Source of the DNA: Nitrospirota bacterium
GTDB lineage: Bacteria > Nitrospirota > Nitrospiria > Nitrospirales > UBA8639
NCBI GenBank assembly: GCA_027623995.1
Contig: JAQBUF010000026.1
Coordinates: 1 to 43,261, forward strand
Reading direction: 5' to 3'
DNA length: 43,261 nucleotides
In this document: piece after piece, positions 1 through 43,261 of the stretch
How positions within the stretch are numbered: position 1 is the stretch's first letter
Layout of the letters: every line of letters starts with the position of its first letter
Notes under the pieces: generated by a model
What the model saw: the letters and a program-made list of their open reading frames with translations, nothing else
Databases searched by the model: none
What the model was told of the DNA's origin: nothing
Translations under genes and position numbers: made by a program

Positions 1-918
1 AGTGATCCCAGGGGTAAACATTAACGTGGTAGATCCGGTAGTCGGAACGCGCCGGTTTTTGATCGCCGAATCAATCACAATACCACCGGGATGTTGGTGC
101 AAGGATCCGCTGAAATTATCGTGGGTGAGATAGCGCCAATTGAATTGCCCCGTGAGCACTAACCAGGTGAAGGTTTCCCAATTGAGCCCTGCGCTCAGGA
201 TATATTCATCGCCGAATTGGTACCCTGCATCATTGCGGAAGGTGTGGCGATAGGAGGCTGATGCAAATTGGCTGAGGACTTGAGGGATAATTTGGTGAGC
301 TTGATAGACCGAACCGATGAGCCCGACATTGCCTCGGCCTATTTGGAGTGCAGATTCTTGTGTGGCGTTTGAACCATCGGTATTGGACATGCTTTTGCCA
401 GTTGGCAGCTCCACGCCAAAACCTAAAACCACTATATCTTTCAGTGAGGTTAACGCATTTAATTTACCTGTGATGCGGATGTCCCCCAACCCGGTGTCGT
501 TAAAAGTTTCGGAGGTTTCATCCGGAACTCCAATCTCTACGTCATGGAGATGCGATCGATCAACAATGGGGACGGTCACCTGTATGGCTGCTCGATCCGT
601 AACCCCAACATTGACGTCGACTGTGGTGATTTGTGTTCGAGTTGAACGCTCTCGATGTTCGCCAAGGACAATTTTTCGATCATCAATCTCCACCGCCGGA
701 ATCACCCCGGTGGTTCCATCAAGGAGATCCCCTTGGTTGATGTTGGTGTAAATGAGATTGGTGGTGACGGTGCCTTTTTGCGGGATGCCTGCTTGTGATC
801 CAATGACCATAAAGCAGTTTACGGACCCACATGAAGCCGTTGCTGTCTGACTGTAAGTCAACATCGTGAGGCATCCAGTCAAAAAGGCGAAACCTATAGG
901 TGCTAGAAACTTCTTCAT
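1..918 (-). CDS. Putative outer-membrane beta-barrel protein, 3' end outside window
   Basis: The reading frame is open from the ATG at 918 down to base 1, giving at least 306 residues; the C-terminus is beyond the left edge. AAGGAG lies about 12 nt before the start. The product opens with a signal-peptide-like stretch (MKKFLAPIGFAFLTGCLTML). It continues with short alternating segments, including ELPTGKS and a region near DIRITGKLNALTSLKD, that resemble the transporter/MetA-like outer-membrane family (PF13557 type), where LPTGK and GLGD motifs recur. I infer a barrel that passes or binds small solutes. It lies downstream of the TonB/ExbBD, His/Cys protein and TlpA genes on the same strand, with 167 nt separating it from the nearest, so it may be the last gene of that run or have its own promoter. 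No TonB-dependent plug domain is visible. The family call is by pattern only. Confidence 0.7.
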   Translation of the reverse strand, partial: MKKFLAPIGFAFLTGCLTMLTYSQTATASCGSVNCFMVIGSQAGIPQKGTVTTNLIYTNINQGDLLDGTTGVIPAVEIDDRKIVLGEHRERSTRTQITTVDVNVGVTDRAAIQVTVPIVDRSHLHDVEIGVPDETSETFNDTGLGDIRITGKLNALTSLKDIVVLGFGVELPTGKSMSNTDGSNATQESALQIGRGNVGLIGSVYQAHQIIPQVLSQFASASYRHTFRNDAGYQFGDEYILSAGLNWETFTWLVLTGQFNWRYLTHDNFSGSLHQHPGGIVIDSAIKNRRVPTTGSTTLMFTPGIT

Positions 919-1085
919 AACTTGAAACTCCTTAAATTTTCAATAGTAAAATTTCATTTTTGGCAGATTCCCCTATGTAGGAATTGACAACACAGCAGTT
1001 TTTCAGACATCAATCCAAGGATTTTCCCAGGGGTACCATCAAGGGACAATAGTTGCGTGAAAAGCTGACACTGATGTTTTTAAAT

Positions 1086-1397
1086 TTACGAGACGAAGAG
1101 CTGTGTGGGAGGACCGCGAGGGTATTGTTGGGCACGTGGTGTCCAGAGTGGTTGGGAGCGAAGTTGAATGTCCTGGGTATGAATAATCTGAGCGATGGGG
1201 TTTTGGAGAATATCCGACGACTCTTCCATCTGCCCAGCGGTACATACCCAGAAACAGATTGGTGAGTTGTGGGTAGACGATGAGTGGTGGTCGTGGTGAA
1301 GGCTATGCATGACCACCTGGGGCAACGCCACACTGTTTAACGACAGGAGACAGCCCAGGACTGTAATTGTAACGGCTTGGCGAATCGTGAATTTCAT
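1086..1397 (-). CDS. Small secreted His/Cys-rich protein, DUF2946-like (copy 2)
   Basis: A 103-residue product with an N-terminal hydrophobic signal segment (about residues 5-27), then a His-rich patch (HSLHHDHHSSSTH) and a CxxxC pair (CFWVC). It ends near PRGPP. This arrangement of signal, His cluster, Cys pair and terminal RGPP matches the general look of DUF2946 proteins, which sit in metal or heme-related envelope clusters. The assignment is by pattern and I cannot confirm it. It starts 5 nt after the stop of the TlpA-like gene, so the two are probably co-translated. A second protein of the same architecture is encoded at 2061-2369. A role in copper or other soft-metal binding in the periplasm is inference from the His and Cys residues. 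Confidence 0.65.
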   Translation of the reverse strand: MKFTIRQAVTITVLGCLLSLNSVALPQVVMHSLHHDHHSSSTHNSPICFWVCTAGQMEESSDILQNPIAQIIHTQDIQLRSQPLWTPRAQQYPRGPPTQLFVS

Positions 1398-1402
1398 AAC
1401 GT

Positions 1403-1948
1403 CTATTTCACTAAGGCGGCTTTTTGTCCCTGGGCGGTCATGTTTTCAAAGATTCGATTGATTCTTTCCTCAGTGAGCAGTCCGCCCTTCAGATATTCCT
1501 GAACGATTCCCTGTTGATCAATGAATACCGTGACAGGAAGCCCGTAGACTCCGTAGAGATTGGCCACATCGTTATCCGGATCGAGTAAGACAGGAAAGGT
1601 ATGGCCATACTCAACAATATGCGCTCGTACTTGGTCGATTTCTTCCAACTCATTGACGGCTAAGACCACGAGCCCTTTGGCTTTGAGGCGGTCGTGGGCT
1701 TCCTGCATGGCCGGCATTTCTTTGGTGCAGGGTTTGCACCACGTGGCCCAAAAATTCAGCAGCACGACTTTTCCTCGATATTGTGAAAGATGATGGGCTT
1801 GTCCCTGAAGATCGGTGAGTTGGAATTCGGCGGCTGGAGTGCCTTCAATTGGCACGCGGGACCCCATGCCCCAGCTATTCTCGAATAATCCAGCACTCAT
1901 TCCCACGACGAGAAGCCCAAGGAAACATCTCACTATCAAAGTTAACAT
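1403..1948 (-). CDS. TlpA/ResA-type membrane-anchored thioredoxin
   Basis: A 181-residue thioredoxin-fold protein with an N-terminal anchor or signal (about residues 1-22). The redox motif is WATWCKPC, followed by EMPAMQEAH, and the cis-Pro loop reads YGVYGLPVTVFID. This is the TlpA/ResA/DsbE pattern of periplasmic disulfide reductases that reduce cytochrome c apoproteins or metal-protein cysteines. I chose the ATG at 1948, which has a G-rich upstream stretch (GTGGGGG); a GTG at 1960 would add four residues. It lies between the two small His/Cys proteins, so a plausible job is keeping their cysteines reduced for metal binding. That link is inference from context. Confidence 0.88.
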   Translation of the reverse strand: MLTLIVRCFLGLLVVGMSAGLFENSWGMGSRVPIEGTPAAEFQLTDLQGQAHHLSQYRGKVVLLNFWATWCKPCTKEMPAMQEAHDRLKAKGLVVLAVNELEEIDQVRAHIVEYGHTFPVLLDPDNDVANLYGVYGLPVTVFIDQQGIVQEYLKGGLLTEERINRIFENMTAQGQKAALVK

Positions 1949-2060
1949 GACTGCCCCCACTCTTTGAGCCGACTTGGTATTTCGGAAATGGTTCTTTCAC
2001 GAAATACGAACGATGGATCACGACTGATGATTCTTTTTCTGAAGAAATTATGCTGGAACG

Positions 2061-2369
2061 TTAAAACTTGGGTGGTCCGCGGGGCGTATGAAAAACTTTG
2101 GAAGGAGTACGAGGAGAAGTAAAAAGAAGTTCAACAAGAGTTATTGCAAGAAGAATAGGCAGTATTGGTGTGGCGAGTGATATGAGGCTGACGGAATTAT
2201 TAGCTTGGCAGGCCCAGGTGCATAAAGAAGAATGGCTGGCTTGATGCCCATGATGGTTCGTATGCGTCGTGGCACAAAAGAAGGCAACAAGGGCAATGGA
2301 GAGGTACAGTCCGACAACAACACTTGCCGTCAGCGTGAGGGCTTTTCGTGTGTGATCGGATGGGAGCAT
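2061..2369 (-). CDS. Small membrane/secreted His/Cys protein, DUF2946-like (copy 1)
   Basis: About 102 residues from the ATG at 2369. A longer form from a TTG at 2402 would overlap exbD and seems less likely. A hydrophobic N-terminal segment (residues about 12-31) is followed by TTHTNHHGHQASHSSLC and a CTWAC pair, then a second hydrophobic helix (LATPILPILLAITLVELL) and the terminal PRGPPKF. The His patch, CxxxC pair and C-terminal RGPP match the protein at 1086-1397, so the two are paralogues, although this one has an extra transmembrane segment. It begins 10 nt after the exbD stop, which places it in the ExbB/ExbD/TonB transcription unit. The DUF2946 label is tentative. Metal binding is inferred only from the residues present. 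Confidence 0.65.
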   Translation of the reverse strand: MLPSDHTRKALTLTASVVVGLYLSIALVAFFCATTHTNHHGHQASHSSLCTWACQANNSVSLISLATPILPILLAITLVELLFTSPRTPSKVFHTPRGPPKF

Positions 2370-2379
2370 GGTCAAGGTG

Positions 2380-2784
2380 TTAACTCTCAGGTTTTGTAGC
2401 AATGGCCATATTCATAATGCCGGATTTTCTTACGGAATCCATGACGTCTATCACTCGGCCATGGGGGACTGCTTCGTCCGCATTAATGACAATCGACGGC
2501 TCTCCCCCTTTGTCTACCAGACTTAGCAGTCTGGGTTCAAGGTCCAGAATGACGATCGGTTCTTTGTTAAAGAATAATTCCCCTTTTTTCGTCAGGGTGA
2601 GGGAAATTTGTTCTGGAATGTCATCGGTTACCGATCCGGCGGTCGGAAGGTTCACTGGCATGCCTTTTTGTAAGGTCATGGAAAGTGTGGCAATCATGAA
2701 GAACACCAGCAAGAAGAACATGGTGTCGATCATGGGGATGATCTCAATTCGTGCTTTCTTTTTTGCGGCGACTGGCAGTCTCAC
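2380..2784 (-). CDS. exbD: ExbD/TolR-family proton-channel subunit
   Basis: A 134-residue biopolymer-transport protein. It has a short basic cytoplasmic N-terminus (AAKKKARIEI), one membrane helix beginning PMIDTMFFLLVFFM with the conserved channel Asp, and a periplasmic domain of about 90 residues. ExbD works with ExbB to couple the proton gradient to TonB. The start is GTG at 2784: GGAG lies about 10 nt upstream, and the next in-frame Met falls inside the conserved membrane motif. The gene overlaps the 3' end of exbB by 41 nt. A single exbB/exbD pair serves two TonB-family proteins encoded in the same run. Confidence 0.92.
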   Translation of the reverse strand: MRLPVAAKKKARIEIIPMIDTMFFLLVFFMIATLSMTLQKGMPVNLPTAGSVTDDIPEQISLTLTKKGELFFNKEPIVILDLEPRLLSLVDKGGEPSIVINADEAVPHGRVIDVMDSVRKSGIMNMAIATKPES

Positions 2785-3385
2785 TCGGTGTGTTCTCCGT
2801 AGTATCTTTTAGTGATGATTCAATTCGAGTGGCATAGTACTCGATGAGTTCGGTGTGTCGTTCAATGCGTGATAGAAAATAATTGTAAGGGACGAGGGCG
2901 ATCACCGCGACAAAAATCCCGGCTGCCGTACAAATTAGGGCTTCGGCGACCCCACCTGTGACCGCGTGAGGTTGCCCAATGCCTTGGTCAGCCATCACGC
3001 CAAAGGAATCGATCATACCCATAATGGTTCCTAGGAGACCAAGAAGTGGGGCCAAGGTCACAATGGTATCTAAGGCGGGCATCCCGCGTTTCATATTCGT
3101 GAGTTCAGCAATGCCCGCAGCTTCCATGGCTTTTTCCGGTCTAGAGGCACGAGAATGAATGCCAGCGGTTAACACGCGGAGAATGGAATCGGGTTCACGG
3201 TCATTTAGCGCCAAGGCGTCAGTAAATTTACCTTGGGTGATAAGCTTGATCATCCGTTCCGCATGGTCATTGTCGGGCATGTGATAAAAAAACCATCCTC
3301 GTTCAAGCACGATAGAGACGGCAACGAGAGAACTAATGACGATGGGAATCATCATCCATCCGCCAGCGATCAGCATTTGTATCAT
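2744..3385 (-). CDS. exbB: ExbB/TolQ/MotA-family proton-channel subunit
   Basis: A 213-residue membrane protein with a first helix at the N-terminus (about residues 8-28). The family signature helices follow: TIVTLAPLLGLLGTIMGMI in the middle and EALICTAAGIFVAVIALVP near the end. The usual TTA in the last motif reads CTA here. ExbB forms the pentameric channel with ExbD that energises TonB. The start ATG at 3385 is 28 nt after the upstream tonB stop, and the 3' end overlaps exbD, as is typical of translationally coupled subunits. TolQ is an alternative name, but the neighbouring TonB-type proteins and the lack of tolA, tolB or pal favour ExbB. Confidence 0.92.
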   Translation of the reverse strand: MIQMLIAGGWMMIPIVISSLVAVSIVLERGWFFYHMPDNDHAERMIKLITQGKFTDALALNDREPDSILRVLTAGIHSRASRPEKAMEAAGIAELTNMKRGMPALDTIVTLAPLLGLLGTIMGMIDSFGVMADQGIGQPHAVTGGVAEALICTAAGIFVAVIALVPYNYFLSRIERHTELIEYYATRIESSLKDTTENTPSETASRRKKESTN

Positions 3386-3413
3386 GAGCGTCGATCCTTA
3401 TTGAACATATCAA

Positions 3414-4400
3414 TTATCCTTGTTGGTTGCGTAAATCAAAATTGATGGGGATTTCCACCACGCTTCGAATGGGGATATTACCATCTTTGGCCGGAGAAAA
3501 TTTCCATTTTTTGACAGCCTCAAGGGCTGCGGTATCTAAGATGCTATGACCACTACTTTTTTGAATCTTGACCGATTCTGGGCTTCCATCAGGTTGCACA
3601 GTGACGCGGACCAAGACTGTACCTTCCCAGCCTGACTCCCGGGCGATGCGAGGATAGACGGGGGGAATGGTTCGATCAAGTCCAACTTTAGATTTCGAAA
3701 TGCTTCCAGAGCCAGGAATCATGGCCTTGAGCACAATGGGTGTCAATTTTCGTGGAGTACTTTGCCTCGTGGGTGAATCAGAGCCAGTCGAAGAGCGCGA
3801 TAAACTTGGTGGCAGGGTCGCCACAGATGACACGATCCCTAGCTGTGCCGTGGTTTGTGCTGTCGGGGTGCGTGAGGCTGTTGAACGTTGGGCCACTTTC
3901 AAAAAGTTTTTGAGATTTAAATTGTTGGTGGCACGAGTATCTTGAAGCACGCGTCGGGGTTTGGTCTGAACAGTCTCGACGGGTTGGGATGGAACCGGAA
4001 TCTGGGTAATCGTGGTTCGAGTGGGGAGAGTTGGTAACGGTCGGGGAATTGAGATGGTCGGTTGAGTCATCGCGGTGATGGGGCGTTGAGCCTTCATGAG
4101 AATCGGTGTTTGTGGCACGGGCTCAATCGGGGTTTGTGTCTTTTGTTGGGGTGAGACTGGGGGCGTGGATTTTCTATGGGTAGGAGCTGTGGGTGTGGGT
4201 GTCGGTGTCGGTTGAGAGGTGGTCGCTTCAACGAGAGTGACTTTGACCACGGACCGGATGGGCTCAATATTTTTGGTGAAATGCAGGAGACTCAACAATG
4301 CCACGATTCCAACATGCAGGAGGGCAGACCATGCCCAAAATGGGAACATTGGTGGACCCGAAGGGATCAGTCTTATATCGACGGGAGTCACAAGCGTCAT
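3414..4400 (-). CDS. TonB-family energy transducer (long form)
   Basis: A 328-residue protein. A single N-terminal membrane helix lies at about residues 20-42 (FWAWSALLHVGIVALLSLL). A long Pro/Thr/Gln-rich periplasm-spanning section follows to about residue 225, and then a C-terminal TonB domain with PPVYPRIARESGWEGTV and KKWKFSPAKDG. The C-terminal domain binds the TonB box of outer-membrane receptors. The ATG overlaps the TGA of the upstream TPR gene (ATGA), so translation is coupled. No TonB-dependent receptor is encoded in the window. The C-terminal domain closely resembles that of the shorter TonB-family protein at 5494-6078. Confidence 0.9.
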   Translation of the reverse strand: MTLVTPVDIRLIPSGPPMFPFWAWSALLHVGIVALLSLLHFTKNIEPIRSVVKVTLVEATTSQPTPTPTPTAPTHRKSTPPVSPQQKTQTPIEPVPQTPILMKAQRPITAMTQPTISIPRPLPTLPTRTTITQIPVPSQPVETVQTKPRRVLQDTRATNNLNLKNFLKVAQRSTASRTPTAQTTAQLGIVSSVATLPPSLSRSSTGSDSPTRQSTPRKLTPIVLKAMIPGSGSISKSKVGLDRTIPPVYPRIARESGWEGTVLVRVTVQPDGSPESVKIQKSSGHSILDTAALEAVKKWKFSPAKDGNIPIRSVVEIPINFDLRNQQG

Positions 4401-5455
4401 TGGCTGGTTTTTTTGAGCAGGTTTCTGACTCGTTCGTCTTTGCCACCCAATTCGACGTATTTACGATATTGGGTTAACGCCCGACCTGTATCTTTTCGAT
4501 AAAATTCATAAAAGACCCCAAGGTTATAATAGGCCTCCACGAGTTTGGGATTGATAGCAATGGCGGATTGATATTCTTTTTCTGCTTGTTCGAGTTTGTC
4601 CAAGTTGGCAAAGAGCACTCCGAGGTTTAAATGGGCTTCGGCATGTTTCGCATCAAGCCGAATGACTTGCGTGAAATGTTCCACGGCTTGTGGGGATTGA
4701 TCTTGGGCTTGAAACAAAAATCCCAAGGCGTAATGGGCTTCGAGTAAATCGTTGTTACTGCGTAGCGCATGCTGATAGGCCTGAATGGCTTGGCTCGTGA
4801 GGTTCTGTTTTTCGGCGAGTTGTGCCAGGGTCAACCACGCATTGGCGTGATTCGGATCGATCTGGGTGAGTTTCTCTAAATAGTGCTTCGCTTGGGCGGT
4901 GTTGCCTTGGTGGTCATAGAGGGTCGCCAGGTTATACAACGCCGTGGGTTGTTTGGGATCTAGCTTGAGTGCGGCATTGTAGGCTTCAATGGCCTGTTGT
5001 GGGGAACCCATCTGATCAAGGACGAACGCTAAATTGAGTTGGGCTTCAGCATAGCGAGGGTAGACCTCCACGGCCTTTTGCAAGGCTAGTTTGGCCTTCG
5101 GCATATTTCCTGCGTGTTGATGGACGAGACCGAGATCGAGGTAGGCCCTAGCAAAATTAGGATGCAGGGTGACGGCTTGTTCCAAATGTTGAATGGCTTT
5201 ATCAGATTGATGCAATCCATTAAACAATACGACTCCCAATAAATGGTGTCCTGCGGCAAAGCGTGGGAACACTGTCAGTGCTTGTTGTAGCACCTTTGCC
5301 GCTTGGGAGAAGTCTTGCCTCTGGACGTCAGCCAGCGCTCGATTGTAGAGATCTTGAGCGTCATCGCCCCAAGTCAAGAGCGGTCCCTGTATGCCTAGGA
5401 CCAGCGTAAACAGCGTGATTCGAATGATGTACGTGATGGGTAATCGTCTACTCAT
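4397..5455 (-). CDS. Exported TPR-repeat protein
   Basis: A 352-residue protein with an N-terminal signal or anchor (about residues 7-28), then roughly nine consecutive tetratricopeptide repeats. Examples are AEAQLNLAFVLDQMGSPQQA, ALYNLATLYDHQGNTAQA and AEAHLNLGVLFANLDKLEQA, with the usual A/G/L/Y spacing every 34 residues. The array fills the rest of the protein. TPR proteins are scaffolds for protein-protein contacts. Its position between two tonB-type genes, with ATGA overlap to the second, suggests it organises or recruits partners of this TonB complex in the periplasm. That role is inferred from context, since nothing in the repeats shows the ligand. Confidence 0.9.
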   Translation of the reverse strand: MSRRLPITYIIRITLFTLVLGIQGPLLTWGDDAQDLYNRALADVQRQDFSQAAKVLQQALTVFPRFAAGHHLLGVVLFNGLHQSDKAIQHLEQAVTLHPNFARAYLDLGLVHQHAGNMPKAKLALQKAVEVYPRYAEAQLNLAFVLDQMGSPQQAIEAYNAALKLDPKQPTALYNLATLYDHQGNTAQAKHYLEKLTQIDPNHANAWLTLAQLAEKQNLTSQAIQAYQHALRSNNDLLEAHYALGFLFQAQDQSPQAVEHFTQVIRLDAKHAEAHLNLGVLFANLDKLEQAEKEYQSAIAINPKLVEAYYNLGVFYEFYRKDTGRALTQYRKYVELGGKDERVRNLLKKTSQ

Positions 5456-5493
5456 AATGCCTCTGTTTGTAAAATATCCATGATAACATTTCG

Positions 5494-6078
5494 TTATTGC
5501 TCATCTAGATCAAATCGAATAGGAAGGTCAACTGTCGAGGAAATGGGGAACTCCCCATCCTTGGCTGGGGCAAACCTCCATGATTTGACTGATTGTACGG
5601 CACTTTCATCAAGAATCGGAAATCCTGAACTTTTTTGCGTTTTTACCGAATCGACAGATCCTCCCTGATTGACTCGAATTCTCAGGACCACCGTGCCCTC
5701 CCATCCCTGTTCACGGGCAAATTGGGGATAGGGGGGGCGCTCGGCTTTCGTGGGTCTGACCGGTTTACGGATTCCTTTAATATCAGCGATGGGATCGCGG
5801 GCCATTTTGGCTTTTGCCATCTTGGGCGCCCCCCTGTGAAATGGATCGACGGGTGCCAGGGGTTCGGATGAAAAAGGTATCAAGTTGCTCATTGTGGGAA
5901 AAGGGATTGAAATGGTTCGTTCTTCTCGAATGACAAAGGTCGCTGGGACCTCGATCGTATCGAGAGTTTCCACTGGTTCATCTAGAATATCTTCTGCAAT
6001 GACCATTTCAAAGTGGAATAAGGTGCTCAACAATATGCCGATGTAAATGGCAAGTCGAATATGAAATAAAGGTAACAT
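5494..6078 (-). CDS. TonB-family protein (short form)
   Basis: About 194 residues from the ATG at 6078. A TTG at 6114 could extend it by 12 residues; neither has a strong ribosome site. An N-terminal membrane helix (about residues 5-27) precedes a short linker. A C-terminal TonB domain follows, with PPYPQFAREQGWEGTVV and VKSWRFAPAKDGEFP. The linker is much shorter than in the second TonB protein of the operon, so it may not reach the outer membrane in the same way. It is the first gene after the promoter at 6164-6191. Two TonB proteins of different length with one ExbB/ExbD pair suggests division of labour or different partners. Confidence 0.85.
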   Translation of the reverse strand: MLPLFHIRLAIYIGILLSTLFHFEMVIAEDILDEPVETLDTIEVPATFVIREERTISIPFPTMSNLIPFSSEPLAPVDPFHRGAPKMAKAKMARDPIADIKGIRKPVRPTKAERPPYPQFAREQGWEGTVVLRIRVNQGGSVDSVKTQKSSGFPILDESAVQSVKSWRFAPAKDGEFPISSTVDLPIRFDLDEQ

Positions 6079-6163
6079 CACATAGAGCTTTTTAAACAGT
6101 CGAAAAGCCAGCAAAACGCTAATCCGCTAATCATCGTTCCGACAAACCTTTGAATATTATCAC

Positions 6164-6191
6164 ATTATAAATGGATCGATAAACCCATCAA
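6164..6191 (-). promoter_or_regulatory. Sigma70-type promoter for the TonB/ExbBD operon
   Basis: Read on the minus strand, TTGATG at 6191-6186 and TATAAT at 6169-6164 are separated by 16 nt, a near-consensus -35/-10 pair. It lies about 85 nt upstream of the first gene of the operon and is divergent from the secA promoter. Assigned by motif only. Confidence 0.6.
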
Positions 6192-6262
6192 AGCCTACCG
6201 ATGTGACACGACAATCCAGAATTTTCTCAAAAATACGGTGTCCCCCTATCTTTGATCTCTGG

Positions 6263-6290
6263 TTGATTCATGTTTCCAATCAGGTATACT
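6263..6290 (+). promoter_or_regulatory. secA: Sigma70-type promoter for secA
   Basis: TTGATT at 6263-6268 and TATACT at 6285-6290 are separated by 16 nt. The predicted transcript would start near 6297 and carry about 60 nt of leader before the ATG at 6360. This argues against an upstream in-frame ATG at 6270 as the secA start, because it would lie inside the promoter. Confidence 0.55.
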
Positions 6291-6359
6291 AGTCTCGAAG
6301 TTCGTAATGTCAGAAATGTCGATAATTTCTCAATTTTAACCGAACCCTGTGGAAAACCT

Positions 6360-9062
6360 ATGTTTGTTCGTCTTCTCAATCTGATTTTTGGCAGTAAAAA
6401 TGAGCGAGAGCTGAAAGCCTATCAGCCTATCGTCGATCAAATTAACGAATTAGAACCCTCCCTCCAACCTCTTTCAGACGAGGCCTTGGCGGATAAAACC
6501 CAAACGTTTAAGAAGCGAATCGAGGCTGGGGAATCGGTGGATGCTCTCCTTCCTGAAGCCTTTGCTGTATGTCGGGAAGCCTCGCGTCGCAAGTTGGGCA
6601 TGCGTCATTTCGACGTGCAGCTCTTGGGCGGCATGGTGCTGAATCATGGAAAAATTTCGGAAATGAAAACCGGTGAGGGCAAAACTTTGGTCGCCACCCT
6701 TCCCGTGTATCTCAATTCCTTGACAGGGAAAGGCGTGCATTTAGTTACGGTCAATGATTACTTGGCCAAGCGCGACGCACAGTGGATGGGGGCGGTTTAT
6801 CATTCGCTGGGGTGTTCTGTTGGCGTCATTCAACATGAATCATCATTTTTTTACGATCCCAACTATGAAGCGGCGGACAAACGGCTGAATTGTCTGCGCC
6901 CATGCACCCGACCGGAAGCCTATCGGGCCGATATTACCTACGGAACGAACAATGAGTTTGGATTTGATTATCTTCGCGATAACCTGGTGGTGACGGATCT
7001 TAGGCAGCGAGTGCAGCGTGACTTGCATTATGCCATCGTGGACGAAGTCGATAGTATTTTGATTGACGAAGCCAGAACTCCGCTGATTATTTCCGGTCCG
7101 ACCGAACAAAATACCGATTTGTATAGCCAAATTAATCGCATCATCCCTCAATTAATAGCGGAAGAGGATTATACGATTGAGGAAAAATCTAAAACCGCAA
7201 CATTGACAGAAGAAGGAAATGTGAAAGTTGAGAAATTACTTGGCGTGGAAAATCTCTACGACATGCGGAATCTCAATTTGGTGCATCATGTGGTCAAGGC
7301 GTTATCGGCCCATGCCATTTATAAGCGAGATGTTGATTATGTGGTCAAAGATGGGGAAGTACAAATTGTTGATGAGTTCACTGGCCGATTAATGCCGGGG
7401 CGTCGTTGGGGCGATGGCTTGCACCAAGCTGTTGAGGCCAAAGAGGGCGTGAAGATTGCGAACGAGAATCAGACCTTGGCCTCAGTGACCTTCCAAAACT
7501 TTTTCCGAATGTACGAGAAGCTCGCTGGAATGACTGGTACCGCTGATACTGAGGCTGCCGAGTTTGCCAAGATTTACAACCTCGATGTGAATGTTATCCC
7601 CACGAATCGGAATATGGTTCGAACAGATTATCCTGATGTCGTCTATCGAACGGAAAAAGAAAAATTCCAAGCAATTGCTGAGGAAATCAAAGAATACAGC
7701 GAGCGCCAGCAGCCCGTGTTAGTCGGAACGATTTCGATTGAAAAGTCCGAACGGTTGTCCACGATGCTGAAGCATCAGGGCGTGAAGCACAATGTGTTGA
7801 ATGCCAAATTCCATGAGAAAGAAGCTGAAATAATTTCACTGGCGGGGCAAAAAGGTGCGGTGACCTTGGCCACCAATATGGCGGGACGAGGAACCGACAT
7901 CGTGTTAGGAGGCAGTCCCGATGCCTTGTATAAACAGCAGGTGGTCTATCGTGGTGAGGACCTGACCGAAGAACAAAAACAGGCCGCGTTCGAAAAAATT
8001 AAAGCGCAATGCGAAAAGGAACGGGAAGAGGTGTTGGTGTTGGGTGGGTTGCACATTGTCGGCACCGAGCGTCATGAAAGCCGACGAATTGACAATCAGC
8101 TGCGTGGTCGTGCAGGTCGTCAAGGCGACCAAGGATCAACTCGATTCTTTCTCTCGCTTCAGGATGATCTTATGCGTATTTTTGCATCCGAGCGTGTGTC
8201 CAATCTTATGCTCAAATTGGGCATGGAGGAGGGTGTGCCCATTGAGCACAATATGGTGACCAAATCTATTGAAAATGCGCAGAAAAAAGTTGAGGCGCAT
8301 AATTTCGAAATTCGCAAACAGCTTCTTGAGTATGATGATGTTATGAATAAACAGCGGGAAATTATCTATGCCCATCGGGGCGGGGTGCTGACTGGTGAGT
8401 CGTTGGAAGACGATGTCAAAGATTGGGTCGAGGATGTGGTGGATTCTCTTATTTCTACTCATTGTCCTGAAGAAGAATATGCCGAAGCCTGGGATTTAAA
8501 AGGCTTGTGTGAAATCGTTCACGGGCAATTTGGCACGGAAGTTATCAAAGTCGAAGAAATTCAGGATATGGGCCGCGATGGACTCCGCGAGGAATTACTG
8601 GAACGGATGCGGACCTTGTTTAAACAAAAGCAAGAGGAACGTGACCAACAAATTGGCCCTGATGCGCGGCATCAAGTCGAACGCTCCTTGGTGTTGGGCG
8701 TGATAGATCATCATTGGAAGGAACATTTGCTGAGCATGGACCAATTGCGCGATGGCATTGGCCTTCGAGGCTATGGACAAAAAGACCCCCTTGCCGAGTA
8801 TAAGCGTGAGGGCTATGACATGTTCTCAGGGATGATGAATATTATTAAGTCCGATGCACTTGAACGATTGTTCAAAGTGCAATTTGTCCAAGGCGAACGA
8901 CCTGAAGAAGTTGAGGAAGCCACTAAACCGAGAGAGATTACCTTGAATCGCGGGGAAGGTGTCGCGCCCAAAACCGTTCAACGTGCCGAAGACAAGGTTG
9001 GGCGCAATGATCCTTGTCCCTGTGGCAGTGGCAAGAAATACAAAAAGTGTCATGGTGTGTGA
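6360..9062 (+). CDS. secA: Preprotein translocase ATPase SecA
   Basis: A 900-residue ATPase that drives proteins through SecYEG. Walker A is MKTGEGKT near residues 101-108. The DEAD-type segment [16 protein letters not shown] lies near residue 227, and helicase motif [14 protein letters not shown] near residue 500. The C-terminal helical wing and scaffold include [19 protein letters not shown]. The tail holds the zinc-binding SEC-C motif [13 protein letters not shown], used for SecB and ribosome contact. The length is normal for SecA. I start at the ATG at 6360 ([12 protein letters not shown]), which matches the family N-terminus; a 30-residue upstream extension would overlap the promoter. 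It is monocistronic by layout, since the next gene is 400 nt away. Confidence 0.98.
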
Positions 9063-9463
9063 TGGTCAGAACTTTCCCTCACCGTTGTTGTGATGTCTGT
9101 GTTTACACCGACTGCGTTTGATTTAAAGTGACCAAATAAATGTCTTGATTAATGCGCATTATTGAAGAAGGCAGGCTCTTAGTCTGTTTTTCTAAATTTC
9201 CTTGCATCTCATCCAAATTTCTCCTTCCTAGGCATTCCCCACATTTTCGGCTCTGTGAGAGGGAGACTCTCAATCCTCATTTTACATTCTTTGGCCCCTC
9301 TTAGTTTTGGTGAGGTCCAGACTATGTTGATTCGCTTTGGTCGTCAAATTAAGGCGGCTAGTTCTGGGTTAACAAAAATAGACAAAGAACCGAAAAGGTA
9401 ATTGTTCTGAATCCTCTCCATCTTGGAGGGGGGGGGTGAGACCAGTATCGAGGGAGGAATTGT
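9063..9463 (+). other. Intergenic region between secA and PEP-CTERM gene
   Basis: About 400 nt without a supportable gene. Visible are short inverted repeats (GAGAG/CTCTC near 9257-9271 and CTCC/GGAG near 9417-9427) and a run of nine G at 9428-9436, 28 nt before the next ATG. A strong GGGAGG ribosome site precedes that ATG. I could not recognise a sigma54 or sigma70 promoter with confidence. Confidence 0.4.
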
Positions 9464-10132
9464 ATGAATGTTCAATTAATGATTCGTCATAGCCTGGGTG
9501 CATGTGTTTTTGGCGTCTTTTGCACCTCGATAGTGTTGGCTAGCCCTGTGAAAATTACTATCGAACCGAGTGGAAACATGGGGGGATTTGGATTTAGCCT
9601 CATCCATGCAGCCAGTAGCCAATCGGGAAGTTTTCCTGGTTACTATACGGGAGGGAGTGTACTCTATAACAACATCAGTGGGATGTTATTGGGTGACCTC
9701 ACCGGCACTCCGGGGAGTTTGGCGTTGGCCAATATCATGGGGGTATTAACGACTGATATTGTTGGCGGTGGTGGTTCGGCCACTTTTAATATTACGGGTG
9801 GGTCGTTAGCACAGCAGGCCAATGGGTTTGTTGACGGTACACTAGATTATCTCCTCACGGGTGGTCCAAATCCAGGTTCAGGGACGTTTTACTTTGATGC
9901 GATCAATTTTATGAATAACAGCACGGGCCCAAACCGTCTGACGCAGACAACACTGGTGTTATGGGGAAATAATTGGGATAAAGAAGGGGGTGCATTAAAA
10001 CCGTATTCAGGGGGGTTAGGAGTCGATCTGAAGGGAAATGTTGAACCCATACCAGAGCCCGCGACGGTGATTCTTTTAGGCTCTGGTTTAGCAGGATTGG
10101 TGGCTTGGCGGTATCGGAAAACCCAAGGATAA
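9464..10132 (+). CDS. PEP-CTERM sorting-domain protein
   Basis: A 222-residue secreted protein. A signal peptide occupies about residues 1-26 (ends VLAS). A Gly/Ser/Thr/Asn-rich middle of no known fold follows. The C-terminal PEP-CTERM signal is IPEPATVILLGSGLAGL, followed by the basic AWRYRKTQG. PEP-CTERM tags are recognised by exosortase EpsH/XrtA, which cleaves and anchors the protein at the cell surface, usually alongside exopolysaccharide production. No exosortase or polysaccharide genes are in the window, so the machinery is elsewhere. The protein itself is low-complexity and its function is not evident. A clear intrinsic terminator follows. Confidence 0.9.
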   Translation: MNVQLMIRHSLGACVFGVFCTSIVLASPVKITIEPSGNMGGFGFSLIHAASSQSGSFPGYYTGGSVLYNNISGMLLGDLTGTPGSLALANIMGVLTTDIVGGGGSATFNITGGSLAQQANGFVDGTLDYLLTGGPNPGSGTFYFDAINFMNNSTGPNRLTQTTLVLWGNNWDKEGGALKPYSGGLGVDLKGNVEPIPEPATVILLGSGLAGLVAWRYRKTQG

Positions 10133-10169
10133 ACATTTCGTATCCCTATTCTTTGCGCAAAATATCTTG

Positions 10170-10203
10170 AGCCTCATTTCTTATGGAATGAGGCTTTTTT
10201 TTT
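10170..10203 (+). terminator. Intrinsic terminator after PEP-CTERM gene
   Basis: The stem AGCCTCATT / AATGAGGCT with an 8-nt loop is directly followed by a run of T, a classic rho-independent terminator. Confidence 0.88.
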
Positions 10204-10559
10204 GCATGGACGGAAGAAGGGGGATGCGCGACAATACCATGTGGGTTCGTAAAATGTGGGGGGACGGACCTATAAGGGATTGAGAATGGGTGGTTGCAAG
10301 TTAGTCTATTGTGTGTGAATCCAACAGGTAAAATCTTTACCCCTTCCCCTCAGTTTGTTTATCTAAGTGCCGAGAAGAACATTACTGTGGTTTGTATGAA
10401 ATTTTCGCTGGATAGAAGTCAATATGTGAAAAAGTGTGCCGATTGGTTATTTTGCAATCTTTGTATAGATGAGGTCCCCACCCCTAGAAGGGACGTCGAG
10501 ATATGTCGAGAGTGATTGAAGATGGTTAATAGGAACCCAGGTAATCAAATGGAGGGCGT
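10204..10559 (+). other. Intergenic region upstream of YtxH-like gene
   Basis: About 350 nt with no convincing gene. A TTG-initiated frame at 10294-10515 has no ribosome site and no recognisable composition. GGAGG at about 10550 serves the next gene. I see no clear promoter. Confidence 0.35.
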
Positions 10560-10793
10560 ATGGATTCCGAAACACGTTGTCTTGTGGTTGCGAGCTTAAC
10601 ATTTATTTCGGGGTTAATTTTTGGTTTAGGTATGGGAGTGTTACTGGCCCCACAGTCCGGAAGTCGGACTCGACGGCACCTTCGAACGATGATGGAAGAT
10701 GTCGGGGAGCGTGCCGGTGAGTGGGTGGAGGATGCGAAGGAGACGGTCAACGACATGGTTGATCGAGGGAAAAAAGTGGCTCGTCCTCTTTGA
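10560..10793 (+). CDS. YtxH-like small membrane protein
   Basis: A 77-residue protein. One N-terminal membrane helix with Gly-rich face (GLIFGLGMGVLLAPQSGSRTR, residues about 18-38, not all in the helix) precedes an amphipathic, charged helical tail (VEDAKETVNDMVDRGKKV). The helix-LAP-G-T/R arrangement is the YtxH (PF12732) pattern, found in many bacteria in stress or envelope contexts without a defined biochemical role. The ATG at 10560 has GGAGG 6 nt upstream. It stands alone, with 137 nt before the next gene. Confidence 0.8.
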   Translation: MDSETRCLVVASLTFISGLIFGLGMGVLLAPQSGSRTRRHLRTMMEDVGERAGEWVEDAKETVNDMVDRGKKVARPL

Positions 10794-10930
10794 TTCAAAT
10801 GTTCGCCCCTTGATTGTCTGACATAGGTATCTGTGGGGGAAAATAGTATGGTGCCTTAAAAATCACTCTGTGCTTGTGTGAGTTGGCTGAATGTCTGGAG
10901 TGCTGAGAATTTTATGAAAGTGTATTTTTA

Positions 10931-11371
10931 ATGAAAATTTGGGCTGGTATCATAATCTTTGTTGTTGGCGTGGGGACAGGTTTTAGCGGAACTCGGTTTG
11001 TTCCAGCGTCCGTTTCCCAGTATTTGCCTGTGGCGTTTCAACCGCACACCCAAGTGGTCAAGGGTATCGTCGTTCGAAAGCATCAGGATAGCGAACGATT
11101 GCTCTTAACCGTATCGACTCCCCAAGGCGCCTTACTTGCGACCTTTACTCAACAAATGTCAGAAATCGATCTATTGGTTGAAGAACAGGATGAGGTGACC
11201 TTAGGACTTGCGCAGTATGCTCCGTTTATTCATGATCCCGTGATTAAAGGTGTGATGAAGCCCGATCAATTTGGGAATCAGTCGCCCGCCGGGCTGGCCT
11301 CTGACCAAGATTCCCGGCAGCCTCCTGAATCAGTAGTTGACTCTGAACCTGTCCCCATACCATCCAAGTAA
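10931..11371 (+). CDS. Membrane-anchored protein of unknown function, coupled to malQ
   Basis: A 146-residue protein I do not recognise. An N-terminal hydrophobic segment (about residues 3-20) is a signal anchor. Residues about 40-95 look like a small beta-rich domain (KGIVVRKHQDSERLLLTVST), similar in feel to an OB or SH3-like fold, and the C-terminus is Pro/Asp/Ser-rich and probably disordered. Its stop codon ends one base before the malQ ATG, so translation of malQ is probably coupled to it. There is no strong ribosome site in front of its ATG. The coding call rests on frame length, the plausible signal anchor and its junction with malQ. Confidence 0.65.
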   Translation: MKIWAGIIIFVVGVGTGFSGTRFVPASVSQYLPVAFQPHTQVVKGIVVRKHQDSERLLLTVSTPQGALLATFTQQMSEIDLLVEEQDEVTLGLAQYAPFIHDPVIKGVMKPDQFGNQSPAGLASDQDSRQPPESVVDSEPVPIPSK

Positions 11372-11372
11372 A

Positions 11373-13589
11373 ATGTCGTTGACCCCAAAATTTGAAAAAA
11401 CCCTTCAGGTGCTCGCACGTCTTCATGGTATTGAGTTGAAATACCGTGACGGGATGGGTACGGATCATGTCGTTCCGGTCCTGACTCTGCAAGCATTGTT
11501 ACAGGCTATGGAGGTGAAGGTGTCAACGGACCAAGAGGCTCGACAGTCATTGAAAGCCCTTCGCCGGCAGTCGTGGACGAGAGTGCTTGATGACGTGAGT
11601 GTAATCTGGGAACACGATGTGTCTCCCATGTGGCAACTTACACTTCCTTTGCCGTCCAATGAGCTTTCCCAACTGAGTGTGAATTGGCAGCTCGACGGTG
11701 AGCAAGGCTCTCGAGTGAGTGGCGAGAGTTCTGGAGGACAGCTGTCCCTCACTTCCTCCCGCACCATAAGGGGAAAGTCCCACTGCCGTTTGGGTCTGAC
11801 CGTTCCCCAGAACTTGCCTCTGGGTTATTACCGCTTAACCGTCACCGCCTCATGGTCATCTCAGTCCGCAAAAGGTGAGTGCTTAGTTATTGTTGCGCCA
11901 AAACAGTGTTATGTGCCGGAGGAGCCTCATCGATCCTGGGGAGTGACCGCCCAGCTATACGGATTGTCTAGCCGGCGAAACTGGGGCATTGGTGATTTTA
12001 CCGATCTATCAATGCTCGCCGAATGGGCAGGGAGCCGCCTTGGTGCTTCGACTATTGGCATCAATCCACTGCACGCGCTTCCGGAAAAAACGATCAGCCC
12101 CTATTCTCCATCGAGCCGATTATTTTTTAGCCCGATGTATCTTGATGTTGAGGCGATTCCAGAATATCGAAATTCTCCTAAGATACAGGAACAGGTCAAT
12201 AGCCAAGCGTTCCAGGATCGTCTACAAGCTCTGAGGGACTGTCGTTTGGTTGATTATGCGGCCGTGCGTTCCGTGAAATTTCCTATCTTGGAAGCCTTGT
12301 ATGTCGCGTTTTGCCAACATCATGCCTCCACGGGTTCTGAACGGGATCTCGCATTTGAGAATTTTATTCAATTGCAGGGAGTGGCGTTGCATCGATTTTC
12401 GATCTTTCAAGTGTTACAGGAACAGTATTCTCAAGCAGGATGGCAGGAGTGGCCTTTGGAGTTTCAGAATGCTTCTTCTTCGGCAGTCGAAGCATTTGCG
12501 AAGCAACATCAAGAACGGGTACGGTTTTATCAATATGTGCAATGGCAATGTGCGGAGCAGCTTAGTGCGTTAAATACCACATCGAGACAGGCTGGATTGT
12601 CTTTAGGGTTGTATCATGATTTGGCGGTGGGTATTGATTCCCATGGGGCCGATGCGTGGATGTTTCAAGAGCAGCTAGCCAAAGGCGTTTCGATCGGGGC
12701 GCCTCCTGATTCTTTTAATTTGTCGGGCCAAAATTGGGGTTTGCAACCACCAATTCCCAGTGGGTTGCGATCGCAGGGGTACCGTTTTCTTCGTGAAACG
12801 TTTCACCATAATATGCAATATGGTGGTATGTTGCGGGTGGATCATGCCTTAGGTCTGTTTCGACTCTATTGGATTCCCGAAGGAAAGTCAGGGAGTGAAG
12901 GTGCGTATGTCCGATATCCGACGGATGAGTTGTTGGCCATCCTGGCTTTGGAAAGTGTCCGGCAGCGCGTGATGGTTGTGGCCGAGGATTTAGGAACGGT
13001 GACTCCCCAGATTCGGAGAAAATTTGCTCAAGCTGGCCTCTTATCCTATCGGTTATTGATGTTTGAAAAGCCTCATGGGAAAGGGTACCGAACACCAAAA
13101 AGGTTTCCAGAACAAGCACTTGCCTCTGTAAATACCCACGACCTTCCAACGCTTCGTGGATTTTGGTTGGGTCGAGACATTGAGACGAAGGAGCAAATTG
13201 GGTTATACCCTTCTGTATCGCATATCGCTCAGGACCGAGTGAGCCGGACTCAGGATCGGCAGGCCTTGCTGGAGGCTTTGAACAAACAGCGGTTGCTACC
13301 AAAGGGTATCCCTTCTCGGGCCGAAGAAATTCCTGAATTGTCTGATGAGTTGTGTCAGGCGACCTATGCGTATTTGGCGAGAACTCCTTGCAGGGTTGTT
13401 GCGACTTCTCTAGAGGATTTATTAGGAGAAGTGGATACGCCGAATGTCCCAGGTGCCCCTGAAGGGGCCTATCCGGTGTGGCAACGTAAACTTAGTCGAC
13501 CCTTTGAAGAATGGCAACATGATCCAGATCTTCTCGAATTTGCAGCAGCCGTCCACCGTGAGCGGGCTACTTCCTCATCTTCCGTGTAA
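11373..13589 (+). CDS. malQ: 4-alpha-glucanotransferase (amylomaltase)
   Basis: A 738-residue GH77 enzyme that transfers alpha-1,4-glucan segments between maltooligosaccharides or glycogen. An N-terminal beta-sandwich region (about residues 1-170) comes first. The barrel starts at SWGVTAQLYGLSSRRNWGIG. Catalytic blocks are RVDHALGLFR (nucleophile Asp near 489), VVAEDLGTVTP (acid/base Glu near 536) and NTHDLPTLRGFW (third Asp near 588). The ATG at 11373 sits one base after the preceding stop; a TTG 36 nt earlier would overlap that gene. The length matches the long bacterial MalQ type. It is followed closely by an HAD phosphatase gene, suggesting a small glucan/compatible-solute unit. Confidence 0.95.
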   Translation: MSLTPKFEKTLQVLARLHGIELKYRDGMGTDHVVPVLTLQALLQAMEVKVSTDQEARQSLKALRRQSWTRVLDDVSVIWEHDVSPMWQLTLPLPSNELSQLSVNWQLDGEQGSRVSGESSGGQLSLTSSRTIRGKSHCRLGLTVPQNLPLGYYRLTVTASWSSQSAKGECLVIVAPKQCYVPEEPHRSWGVTAQLYGLSSRRNWGIGDFTDLSMLAEWAGSRLGASTIGINPLHALPEKTISPYSPSSRLFFSPMYLDVEAIPEYRNSPKIQEQVNSQAFQDRLQALRDCRLVDYAAVRSVKFPILEALYVAFCQHHASTGSERDLAFENFIQLQGVALHRFSIFQVLQEQYSQAGWQEWPLEFQNASSSAVEAFAKQHQERVRFYQYVQWQCAEQLSALNTTSRQAGLSLGLYHDLAVGIDSHGADAWMFQEQLAKGVSIGAPPDSFNLSGQNWGLQPPIPSGLRSQGYRFLRETFHHNMQYGGMLRVDHALGLFRLYWIPEGKSGSEGAYVRYPTDELLAILALESVRQRVMVVAEDLGTVTPQIRRKFAQAGLLSYRLLMFEKPHGKGYRTPKRFPEQALASVNTHDLPTLRGFWLGRDIETKEQIGLYPSVSHIAQDRVSRTQDRQALLEALNKQRLLPKGIPSRAEEIPELSDELCQATYAYLARTPCRVVATSLEDLLGEVDTPNVPGAPEGAYPVWQRKLSRPFEEWQHDPDLLEFAAAVHRERATSSSSV

Positions 13590-13625
13590 ATCCCTACATT
13601 TACCTGACAATAAAGGTTATTACTT

Positions 13626-14441
13626 ATGGATCCAGAGTCGCGCCTTGTAATCCTGACAGATTTAGATGGCTCCTTGCTTGATGCCGAGACCCATGAGTAT
13701 GGACCTGCCCGATCGGCATTGGAGGATGTGCAGTCTCGAGGCATTCCCGTGATGTTCTCAACAAGCAAGACCTTTGCTGAAGTGGAGCCGATGCGTCGGG
13801 AGATGGGGAATGCCGATCCGTTTATCATTGAAAATGGTGGAGCAGTGTATATTCCTGAAGGGTATTTCCCCTCGGTTCCCGAGCAAAGCATTCAGCGAGA
13901 GGGCTATCATGTGCTTGAATTCGGGACTCCATATTCCACCCTTCGCGAAGGATTACGAACCATAGAACAAAAGCTAGGCATTCGCCTCAAAGGCATTGGA
14001 GATATGAGTTTAGATGATGTGATTGCCACGACCGGCTTGTCGCCGATTCAAGCGATGGCTGCCCAAAAACGAGAATATGATGAACCCTTTCTGGTCAATG
14101 ACCCGTCAAAGATGTTTGAAATCCGGCATGAAGCAGGGCAATTGGGCTTGCTGGTGGTCCTGGCTGGGCGTTTTGCTCACCTCATAGGTGGCACACATAA
14201 AGGACATGCCTGTCGTGCGATTCTTGATCTCTGTCGGCAACATTGGGGAGCCATTCGCGTGGCGGCGATTGGTGCAAGTCTGAATGACATCCCCGTACTG
14301 GAACAGGCGGATTATCCTTTTTTAGTGGAACAGCCTGGTGGAGGATACCAAAGTGGCATCGCGTTTAAGCAGCTCATCCGGGTTGAAGGTGTTGGGCCAG
14401 CAGGTTGGGCCAAATGTATTGAACAATTAGGCGATGCGTAA
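13626..14441 (+). CDS. HAD-IIB phosphatase, mannosyl-3-phosphoglycerate phosphatase family
   Basis: A 271-residue HAD hydrolase. Motif I is TDLDGSLLD (nucleophile Asp near residue 12), motif II FSTSKTF near residue 43, then ENGGAVYIP typical of the Cof/MPGP type, GGTHKGHA supplying the motif III Lys, and ASLNDIPVLEQADYPFLV as motif IV. This pattern is the mannosyl-3-phosphoglycerate phosphatase (MPGP/YedP) group, which makes mannosylglycerate. A glucosyl-3-phosphoglycerate substrate is equally possible from sequence. The matching synthase is not in the window. It lies 36 nt after malQ on the same strand and converges on the K+ channel gene with 20 nt between the two stops. Confidence 0.85.
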   Translation: MDPESRLVILTDLDGSLLDAETHEYGPARSALEDVQSRGIPVMFSTSKTFAEVEPMRREMGNADPFIIENGGAVYIPEGYFPSVPEQSIQREGYHVLEFGTPYSTLREGLRTIEQKLGIRLKGIGDMSLDDVIATTGLSPIQAMAAQKREYDEPFLVNDPSKMFEIRHEAGQLGLLVVLAGRFAHLIGGTHKGHACRAILDLCRQHWGAIRVAAIGASLNDIPVLEQADYPFLVEQPGGGYQSGIAFKQLIRVEGVGPAGWAKCIEQLGDA

Positions 14442-14461
14442 GGGACGTACGTTCTTGGTCA

Positions 14462-15508
14462 CTAATCCGAGCGCTCGTCTGTATGATGATGTTTGAGCAT
14501 CATCATCATATCACCCTGCTTGACTCGTTCGTTTCTTCGGAATTCATCGAGTGATAATGTTTTCCCATCGCGGTAAATTCTCAATACGACATTGGGAAGA
14601 AAATCGAGTGTCGATTTTCCCACGTCTTCCGGTTGCACTTCTTCTTCAATTAGATCGACCTTCCCTCCTGACGTGAGTAAGTCTTCCATATATCGTGCCA
14701 AATGTGTGTGATTGACCGCAGAGGCAAGCATCGATCCGCCAAATGTGGACGGGGTAATGATTGTATTGGCACCGGCTTGCTTCAATAGTTTGACGTTTTC
14801 CTCTTCTTTGGCACTCACGAGTGTTCGAATCGTTGGGCAGATATTTCGCACGGTCAATAAAGTAAGAGCATTGGTGTCATCTCGTCCAGACGTAATGATG
14901 ATCGCTTTGGCTTTGTCCAGAACGGCATCCCGAAGCGTGCTCTCTTTTGAGGCATCCCCACGAATGGCGAATACGCCTAACCCTACAGCCGCATGGATGC
15001 GATCATCACGCAAATCAATGGCTAAGATTTGTTCTGGACTCGTACCCTTTGCGATTAATTCTTTGATGGCTGCGAGTCCGGTATACCCGATGCCGCAGAC
15101 GACTACGTGTTGATCTAGGCGTGTTTTGACTTTTGCCATGCGATAACCCTCTGTAAATTGTTTGACCGCCAACTGGTAGGCCGTCCCAAGAAAGAGCACC
15201 CAAATAAACATGCGAATGGGCGTAATGACAAAGGCATCGAACAGTCGAGCTTGCGGAGTAACCGGGACGATATCGCCATACCCGACGGTGGTGATGGTGA
15301 CCATGGTGAAATAGATCACATCTGTAAAACTGATCTGTCCATCGGCGTGATCTTTGAGCCCCTCACGATCCATCCATAAGTAGGAAACAAGAAAGAGGAG
15401 TAGGATGAGAATCAGTCCTATGCGGATAGCGATGGTTCGCCAGGGCGATAAATCCTCTGGCATCACAAAGGCGCGTTCGAGCAAGATGCGAGATTTTTTT
15501 TGTGCCAT
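14462..15508 (-). CDS. Two-TM potassium channel with RCK (TrkA-N) domain
   Basis: A 348-residue protein. TM1 is at about residues 24-45. The pore helix and selectivity filter TTVGYGDIVP lie near residues 70-85, and TM2 at about 93-115. A Rossmann RCK domain begins VVVCGIGYTGLAAIKEL at about residue 134. A short C-terminal TrkA-C-like domain ends at KQGDMMMMLKHHH. This is the MthK/Kch-like architecture, a ligand-gated K+ channel in the inner membrane. It is upstream of and divergent from the SLC13-type permease, which also carries TrkA-C domains. The start ATG has AGGT about 12 nt upstream. Confidence 0.92.
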   Translation of the reverse strand: MAQKKSRILLERAFVMPEDLSPWRTIAIRIGLILILLLFLVSYLWMDREGLKDHADGQISFTDVIYFTMVTITTVGYGDIVPVTPQARLFDAFVITPIRMFIWVLFLGTAYQLAVKQFTEGYRMAKVKTRLDQHVVVCGIGYTGLAAIKELIAKGTSPEQILAIDLRDDRIHAAVGLGVFAIRGDASKESTLRDAVLDKAKAIIITSGRDDTNALTLLTVRNICPTIRTLVSAKEEENVKLLKQAGANTIITPSTFGGSMLASAVNHTHLARYMEDLLTSGGKVDLIEEEVQPEDVGKSTLDFLPNVVLRIYRDGKTLSLDEFRRNERVKQGDMMMMLKHHHTDERSD

Positions 15509-15600
15509 GGTAGGATGCTACCTGAATTTTCGTGAGAACTCCATTCACGACTTTTCTCTTGAACGTTAATGTTAAGTCCTTGTTGAAAGTGTTATACATC

Positions 15601-17436
15601 ATGAATACCGCACAGGGTTTTCTTCTGGGTCTCTTGTTGGTCATCTTTGTTCTGTTTGTTTGGGATCGATAGCGTTTTGATTTGGTGGCTATTCTTGCGT
15701 TGATGGTCTGTACCCTTTCAGGTTTGATCCCAGCAGCAGAGGCCTTTTCTGGATTTGGTCATCCTGCCACGATTACGATTGCTGCTGTGCTCATCATCAG
15801 TCGGGCCCTACTGAATTCAGGGGCCGTTTCTCTCGTCGCTCGGTATGTGGACCGTGCAGTGCAACGCCCCTCGACCCACGTCGCGCTTCTCTCCACTGTA
15901 GGGGCCAGCCTTTCCTCCATCATGAATAACGTTGGTGCGTTGGCCTTATTGATGCCCGTAGCTTTGCAATCAGCCGAAAAAGCACAGCGTTCTCCTGCTG
16001 TACTACTGATGCCTTTATCCTTTGCCACGATTCTCGGTGGGCTCGTCACGTTGATTGGAACGCCGGCCAATATCATTGTGGCCACTCAACGTACCCAAAC
16101 ACTCGGAAGTTCATTTGGGATGTTTGATTTCACTCCGGCGGGGCTTGTCGTGGCTGTGGTTGGGGTGATTTTCGTCTCGGTGTTTGGGTGGCGGATGATT
16201 CCTTCAGCATCACGAAAACGGAAAGCTACGCAAGAGTTATTCAATATCGAAGATTATATGACTGAAATCAAGGTGCCTGATGATTCTTCGATCATTGGCC
16301 AATCACTTTTGGAAATTGAAGCATCGACTGAGGAATCGGATGCTCTCATCGTTGGGCTCATTCGTGGGGCTCGTTCCATCTTTCGTTTAACGGTGCGGGA
16401 GCGGGTTCAGGCCGGGGATATCCTTCTCATTGAAGCTGGGTCAGAGGGGATTAATAACTTCGTGTCAACATTAGGCTTGCAATTGCCAGGAAACGTGAAG
16501 GCGACTGAATCAACACAGGAAGAAAACAAACCATTGGATGACGCTCCTCCGGAAGCCCCCAATCATTTTGGTACTGAGGATATGACCTTGGTCGAGGTGG
16601 TGGTCCCATCTCGGCGTTCTCGACTGACAGGGAATACTCCACGGAGTCTTGATCTTCGATCCCGTTTTGGCGTGAACCTTTTGGCGGTATCTCGACAGGG
16701 AACGCCTTATCGAGGAAGATTGAAATCTTTCAAATTCCAATCTGGTGACGTGTTGTTGCTTCAAGGGGACAGTGAGCAGCTTGGAGAAACGATTTCCAGG
16801 TTGGGGGCGTTCCCTCTTGCGAAACGAGACCTTTCGGTTGGCAGACCTCAGCAGGTTTGGTTGACGATCGGTATCTTTGGTCTAGCCATTGGAGCAGCCA
16901 TTTTGCAGTGGTGTTCAATTCCCGTGGCTTTTGTGGCGGCTGCTTCGGTACTGGTGCTCTTACAGATCGTGCCTATTCGAGAGGTCTATGAACAGATTGA
17001 TTGGCCGGTGATTGTCTTGATCGGTGCCATGATCCCTGTGGCTGGGGCATTGGAAACGAATGGCGTGACCTCAATACTGGCGTCAACCCTTATTTCGGTT
17101 ACGCAGGACTTTCCGCCAGTCCTCCTGTTAACTGTGGTACTTGCTGTGACCATGATCCTGTCAGATGTGATGAACAACGCGGCTACCGCTGTCGTCATGA
17201 CGCCCTTGGGGTTTGCTTGCGCAGAAAATTTACACCTGAATCCCGATCCGTTTTTGATGGCCGTGGCTATCGGGGCTTCATGTGCGTTCCTGACGCCTAT
17301 TGGGCACCAAAACAATCTTCTGATCATGGGGCCTGGAGGATATAAGTTTGGCGACTATTGGCGGATGGGGCTTCTTTTGGAAGTGATTATTGTGTTAGTG
17401 GCCGTACCAATGATTATGTGGGTGTGGCCCTTTTGA
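15601..17436 (+). pseudogene. SLC13-family permease with TrkA-C domains, interrupted by in-frame TAG
   Basis: A family-like N-terminus starts at the ATG at 15601 and gives TM1 (GFLLGLLLVIFVLFVWDR). A TAG at 15670-15672 then interrupts the frame, which resumes without shift as RFDLVAILALMVCTLSGLIP, the expected continuation. The downstream part is open to 17436: permease half with SGFGHP and NNVGALALLMP, two TrkA-C domains at residues about 190-255 and 300-365 of the downstream part, then a second permease half ending with VMNNAATAVVMTP and FLTPIGHQ. The family moves dicarboxylates, sulfate or other anions using Na+. If translation restarts at TTG 15682 or GTG 15685, the product of about 584 residues lacks TM1. 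I call it a probable pseudogene or a re-initiated short form; a sequencing error is also possible. Confidence 0.72.
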
Positions 17437-17539
17437 GGTCGATAGCCAACCGTTGAGCATGCTGAAAGTGAAAAATCCATTGCCTTGGGAGGCTTTCTTC
17501 TTTCCAGAATGTTAGAGGAGTCTTTCTCTCTTGAACAAC

Positions 17540-18373
17540 CTAAGTTTGTGATTGGTGAATGGTCATCGGTGCGTCATTGAGTCGTGATGCGGGAATCACG
17601 ACTTTTTTTCCGTTCACATCAAGCACGATGACCATTGATGTGAGATCTAGGACGGTTCCCGTGATATCGCCAACCTTGACCTCTTGCCCGATTTGAACAA
17701 AATGTCTCACCGAGTAGGTGCCAATCAAGTTTCTAAGCGCAGGCCTTGCTCCGAGTCCAACAGAGAGGGCCAAGGTGGCGACGAATCCTGCGGTGAGGAT
17801 CAATAAAAAAGAAGAGAGGAAACTCGTGTCAAAACCTAATCGAGAAGCTGCCATGATCCCTGCAACGGTGGCGCAAAGCGCGTAGGCTAAATGTCCCGCC
17901 ATCCTTGCGGCCGGTAATCCTATCCCTTCGCAAGTTGTGGTGACCAAAGTGCGCAATCCCCCTGCCCCAAGTAACCCAATTAAGATTATCAGTGTCGCCA
18001 GAAAAATATCTGGAAGTGTATAGGCGACGGAAATGAGTGCTTCGGTAATGACATCGAGATCCAAAGTCCGGGCTGCAGAAATGAGAAAGAGGAGAAAGAT
18101 AACCCAAAACGAAAGCGCACCGATGATGTGAGCTCCTGTTTGCGGTATGCCGAATTGTTGAATGAGAGAGGAAATACCCCAACGGTCTAAGAGTCTATCA
18201 AAATTTGCAAATGTGAGGATTCGTTGAATCGCACTACTCAGGAGCCGAGCGAGAATGATGCCGATCGTTAAGAGAACCAGTGCACCAAGAATATTTGGAA
18301 GAAAGGTAATGATCAGGTCCAAACTATCATAGAGCGATTCTTGAAGAGGGAGTATTAGTGGTGATTGATCCAT
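17540..18373 (-). CDS. MscS-family mechanosensitive channel, small form
   Basis: A 277-residue membrane protein. The N-terminal conserved TM-helix segment (ILGALVLLTIGIILARLLSS) is followed by three more hydrophobic helices to about residue 200. It ends in a short beta domain, VRHFVQIGQEVKVGDITGTV, with WT-type VIPASRLNDAP. This is the compact MscS-like family (TM_helix repeats, PF05552 type), thought to release osmolytes on hypo-osmotic shock. It starts 3 nt after the stop of the transglycosylase-like gene, so the two were probably one operon. The C-terminal domain is shorter than in E. coli MscS, so the gating details are uncertain. Confidence 0.85.
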   Translation of the reverse strand: MDQSPLILPLQESLYDSLDLIITFLPNILGALVLLTIGIILARLLSSAIQRILTFANFDRLLDRWGISSLIQQFGIPQTGAHIIGALSFWVIFLLFLISAARTLDLDVITEALISVAYTLPDIFLATLIILIGLLGAGGLRTLVTTTCEGIGLPAARMAGHLAYALCATVAGIMAASRLGFDTSFLSSFLLILTAGFVATLALSVGLGARPALRNLIGTYSVRHFVQIGQEVKVGDITGTVLDLTSMVIVLDVNGKKVVIPASRLNDAPMTIHQSQT

Positions 18374-18376
18374 GAG

Positions 18377-19240
18377 TTAGACTCCTGTGTCTTCTTTGAA
18401 GGGACGGTGAAAGGGTCGAATGTTTTGATCTGCGAAGAACTCTTTCCTCTTGCCAGGTTCATTTCCCTTCGTCTCAAAATAATTTTCCGATACCATTTGA
18501 TCCAGAAGAACTTGGTAGGCTCGTATCCGCTGGACATAGGTGACCGGTTCTTCTCCACGGGCATACCCATGTTGAAGCGTTCGATGATATTTCTTTTGGC
18601 TCAAAAGAGGCAGGACTTGCATGATGTCTTGCCAGCGATCAGGGTCCTTGGATTTCTTGCGCGCCAGGGTTCGGGCATCCTTGATGTGGCCTAACCCAAC
18701 GTTGTATGCCGCAAGGGCAAAGAATCTCCGATCGGGAATGGGCACGTCAGTCGGAATTCTCTTCTGCATGATCGCTAGATATTACGCTCCTCCATGGATA
18801 CTTTTCATAGGGTCGAGCCGATTCCTGATGCCCAGTGAGGCTGCCGTGGACCTCGTGAGCATCATGATCCCTCGAACACCGGTTGGGCTTCTGGCTCGAC
18901 GGTTCCAATGCGACTCTTGATAGGCTTGCGATGCGAGCAGTTTCCATGGCAGGTCATGCTTTTGAGCGGCGTTATGAAAATGTTCTTGATATTTTGGGAA
19001 TCGTGTCCTGAGGTGTTTGAAAAACATTTTTCGATCATAGTGAGTGAGTATTTTTCTGACTTGTACGGGCGTGCTGGTTTGTGGCCGTGATAATGATTGA
19101 ATATTTTTCGTTTGCATGTTGGCTTTAACTGCATGGAGACGATGGGATGTGAGTTCCGCCCATTTTGAGAATACGATATGGGTGCTTAGCAATAGGCCAA
19201 TGAAGAGAAGACTGGCCGCCCATTTTAAAAAAAATCCCAT
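18377..19240 (-). pseudogene. MltF-like lytic transglycosylase, interrupted by in-frame TAA
   Basis: The frame from the ATG at 19240 encodes a signal anchor, then an SLT domain with [12 protein letters not shown] (catalytic Glu) and [16 protein letters not shown], and reaches SIHGGA. There a TAA at 18782-18784 replaces one codon, and the same frame continues YLAIMQKRIP, FALAAYNVGLGHIKDAR and on to 18377. In intact MltF proteins GGA is followed by R or K then YL, so exactly one residue has become a stop. The solute-binding domain normally found before the SLT domain in MltF is missing, with only about 60 residues there. The upstream fragment keeps the catalytic Glu but loses the second half of the fold, so activity is unlikely. 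A sequencing error would restore a 287-residue enzyme. Confidence 0.82.
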
Positions 19241-19654
19241 TGGTCGCGTATTCCCTCTCAGGGGTTTGTGAATCTGCTGATTCTAAAGAAACAGTTCATA
19301 TCCTCAATTCGAGAAATGATGTAAATGCTCATTCCCTAGGACTAAGATTTTTTGTCTCAATAAGTACGGTACCCCTCTTCTTGGCTTAGTGCAATCGTTA
19401 AGACCCGGTCGGTTTACGCAGGTGACTGGGTAGGTTCTGCCTTGGAAATGAAATCCACAATCGAATCTTTTGGCCAACCTCGTGAGTCCTTCCTGATGTG
19501 GTCTCCCAATAGACGAGGAGACAGGTCGTTTATACCAAAGATCGAGAGAGTCCTGAGGGTCCTTTCTAATTCTGTAACAATTCATTCAGGTGAAATGAAC
19601 TCTTCGTTGAAGTCCATTTGGATGTCGGATTTTGTGATGCCCAGGTGAAAGCGG

Positions 19655-19692
19655 TGTGACGAAGGTCACAAAGTCGGAGTGATGCGAATCAC
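19655..19692 (+). ncRNA. Tandem short hairpins, possible structured RNA
   Basis: Two adjacent perfect hairpins: TGTGAC-GAAG-GTCACA (19655-19670) and GTGAT-GCGA-ATCAC (19679-19692, a GNRA-type loop). Flanking GCGG/CCGC could close them into a three-way form. No known riboswitch family was recognised. The strand is uncertain because the stems are symmetrical. Confidence 0.3.
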
Positions 19693-19806
19693 CGCCTTCA
19701 GGTGACTCATTTCGATAGAGTCTGCCTTCCAAAGTGGAAGAGGGGTAAGGCGTGGGTTGGAAGGGCGAACAATTGGCCTTCAGATGTTTTAGATATTCAG
19801 GGAAAA

Positions 19807-19894
19807 GGGGGAAAACCCCGCAATCGAGATGGTCGTGGCTCTTTCGCTGACATAGGGTCATTGCGGCTCAAGGATGAGCTTGGGATTTTCCCCC
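19807..19894 (+). ncRNA. Possible structured RNA closed by a 9-bp stem
   Basis: GGGGGAAAA at 19807-19815 is perfectly complementary to TTTTCCCCC at 19886-19894. Inside, CCGCAAT (19818-19824) pairs with ATTGCGG (19860-19866), and GCTC/GAGC form a hairpin at 19866-19879. This gives a plausible three-way junction 138 nt before the receiver gene. It does not match SRP RNA, 6S or a riboswitch I know. Confidence 0.3.
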
Positions 19895-20032
19895 TTCATT
19901 TATTTTGTAAGTCAGTCTACTGGTCATTCTAATTTCTCAAGGGTGCTGTGTCGATGGTTTTTCTTTGATCATGGAACGCGTATTGATGCCCAAGTGGAAA
20001 AGTAGATGACGAGGATATAGAAAGAAGAGTCT

Positions 20033-20410
20033 ATGTTGGCAAAAATTCTTGTCGTACAAGGGAATTCCCCTATCGGACCCATGCTGCAAAAGGTTTTGGA
20101 AAAAGCCGGGCATGATGTTGTGTTAGCCAATTCAACCTCTGATTCGTTTTCGGTTCCCCTCGAATCCTCACCTTCCCTGGTCATTACTGACTGTATGCAT
20201 GCCAATTGTGATGATAGCCTTGATACTCTTCGGCATGTTCATGAGGCGGCTCCTCAGGCAAAAATAATCGCATTGTTTTCTGGCATTGGGGATCAGACCG
20301 AACGACAGGCGGTGGCCAATCAACCAGGAGTCGTGCGAGTATTAAATGACCCTTTTGAAGTCGGAGGGTTGTTAGAACTCATGCGTAATACGATGAATGT
20401 TTCAAGTTAG
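20033..20410 (+). CDS. Degenerate stand-alone receiver-domain protein
   Basis: A 125-residue protein with the CheY fold only. The beta1 segment reads AKILVVQGNSPIG, where the usual acidic pair is missing. Beta3 keeps the acceptor Asp in SLVITDCMH. The switch Ser is in IALFSGIGD, and the conserved Lys of the KPF motif is replaced (VRVLNDPFEV). Without the acidic pair and Lys, normal Mg2+-dependent phosphorylation is unlikely, so it is probably a pseudo-receiver. A second, complete receiver of similar length follows at 20827-21213. The start ATG has AAGAAGAG about 5 nt upstream. No histidine kinase is nearby. Confidence 0.8.
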   Translation: MLAKILVVQGNSPIGPMLQKVLEKAGHDVVLANSTSDSFSVPLESSPSLVITDCMHANCDDSLDTLRHVHEAAPQAKIIALFSGIGDQTERQAVANQPGVVRVLNDPFEVGGLLELMRNTMNVSS

Positions 20411-20826
20411 ACTTTTCCTCTCCAAAATACCAAGAATAGTTCTATTCTAAGTTGTTCCTCTCCCCCACGTTTTTTCTTCTTGATCCAACCAATTAAACTT
20501 AGGTCAATACCACACTGTAATTGAATTGTCGGGATTCATTGTTGGCTCTCCAATGTCTCTCTTCAGCCTCTGTTTTTAGGCCCCCCTCACTCAAAGCCTA
20601 TGATTCTCGTATCCAAACGGATACAGTGCTGTATCTGTTTCGATACAAGTTTTGTTGATCCTGCAAGAAATTCTCAATTGAAATGTCATGGAAAAAATCA
20701 TTTAAATTCAAATAGATATAAATGTAATGTGTGGAAATGTCTGTGGTTTTATTTTGGCATGACATCTGCTCTCTACGCATGTAGATGGTGTGCCAAGAAT
20801 AACCTTAAGAGGCAAGTATTGATCCT
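20411..20826 (+). other. Intergenic region between the two receiver genes
   Basis: About 415 nt, AT-rich in its second half. It contains a small hairpin AGAATA-GTTC-TATTCT near 20434 just after the first gene, without a T-run. A frame at 20600-20842 (80 residues, Cys-rich by chance) overlaps the next gene start and is not supported. No promoter is called. Confidence 0.35.
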
Positions 20827-21213
20827 ATGTCATCTATTATAGTCATCGACGACGATCCACAAATCAACAGTTTATTAAAAGATGTTTTAGAATTTGAAGG
20901 GTATCAGGTGGTAACCGCACAAAGGGCAGACGAAGGTCTTCAGTATTTGGAAAGTGGGCCAGTGGACCTGGTCGTTACTGATGTGTTAATGCCAGAAAAA
21001 GAAGGCTTGGAAACCATTAGAGAGCTGCGGCAGCGATATCCTCAAACGAAAATTCTGGCCATTTCAGGAGGCCTGACCAAAAGTGGGGTCGATGTATTAG
21101 AGATTGCCAAACGTCTTGGTGCGCACCGCGTGTTGCGAAAGCCATTCGATGTGAAGGACTTCATCCAAAGTGTTCGTCTGTTATTAGATACTGAAGAGGC
21201 GTCATCTGGTTGA
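20827..21213 (+). CDS. Stand-alone CheY-like response regulator receiver
   Basis: A 128-residue single receiver domain with every key residue: acidic pair in IIVIDDDPQI, acceptor Asp in LVVTDVLMPEKEG, switch Ser in ILAISGG and Lys in VLRKPFDV. It has no output domain, so it acts by protein contact or as a phosphorelay intermediate. AAGAGG lies 15 nt upstream of the ATG, rather far. It is the intact counterpart of the degenerate receiver at 20033-20410; both end with a similar VRVL/HRVL-x-x-PF-x-V segment, so a duplication with divergence is possible. The partner kinase is not in the window. Confidence 0.92.
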   Translation: MSSIIVIDDDPQINSLLKDVLEFEGYQVVTAQRADEGLQYLESGPVDLVVTDVLMPEKEGLETIRELRQRYPQTKILAISGGLTKSGVDVLEIAKRLGAHRVLRKPFDVKDFIQSVRLLLDTEEASSG

Positions 21214-21494
21214 AGGGGCCCTCACTTTTTTTGGTTTTTCTTCAGTCCTTACTTGCTCGCTTCTTTTCATGTATGAATTGGTCCGAAGTATTTAGTGGCC
21301 TGTCATGACTAGAGAGATCTACGATCCTCCCTTCCATTTTCTCCTCCCCTTCCTAACCTAAGATCTCGTTATCCGTGTAGGTGTGTTACTGGTGCGTTGG
21401 TAGCGTTGAGCCACACAAAACCTACAGAGCAAGTTGTTTCATGGCTGTTAGGAAAAATCCAAGCCTGATACTGATAAATACAGAGAATGACATT

Positions 21495-21678
21495 GGGGCA
21501 CCTCTAAAAACCAGGATTTTTTTGGGCGGGCAAGGAAGCCTCGCGCGGAAAACCGGAGTGTATGGGCGAATACATGAGGGCGCACGGTGCGAAGAGCACC
21601 AAGCTTGTGCGCGCCGAAGGCTGTGAGCACGCAGCTGACGCCGACATCACGGAAAAGGGCGGTTTTTAGAGGTGCCCC
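21495..21678. repeat. MITE-like element with 18-bp perfect terminal inverted repeats
   Basis: GGGGCACCTCTAAAAACC at 21495-21512 is exactly complementary to the sequence at 21661-21678. The 148 nt between contain further nested arms (GGCGCAC/GTGCGC and GGTGC/GCACC near 21577-21620), so the single strand could fold extensively. There is no transposase and no obvious target duplication. The size and symmetry fit a non-autonomous miniature element or a REP-type repeat. It lies in the 540-nt gap between the receiver gene and msrB, which otherwise holds no supportable gene. Confidence 0.75.
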
Positions 21679-21756
21679 CTTGATAGAGATGGTGGACGCA
21701 TGAGTTCACCGTGGAGCTACAGTTTTTTCGAAAGGAGCAAGTTTTTTCCGGTTCTC

Positions 21757-22155
21757 CTATTCCTTATCTTTGAAATTCAATGACGCAGAATTAATGCAGT
21801 ATCGTTGTCCAGTTGGCGCAGGGCCATCAGGGAACACATGACCGAGGTGCGCTTCACATTTACTACATCGGACTTCTACTCTCGTCATGCCATAGTTGTG
21901 ATCGGCGATGGTGTCTAACGCGGAGTTTGGTGCGGGTTGGGTGAAGCTTGGCCACCCGGTTCCAGAATCAAATTTATCATCGGATTGAAATAAGGGTGTT
22001 TCGCAACAGATACAGTGATATGTTCCCTGGTCCTTGTGACTATAGTACGGCCCGCTAAAGGCGGGCTCCGTCCCATGCTCGCGGGTGACGTGGAATTGTT
22101 CTGGAGTCAGCTGCTGCCTCCATTCTTCTTCCGATTTTTGAATCTTATCTGCCAT
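21757..22155 (-). CDS. msrB: Peptide-methionine (R)-S-oxide reductase MsrB
   Basis: A 132-residue enzyme that reduces methionine-R-sulfoxide in proteins. Family blocks are present in order: GTEPAFSGPYYSHKDQGTYHC, FDSGTGWPSF, RVEVRCSKCEAHLGHVFPDGP and the catalytic RYCINSASL. Two CxxC pairs (CICC and CSKC) bind zinc. The length is standard for single-domain MsrB. AAGGAT precedes the ATG at 22155. It lies downstream of the DUF5069 gene and the broken thioredoxin gene on the same strand; thioredoxin is the usual electron donor to MsrB, which makes the loss of that neighbour notable. Confidence 0.96.
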   Translation of the reverse strand: MADKIQKSEEEWRQQLTPEQFHVTREHGTEPAFSGPYYSHKDQGTYHCICCETPLFQSDDKFDSGTGWPSFTQPAPNSALDTIADHNYGMTRVEVRCSKCEAHLGHVFPDGPAPTGQRYCINSASLNFKDKE

Positions 22156-22315
22156 GAGTTTTATCCTTCATTGTGGTGAATGAAAATGAATATGCTCACA
22201 TGGGGGCCCGCATGTGTATTGAGAAAAGAATACCACAATTAATGGTCAATAAATAAATGACGGCGAAAAATATTTGTTGGCCTGTGATCGAGGAGTTTTA
22301 GGGCATGGCATCAAG

Positions 22316-22342
22316 ATGGACCAGTCCGAGGGACTGGTCCAT
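22316..22342 (-). terminator. 12-bp perfect palindrome after the DUF5069 gene
   Basis: The stem ATGGACCAGTCC / GGACTGGTCCAT with a 3-nt loop starts 13 nt beyond the stop of the DUF5069 gene. No T-run follows, so it is a weak or rho-assisted terminator, or an RNA 3'-end stabiliser. Confidence 0.5.
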
Positions 22343-22354
22343 GAATCCTTGGTC

Positions 22355-22987
22355 TTACCCTTGGGATGGCAATGTTCGAGCATATCGTTCGACGGCTTCG
22401 AGCATGGCATGCTTATCGTCGCCAGCTTTCCAAACGAGTCGTAAGAATTCTGCAGGATCAATTCCTACCTTGCGCAAGAAAGGCCGATCTGCACCGCAGC
22501 CAAACATGATGTCAGGTGACATCTCTCCTCGAAGCTTTGCCTGAGCTTTGACGATGATTCTTGGGAGCCACCGATATCCGCCTAATTCTTCACGGCCTGA
22601 GGGTAAAGAAGATGTTTCTACCACCCGTTCTGATGGTGTTTGCTTTTGGACGTTCAAAAAATAATCGCGTCTCACTGCCGTAATGGCTACGACTGTTGAA
22701 AAGGCTGGTTCACCGTCATCCACCCAATCCTCAACAAAGTCGTACAATTCCTGGGCCGAAGTTCCGATCGATTTTAGAAAGTCCAAGTTCGTTTGAGGAA
22801 TAACGTTCTCTGGATTTCGGTCGCCTTTCTGGTAACGATCAACGGCAGTGTTGTATGTGTGCTGTAAATGTTCAATCCAATCTTCTGATTGGTCAATTTT
22901 GTGTTGAATAGTTTCCTGATTCATTTGTCCATCATACAGCGCTGGTCCAGTTTTCTGAAGGACTTTTGGTATGAGGACTTGCGTCAT
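22355..22987 (-). CDS. DUF5069 domain protein
   Basis: A 210-residue protein. The C-terminal part carries the DUF5069 signature: GGYRWLPRIIVKAQAKLRGE, then MFGCGADRPFLRKVGI and a final segment with FLRLVWKAGDDKHAM. The N-terminal 100 residues are helical and less conserved. No biochemical function is known for the family. The ATG at 22987 overlaps the restored stop (TGA) of the thioredoxin pseudogene as ATGA, so the two formed a coupled operon before the thioredoxin gene broke. With that reading frame interrupted, its translation may now depend on its own weak ribosome site. Confidence 0.85.
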   Translation of the reverse strand: MTQVLIPKVLQKTGPALYDGQMNQETIQHKIDQSEDWIEHLQHTYNTAVDRYQKGDRNPENVIPQTNLDFLKSIGTSAQELYDFVEDWVDDGEPAFSTVVAITAVRRDYFLNVQKQTPSERVVETSSLPSGREELGGYRWLPRIIVKAQAKLRGEMSPDIMFGCGADRPFLRKVGIDPAEFLRLVWKAGDDKHAMLEAVERYARTLPSQG

Positions 22988-23354
22988 GATGGTGTCTCGA
23001 CATTCAATAGTGTGCCTGTGTTTGAGGTACCCTGAAGTTTTTCAATCAATACTTTTTTGACCACAGCTCCTACCATGGTCTCCGCCACCTGACCTTTCGA
23101 AAGAGCAGGAAGGTCGGTCTCGATTGACTGCGATATTCATCCGACAGGTGTGGGTGCTGATCGACATTCACTCTCCCGATGGTGACTTTGCTTTCCCATT
23201 CCAATGCGAGCTCGATAATAATCGGATTCATGGTTCGGCATGGTCCGCACCATGGAGCACAAAAATCCACCAGCACGGATTAGTCACTTTGTAAAACCTG
23301 GGTGTGAAAGTTTTTCTCCGTCAGGGGGAGATAGTTCTTCACGGGGCTTTCCAT
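22984..23354 (-). pseudogene. Thioredoxin, broken by an in-frame stop and a frameshift
   Basis: The frame starts at the ATG at 23354 with GGGAGG upstream and reads MESPVKNYLPLTEKNF to LQSD. A TAA at 23280-23282 interrupts it. It continues in frame as SVLVDFCAPWCGPCRTMNP, the thioredoxin active site, to SRPTFLLFRK. Near 23093-23097 one A appears to be missing; restoring it gives GQVAETMVGAVVKKVLIEKL, a normal thioredoxin C-terminus that ends in a TGA overlapping the DUF5069 start. Two independent lesions make it a true pseudogene rather than a recoding event. If repaired it would have about 123 residues. The usual I before the cis-Pro is also changed to R. Confidence 0.88.
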
Positions 23355-23607
23355 GTTGTCCTCCCTTTTGGCACCGATAATAAATTGATGATTGTATTAA
23401 ACACATTTATCGTGCCATATGAATAAATTTCATAAGTCATTGAAACTAAATATAATCATTTACGTTCAGTCTGTTACGTAAGACGGGAAATCGATTAAAA
23501 TATACGATATTTCGTGGAATATGAAATCTCGATGCATTGGCGCCAATTGTGATGTTGGCATTGAAAGTCTGAGGAAAGTTTGGAACCTGTGCAGAGAAGA
23601 TTCGTGG

Positions 23608-24933
23608 CTATCGAAGTGTGGTGAGGATGGAGTCAGATTGACCAATGGTGGATGCCCAATGTAGCTGGGCTCGGGTTTGGGTTTTGACGGTAAGCCCCAT
23701 GGCTTTGAGGTTCTTTGCGGCCATTGGAGTGGCCTCTCCAGAAATCCATACCTCGACTTTTTGTGTGGGGTGGTCGGGGTTTTTCCAATTTCGGATCTGC
23801 CGAGCGGCTTGTGCCACCTCTGGTTGCCAGGCTAATCGAGCAGTGGGAATCATCGCAATGAGGGTGTGATTGCTGGCATAGCCCATGACGAGTTGTTTGT
23901 CGATTGCGACGATATCGGCAAGGGGTTTGATCGTGAGATGATAGGCGACCAGCATTTCTGCCATTCGCTGGAAAAATAAGGCATCCTCTTCATACTGTGC
24001 GGACATGGCGACCTCGAGAAAGCGTCCCCGGTTTGCGACAGATGGCATCTCGGATAGTGCTTGGACAATCACGGTTTCATGTCGCGGTGAATACCACTCA
24101 TGTCCAAGAAAATCTTCAATGATTGAATCGTCAATACTCATGTCTTCAAGCTTTTCACGGTTGAGGCGCCGTAGATCTTCTGGAGCATAATCCAGGAGGA
24201 GGTCGCTGACTGCTGTGCTCCAAGTTGTTCCCGTGAGAATTGCCCCAGCAGGGCCAGCCACAGGAATTATGAGTAATCGAACCCCCGTGTTGCCTGCAAA
24301 TCCCGCCCAACTCAGTCGATCCAATGTGTCCTGTAACACTGGGTTCGAGCTATAGGCATCCACGCCTAATTTATTTGCAATTTTTCGTTTAACAATGGAA
24401 AACCCGATTAATTCTTGGCTTGCTGAGTCTTCTAACTGTCCGCGTTCGCCGGAGACCATTTCTTTGACCCTGTTTGTGGCGCGCCAAAGTCCTTTTGGGA
24501 TTTCAAGGGCCGTGTTCACGGGGTCGGTGAATAAATGTATGACAAATTGAAACGGACTGATCGCCGCATGGGCGACTCCATATCCAAATGCCGTCAGTTG
24601 GTCGAGTTGGCCTTCTTCTTTTAGTTTTGCCAAGGCGTGGATCTCTTGAACCCGGATACGCAGCATGTCTTGTCCGTAGGCTTCAAATTGGCCAAATGGG
24701 GAAGAAATGTTGAAATGATTTGTGAGTCGAAAGGGTTCCACTTGGTCAAGGACAGTATGATGGATGCTTTTCAATAATTCGGGAGGTAAAAAATCTCTGG
24801 CATCGAGGTCTAGTGTTGATTCGAATAGTGTCGAGGTTCCATTGTGAGTCGCAATATGAGGTGGAATGGCTGTGGCAAAATTCGCACATAAATGTGTCGT
24901 AAAGACGATGGCTATGAGTATAAACGTTTTCAT
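23608..24933 (-). CDS. Exported protein of unknown function
   Basis: A 441-residue protein I do not recognise. The N-terminus is a signal peptide (MKTFILIAIVFTTHLCANFA). The start is placed at the ATG at 24933; a GTG 18 nt upstream is possible, and neither has a clear ribosome site. Visible segments include FGYGVAHAAISPFQFVIHL, an Ala/Gly-rich hydrophobic stretch (VRLLIIPVAGPAGAILTGT) and a mostly helical C-terminal half. Periplasmic or membrane-associated location is inferred. It is followed by 250 nt of AT-rich sequence before the thioredoxin pseudogene on the same strand, so it seems to be transcribed alone. Confidence 0.82.
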   Translation of the reverse strand: MKTFILIAIVFTTHLCANFATAIPPHIATHNGTSTLFESTLDLDARDFLPPELLKSIHHTVLDQVEPFRLTNHFNISSPFGQFEAYGQDMLRIRVQEIHALAKLKEEGQLDQLTAFGYGVAHAAISPFQFVIHLFTDPVNTALEIPKGLWRATNRVKEMVSGERGQLEDSASQELIGFSIVKRKIANKLGVDAYSSNPVLQDTLDRLSWAGFAGNTGVRLLIIPVAGPAGAILTGTTWSTAVSDLLLDYAPEDLRRLNREKLEDMSIDDSIIEDFLGHEWYSPRHETVIVQALSEMPSVANRGRFLEVAMSAQYEEDALFFQRMAEMLVAYHLTIKPLADIVAIDKQLVMGYASNHTLIAMIPTARLAWQPEVAQAARQIRNWKNPDHPTQKVEVWISGEATPMAAKNLKAMGLTVKTQTRAQLHWASTIGQSDSILTTLR

Positions 24934-24951
24934 CAATGGTGGAGCTTTCAC

Positions 24952-25322
24952 TGTAAATAGTGCCTAACCCTGTGATCTTGCTATGGGTTGGGGGTGATAA
25001 CCCTAAGTAGGGGAGACGAAAGGATATTCGGTTCCTAGAGCCATGTTACTGCAAGCCCTGTTCCAGGCAAGAGTATGATAGGGAGAATTTTGAATTCATC
25101 ATGACTCTGTCTTGGACATTACATAAAAATAAAATGCCTTGATTGTAGTTTCGGCTAGTTGATTGACAATCTTAATAGGTACGACGTCTGGCATCATGTT
25201 GTCAGACCGTACCCTCATCACTTGCTTATTGGGCAATATGAAAACCTCATGCGAACTGGAGGCAGAATAGAAGAGGGTCGCTTGTGTTCTCTCATGGGAT
25301 GACGAGACGAAATTTTGAAGAA
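24952..25322. other. Gene-free region upstream of the exported protein
   Basis: About 370 nt between the start of the exported-protein gene and repeat copy A. I see no gene, hairpin or promoter that I can support; it should contain the promoter of the minus-strand gene. Confidence 0.3.
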
Positions 25323-25640
25323 GGGCCTGTTGAATATTTCATATTCAGGACCCATCAATGCTCGGGATAAGAAGACCAGTGTCAGTGAGAGGAAATGTTC
25401 AAAAAAGTTCGTCCAGCAAGGCCGCAGCCATTTCTTTTGTCGCTGCACCATCTCATCGTGCCCTTTTCTGGCGCATCCATTGCCACTGCCGCCTGGAAGA
25501 AGCAGCATGAGATGCTGCACCTACAGGAAATACTTTTCGCGATACGAACCCGAGGTACACATCATGCCTACAAAGAATACCGAGGGCTTGTCAGCCGTAG
25601 CCTTGGCGAAGGCTGGAGGATTTTTTCAACATTTCCAGAA
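25323..25640 (-). repeat. Dispersed repeat, copy A (inverted)
   Basis: Reverse-oriented copy of the element also seen at 29824-30132 and 34582-34884. Its inner arms read AACATTTCC and GGAAATGTT, with poly-T/poly-A next to them (near 25395-25411 and 25621-25637). The interior is closely similar to copy B throughout, for example around GGCGGCAGTGGCAATGGATG on the minus strand. Frames inside it do not stay in register between copies A and B, so it is treated as non-coding. Confidence 0.85.
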
Positions 25641-25701
25641 GTGAATACTATTGGTAGCGCTATACACTTAAACTGGGGCTTGGTAAAGGAATCGGATGAT
25701 T

Positions 25702-26019
25702 CTATTCTAAGCGAGAGGAATGAAGAGGAAATGATGGTTGCCCGGAAATGATTCGCAATAAATCGGCTTTCTTGTGGGAAGGAATCTTGTCCGTGGTGTC
25801 GGAGGTTTCATACAGCGCAATGGTTAAGGATCGATCATCACAGTCGGTAATCGTAAAACCTCTGCGGTGAAGGTAGCCTGCGACGTCCCGCATGCGTGCA
25901 ACCCCTTCGCTATATTGGCAAAACACGCAATCCAGGACATCGAATTCTTCGTGTCGCGCCCGTTTAGACGCATGCCAAAACGCTAACCGATAACTAGAGA
26001 TCCTGAGGAGGCGAGTCAT
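25702..26019 (-). CDS. Hypothetical small protein
   Basis: A possible 105-residue protein that I do not recognise. The middle reads EFDVLDCVFCQYSEGVARM and YLHRRGFTITDCDDRSLTI, a reasonable mix of helix and strand with a CxxC. There is no membrane segment and no clear ribosome site before the ATG at 26019. It starts 17 nt after the stop of another small frame at 26037-26228, which suggests a pair. Coding status is uncertain. Confidence 0.45.
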   Translation of the reverse strand: MTRLLRISSYRLAFWHASKRARHEEFDVLDCVFCQYSEGVARMRDVAGYLHRRGFTITDCDDRSLTIALYETSDTTDKIPSHKKADLLRIISGQPSFPLHSSRLE

Positions 26020-26036
26020 GAGTGTAAAGATAACGC

Positions 26037-26228
26037 TTAGCGGTGCTTAAGCCAAGGGGTAAAATCTTCTAAGCCTGGAGGAAATCCTGCCTCCCAAGAA
26101 CCACGCCGCTTCCCGCCTGAACCCACTGGACAAAACCAAAATCCCTCATCCGTTTTGGCCACTTTCCAGCGGCTACCATCTTGGTTGATCCATAGCCACA
26201 TGCGTCTGGCGATTCGAGTGTTGCTCAT
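26037..26228 (-). CDS. Hypothetical 63-residue basic Trp-rich protein
   Basis: The product is basic, with five Trp in 63 residues: MSNTRIARRMWLWINQDGSR followed by a Gly-rich part and ending WLKHR. The composition looks protein-like, but there is no ribosome site and no family is recognised. It lies just upstream of the hypothetical frame at 25702-26019 and divergent from the TraB-family gene. Confidence 0.4.
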   Translation of the reverse strand: MSNTRIARRMWLWINQDGSRWKVAKTDEGFWFCPVGSGGKRRGSWEAGFPPGLEDFTPWLKHR

Positions 26229-26351
26229 GGAGGTTCGGGGAAATCACAAATTCGTGGTGGTCGATTTTGTTGCGAGCCATTGTAGCATGATGGGGTGCGG
26301 ATGTCTGTGCCTTTCTTGACAAGAAAGCCCTTTTTTGTGAAAGGTGTGTCT

Positions 26352-27578
26352 ATGGAATCATCTGAGTCCCCGGAGTTAAAAACTACATCCAAAGTAACGC
26401 CTCCCAGCGTCAGATCTTCTCCTGATGTGCATGTGCTGACCGTTCGCAATAAGACCATTGTCTTGGTCGGAACGGTCCATGTTTCGCAGGAGTCGGCAGA
26501 TTTGGTGCGGGATGTCATTGAAGAAGAGCAGCCGGATGGCGTGTGTGTAGAGCTAGACATTCGACGTTTTGAAGCACTTTCCCAAAAACATAAATGGGAG
26601 TCATTGGATCTTAAGGAAATTATTCGAAAAAAACAGCTCAGTACCTTGTTGGCCAACCTGCTACTCGCGTCCTACCAAAAACGTCTCGGAGATCAGTTGG
26701 GTGTCATGCCTGGCACGGAAATGCTCGAAGCCATCACCATCTCGAAAAAACATGACATCCCCATTTTTCTTTGTGACCGTGATGTGCGTGTGACTATGCG
26801 TCGCGCCTGGCGCTCTACACCATTTTTCAAAAAAAGCATGCTGGTCTCGTCGCTCATGCTGAGCGTGTTTGATACAGAGCCGGTGACGGAAGAGTCCTTA
26901 TCGAATCTGAAGAAGCAGGACGTGTTGTCGGAGATGATGAAGGAACTCGGCGCAGAAGTGCCTACCCTCAAACAGGTATTGATTGACGAGCGTGACCAAT
27001 ATTTAGCGGAGAAAATTCTCCAATCCGATGGGGAGAAAGTCGTGGCGGTGGTTGGTGCTGGTCATGTTGAGGGGATGAAAGCCGTCTTGCAGCAAACGCA
27101 GCGAACGGATCTGACCCCCTTGGATATCATTCCTCCCGTGTCGCCTGTCTGGAAATGGGTGGGGTGGAGTATTCCTCTACTTATCGTAGGCTCCATTGCA
27201 TGGATTGGTTACGACAAAGGTTTGGCCGCGGCAGGGGAAAATGCGATGTTTTGGATTCTGGCCAATGGAATCCCCAGTGGTATTGGCGCTATACTCGCAC
27301 TTGGGCATCCCCTGACCATCTTGGCCGCATTTGTCGGTGCCCCAATTACTAGTCTGACCCCCGTGATTGGCGTCGGCTACGTGACGGCGTTTATCCAAGC
27401 CTATATGCAGCCACCGATGGTGCGGGAGTTCCAGTCCGTGGCCGAAGACATTGCCATTCCCCGGCAATGGTGGAAAAGCCGACTCCTCAGAGTTTTTCTT
27501 GCCTTTTTATTGCCGACCATCGGAAGCGTTATTGGCACGTGGGTGGGCGGAACCAGAATCGTCTCTAATTTATTCTAA
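26352..27578 (+). CDS. TraB/PrgY-family membrane protein
   Basis: A 408-residue protein. The N-terminal TraB domain has IVLVGTVHVSQESADLV, then EEQPDGVCVELDIRRFEAL, LGVMPGTEMLEAI and VVAVVGAGHVEGM. The conserved GTxH, E and GxxH residues resemble a Tiki/ChaN-type metalloprotease core. The C-terminal third holds three or four membrane helices (near PLLIVGSIAWIGY and ILANGIPSGIGAILALGHP). TraB/PrgY was named for shutdown of peptide pheromone in Enterococcus; in other bacteria the substrate is unknown. I start at the ATG at 26352 because AAAGG lies about 8 nt upstream; a GTG at 26295 would add 19 poorly conserved residues. An inverted repeat follows immediately. Confidence 0.88.
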   Translation: MESSESPELKTTSKVTPPSVRSSPDVHVLTVRNKTIVLVGTVHVSQESADLVRDVIEEEQPDGVCVELDIRRFEALSQKHKWESLDLKEIIRKKQLSTLLANLLLASYQKRLGDQLGVMPGTEMLEAITISKKHDIPIFLCDRDVRVTMRRAWRSTPFFKKSMLVSSLMLSVFDTEPVTEESLSNLKKQDVLSEMMKELGAEVPTLKQVLIDERDQYLAEKILQSDGEKVVAVVGAGHVEGMKAVLQQTQRTDLTPLDIIPPVSPVWKWVGWSIPLLIVGSIAWIGYDKGLAAAGENAMFWILANGIPSGIGAILALGHPLTILAAFVGAPITSLTPVIGVGYVTAFIQAYMQPPMVREFQSVAEDIAIPRQWWKSRLLRVFLAFLLPTIGSVIGTWVGGTRIVSNLF

Positions 27579-27580
27579 AA

Positions 27581-27778
27581 AGACGTGAAGCGTGATCCGT
27601 GAGGCATAAAGCGTGGGGAGGTCTTACTCCTTCACTTATTATGCATCGAGCATTACGACCCAGGTTTTTCTGGGAAACCAATTAGAACGTCTTGTTGTGA
27701 AAGGATTCGGAAGGGGTGAGGGGGTGGGAATGGTCTTATTTGTTACGCTTCACGTTTCACGCATGACGCTTCACGTCT
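27581..27778. repeat. Long inverted repeat of ACGTGAAGCGT-type units
   Basis: AGACGTGAAGCGTGATCCGT (from 27581) and an imperfect inverted copy ending near 27778 enclose about 130 nt. Units of ACGTGAAGCG/TCACGCTTCACG are repeated within the arms. It begins 3 nt after the TraB-family stop and overlaps the end of the convergent zinc-ribbon gene, so it may act as a two-way terminator. This unit type is a common extragenic repeat in many bacteria. Confidence 0.65.
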
Positions 27779-27947
27779 CTTCCCGCTTCGAGGTATGTTG
27801 AAAAATACAGGCTGGACATGTGTAATGAATAAAGCGGTCTTCACCGACCAAGCGCTTTTGCATGTTAATCTTGCACCAAGCGCATTGCCGGTCAGGGAGT
27901 TCGGATTCTGGCATGGATGGGAGTGCTTCGGATGACGATGTTTCCAT
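27771..27947 (-). CDS. Small zinc-ribbon-like protein
   Basis: A product of 58 residues from the ATG at 27947, or 84 from a GTG at 28025. Two Cys pairs, CAWC and CPAC, are about 25 residues apart around INMQKRLVGEDRFIHYT, a zinc-ribbon layout. No family name is recognised. The C-terminus (SKREET and stop) runs into the ACGTGAAGCG repeat, which supplies the TGA. The longer start would end 15 nt from the ATG of the SIMPL gene on the other strand. Function unknown; a metal-stabilised fold is the only safe inference. Confidence 0.55.
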   Translation of the reverse strand: METSSSEALPSMPESELPDRQCAWCKINMQKRLVGEDRFIHYTCPACIFQHTSKREET

Positions 27948-28040
27948 AACGGCATTCTCGTAAAGCGAGGCCGTGGTTGTCAACGAAGGAAATGCGTCAA
28001 CATCACTCCCGTCAGTCCTCTTCACACCAAAGGAGATATT

Positions 28041-28805
28041 ATGAAAATTCTTGCCATAGTTTTGATAGGGATGTTGTCCTCAAGTGTGGCTTGGGCTGAT
28101 GAGGAGCACGTTGACCCTTCGACGCTGACGGTTTCTGCGCGAGGATCAATTCAGTTATCGCCCGATACGGCCATTGTGAATTTTTCCGTAGAAACTGCTG
28201 GTGAAACATTTGAACAAGTTGTGGGCGACAATCGTGATCGTATGCAACGGGTGATGAACGCGCTTCTTGGTCTGGGTATTCCCGAAGAGCGCATTCAAAC
28301 CACCTCATTCGATGTCACACCGAAATACGCGCTACCACCACGCCGACGACCAGACCAGCCCATTATACATGAACCACCCAAGATCCTTGGGTATACCGCG
28401 AAAAATGGGTTGAAGGTAGAAGTTCGAGATTTAGAAAAAGTGGGGGCCGTGGCCGACCGGGCATTAAAAGCAGGTGCGAATCATTTTAATGGCATTCAAT
28501 GGATCGTACGCGATCAACATCCAGTATATCTCCAAGCCTTAGCTCAAGCCGCGAGAAAAGCCAAAGAAAAGGCACGGATATTGGCACAGGCCTTAGATGT
28601 TCAGCTGGTGGAATTACTGACGGTCCAAGAAGGTGGGTCACATGTTCCCGCGCCCCGGCGTTCATTTGCCAAAGCGAATATGCTCATGGCAGATGGTGCT
28701 GCGGAATCTTCTGTTCCCATGTCGCCTGGAGAACTTGAGGTCGAAGCGCAGGTTTCGTTGTTGTATGAAATTGGGCCAAGTGCAGGAATGACGGATATTC
28801 CGTAA
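28041..28805 (+). CDS. SIMPL (DUF541) domain periplasmic protein
   Basis: A 254-residue protein. The signal peptide is MKILAIVLIGMLSSSVAWA. The SIMPL/DUF541 fold follows: LTVSARGSIQLSPDTAIVNF, then RVMNALLGLGIPEERIQTTS, YTAKNGLKVEVRDLEKVG and GIQWIVRDQHPVYLQALAQA with KAKEKARILAQAL. These are the recurrent blocks of the family (YggE-like), whose role is poorly defined but linked to oxidative or envelope stress. AAAGGAGA lies 6 nt before the ATG, a good ribosome site. The CobW-type gene follows after 69 nt on the same strand. Confidence 0.93.
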   Translation: MKILAIVLIGMLSSSVAWADEEHVDPSTLTVSARGSIQLSPDTAIVNFSVETAGETFEQVVGDNRDRMQRVMNALLGLGIPEERIQTTSFDVTPKYALPPRRRPDQPIIHEPPKILGYTAKNGLKVEVRDLEKVGAVADRALKAGANHFNGIQWIVRDQHPVYLQALAQAARKAKEKARILAQALDVQLVELLTVQEGGSHVPAPRRSFAKANMLMADGAAESSVPMSPGELEVEAQVSLLYEIGPSAGMTDIP

Positions 28806-28874
28806 TCTCTTCAAGGTCATCCCTTTGGGTATTCAAAAATCGAGATTCAAAATTAGGCAACCGATTGTTTTTAT

Positions 28875-29792
28875 ATGAACAACCAATCAACGACTCCTCC
28901 ATCAACCGGCATTCCTGCACTCGTGATTTCAGGGTTTTTGGGTGCAGGCAAAACGACTCTCGTGCAACATCTGCTCAAAGATGCTCAGCGCCAAGGTCTG
29001 CGATTAGCGGTGGTGTCGAATGAATTTGGTGCTCTTGGGATTGACCAAGCGCTACTCGGCACACAAGGCTCGAATAGTTATGTGGAACTCGAAGGAGGGT
29101 GTGTCTGTTGTAAATTGTCTGATGAATTGGTGAACACGTTACAACAACTATGGGAAGACGTGCGACCCGATCGCATTCTCGTAGAAACGTCAGGTGTGGC
29201 CCTTCCCTTCGACACACTCATCAACTTTTGGCGAGAGCCTGTGTCCGATTGGGTCAATGAAAGCATTGCCGTCGTGGTGGTCAATGCCGAACAAGTGGCA
29301 GAAGGTCGAGATCTTGAGGGAACCTTCGAACAACAGGTGTCCTCGGCGGATTTATTAATTCTCAATAAAATTGATCTTATTTCTGCTGATACAATCGAAG
29401 AAGTTGAAAAGCAGTTGGCGATCATGGCTCCAGGCACGCCGATCATTGGTGCCACGAATGCGAGCGTAGCCGCCGAAGTGTTTTTTACCCCAGATCCTCA
29501 GTTGAAAGCGAAGCGGCACCCCAAAGCCCATGAACCTCATACCCATGAAATGTTTGAATCCGAAGAAATCAACATTCCATCGGGAGTCGATCCCGACACC
29601 ATCATTCAGCAAGTCCAATCCCATCAAGCTCTCCGTGCCAAGGGATTCGTCCACACCTCACAAGGCCTTCGGCTGCTTCAGGGCGTGGGCTCTCGCATAG
29701 ATTTAATCGAGCCTGCGGTCATTCCCCCCGACGAACTTCTTGGTCGCATCGTCGTCATTCGGCGAAGCAAAAAACCTGACACCACACACTAG
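28875..29792 (+). CDS. CobW/P47K-family GTPase, possible metal chaperone
   Basis: A 305-residue G3E-family GTPase. The P-loop is GFLGAGKTT (near residue 19). The metal-binding motif GGCVCCKL lies near residue 74, and the base-specificity motif NKIDL near 163. The CobW C-terminal domain follows, with a His-rich stretch HPKAHEPHTHE near 215 ahead of it. Family members deliver zinc or other metals to target enzymes, as in YjiA and ZNG1; CobW itself works in cobalamin synthesis. No cobalamin genes are nearby, so a zinc or general metal role is more likely, by inference. The ATG has no clear ribosome site. Confidence 0.92.
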   Translation: MNNQSTTPPSTGIPALVISGFLGAGKTTLVQHLLKDAQRQGLRLAVVSNEFGALGIDQALLGTQGSNSYVELEGGCVCCKLSDELVNTLQQLWEDVRPDRILVETSGVALPFDTLINFWREPVSDWVNESIAVVVVNAEQVAEGRDLEGTFEQQVSSADLLILNKIDLISADTIEEVEKQLAIMAPGTPIIGATNASVAAEVFFTPDPQLKAKRHPKAHEPHTHEMFESEEINIPSGVDPDTIIQQVQSHQALRAKGFVHTSQGLRLLQGVGSRIDLIEPAVIPPDELLGRIVVIRRSKKPDTTH

Positions 29793-29823
29793 CTTTTCCT
29801 CGCTTCACGTTGCCTCTTATTTG

Positions 29824-30132
29824 ATGGGAATGTTGAAAAAAGCCGCCAGTCTTGGCCAAGGCTACGGCTGACAAACCCTCGGTATTCTTTGTGGACATGA
29901 AGCGTGGACCTCGGGTTCGTATCGCGAAAAGTATTTCCTGTAGCTGCAAGCATCTCATGCTGCCTTTTCCAGGCGGCAGTGGCAATGGATGCGCTCGAAG
30001 AGGGCACGATGAGATTGTGCAGCGACAATAGAAATTCTGCGGTTTTGCTGGATGAACTTTTTTGAACATTTCTTCGCACTGATGCTGGTCGTCTTATCTG
30101 GAGCATCTATGGGTCTTGGGCCTTAAATATTC
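29824..30132 (+). repeat. Dispersed repeat, copy B
   Basis: Starts ATGGGAATGTTGAAAAAAGC and has the inverted inner arm TTTTTTGAACATTTC at about 30056-30070. It ends with the CACTGATGCTGG block and the terminal GGCCC. The interior matches copy A closely. It fills most of the 424-nt gap between the CobW-type gene and the HEAT gene, so no gene is called there. Confidence 0.88.
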
Positions 30133-30216
30133 CACAGGCCCTTAATCGTAATCTCAATACGAGCGTTGAGGAGAGTTTTAGTTTTTCCTTCGTTCCTTGC
30201 CAGGATTCCTTTCTCG

Positions 30217-31098
30217 TTATTGTTCCATGCCAATTTTTCGAATGGTTTCTTGTGCGGCATGCTGGACATTTGGGTCCTGATCGGTTTCCGCGATCTGCGA
30301 AAGTCTTGGAACAAAAGACTTATCACCGATATTGCCTAATACCTGCACGGCCACTGTTCGTTCTTCTGGTGTTGCGACTTTCGTTAATTCCCACAAGGTT
30401 TCTTGCGCTTGAGGATCGTTGAGTTTTCCAATTTCTCGGATGGCGTTCATTCGTGCGCCCCTTCGTACAAAGGCTTCTCCCGGTTGCTCGTAAGGCTCTT
30501 CATAGCTGGGGTTTGTGTAGGGACGACGCACCATATGCATGAGGACCTCGCTGGCATGTGTTTGGTTTGTGACCCATGCTTTCAGAATCTGGGTCTGATA
30601 AAAAAACAGCGGGTCTCCTTCCAGGTTGCCAATGACATCCCAATACACACTACCGGCTGGCACTTCACTGGGTTGCCCCACGAATTTGTTTGCCATGATG
30701 ATGCCGACCTTTGGATGGTAGACCGCCGTATGGAAGGTCACCACCGTCCCTTGTTCTAACCTACGGAACGTTCCACTGGGCGTTTCGGCATAGTCAATGA
30801 CCAGCAGGGCATCATGGGCTTCTTGAGGGTCGAAGACCACCTGAAATCCGACGTCTTCCAACCTTCCCTTCAATTTGGAGATGGGATCATACAGCGGGTA
30901 TTCATAGTCTAACCAGGTGGCGACTTTCCCACCAAGCAGAATCGTGTGGATGGCCTTGAGAGCCTCTCGTTCAGGTGCGGTGTATGATGTTTTGACTTCT
31001 TGAGTGGCCTGCCCCTGTGAAAAATCTGGGAAACTCAGACCAATAAAGCCTGTGACAAGCACAGTGAACGCCAGACGATGCATGGATTGATTTCCCAT
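30217..31098 (-). CDS. Exported HEAT-repeat protein
   Basis: A 293-residue protein. The signal peptide covers about residues 1-30 (to SQGQA). Residues about 40-190 form a domain I do not recognise, with KVATWLDYEYPLYDPISKL and GTFRRLEQGTVVTFHTAVYH. The C-terminal 90 residues are HEAT-type helical repeats (AIREIGKLNDPQAQETLWEL, AVQVLGNIGDKSFVPRLSQI). The repeats suggest a protein-binding surface in the periplasm. The start at 31098 has GGGAGG 13 nt upstream; a Met five residues later lacks a site. Repeat copy B lies downstream. Confidence 0.85.
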   Translation of the reverse strand: MGNQSMHRLAFTVLVTGFIGLSFPDFSQGQATQEVKTSYTAPEREALKAIHTILLGGKVATWLDYEYPLYDPISKLKGRLEDVGFQVVFDPQEAHDALLVIDYAETPSGTFRRLEQGTVVTFHTAVYHPKVGIIMANKFVGQPSEVPAGSVYWDVIGNLEGDPLFFYQTQILKAWVTNQTHASEVLMHMVRRPYTNPSYEEPYEQPGEAFVRRGARMNAIREIGKLNDPQAQETLWELTKVATPEERTVAVQVLGNIGDKSFVPRLSQIAETDQDPNVQHAAQETIRKIGMEQ

Positions 31099-31152
31099 GG
31101 GATTATCGTGTCCTCCCTTGGTTGCAGATGAATCCAGTGGCCAGTGGTGGTG

Positions 31153-31183
31153 ATCATCATCATCATCATCATCTCATCATCAT
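31153..31183. repeat. ATC/CAT triplet repeat
   Basis: A run of seven consecutive ATC units interrupted once by CTC, then three more CAT units. It lies in the 113-nt gap between the pentapeptide-repeat gene and the HEAT gene on the minus strand. A simple-sequence tract of this kind can change length by slippage. Confidence 0.7.
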
Positions 31184-31211
31184 AGGCGACCGGCCTATTG
31201 GGTAGCGAGGG

Positions 31212-31865
31212 TTACGGTTTGCTCAGAAGGCTGGAAAAATTTTGTTCGATATGACCTTTGATTGATGGATCCAGTTGAGCTTGGTGTAGTGTTTTCGCTT
31301 TTCCCAATAATTCCATGGAGAGATTTTTTGCGCCTTGGAGATTCGTGCGTTCAAAGATGGTGCCGGTGAGGGAGGCTTCTTGGAGATTGGCCAGAGAGAG
31401 GTCGGCGTCTGTGAGGTCAGCTTCGCGGAGGTCGACCATTTTTAAATTGGCTTCCGAGAGGTTGCATCCCCGTAGTATCCCCCAAGGTAAGGCGGTGCGT
31501 GTCATGTTAGCTTTGGAGAGATTGGCGCCTGTGAGGTCGGCACGGACCATGCCGGTACTGGATAAATCGGCCATCACGAGCGTGGCGTTGCTCAGCACCG
31601 CTTTGATGAGGTTGGCTTCGATGATATCAGCTTCCGTGAGATTGGCGTCGGTGAGGTTGGCTTCTTCGAGATTGGCTCGTAGCAGATAGGCATCGGAGAG
31701 GTCGGTCCCGGTAAAGTTCACTTTGGTGAAGTCCATTCGAGTGAAGTCATACCCAGACAGGTCAGCGCCGCTGAGATCTGGTCGCACGTCTGGTTGCGTT
31801 CGCCGAAATTTATTCCAGACTTCTAATCCTTGAAGCACGAGATCAAGATGTTCTTGGTTGGCCAT
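31212..31865 (-). CDS. Pentapeptide-repeat protein
   Basis: A 217-residue protein from the ATG at 31865 (MANQEHLDLVLQGLEVWNKF). Residues about 30-175 are a long run of A(D/N)LXX pentapeptides, such as ADLSG, ANLEE, ANLTD and ADIIE, which fold as a right-handed quadrilateral beta-helix. Upstream sequence in the same frame overlaps hflC on the same strand and is not part of the gene. Members of the family include DNA-mimic gyrase protectors, but most have no assigned role and no specific target can be read here. A hairpin separates it from hflC. Confidence 0.88.
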   Translation of the reverse strand: MANQEHLDLVLQGLEVWNKFRRTQPDVRPDLSGADLSGYDFTRMDFTKVNFTGTDLSDAYLLRANLEEANLTDANLTEADIIEANLIKAVLSNATLVMADLSSTGMVRADLTGANLSKANMTRTALPWGILRGCNLSEANLKMVDLREADLTDADLSLANLQEASLTGTIFERTNLQGAKNLSMELLGKAKTLHQAQLDPSIKGHIEQNFSSLLSKP

Positions 31866-31909
31866 AGTGCTGTTGTAACGCGGAGGGAGACTCTGAGGCA
31901 AGGTGAGGA

Positions 31910-31942
31910 TAGCCGACAGGGAGCGTGACTGCCTGTCGGCTA
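31910..31942 (-). terminator. Strong hairpin after hflC
   Basis: TAGCCGACAGG / CCTGTCGGCTA, an 11-bp perfect stem with an 11-nt loop, starts 12 nt beyond the hflC stop. No T-run follows on the minus strand, so it is a partial or rho-assisted terminator between hflC and the pentapeptide gene. Confidence 0.55.
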
Positions 31943-31953
31943 AAAGTCCGTGG

Positions 31954-32811
31954 CTATTGTTTTTTGAGGAATCGTAAGAACTCCGAATCAGGAGTGAGGA
32001 CCATGGTCGTGTCTTTGGCAAACACTTTTTTATAGGCTTCCATGGATCGGATGAACTCGAAAAATTGCGGATCTTGTCGATACGCATCGGCGTAAATCTT
32101 AAAGGCTTTGGCTTCGCCTTCACCGCGAATTTCCTGTGAAGTTTTATAGGCCTCGGCAAGAATAATTTCACGATCTTTTTCAGCTTCTGATCGAATCTTC
32201 TGAGCTTCTTCCGCGCCTTCGGCTTTGTATTGCTTGGCGATCCGTTCACGTTCCGCCTGCATCCGATCAAACACCGCTTTAGCATTTTGCTCTGGCAAGT
32301 CCGCTCGTTTGATGCGGACGTCGGAGATGATTAAGCCATATTGGTTGGCTTTTTCATTGGCGCGCTTGGCTACTTCAGACATGATCAATAATCGATTGGC
32401 GGAGACAATTTCGTGCAGGTCATGTCGTCCCAGTTCTACGCGAAGTTCGGAGTAGATGATGTCGTCTAACCGCTGCAACGCCCCTCGTTGGGTTTGGAAT
32501 GATTTGTAGACTTGCAATGGGTCGACGATTTTCCATTTGGCATAATTGTCGATCAAGATGGTCTTTTTGTCCTGAGTGATGACTTCGCGAGCCGGGACGT
32601 CATAGTCCAACAGTCGCTTGTCAAAATAGGTGACTTCTTCAAGAAATGGAATCTTCCATTTTAACCCAGGTTCAGTAATCGTTCGCTGAGGGGCGCCCAA
32701 CTTCACGACAATCGCTGTTTGCGTGAGATCCAGAACAAAAAACGGTGAAGCCCCCATCATGATGAGGAGAACGATGACCCCGAATATGCCGAGAATAAGA
32801 TTTTGTTTCAT
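31954..32811 (-). CDS. hflC: HflC, SPFH-domain regulator of FtsH
   Basis: A 285-residue stomatin/prohibitin-family membrane protein. The N-terminal helix (about residues 4-24) is followed by the SPFH domain with VKLGAPQRTITEPGLKWKIP and a long charged coiled-coil (about 175-245: KRADLPEQNAKAVFDRMQAE and EGEAKAFKIYADAY). HflC with HflK forms a large periplasmic cage around the FtsH protease and limits its access to membrane substrates. Its ATG overlaps the last base of the hflK stop (TAATG), so the two are translationally coupled. The length is normal for the family. Confidence 0.96.
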   Translation of the reverse strand: MKQNLILGIFGVIVLLIMMGASPFFVLDLTQTAIVVKLGAPQRTITEPGLKWKIPFLEEVTYFDKRLLDYDVPAREVITQDKKTILIDNYAKWKIVDPLQVYKSFQTQRGALQRLDDIIYSELRVELGRHDLHEIVSANRLLIMSEVAKRANEKANQYGLIISDVRIKRADLPEQNAKAVFDRMQAERERIAKQYKAEGAEEAQKIRSEAEKDREIILAEAYKTSQEIRGEGEAKAFKIYADAYRQDPQFFEFIRSMEAYKKVFAKDTTMVLTPDSEFLRFLKKQ

Positions 32812-33848
32812 TATTGCGCCACCTGTGAATTGTTGTTCGACCTTCTATTTAAACGATCTAATGGTAAGTATTGCATCACATTGCCCGCAGCTTTGGAGTC
32901 GATAATAATTTTATCCACGTTGGAGAGCACTTCTTCCATCGTTTCGATGTAGACTCGTTTGCCGATGACGGCTTTGCCTTTTTTGTATTCTTCTAAGGTT
33001 TGCAAGAAGTGATTGGCTTCACCTTCTGCCCGCGCTAGCCGAGATTGGGCAAACCCCTTGGCTTTGTTGATATCTTCAGCGGCTTGGCCTTTGGCCTTCG
33101 GAATAATATCGTTTTGATAGCCTTTGGCTTGGTTGATCAACTGCTCACGTTCTTCTTTGGCGCTGGCCACATCTTTAAAGAACTTGGCCACTTTCTGGGG
33201 GGGATTGACGTCCAAGAGCTGAACCGTGGCAATTTGGGTCCCGCTTTTATAGTCATCCACGATGGTTTGCAAAAGGTCTTGCGTGGATTGTTGGATGCCT
33301 GCTTTCCCGACGGTGAGCGCTTCGTCAATTTTGTTTTTCCCAATGACTTCTCGCATGGCGGCTTCTGCTGATTTGCGAATGGTTTCTTCCACATCCGCGA
33401 CATTAAAGAGGTAATCTTTGGCGTTATTGATTTTGTATTGAACGATGAATTCCAAGGAAATAATATTCATGTCTCCTGTGAGCATGAGGGCTTCCTGAGG
33501 GACGATTTGAGTGCGGCCTCGATCATTCGTGCGAAATCCAACTTCTAGGCGGTGAAGTTTTTCGACCTTGGGGGTGACCACGGTTTCAATAAATGGAATT
33601 TTGAGATGTGGCCCTGAGCCCACGGTACGAACCACGTCACCAAATCGCTTGACAAGCCCTTCTTCATCGGGTTCTACCTTGAACACGGATTGTGACAATA
33701 GTAAGGCTGCCGCAACGAGCAAAATAATGGTTTTCATACCCTTGGTGGGCTTCATGTGTTGCCATTGCTCTTTGGCTTTTTTGAGGACATCGTCTAAGGG
33801 GTCTGAACCGCCTTGTTGCCCCCATGGATCTTTAGGTTCCCATGACAT
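32811..33848 (-). CDS. hflK: HflK, SPFH-domain regulator of FtsH
   Basis: A 345-residue partner of HflC. A Gly/Pro/Asp-rich N-terminus (MSWEPKDPWGQQGGSDP) precedes one membrane helix at about residues 41-61. The SPFH domain follows with VKRFGDVVRTVGSGPHLKIP. The coiled-coil is at about 225-300, with KGFAQSRLARAEGEANHFLQ. The cytoplasmic N-terminal layout is that of HflK rather than HflC. GGAG lies about 9 nt before the ATG. It is the first gene of the hflK-hflC operon and is divergent from the pseudouridine synthase gene. Confidence 0.96.
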   Translation of the reverse strand: MSWEPKDPWGQQGGSDPLDDVLKKAKEQWQHMKPTKGMKTIILLVAAALLLSQSVFKVEPDEEGLVKRFGDVVRTVGSGPHLKIPFIETVVTPKVEKLHRLEVGFRTNDRGRTQIVPQEALMLTGDMNIISLEFIVQYKINNAKDYLFNVADVEETIRKSAEAAMREVIGKNKIDEALTVGKAGIQQSTQDLLQTIVDDYKSGTQIATVQLLDVNPPQKVAKFFKDVASAKEEREQLINQAKGYQNDIIPKAKGQAAEDINKAKGFAQSRLARAEGEANHFLQTLEEYKKGKAVIGKRVYIETMEEVLSNVDKIIIDSKAAGNVMQYLPLDRLNRRSNNNSQVAQ

Positions 33849-34018
33849 TTATGACTCCGTTGTGGGTTTGGGTACTAGTGCTAGTGCGTAAGTAATTGAA
33901 CGTCACGGTAACAGAAAAAATGAGTCTGGGCAACTTGTACTCTGACGATCTTCATGAAAGCTTAGGGAATTTTGGTGGCCATGCGACAGTTGGTGAGAGC
34001 GAGAGGAAAGGCGTATTG

Positions 34019-34594
34019 ATGGTGGCGAAATGTACGGTGATCTTGAATAAACCCTATGGCGTGTTGTCATGCTTCACGGATGCTCAACAGCGTGCCACCT
34101 TGGCTGATTACATTTCGATTCCTGATGTGTATTCAGCCGGACGCTTGGATCAAGACAGTGAGGGGCTCTTAATACTCACGGCAGATGGCGGGTTGGCTCA
34201 TCGGTTAACTGATCCGGCGTTTAAGCTTCCCAAAGTCTATCTTGTTCAGGTTGAGCATGTGCCTGATCTCCAGGCCCTAGAACAACTTCGAACTGGTGTC
34301 ATGGTCCGAGGTCGCACCACTCGTCCAGCAAAGATCCGCTTGCTGAGCGAGGCTCCTCCACTATGGGAGCGATCGGTTCCCATTCGATTTCGAAAATCCG
34401 TGCCCACCTCGTGGCTAGAGATCATCATTTCGGAAGGCATGAATCGACAAATTCGCCGTATGACTGCGGCCGTTGGGTATCCGACCTTGCGAGTCGTTCG
34501 CACCGCCATTGGAGGGCTTAAGCTTGGGATGTTGTTGCCAGGTGAATATCGAACCGTGACCAATACGGAACTCAAAAAATTATGGGAATGTTGA
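34019..34594 (+). CDS. rluE: RluE-like 23S rRNA pseudouridine synthase
   Basis: A 191-residue RsuA/RluB/E/F-type synthase. The family blocks are LNKPYGVLSCFTD, the catalytic AGRLDQDSEGLLIL (Asp near residue 42), KVYLVQVEHVP, SVPTSWLEIIISEGMNRQIR and RRMTAAVGYPTLRVVR. These match E. coli RluE, which modifies U2457 of 23S rRNA; there is no S4 domain, as in RluE. I start at the ATG at 34019, with AAAGG about 8 nt upstream. The last three codons and the TGA lie inside dispersed-repeat copy C, so the C-terminal WEC was created by that insertion. Confidence 0.9.
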   Translation: MVAKCTVILNKPYGVLSCFTDAQQRATLADYISIPDVYSAGRLDQDSEGLLILTADGGLAHRLTDPAFKLPKVYLVQVEHVPDLQALEQLRTGVMVRGRTTRPAKIRLLSEAPPLWERSVPIRFRKSVPTSWLEIIISEGMNRQIRRMTAAVGYPTLRVVRTAIGGLKLGMLLPGEYRTVTNTELKKLWEC

Positions 34595-34884
34595 AAAAAG
34601 CCGCCAGCTGTGTTCCCTGGCTTTGCCGAAATGGCTCGCACAGGCACAGTCGCCCTTTTTGCCTGACCTTCGGGCTCACAGACTTGCCGCTCTTCGCGGC
34701 GTTCGCGCTCACGTACTGGGAGTACGCTTCGCGCGTCAAAAGGGCTGCGGCCTTGCTGGACCTGCCTTCGCCGAAGCGGCTTCGCGCAGGCAGGCGAACT
34801 TTTTTGAACATTCCCTCTCACTGATGCTGGCCGTCTGTTCTGGAGCATTTATGGGTCCTCGACATGAAATATTCAATAGGCCCA
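34582..34884 (+). repeat. Dispersed repeat, copy C (different interior)
   Basis: Shares the left end ATGGGAATGTTGAAAAAAGC, the inner inverted arm TTTTTTGAACATTCCC near 34800-34815, the CACTGATGCTGG block and a right end near AATAGGCCC with copies A and B. The interior (about 34608-34770) is unrelated to A and B, and it has its own hairpins, for example CGTACTGGGAGTACG near 34712. The repeat is thus modular. It overlaps the stop of the rluE-like gene. Confidence 0.85.
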
Positions 34885-35044
34885 TAATTTGAAGTGGTCA
34901 ATTGAGCTTCAATAGGTATGTCCTCCCAGCATTTTTTACCATGCGCTATTTGATTGAAAGCCGTGGTTTTTATAGGGAAGATCTTTATTTTTAGTAGGGG
35001 AAATGTTTGTTATCGTGGAACACAGAATTGAGTGAATTCTGAAA

Positions 35045-35234
35045 TTATTCTTGATCATTAGGGTCGCAGTAGATAAAATAAGCGGCTTTTCCGTGGTCTT
35101 CTCTTACAAAACCCAAGAGACAATCCTCAGGTAGACGCACGACTCGGAAGATTTCGCAGAGCATTCTTGGGGGAGTGAGTCCAATCCTACCAAAACATTG
35201 CCATATATCATCTAAATGGAAAGCTGGGTTTTTT
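35045..35234 (-). pseudogene. Possible remnant of a small gene
   Basis: The frame from 35234 to the stop at 35045 reads like protein (FGRIGLTPPRMLCEIFRVVR, then EDCLLGFVREDHGKAAYFIY). It has no ATG, GTG or TTG upstream of residue M at 35164, and an in-frame TGA precedes it at 35235-35237. Either it is the 3' part of a decayed gene or a 39-residue peptide from 35164. No family is recognised. It sits in the 490-nt gap between repeat copy C and hppA, which otherwise shows nothing I can support. Confidence 0.3.
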
Positions 35235-35378
35235 CACATTTGTCGGTAGTGGAGGTGAAGGCTTGATATGTCGAGAGCCTTCCTATTTTTTTGAATGGGT
35301 GATGGGGAACAATAGTCTGTTTGGTAAAATCAGCAAAACCGTAACTTTCTTTCAATACTTCATGGAGAGATCTTAATC

Positions 35379-37520
35379 ATGGCGATAACAATCATTCTGG
35401 CATTGTCCCTTTTTGGACTTGTCATCGCGTTCTTTTATTCTTCCTCGGTTCATAAAATCCCCATTGATATGGGGGTGGAAGATCCGGAGACCAGGCAACG
35501 TCTGAAAAAAATCCACGCGGCCATTGCGAATGGCGCTATGGCGTTCCTCAAGCAGGAATATAAATTTATGGCCATCTTTATGGTGGTCTTTGCGGCAGTC
35601 ATTGCGTTGCTGATTGATGATCACCACACGGACTATGTCAATGAAGGGGTGTATACCGCCATCGCCTTCATTTTTGGTTCGATCATTTCCATCGCCTCCG
35701 GTTTCATTGGGATGAAGATCGCCACGCAAGGCAATGTCCGGACGACCGTCTCTGCCAATAAGTCACTGGCGGCTGCGTTTAATGTGGCGTTGCATTCAGG
35801 CGCGGTCATGGGTTTTGGATTGGTTAGCTTGGCATCATTGGGCATGCTTTTGATTTACCTTCTGCTGGTGAACATCATGCCCGCGCAGCTTCCGACTCAC
35901 ATTCTGATGGAAGTCATTGCTGGCTTTGGTCTTGGCGGGTCATCCATTGCGTTATTTGCGCGCGTGGGTGGAGGCATATTTACCAAAGCTGCGGATGTCG
36001 GCGCTGATCTGGTGGGTAAAGTGGAGGCGGGAATTCCTGAAGACGATCCCCGTAATCCCGCAGTGATTGCCGATAACGTTGGGGATAACGTGGGTGATGT
36101 GGCCGGTATGGGGGCGGACTTATTTGGTTCCTGTGCGGAAAGTACCTGCGCAGCGATGGTCATTAGTGCCGTCGCGTTTTCTGGGATGGTTGACGCGCTT
36201 TTGTATCCCATTGTCATTTCAGCGGTGGGCATTCCTATTAGCCTTCTGACCTTGATGATGATCAAGGTCAACTCCGAGGAACAAGTTGGGCCGGCACTTA
36301 AAAAAATGCTCATTATTTCTAGTGCCATTACGGCGGTCGTCATGTTTTTCGTCACGAAGATGATGATTCCTGAAATGTTTCAAATCGCTGGGGTCGACTA
36401 CACAAATCTCGGGGTGTATTTTTGCTTTTTAGCAGGCCTCGCGGCAGGCCTCGCGGTGGGACTGATGACCGAGTATTACACGGCCCATGAATATGCTCCG
36501 GTCAGGGAAGTCGCGAAATCCTGCGAAACTGGGGCAGCGACCAATATCATTTTTGGACTGGCTCTCGGGTATCAAAGTGCGGTAGGTCCTTATCTTGCGA
36601 TTGCGCTGGCCATTTATTTCCCGTGGATGTTGGCGGGTATGTATGGCGTGGCGATCGCGTCTCTTGGCATGTTGGGGACGTTGGTCATTGCTCTCACTAT
36701 TGATGCCTATGGTCCGGTTTCAGACAATGCCGGTGGTATCGCGGAAATGGCGGGGATGCCCGAGCACGTGCGTAAACGGACAGATGTTCTTGATGCCGCA
36801 GGAAATACCACAGCCGCCATCGGGAAGGGGTTTGCCATTGGTGCCGCGATCCTGACCTCGTTGGCTTTATTCGCCGCATTTTTGACACGGGCGGATTTAT
36901 TGCTGAAGGAACAAAATGGACCAGAATATGATCTGTTGGGCAGCATTAATTTGCTCGACCCCTTGGTTTATACTGGCCTGTTTATTGGCGCAGTGTTACC
37001 AGCCTACTTCTCTGCCATGACCATGAAGTCCGTGGGATCGGCCGCGTATAAAATGATCGAAGAAGTCCGTCGCCAATTCCGCACGATTCCTGGTCTCATG
37101 GAAGGAAAAGCTGAAGCGGATTATGAACAATGTGTGGCCATTTCAACCAAGGCTGCGCTTAGGGAAATGGTGGCCCCAGGCATACTGATCATGGGGACCC
37201 CACTGCTCGTTGGCTTCTTATTTGATATTCAAGCGCTCGCGGGCCTTCTCGCGGGTTCCCTGGTTGCCGGTGGTGTGATTGCCATTTCTTCCTCCAATAG
37301 TGGTGGCGCATGGGATAATGCCAAGAAATATATTGAAGCTGGAAACCTGGGTGGGAAGGGGACGGACATTCACAAAGCCGCAGTGGTTGGTGATACCGTT
37401 GGAGATCCTCTGAAAGATACCTCGGGTCCGTCGCTCAATATCCTGATCAAGCTGTCGGCTATTCTCTCACTCGTCTTCGTTCCATTCTTTGTCCAGTATG
37501 GTGGCATCCTGGTTCGCTAA
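35379..37520 (+). CDS. hppA: Membrane-bound ion-pumping pyrophosphatase
   Basis: A 713-residue protein with about 16 membrane helices. It hydrolyses pyrophosphate and pumps H+ or Na+ out of the cytoplasm. Substrate-site motifs are present: [20 protein letters not shown] near residue 215, [18 protein letters not shown] near 445 and the C-terminal [19 protein letters not shown]. The segment [13 protein letters not shown] has Ala where K+-independent enzymes have Lys, which is the K+-dependent signature. Whether H+ or Na+ is pumped cannot be read safely. GGAGAG lies about 9 nt before the ATG. A hairpin follows the stop. Confidence 0.97.
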
Positions 37521-37544
37521 GTTGGAAACTCGTCCTTGCTCTTT

Positions 37545-37580
37545 GGGTCTGTACATTGGAGCCCTCTGGTGTACAGACCC
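37545..37580 (+). terminator. Hairpin after hppA
   Basis: GGGTCTGTACA / TGTACAGACCC, an 11-bp perfect stem with a 14-nt loop, 24 nt after the hppA stop. No T-run follows directly, so it is not a standard intrinsic terminator. Confidence 0.5.
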
Positions 37581-37648
37581 GCAGTCTCTCCTGATTTAAA
37601 AACAAACATACCTCCAATTTTGGTTGTCGAAGTGGGGAATGATTAGAT

Positions 37649-37723
37649 GCAGGGTTTCGTCCCTGCAGACGAGTCACTTTTGCCGAAACAAAAGTGTCTC
37701 GCCGTGTGGGGGCGACACCCCAC
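37649..37723. repeat. Cluster of three hairpins, extragenic repeat type
   Basis: Three consecutive perfect stems: GCAGGG/CCCTGC (37649-37666), CACTTTTG/CAAAAGTG (37675-37696) and GTGGGG/CCCCAC (37706-37723). The CACTTTTG...CAAAAGTG part is widespread as extragenic repeats in several bacteria. It lies just upstream of the pup promoter. With the hppA hairpin and promoter it fills the 310-nt gap before pup. Confidence 0.65.
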
Positions 37724-37753
37724 ATAATACGTGCTTTGACGGAGGGATCTGTC

Positions 37754-37782
37754 TTGACCCCTTCAATGGGCTTCGCTATCCT
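37754..37782 (+). promoter_or_regulatory. Sigma70-type promoter for pup
   Basis: TTGACC at 37754-37759 and TATCCT at 37777-37782 with exactly 17 nt between. The predicted start near 37789 leaves a leader of about 40 nt with GGAGG before the ATG at 37831. It shows the pup gene has its own promoter beyond the hppA hairpin. Confidence 0.6.
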
Positions 37783-37830
37783 GAATAGGCATGACCAAGT
37801 GTGGTTCTTTTTTATGTCAGGAGGTCGCCG

Positions 37831-38034
37831 ATGGAAAAGCATGAACGTCAGTCAGATTCGACCAAAGATCCATCCGTTCAGGATGATCAAGAGGTTAAAG
37901 CGAATCCCAAGGTTATTGAAACTGGCAAGAAGCTCCAAGATGATATTGATCACCTCATTGATGAGATCGATGAGGTGTTAGAAGAAAATGCGTCGGAATT
38001 TGTCAAAAATTATGTACAAAAAGGGGGCGAGTAA
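37831..38034 (+). CDS. pup: Prokaryotic ubiquitin-like protein Pup
   Basis: A 67-residue acidic, probably mostly disordered protein. The C-terminal half, with HLIDEIDEVLEENASEFVKN then YVQKGGE, is the Pup signature: coiled-coil helix binding the ATPase Mpa/ARC, then the terminal Gly-Gly-Glu joined to substrate lysines by PafA. The gene encodes Glu rather than Gln at the end, so no deamidation by Dop would be needed before ligation, although Dop would still serve for depupylation. GGAGG lies 7 nt before the ATG. pafA, dop, mpa and proteasome genes are absent from the window; the neighbours are hppA and recJ. It resembles actinobacterial Pup and not the UBact type. Confidence 0.93.
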   Translation: MEKHERQSDSTKDPSVQDDQEVKANPKVIETGKKLQDDIDHLIDEIDEVLEENASEFVKNYVQKGGE

Positions 38035-38162
38035 GCACGGCCTCTTTTTCGTTCCCTTTCTCCTACCCTTGTGCGTTTGACTCTATTCGGCACAACTCCT
38101 AAGATCTTCCAGGATTCTGATGTCTTCGTACGTTCTCCCTCAATAGTGCTCTTCAAACACCC

Positions 38163-39866
38163 ATGATGGAAAAACACTGGATCACGAGGCCTGTTGACCA
38201 AGAGCAAGTGCTTGCCCTTGCCACAGCCATGTCGTTATCTCCCATTACGGCAACAGTGTTGTGGGGGAGGGGAGTCAGGGATTCGGTTCATGCTCGTCAG
38301 TGGCTTTCTGATTCCGGAGGGCCTGGCCATGATCCCTTCCTCTTGCCGGATATGGAAAAATCTGTGGATCGGCTTCACGATGCCATTCAGCAGGGCGACC
38401 GGATTTGTTTTTATGGCGATTACGATGTGGATGGCATTTCCGCCACGAGTTTACATCTGTCGTTTTTTCGAAGTCTCGGCGCGCAAGCGGAAGTGTATAT
38501 TCCCCACCGTCAAGAAGAAGGCTATGGCCTCAACGAGAATGCGATCCAAAAACTTGCGGATCGCAAAATTTCGGTCATGGTGACGGCGGATTGCGGAACG
38601 ACGTCCCATCGTGAAATTGCGTTGGCTCAGCGTCTTGGCCTCGATGTCATTGTTACGGACCATCATCAATTTCAAGATGAAGTGCCTGAACCCTTTGCGT
38701 TTATCAATCCGTATCGTGCTGACAATCTCTATCCCTTCCAAGGTTTGTGCTCGGGTGGCCTCGCCTACAAAGTGGTGGAGGCCTACCATCGGAAATATGG
38801 TAGTGGCGATGTCGCGCCCGTGGATGGCCTTGATTTAGTGGCTTTGTCAACAGTCGCTGATGTGGTGCCACTTCGAGATGAAAACCGAGCGTTCGTTCGT
38901 GAGGGGCTTCGACAACTTACCGAGGGTACTCGTTGCGGCATTCGAGCCCTCAAGCAGGTTTTGGGGATTACTGAGAGTTGTACAGCCAGTACGATTGGGT
39001 TTCGACTTGCTCCCGTGATCAATGCGGCAGGGCGATTAGCCCATGCGGATTTAGGTGTACGGCTTTTGACGAGCACCTCAGATGCTGAGGCCTTAGCCCT
39101 TGCACAAAAATTAGAGCAGTTGAACCGTCAACGCCGGGAAATTGAACAGGAGATTTTTGAAGAAGCAAAAGTTTGCGTCGAAGAGGCTGGAGAGTCTCCC
39201 GTAATCGTTGTCGGGAAACGAGGATGGCACTTAGGTGTGGTGGGGATTGTGGCGTCTCGTTTGGTGGAACGGTACCATCGTCCGGCGGTCGTCGTGGCGT
39301 TTGATGAGGATGGCATAGGGAAAGGCTCCGCGCGTTCTGTGCCTGGGTATAATGTCTTTGACGCCTTGGCCCAATGCCAGGAGCATTTGCTGGCGTTTGG
39401 TGGGCATCCGGCGGCGGCTGGGTTAACCGTGTCATCTCAAGCATTTTCTAGCTTGCAGCGTATGATGTCTGAAGTCGCGACTAAAAATATGAGTGATGAC
39501 TCGAAGATTCCAGTTCTCGACATAGACGCGGATGTTCAACTTTCCGAGTTGCAACCTCGATTATTGAAAGAGTTTGATTCGTTAGATCCGTTTGGTATGG
39601 GTAATCCCGAGCCAACCCTTTCGGCCACTGGCGTGACGGTTTTGGAAAAGCGAATCGTCGGTGACAATCATTTGAAACTTGTTGTTCGTCAAAATGGATC
39701 AGTGCCCATTGAATGCATTGGGTTTCGGATGGGGGGATGGCTTCCCAAAATCAATGGTGGTGGGCTACAATTTGACGTGGCGTTTATGCCGGAAATTAAT
39801 CGGTGGAAAGGCTATGATCGAATCCAGCTGCGGATGAGAGATTTACGATTGAGTCGAGGGTCATGA
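38163..39866 (+). CDS. recJ: Single-stranded-DNA exonuclease RecJ
   Basis: A 567-residue DHH-family 5'-3' exonuclease used in RecF-pathway recombination and mismatch repair. Metal-binding motifs occur in order: YGDYDVDGISATSL (near residue 83), VTADCGTTSH, IVTDHHQFQDEVPEP with the DHH core (near 165), and LSTVADVVPL. The DHHA1 nucleic-acid domain has GGHPAAAGLTV near 418. An OB-fold follows to the C-terminus. The length is typical of RecJ. It ends 7 nt before the rel/spoT gene, so those two are probably co-transcribed. Confidence 0.97.
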   Translation: MMEKHWITRPVDQEQVLALATAMSLSPITATVLWGRGVRDSVHARQWLSDSGGPGHDPFLLPDMEKSVDRLHDAIQQGDRICFYGDYDVDGISATSLHLSFFRSLGAQAEVYIPHRQEEGYGLNENAIQKLADRKISVMVTADCGTTSHREIALAQRLGLDVIVTDHHQFQDEVPEPFAFINPYRADNLYPFQGLCSGGLAYKVVEAYHRKYGSGDVAPVDGLDLVALSTVADVVPLRDENRAFVREGLRQLTEGTRCGIRALKQVLGITESCTASTIGFRLAPVINAAGRLAHADLGVRLLTSTSDAEALALAQKLEQLNRQRREIEQEIFEEAKVCVEEAGESPVIVVGKRGWHLGVVGIVASRLVERYHRPAVVVAFDEDGIGKGSARSVPGYNVFDALAQCQEHLLAFGGHPAAAGLTVSSQAFSSLQRMMSEVATKNMSDDSKIPVLDIDADVQLSELQPRLLKEFDSLDPFGMGNPEPTLSATGVTVLEKRIVGDNHLKLVVRQNGSVPIECIGFRMGGWLPKINGGGLQFDVAFMPEINRWKGYDRIQLRMRDLRLSRGS

Positions 39867-39873
39867 ACACGCG

Positions 39874-42075
39874 ATGTCGTTAATGATTGTGACAGGAATC
39901 GACCAACTGGTTGATCAAGTGCATAGCTATTTGCCTGACGCGGATGAGGCCGTGATTCGCCGTGCCTATGAATTCTCAGCCAAGGCGCATGAGGGGCAAA
40001 CTCGGCGATCAGGGGAGCCGTACCTGCAACACCCGCTGGCTGTTGCGGGAATTCTTACCTTTCTCAAGTTGGATATGACGGCCATCATTGCGGCACTACT
40101 CCATGACACGCTGGAAGACACCGTGGCGACTCAAGAGGAATTGCGAGCACAATTTGGCGATGAAGTTACGCATTTGGTGGAAGGCGTCACAAAGATTGGG
40201 CTGATTCCTTTTCAAACCTATGAAGAAAAACAAGCCGAGAATTTTCGAAAAATGTTGTTGTCGATGGCGGATGATATCCGCGTGGTGTTTATTAAGTTGG
40301 CGGACCGTTTACACAACATGAGAACCCTTGCACATATGTCCGAGAGCAAACAACAACAGATTGCTCAAGAAACCCTAGAAATTTATGCCCCGTTGGCCAA
40401 CCGTCTTGGTATGAGTTGGATGAAGCAGGAACTCGAGGATTTATGTTTCCAGTACTCGAAACCAGAGGCCTATTCTCTCCTAAAGTTGCGGGTGGCGAAA
40501 CGTGATGAAGAGCGGGAAGAATATGTTGATTCCATTATCGATACCACTCGAGATGCGTTAGCGAAGGCTGGGTTAACTGGTGATGTCGAGGGCAGACCAA
40601 AGCATTTGTACTCCGTCCATCAAAAGATGGAAAGACAGGGAATTACCTTTGACGAGGTGTACGACCTGGCGGCGATCCGAGTGATCACGGATACTCGGAT
40701 GAATTGCTATGCGGTGTTGGGATTGATCCATTCTTTATGGCCACCGGTTCACGGTCGGTTTAAAGACTATATTGCGACCCCTCGCACCAATCTTTATCAA
40801 TCACTTCATACCACCGTGCTCGGTCCACAAGGCCAGCATATTGAATTTCAAATTCGAACAGAGGATATGCATCGACTCGCGGAGTACGGCGTGGCCTCAC
40901 ATTGGCGGTATAAGGAACAGACGCGAGTCGGTGATCGTGATGAAAAAGTGTTCAGTTGGTTGCGACAGTTTGTTGAATGGCATCGCGACCTTTCAGACAA
41001 TCGACAGTTTATGGATTCCGTGAAACTTGACTTGTTTCATTTGGATGTCTTTCACGATGTGGTGTTTGCTTTTACCCCTAATGGTGAGGTCAAGGAGTTA
41101 CCCCTTGGTGCTAACCCGCTTGATTTCGCCTATTCGATTCACACCGAAATTGGTGATCACTGTATTGGCGCAAAGGTGAATGGAAAGATCGTACCTCTGC
41201 GACATCAGCTGAATAGTGGGGATACGGTGGAAATTTTAAAGTCGCCCACGCAGACGCCTCAGCGAGAATGGTTGAAGTTTGTTCGAACGACTCGAGCCCG
41301 TGCGAAAATTAAACATTGGCTCAAAGTTGAAGAGCAAAAGCGTGGGCTTGAATTGGGGCGCCGGTTATTAGATCGTGAATTTCGTCAACATAATCTGCCA
41401 GCGACGGAATTGCTCCAGTCCGATCAGTTGCTCCAGGCGGCTTCAGATAGTGGACATCAGTCCCTTGATGAAATGGTCAGGATGGTGGGGTACGGACGCT
41501 TGTCGGCTGCCGAGATTGTCAATAAATTTCTTGATCCAGCGACCCAAGAGCAGCCAGGCGGAACTGAGGGCAAAGACGTTCCCATAATCACCCATGCATT
41601 AAAACCCATTAAGTCGGTGAAGGTGTTGGGTGGTCGAGATGTGATGATGCAATTATCCAAGTGTTGTAGCCCCGTTCCTGGTGATCCGATCATGGGATAC
41701 ATCACTCGAGGAAGAGGGTTGACCATACATTCTCAAGGGTGTCCAAATCTGCAGGCCCTGGATTATGAAAAGGATCGATTAATCGAGGTCGAGTGGGACC
41801 CCGAGATCCAAGGCAATCATTCCGTGAAGGTCTGCGTGTTGACCGTGGATCAACCTGGAGTCCTAGCCAAGGTCTCTACGGCCATTTCTTCCTCGCAGGC
41901 CAATATTAGCCGAGCCGAAATTTCCACCAGGGAAGATCAAAAAGCGGTGCTAGATTTCGTGGTTGAGGTTTCCAATATCTTGCATTTGGACCGAACCTTG
42001 GATGCGGTGGGGAAAATTGAAGGAGTGATTTCAGCGAAACGTGTCCGTGGATGGGAAGATCCACGCTCAAGATAG
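39874..42075 (+). CDS. rel: Bifunctional (p)ppGpp synthetase/hydrolase Rel/SpoT
   Basis: A 733-residue stringent-response enzyme. The HD hydrolase domain (about residues 25-180) is intact, with HPLAVAGIL and LLHDTLEDT. The synthetase domain (about 230-350) has KHLYSVHQKM, LAAIRVI and GRFKDYIATPRTNLYQSLHT. The RFKD motif is the RXKD form of bifunctional Rel/SpoT enzymes rather than the EXDD of synthetase-only RelA. TGS (about 390-450, VFAFTPNGEVKELP) and C-terminal ACT (about 660-730) domains follow. Hydrolysis and synthesis of ppGpp are thus both expected. It follows recJ closely and converges on the DUF192 gene with 18 nt between the stops. Confidence 0.96.
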   Translation: MSLMIVTGIDQLVDQVHSYLPDADEAVIRRAYEFSAKAHEGQTRRSGEPYLQHPLAVAGILTFLKLDMTAIIAALLHDTLEDTVATQEELRAQFGDEVTHLVEGVTKIGLIPFQTYEEKQAENFRKMLLSMADDIRVVFIKLADRLHNMRTLAHMSESKQQQIAQETLEIYAPLANRLGMSWMKQELEDLCFQYSKPEAYSLLKLRVAKRDEEREEYVDSIIDTTRDALAKAGLTGDVEGRPKHLYSVHQKMERQGITFDEVYDLAAIRVITDTRMNCYAVLGLIHSLWPPVHGRFKDYIATPRTNLYQSLHTTVLGPQGQHIEFQIRTEDMHRLAEYGVASHWRYKEQTRVGDRDEKVFSWLRQFVEWHRDLSDNRQFMDSVKLDLFHLDVFHDVVFAFTPNGEVKELPLGANPLDFAYSIHTEIGDHCIGAKVNGKIVPLRHQLNSGDTVEILKSPTQTPQREWLKFVRTTRARAKIKHWLKVEEQKRGLELGRRLLDREFRQHNLPATELLQSDQLLQAASDSGHQSLDEMVRMVGYGRLSAAEIVNKFLDPATQEQPGGTEGKDVPIITHALKPIKSVKVLGGRDVMMQLSKCCSPVPGDPIMGYITRGRGLTIHSQGCPNLQALDYEKDRLIEVEWDPEIQGNHSVKVCVLTVDQPGVLAKVSTAISSSQANISRAEISTREDQKAVLDFVVEVSNILHLDRTLDAVGKIEGVISAKRVRGWEDPRSR

Positions 42076-42093
42076 CCGTAGGGTTTGATTATT

Positions 42094-42582
42094 TTACGGC
42101 CATGAAATTTCGAGTTTCTTGCCTGGTGTGAGGTTGAGCTTTTCTGCTCGTCCCGCTCCCAACTCCAAAACCAAAATCGCGGGAATGTTTGTTCTGTAGC
42201 GTGGACAGAGGTTGTCTTCTCGTTCGCAGATTGGTGCGGCATGCTGAATATGAACAATTTTTCCTTTTTCGTCGATCCAAAGAATATCGAGGGCCATCTT
42301 GGTATTCTTCATCCAAAATGTCCAACTGCCTGGTTCGGGAAATGTGAAAATCATGCCACGATCAGGGGCTATTCTAGTTCGATACATCAACCCCGTACTT
42401 CTTTGGTCTGGAGTATTTGCAATCTCGGCAAAAATCGTGAATCCGTCTGGTGTTTGAACCGTCGCTAGGCCTGGGTTAATCTGCGGTTGTGGGCCTGGGG
42501 GCGTGGCATGAGCAGGCATCAATCCTACAAAGATGAGGAGCTGAAGCAAGATGAATATTATGATTTTTTGTGAAATTTTCAT
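42094..42582 (-). CDS. Secreted DUF192 protein
   Basis: A 162-residue protein. The signal peptide covers about residues 1-26 (ends MPAHA). The DUF192 fold follows: FAEIANTPDQRSTGLMYRT, then RGMIFTFPEPGSWTFWMKNT and LDILWIDEKGKIVHI, with VLELGAGRAEKLNLTPG near the end. The family is widespread and of unknown biochemical role. Its 5' side is unusual: an IS30-type element ends about 30 nt before the ATG, so its native promoter may have been replaced or lost. It converges on the rel/spoT gene. Confidence 0.92.
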   Translation of the reverse strand: MKISQKIIIFILLQLLIFVGLMPAHATPPGPQPQINPGLATVQTPDGFTIFAEIANTPDQRSTGLMYRTRIAPDRGMIFTFPEPGSWTFWMKNTKMALDILWIDEKGKIVHIQHAAPICEREDNLCPRYRTNIPAILVLELGAGRAEKLNLTPGKKLEISWP

Positions 42583-42620
42583 TTTGCATGTCCCCCATTC
42601 ATTTGATTAACAGGGCGGTT

Positions 42621-43187
42621 TCAAGTTCCAAGTGCAACGGGTGAATGATGACGCAGGTTCGTAAACACCTCCAGTGGGGTTGCCCAGTCCAGACATTTTC
42701 TTGGTCGGGTGTTCAACCGCTGGGCAATGGCATTCAGTGCTCGCTGCGTATAGGGCGACAAGTCCGTGCCCTTGGGGAGGGACTGGCGGAGCAGGCCATT
42801 GGTATTTTCATTCGTCCCCCGTTGCCATGGGCTATGCCGATCGGCAAAGAACACCTGGATGGCTAGGCGCTGGGCCAGCTGCTCATGTTCCGCCATCTCT
42901 TTGCCTCGATCATAGGTCAACGTTTTCCTCAGCGCGGCGGGGATGCGTCGGAGCTTCTTGGTCAATCCGTCGCACGCACTCTGCGCATCCGTTCCCTCCA
43001 GCCGCGCCAAGAGCACCAGGCGCGAGGTCCGCTCGAGCAAGGTCTCGACGGCCGAGCCATGGCGAGCCCCTTTGATGAGGTCGCCTTCCCAGTGCCCCGG
43101 GACGGTGCGCGTGGCGACGTCGGCGGGACGCTCGGCCAGGAGGGTCATGTTGGGGATCTGCCCACGTCGATCCGTTGGCCCTGTCAA
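42621..43187 (-). pseudogene. IS30-family transposase, N-terminally truncated
   Basis: The frame encodes the IS30 catalytic domain: GHWEGDLIKGARHGSAVETL (first Asp), LTYDRGKEMAEH (second Asp) and RGTNENTNGLLRQ (Glu), then LNTRPRKCLDWATPLEVF and the usual HSPVALGT end. It lacks the helix-turn-helix N-terminus of about 150 residues. Similarity begins at TDRRGQIPNM near 43180; beyond that the frame stays open to the window edge but reads unlike IS30. The stop lies within the probable terminal inverted repeat (about 42610-42637, GGCGGTTTCAAGTTCC), as usual for this family. The element is likely broken by a second insertion or rearrangement at about 43180. Confidence 0.85.
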
Positions 43188-43261
43188 GTTAACTGTGTAA
43201 CTGATTCTTTCTTTGCTTAGCGTGTTGGCACCCGATCTCCTAACAGGATGGCGAATTGGTT

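Follow-up and report, generated by a model that had tools for sequence, protein, structure and literature searches.

A MITE-like family of mobile elements in the order Nitrospirales with one hairpin core and two types of end

Relation to described modular elements

The closest known kind to the family reported here, which we file as a MITE family, is that of the modular MITEs, and in particular BOX. In Streptococcus pneumoniae and S. suis, BOX elements are modular, with fixed end modules and optional inner modules, and have a folded form with paired ends; in S. suis, one inner module is found between two different pairs of ends (PMC3049150). The Nitrospirales family shares these traits, the comparison being one of architecture alone. 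Relative to BOX as presented in the parts of that account drawn on here (PMC3049150), the Nitrospirales family differs in that different palindromes serve as inner modules and occupy several fixed sites, that one mismatch is invariant, that the tail hardly varies in length and lacks a conserved fold, and that, from one bacterial family to another, duplication length and matching transposase change along with the ends. The Tn3-derived TIMEs, from what the part of their description used here states, resemble our family in their 5-bp AT-rich duplications, their lack of a transposase gene and their mosaic derivatives, whereas their ends are 38-bp Tn3 repeats and the Nitrospirales ends are ~12-16 bp and of another sequence (PMC4133298); the pairing of 38-bp Tn3 repeats with a Tn3 transposase that defines TIMEs was not found in our family. 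What is new relative to known MITEs is a core spread across the order, a set of two end types that each have their own duplication length, a mismatch that does not vary, and the gain of modules. In literature searches that included Nitrospira- and sequence-directed queries and covered few subscription journals, the family appeared in no title or opening part of an abstract.

Copies, ends and target duplications

The window, a 43,261-nt stretch of DNA, comes from a 3.13-Mb, 110-contig genome of the order Nitrospirales. A preliminary description had reported three repeats of about 310 bp in it, and all three (A, B and C) were confirmed, lying far above chance by the genome-wide count of their end motif; the limits first given were slightly shifted for each copy, and B had been ended 9 bp before its true right end. 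These copies are members of a large family of short, gene-free mobile elements in the order, with dozens of copies in this genome. The layout of an element is a left end (GGGNNTGTTGAAAAAA), a hairpin core, an inner right arm that mirrors the left end, a tail, and an outer right end. Copy A (25323..25636, minus strand, 314 bp; flanks CTTCT and TTCTT) has its inner right arm at 25391..25407 and a core of block2 type, named after a GTAG-type palindromic block at 25439..25526 (both on the minus strand) that also occurs elsewhere in the genome outside these elements. Copy B (29826..30141, plus strand, 316 bp; flanks TTGAT and TTAAT) has the same core type and comprises, all on the plus strand, the left terminal repeat GGGAATGTTGAAAAAA at 29826..29841, block2 at 29939..30029, the inner right arm at 30057..30073 and a tail at 30074..30141 that closes in the outer right terminal repeat (30127-30141). 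Copy C (34584..34883, plus strand, 300 bp; flanks ATTAT and ATAAT) consists of the base hairpin with modules H1 (34616..34649), H2b (34660..34698) and H4 (34761..34794), followed by the inner right arm (34799..34815) and the outer right terminal repeat (34869..34883), again all on the plus strand. An open reading frame at 33896-34594 stops inside the left end of copy C. The inner inverted repeat, the tail block CACTGATGCTGG and the terminal GGCCC noted in the preliminary description were all found in the copies, as was an interior common to A and B (87% identity of B to A) that differs from that of C. Duplications flanking these three copies are imperfect, with 2/5 (A), 4/5 (B) and 4/5 (C) matching bases.

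Similarity searches of the same genome gave 70 matching stretches with B, 40 with the B tail and 55 with C, the best 40 candidates being scored in each search. The end motif GGGNNTGTTGAA, which stands at both outer ends of the elements as the terminal inverted repeat usual in MITEs, had 135 matches genome-wide vs 7 for a reversed control pattern, so the three copies first noticed are not the only ones. We located 62 left ends and 49 delimited copies within 238 kb of this genome, a sample that is not unbiased, its loci having been picked by similarity to B, the B tail and C and by end-motif matches; three doubtful rows (C25_22979, C72_1658 and C100_58271; fragments or misread) were kept among the 49. 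In size (158-353 bp), copy number and lack of a transposase gene, the delimited copies are like MITEs. Target duplications, which the preliminary description had proposed to look for, were likewise those of a MITE: perfect 5-bp duplications flanked 27 of the 49 copies, compared with a mean of 0.84 and a maximum of 5 when left and right flanks were paired at random, and among the lengths tried, 5 alone was strongly enriched. In a single-contig genome from another genus of the same bacterial family (G019), 29 of 44 copies had perfect 5-bp flanks (shuffled mean 0.78); three of 47 loci there yielded no element, and for several the reading started at the right end. Because the duplication brackets the whole unit, tail included, the tail is part of the element. 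The many copies, exact ends and 5-bp duplications without a transposase gene, repeated in this second genome, support the earlier suggestion of a non-autonomous mobile family. We read it, with a probability of roughly 80%, as a MITE-like non-autonomous family with terminal repeats, a conserved hairpin, a mirrored inner arm and a near-fixed tail, whose members would be moved in trans and would exchange their cores.

Hairpin, modules and tails

The left end is able to pair with the inner right arm. To examine this pairing, we obtained 43 cores, drawn from named contigs and from the families f1 (the family of the window), f3 and f4 within the order, and aligned 39 of them (L023, L198, L204 and L208 were omitted). 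Over these 39 cores, 90% of cells were paired in the named structure, a percentage biased toward that structure because it came from one alignment row, while all slid versions reached at most 48%. Covariation was seen at 25 of 45 pairs, with 168 cells altered on both sides, and 0/500 shuffles were as high; the number of further pair types in this alignment was not above shuffles (187/500). The preliminary description had weighed coding selection in the cores as a point against it, and the outcome was the opposite, with selection or correction acting on base pairing. When folded as RNA, a base copy had a z of -6.5, A of -2.2 and C of -3.0; copy B folded as DNA was unremarkable (z -1.3). An Rfam scan of the whole window at gathering thresholds gave no match to a known structured RNA.

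One outer-stem position is a G.G mismatch in 39/39 aligned rows, with neighbouring positions that covary, and the mismatch is kept in 44 of 46 copies from the genome of the window, where the base in copy C75 is A. At this key position, the G form occurs in the left end, in the outer right end and in an f3 insertion sequence (see below), and the inner arm has the other form, which is unable to pair. From this distribution, we infer that the invariant mismatch keeps the inner arm from serving as a transposition end. One f3 locus, L203, has the inner-arm form at its outer right end and yet has CTAG on both flanks, which speaks against the mismatch as a strict lock. The mismatch also bears on the possibility that the compensatory changes reflect template-switch correction of an imperfect palindrome at replication, and not selection on a folded RNA or DNA. 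Template switching has been proposed, in the part of the work consulted, to create and maintain RNA hairpins (PMC8794818), and the fast core change in close pairs described below fits a local mutational process; however, such correction should also mend the G.G mismatch, which is retained almost throughout, and we consider this account possible while leaning against it.

The tail, by comparison, showed no conserved fold (alifold -7.9 vs -8.5 for column-shuffled controls; 41 of 46 tails used, 82-88 bp). Measured from the inner arm, its length was 84-86 bp in 40 of 46 copies of the window's genome and 86 in 32 of 37 copies of G019. Mean sequence divergence among copies of the former, eight being omitted, was 33% for the tail vs 7% for the core.

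We also considered whether the element is a bidirectional transcription terminator that the host adopted and that became dispersed genome-wide. In favour of this, a simple ORF caller placed no copy of the 49 within an ORF, and on the minus strand the left arm reads as a GC hairpin followed by six T. Against this, the orientation of neighbouring genes (7 convergent, 23 tandem and 11 divergent vs a background of 21/48/21) showed no preference and no excess between convergent genes, and a terminator scan predicted one site in C, one in A and none in B, with 15 sites over the stretch scanned vs 12.0 in shuffled sequence (sd 3.9), which is no clear excess. We therefore regard a terminator as improbable.

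The shortest cores, of ~105 bp, are the bare hairpin, and other cores carry palindromic modules of ~20-45 nt at fixed sites, which we named H1 to H7. The preliminary description was right that the interior of C differs, but much of such difference is stepwise gain of these small modules at fixed sites, as opposed to a wholesale exchange of the core. All four combinations were seen for nine of the 21 module pairs (three block2-type copies were omitted from the module table), and five of seven module sites fell at hairpin bulges, which was not significant (p 0.07). The palindrome CCTTCGnnnnnnCTCAGG, contained in modules H3 and H7, occurred 35 times in the genome (control 0). By our reading of the loci, most of its occurrences outside these elements fall within dispersed repeats of other kinds, of which the main ones are the GTAG-type block2, where it lies in the hairpin, and a family around GTTTGAGT...GACTCCGCGAGTT. 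H4 was found outside these elements too, while H1, H2 and the commonest exact H3 form were not found outside them in the 238 kb examined. Block2, which A and B carry in their cores, is also arrayed in tandem on contig C59, with units of ~135 bp. Cores have in addition received other insertions: an IS110-family gene in a core of G019, and a group II intron end in a core on contig C6 (Rfam RF00029).

Some GTAG/CGTC REP families are nested in other palindromes, and the CCTTCGnnnnnnCTCAGG module resembles them as a small palindrome within a larger palindromic repeat (PMC3733652, in the part drawn on); unlike them, it occupies fixed positions in the core of a transposon and occurs in further repeat families as well. 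This likeness, and that of block2 to GTAG-tagged REPs (PMC3733652, likewise in part), raises the question of whether the elements are of REP/BIME type and moved by RAYT (Y1) transposases, and four Y1_Tnp genes are indeed present in the window's genome. The mini-palindrome, block2 and the left end of the element were, however, absent from the sequence examined around those four genes and two further Y1 genes of genome G002, and a RAYT origin of the modules was likewise dropped on the absence of the motifs sought around these six genes. Exact terminal repeats and a constant 5-bp duplication also argue against a REP/BIME type; to our knowledge, REPs are not described as making target duplications, and neither the absence of duplication nor the RAYT association typical of REPs and BIMEs was found here. 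For the element as a whole, this reading is largely refuted and we give it hardly any credence, and it may still apply to block2 and the mini-palindromes.

Core type and tail ancestry

Core swapping, which the preliminary description had suggested, is supported by near-identical tails that carry different cores, by tails of A and B that are 27% divergent, and by core divergence that does not track that of the tail. The nearest tails to that of A belonged to copies with H1 and H2b or with no module, and the nearest to that of B to a copy without a module; C75 (no module) and C17 (two modules) had identical tails over the compared columns. Overall, the nearest tail neighbour had the same core type in 7 of 41 copies of the window's genome (4.4 expected, p 0.18), in 7 of 26 when perfect-duplication copies alone were used (3.9 expected, p 0.11) and in 22 of 37 in G019 (18.5 expected, p 0.31; 37 of 46 loci kept). 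Core type was thus not detectably tied to tail ancestry, an absence of association that is weak evidence, and combinations of core and tail do not fall on one tree.

We then compared core and tail divergence, omitting block2-type copies and two others from the window's genome. In close pairs of that genome, cores differed by 4.0% vs 2.5% for tails, and in distant pairs, core divergence reached a plateau of 8-9% where tails were 35-44% apart (8.8% at a tail divergence of 44%). In G019, core divergence was 7.0% at a tail divergence of 3.3%, 7-8% up to 30% tail divergence and 15-17% beyond; that the more distant tails have more distant cores means that core exchange is not free. This pattern fits core exchange within a pool, or a fast but constrained change of the hairpin, and does not fit simple slow core evolution.

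Two other explanations bear on these data. The first is a MITE of the usual kind, whose hairpin is under selection and evolves slowly and whose cores differ only by modules gained along normal descent, with no core exchange. The hairpin is clearly conserved across families, a constrained core would level off at low divergence, and the association of core type with tail exceeded the shuffled mean slightly in each of the three tests. In close pairs, however, core divergence exceeds that of the tail in both genomes, so the core is not simply slower, and the identical compared tails of C75 and C17 and the nine module pairs seen in all four combinations are difficult to reconcile with normal descent; we consider this explanation rather unlikely. 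The second is that errors of assembly produced the mosaic cores, the genome being a draft of 110 contigs, several of which end inside copies. A wrong join would break the agreement between left and right duplications, which holds in 27/49 copies, and the single-contig G019 genome shows the same independence of core and tail, making an artefact very improbable.

Spread in the order and matching transposases

The left-arm pattern of the core was found in 100 of 146 sampled genomes of the order and in 15 of 29 genera, with a control of 0 throughout. An exact part of the f1 element was present in named contigs, among them those of the Nitrospirales MAGs OFTM76 and OFTM334, and plasmid and phage collections gave no match to a base element. 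Within the window's own family, genera g5 and g9 had the ends GGG(GC, TC or others)TGTTGAAAAA and CAACACTCCC or near it, with 5-bp duplications. In family f3, the same core stands between CAGGATGC(G/T)GAAAAA and TTTTTCCGCA(G/A)CCTG (CAGG...CCTG ends), and the flanks agree at 4 bp only (YTAR), with 15 of 25 perfect vs a shuffled mean of 7.2, which is high because CTAG is common; at least four of these 25 rows (L205, L206, L209 and L217) ended at the inner arm, misdelimited because the right-end pattern is loose, and were retained in the counts. Matching f3 flanks other than CTAG were TTAG/TTAG, ATAG/ATAG and CTAA/CTAA. One core is therefore combined with two types of end and duplication in two bacterial families.

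The preliminary description had proposed a search for a parental transposase with the same ends; none turned up among the end matches listed for the window's own genome, whereas the sister version in f3 does have such a transposase, with ends that match. In the f3 genomes G065 and G121, three insertion sequences, 1316-1317 bp long, bear CAGGCTGCGGAAAAA at both ends and are flanked by TTAG or CTAG duplications. Their transposase (363 aa in G121) belongs to the IS5 family (NCBIfam NF033581), contains the Pfam domains DUF772 and DDE_Tnp_1 and has ISAzs10 as a named relative at 63%. IS5-family MITEs are a known kind, and IS5 elements of this group make YTAR duplications. The f3 version is like them in sharing its ends and YTAR duplication with an IS5-family element, and only this version has both features of an IS5-derived MITE; unlike them, the f1 version has other ends and 5-bp duplications.

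For f1, no end pair 0.4-4 kb apart that held a transposase was present among 100 listed of the 135 own-genome matches, and the unpaired f1 ends examined were all short copies or isolated motifs. When ten relatives were searched with GGGNNTGTTGAANAA, the single longer pair among the matches listed was an IS110 insertion; a 1431-bp end pair in G019, tried as an autonomous element, is a copy whose core holds an IS110-family transposase. Several other candidates were rejected. For Tn3, PF01526 has no representative in the genus of the window and occurs in 9 of 48 genomes across the family, and the end motif was in none of 18 Tn3 loci examined. DDE_Tnp_1 elements (11 loci in six genomes) included none with f1 ends, locus L119 has a similar end (GTAGGGCTTGCTGAAAAAAGC) but lacks a 5-bp duplication, and the 559-aa ORF of L121, tried as a longer element, bears no likeness to a transposase by eye. 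Integron cassettes and IS200/IS605-type ends were dropped on the constant 5-bp duplication. The perfect duplications suggest that a matching f1 transposase existed not long ago, and this helper may be lost, may lie in the unlisted part of the matches, or may be of another transposase family.

In the mechanism that we propose for the MITE-like family, a DDE-type transposase acting in trans would insert the element at a new site by its left and outer right ends, leaving a duplication of 5 bp in f1 and of 4 bp (YTAR) in f3. The f3 elements would be moved by the f3 IS5 transposase and the f1 elements by a further, putative transposase, and cores would be exchanged between copies by recombination or template switching. 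The ends probably changed to suit different transposases in different branches of the order.

More tentatively, and at somewhat less than even odds, the hairpin may have outlived its transposases: the core would have been kept across the Nitrospirales while its ends were refitted (5-bp or 4-bp duplications), the mismatch would keep the arm with a structural role distinct from the end that is cut, and smaller mobile hairpins, an IS110 element and a group II intron would use the core as a landing pad. If this is true, the hairpin and not the ends would be the persistent replicator, or else a structure useful to the host with a putative function. Present in about two thirds of the sampled genomes with dozens of copies each, the family offers a test case for selection on the inner structure of MITEs, and it allows the study of core recombination and of the change of helper transposase in non-autonomous elements.

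A version without the hairpin, tandem right ends and a block2 array

In the single-contig genome G019, which belongs to another genus of the window's family, an 87-bp version of the element lacks the hairpin yet is flanked by a perfect 5-bp duplication (L147, G019:C1:16134-16220). Within the window's own genome, two outer right ends lie in tandem, 16 bp apart and with no core between them (1211-1241 of locus L105, G000:C49:16400-18800), and block2, the GTAG-type palindromic repeat, forms a tandem array of seven copies spaced 130-142 bp apart (411-1274 of L104, G000:C59:10000-12000).

Reading frames

In the f3 insertion sequence at L214 (G065:C1:2773274-2774589) the reading frame starts at an internal GTG and is shortened to 342 aa; in two G121 copies it spans 363 aa. 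In the window, the stop codon of an ORF that by eye is pseudouridine-synthase-like (33896-34594) falls within the left end of copy C, and an ORF at the contig end (42621-43187, minus strand) resembles, by eye, an IS30-type transposase.

Occurrence in MAGs of other names

We also detected the Nitrospirales repeat on short contigs of MAGs named Alphaproteobacteria, Nitrospinota, Nitrosomonas and Planctomycetota (L120, L122, L123, L124, L125, L126), which are probably binning errors.

Neighbouring mobile DNA and the mini-palindrome

A group II intron end (RF00029) directly adjoins a partial element copy in the window's genome (L033, G000:C6, 1637-1715, minus strand). The core of one G019 copy holds an inserted IS110-family transposase gene (L146, G019:C1:1893521-1894951), apparently within a mini-palindrome. 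The mini-palindrome CCTTCGnnnnnnCTCAGG, known from core modules H3 and H7, is also carried inside another family of dispersed repeats, GTTTGAGT...GACTCCGCGAGTT (L172, L176, L177, L178, L181 and others).
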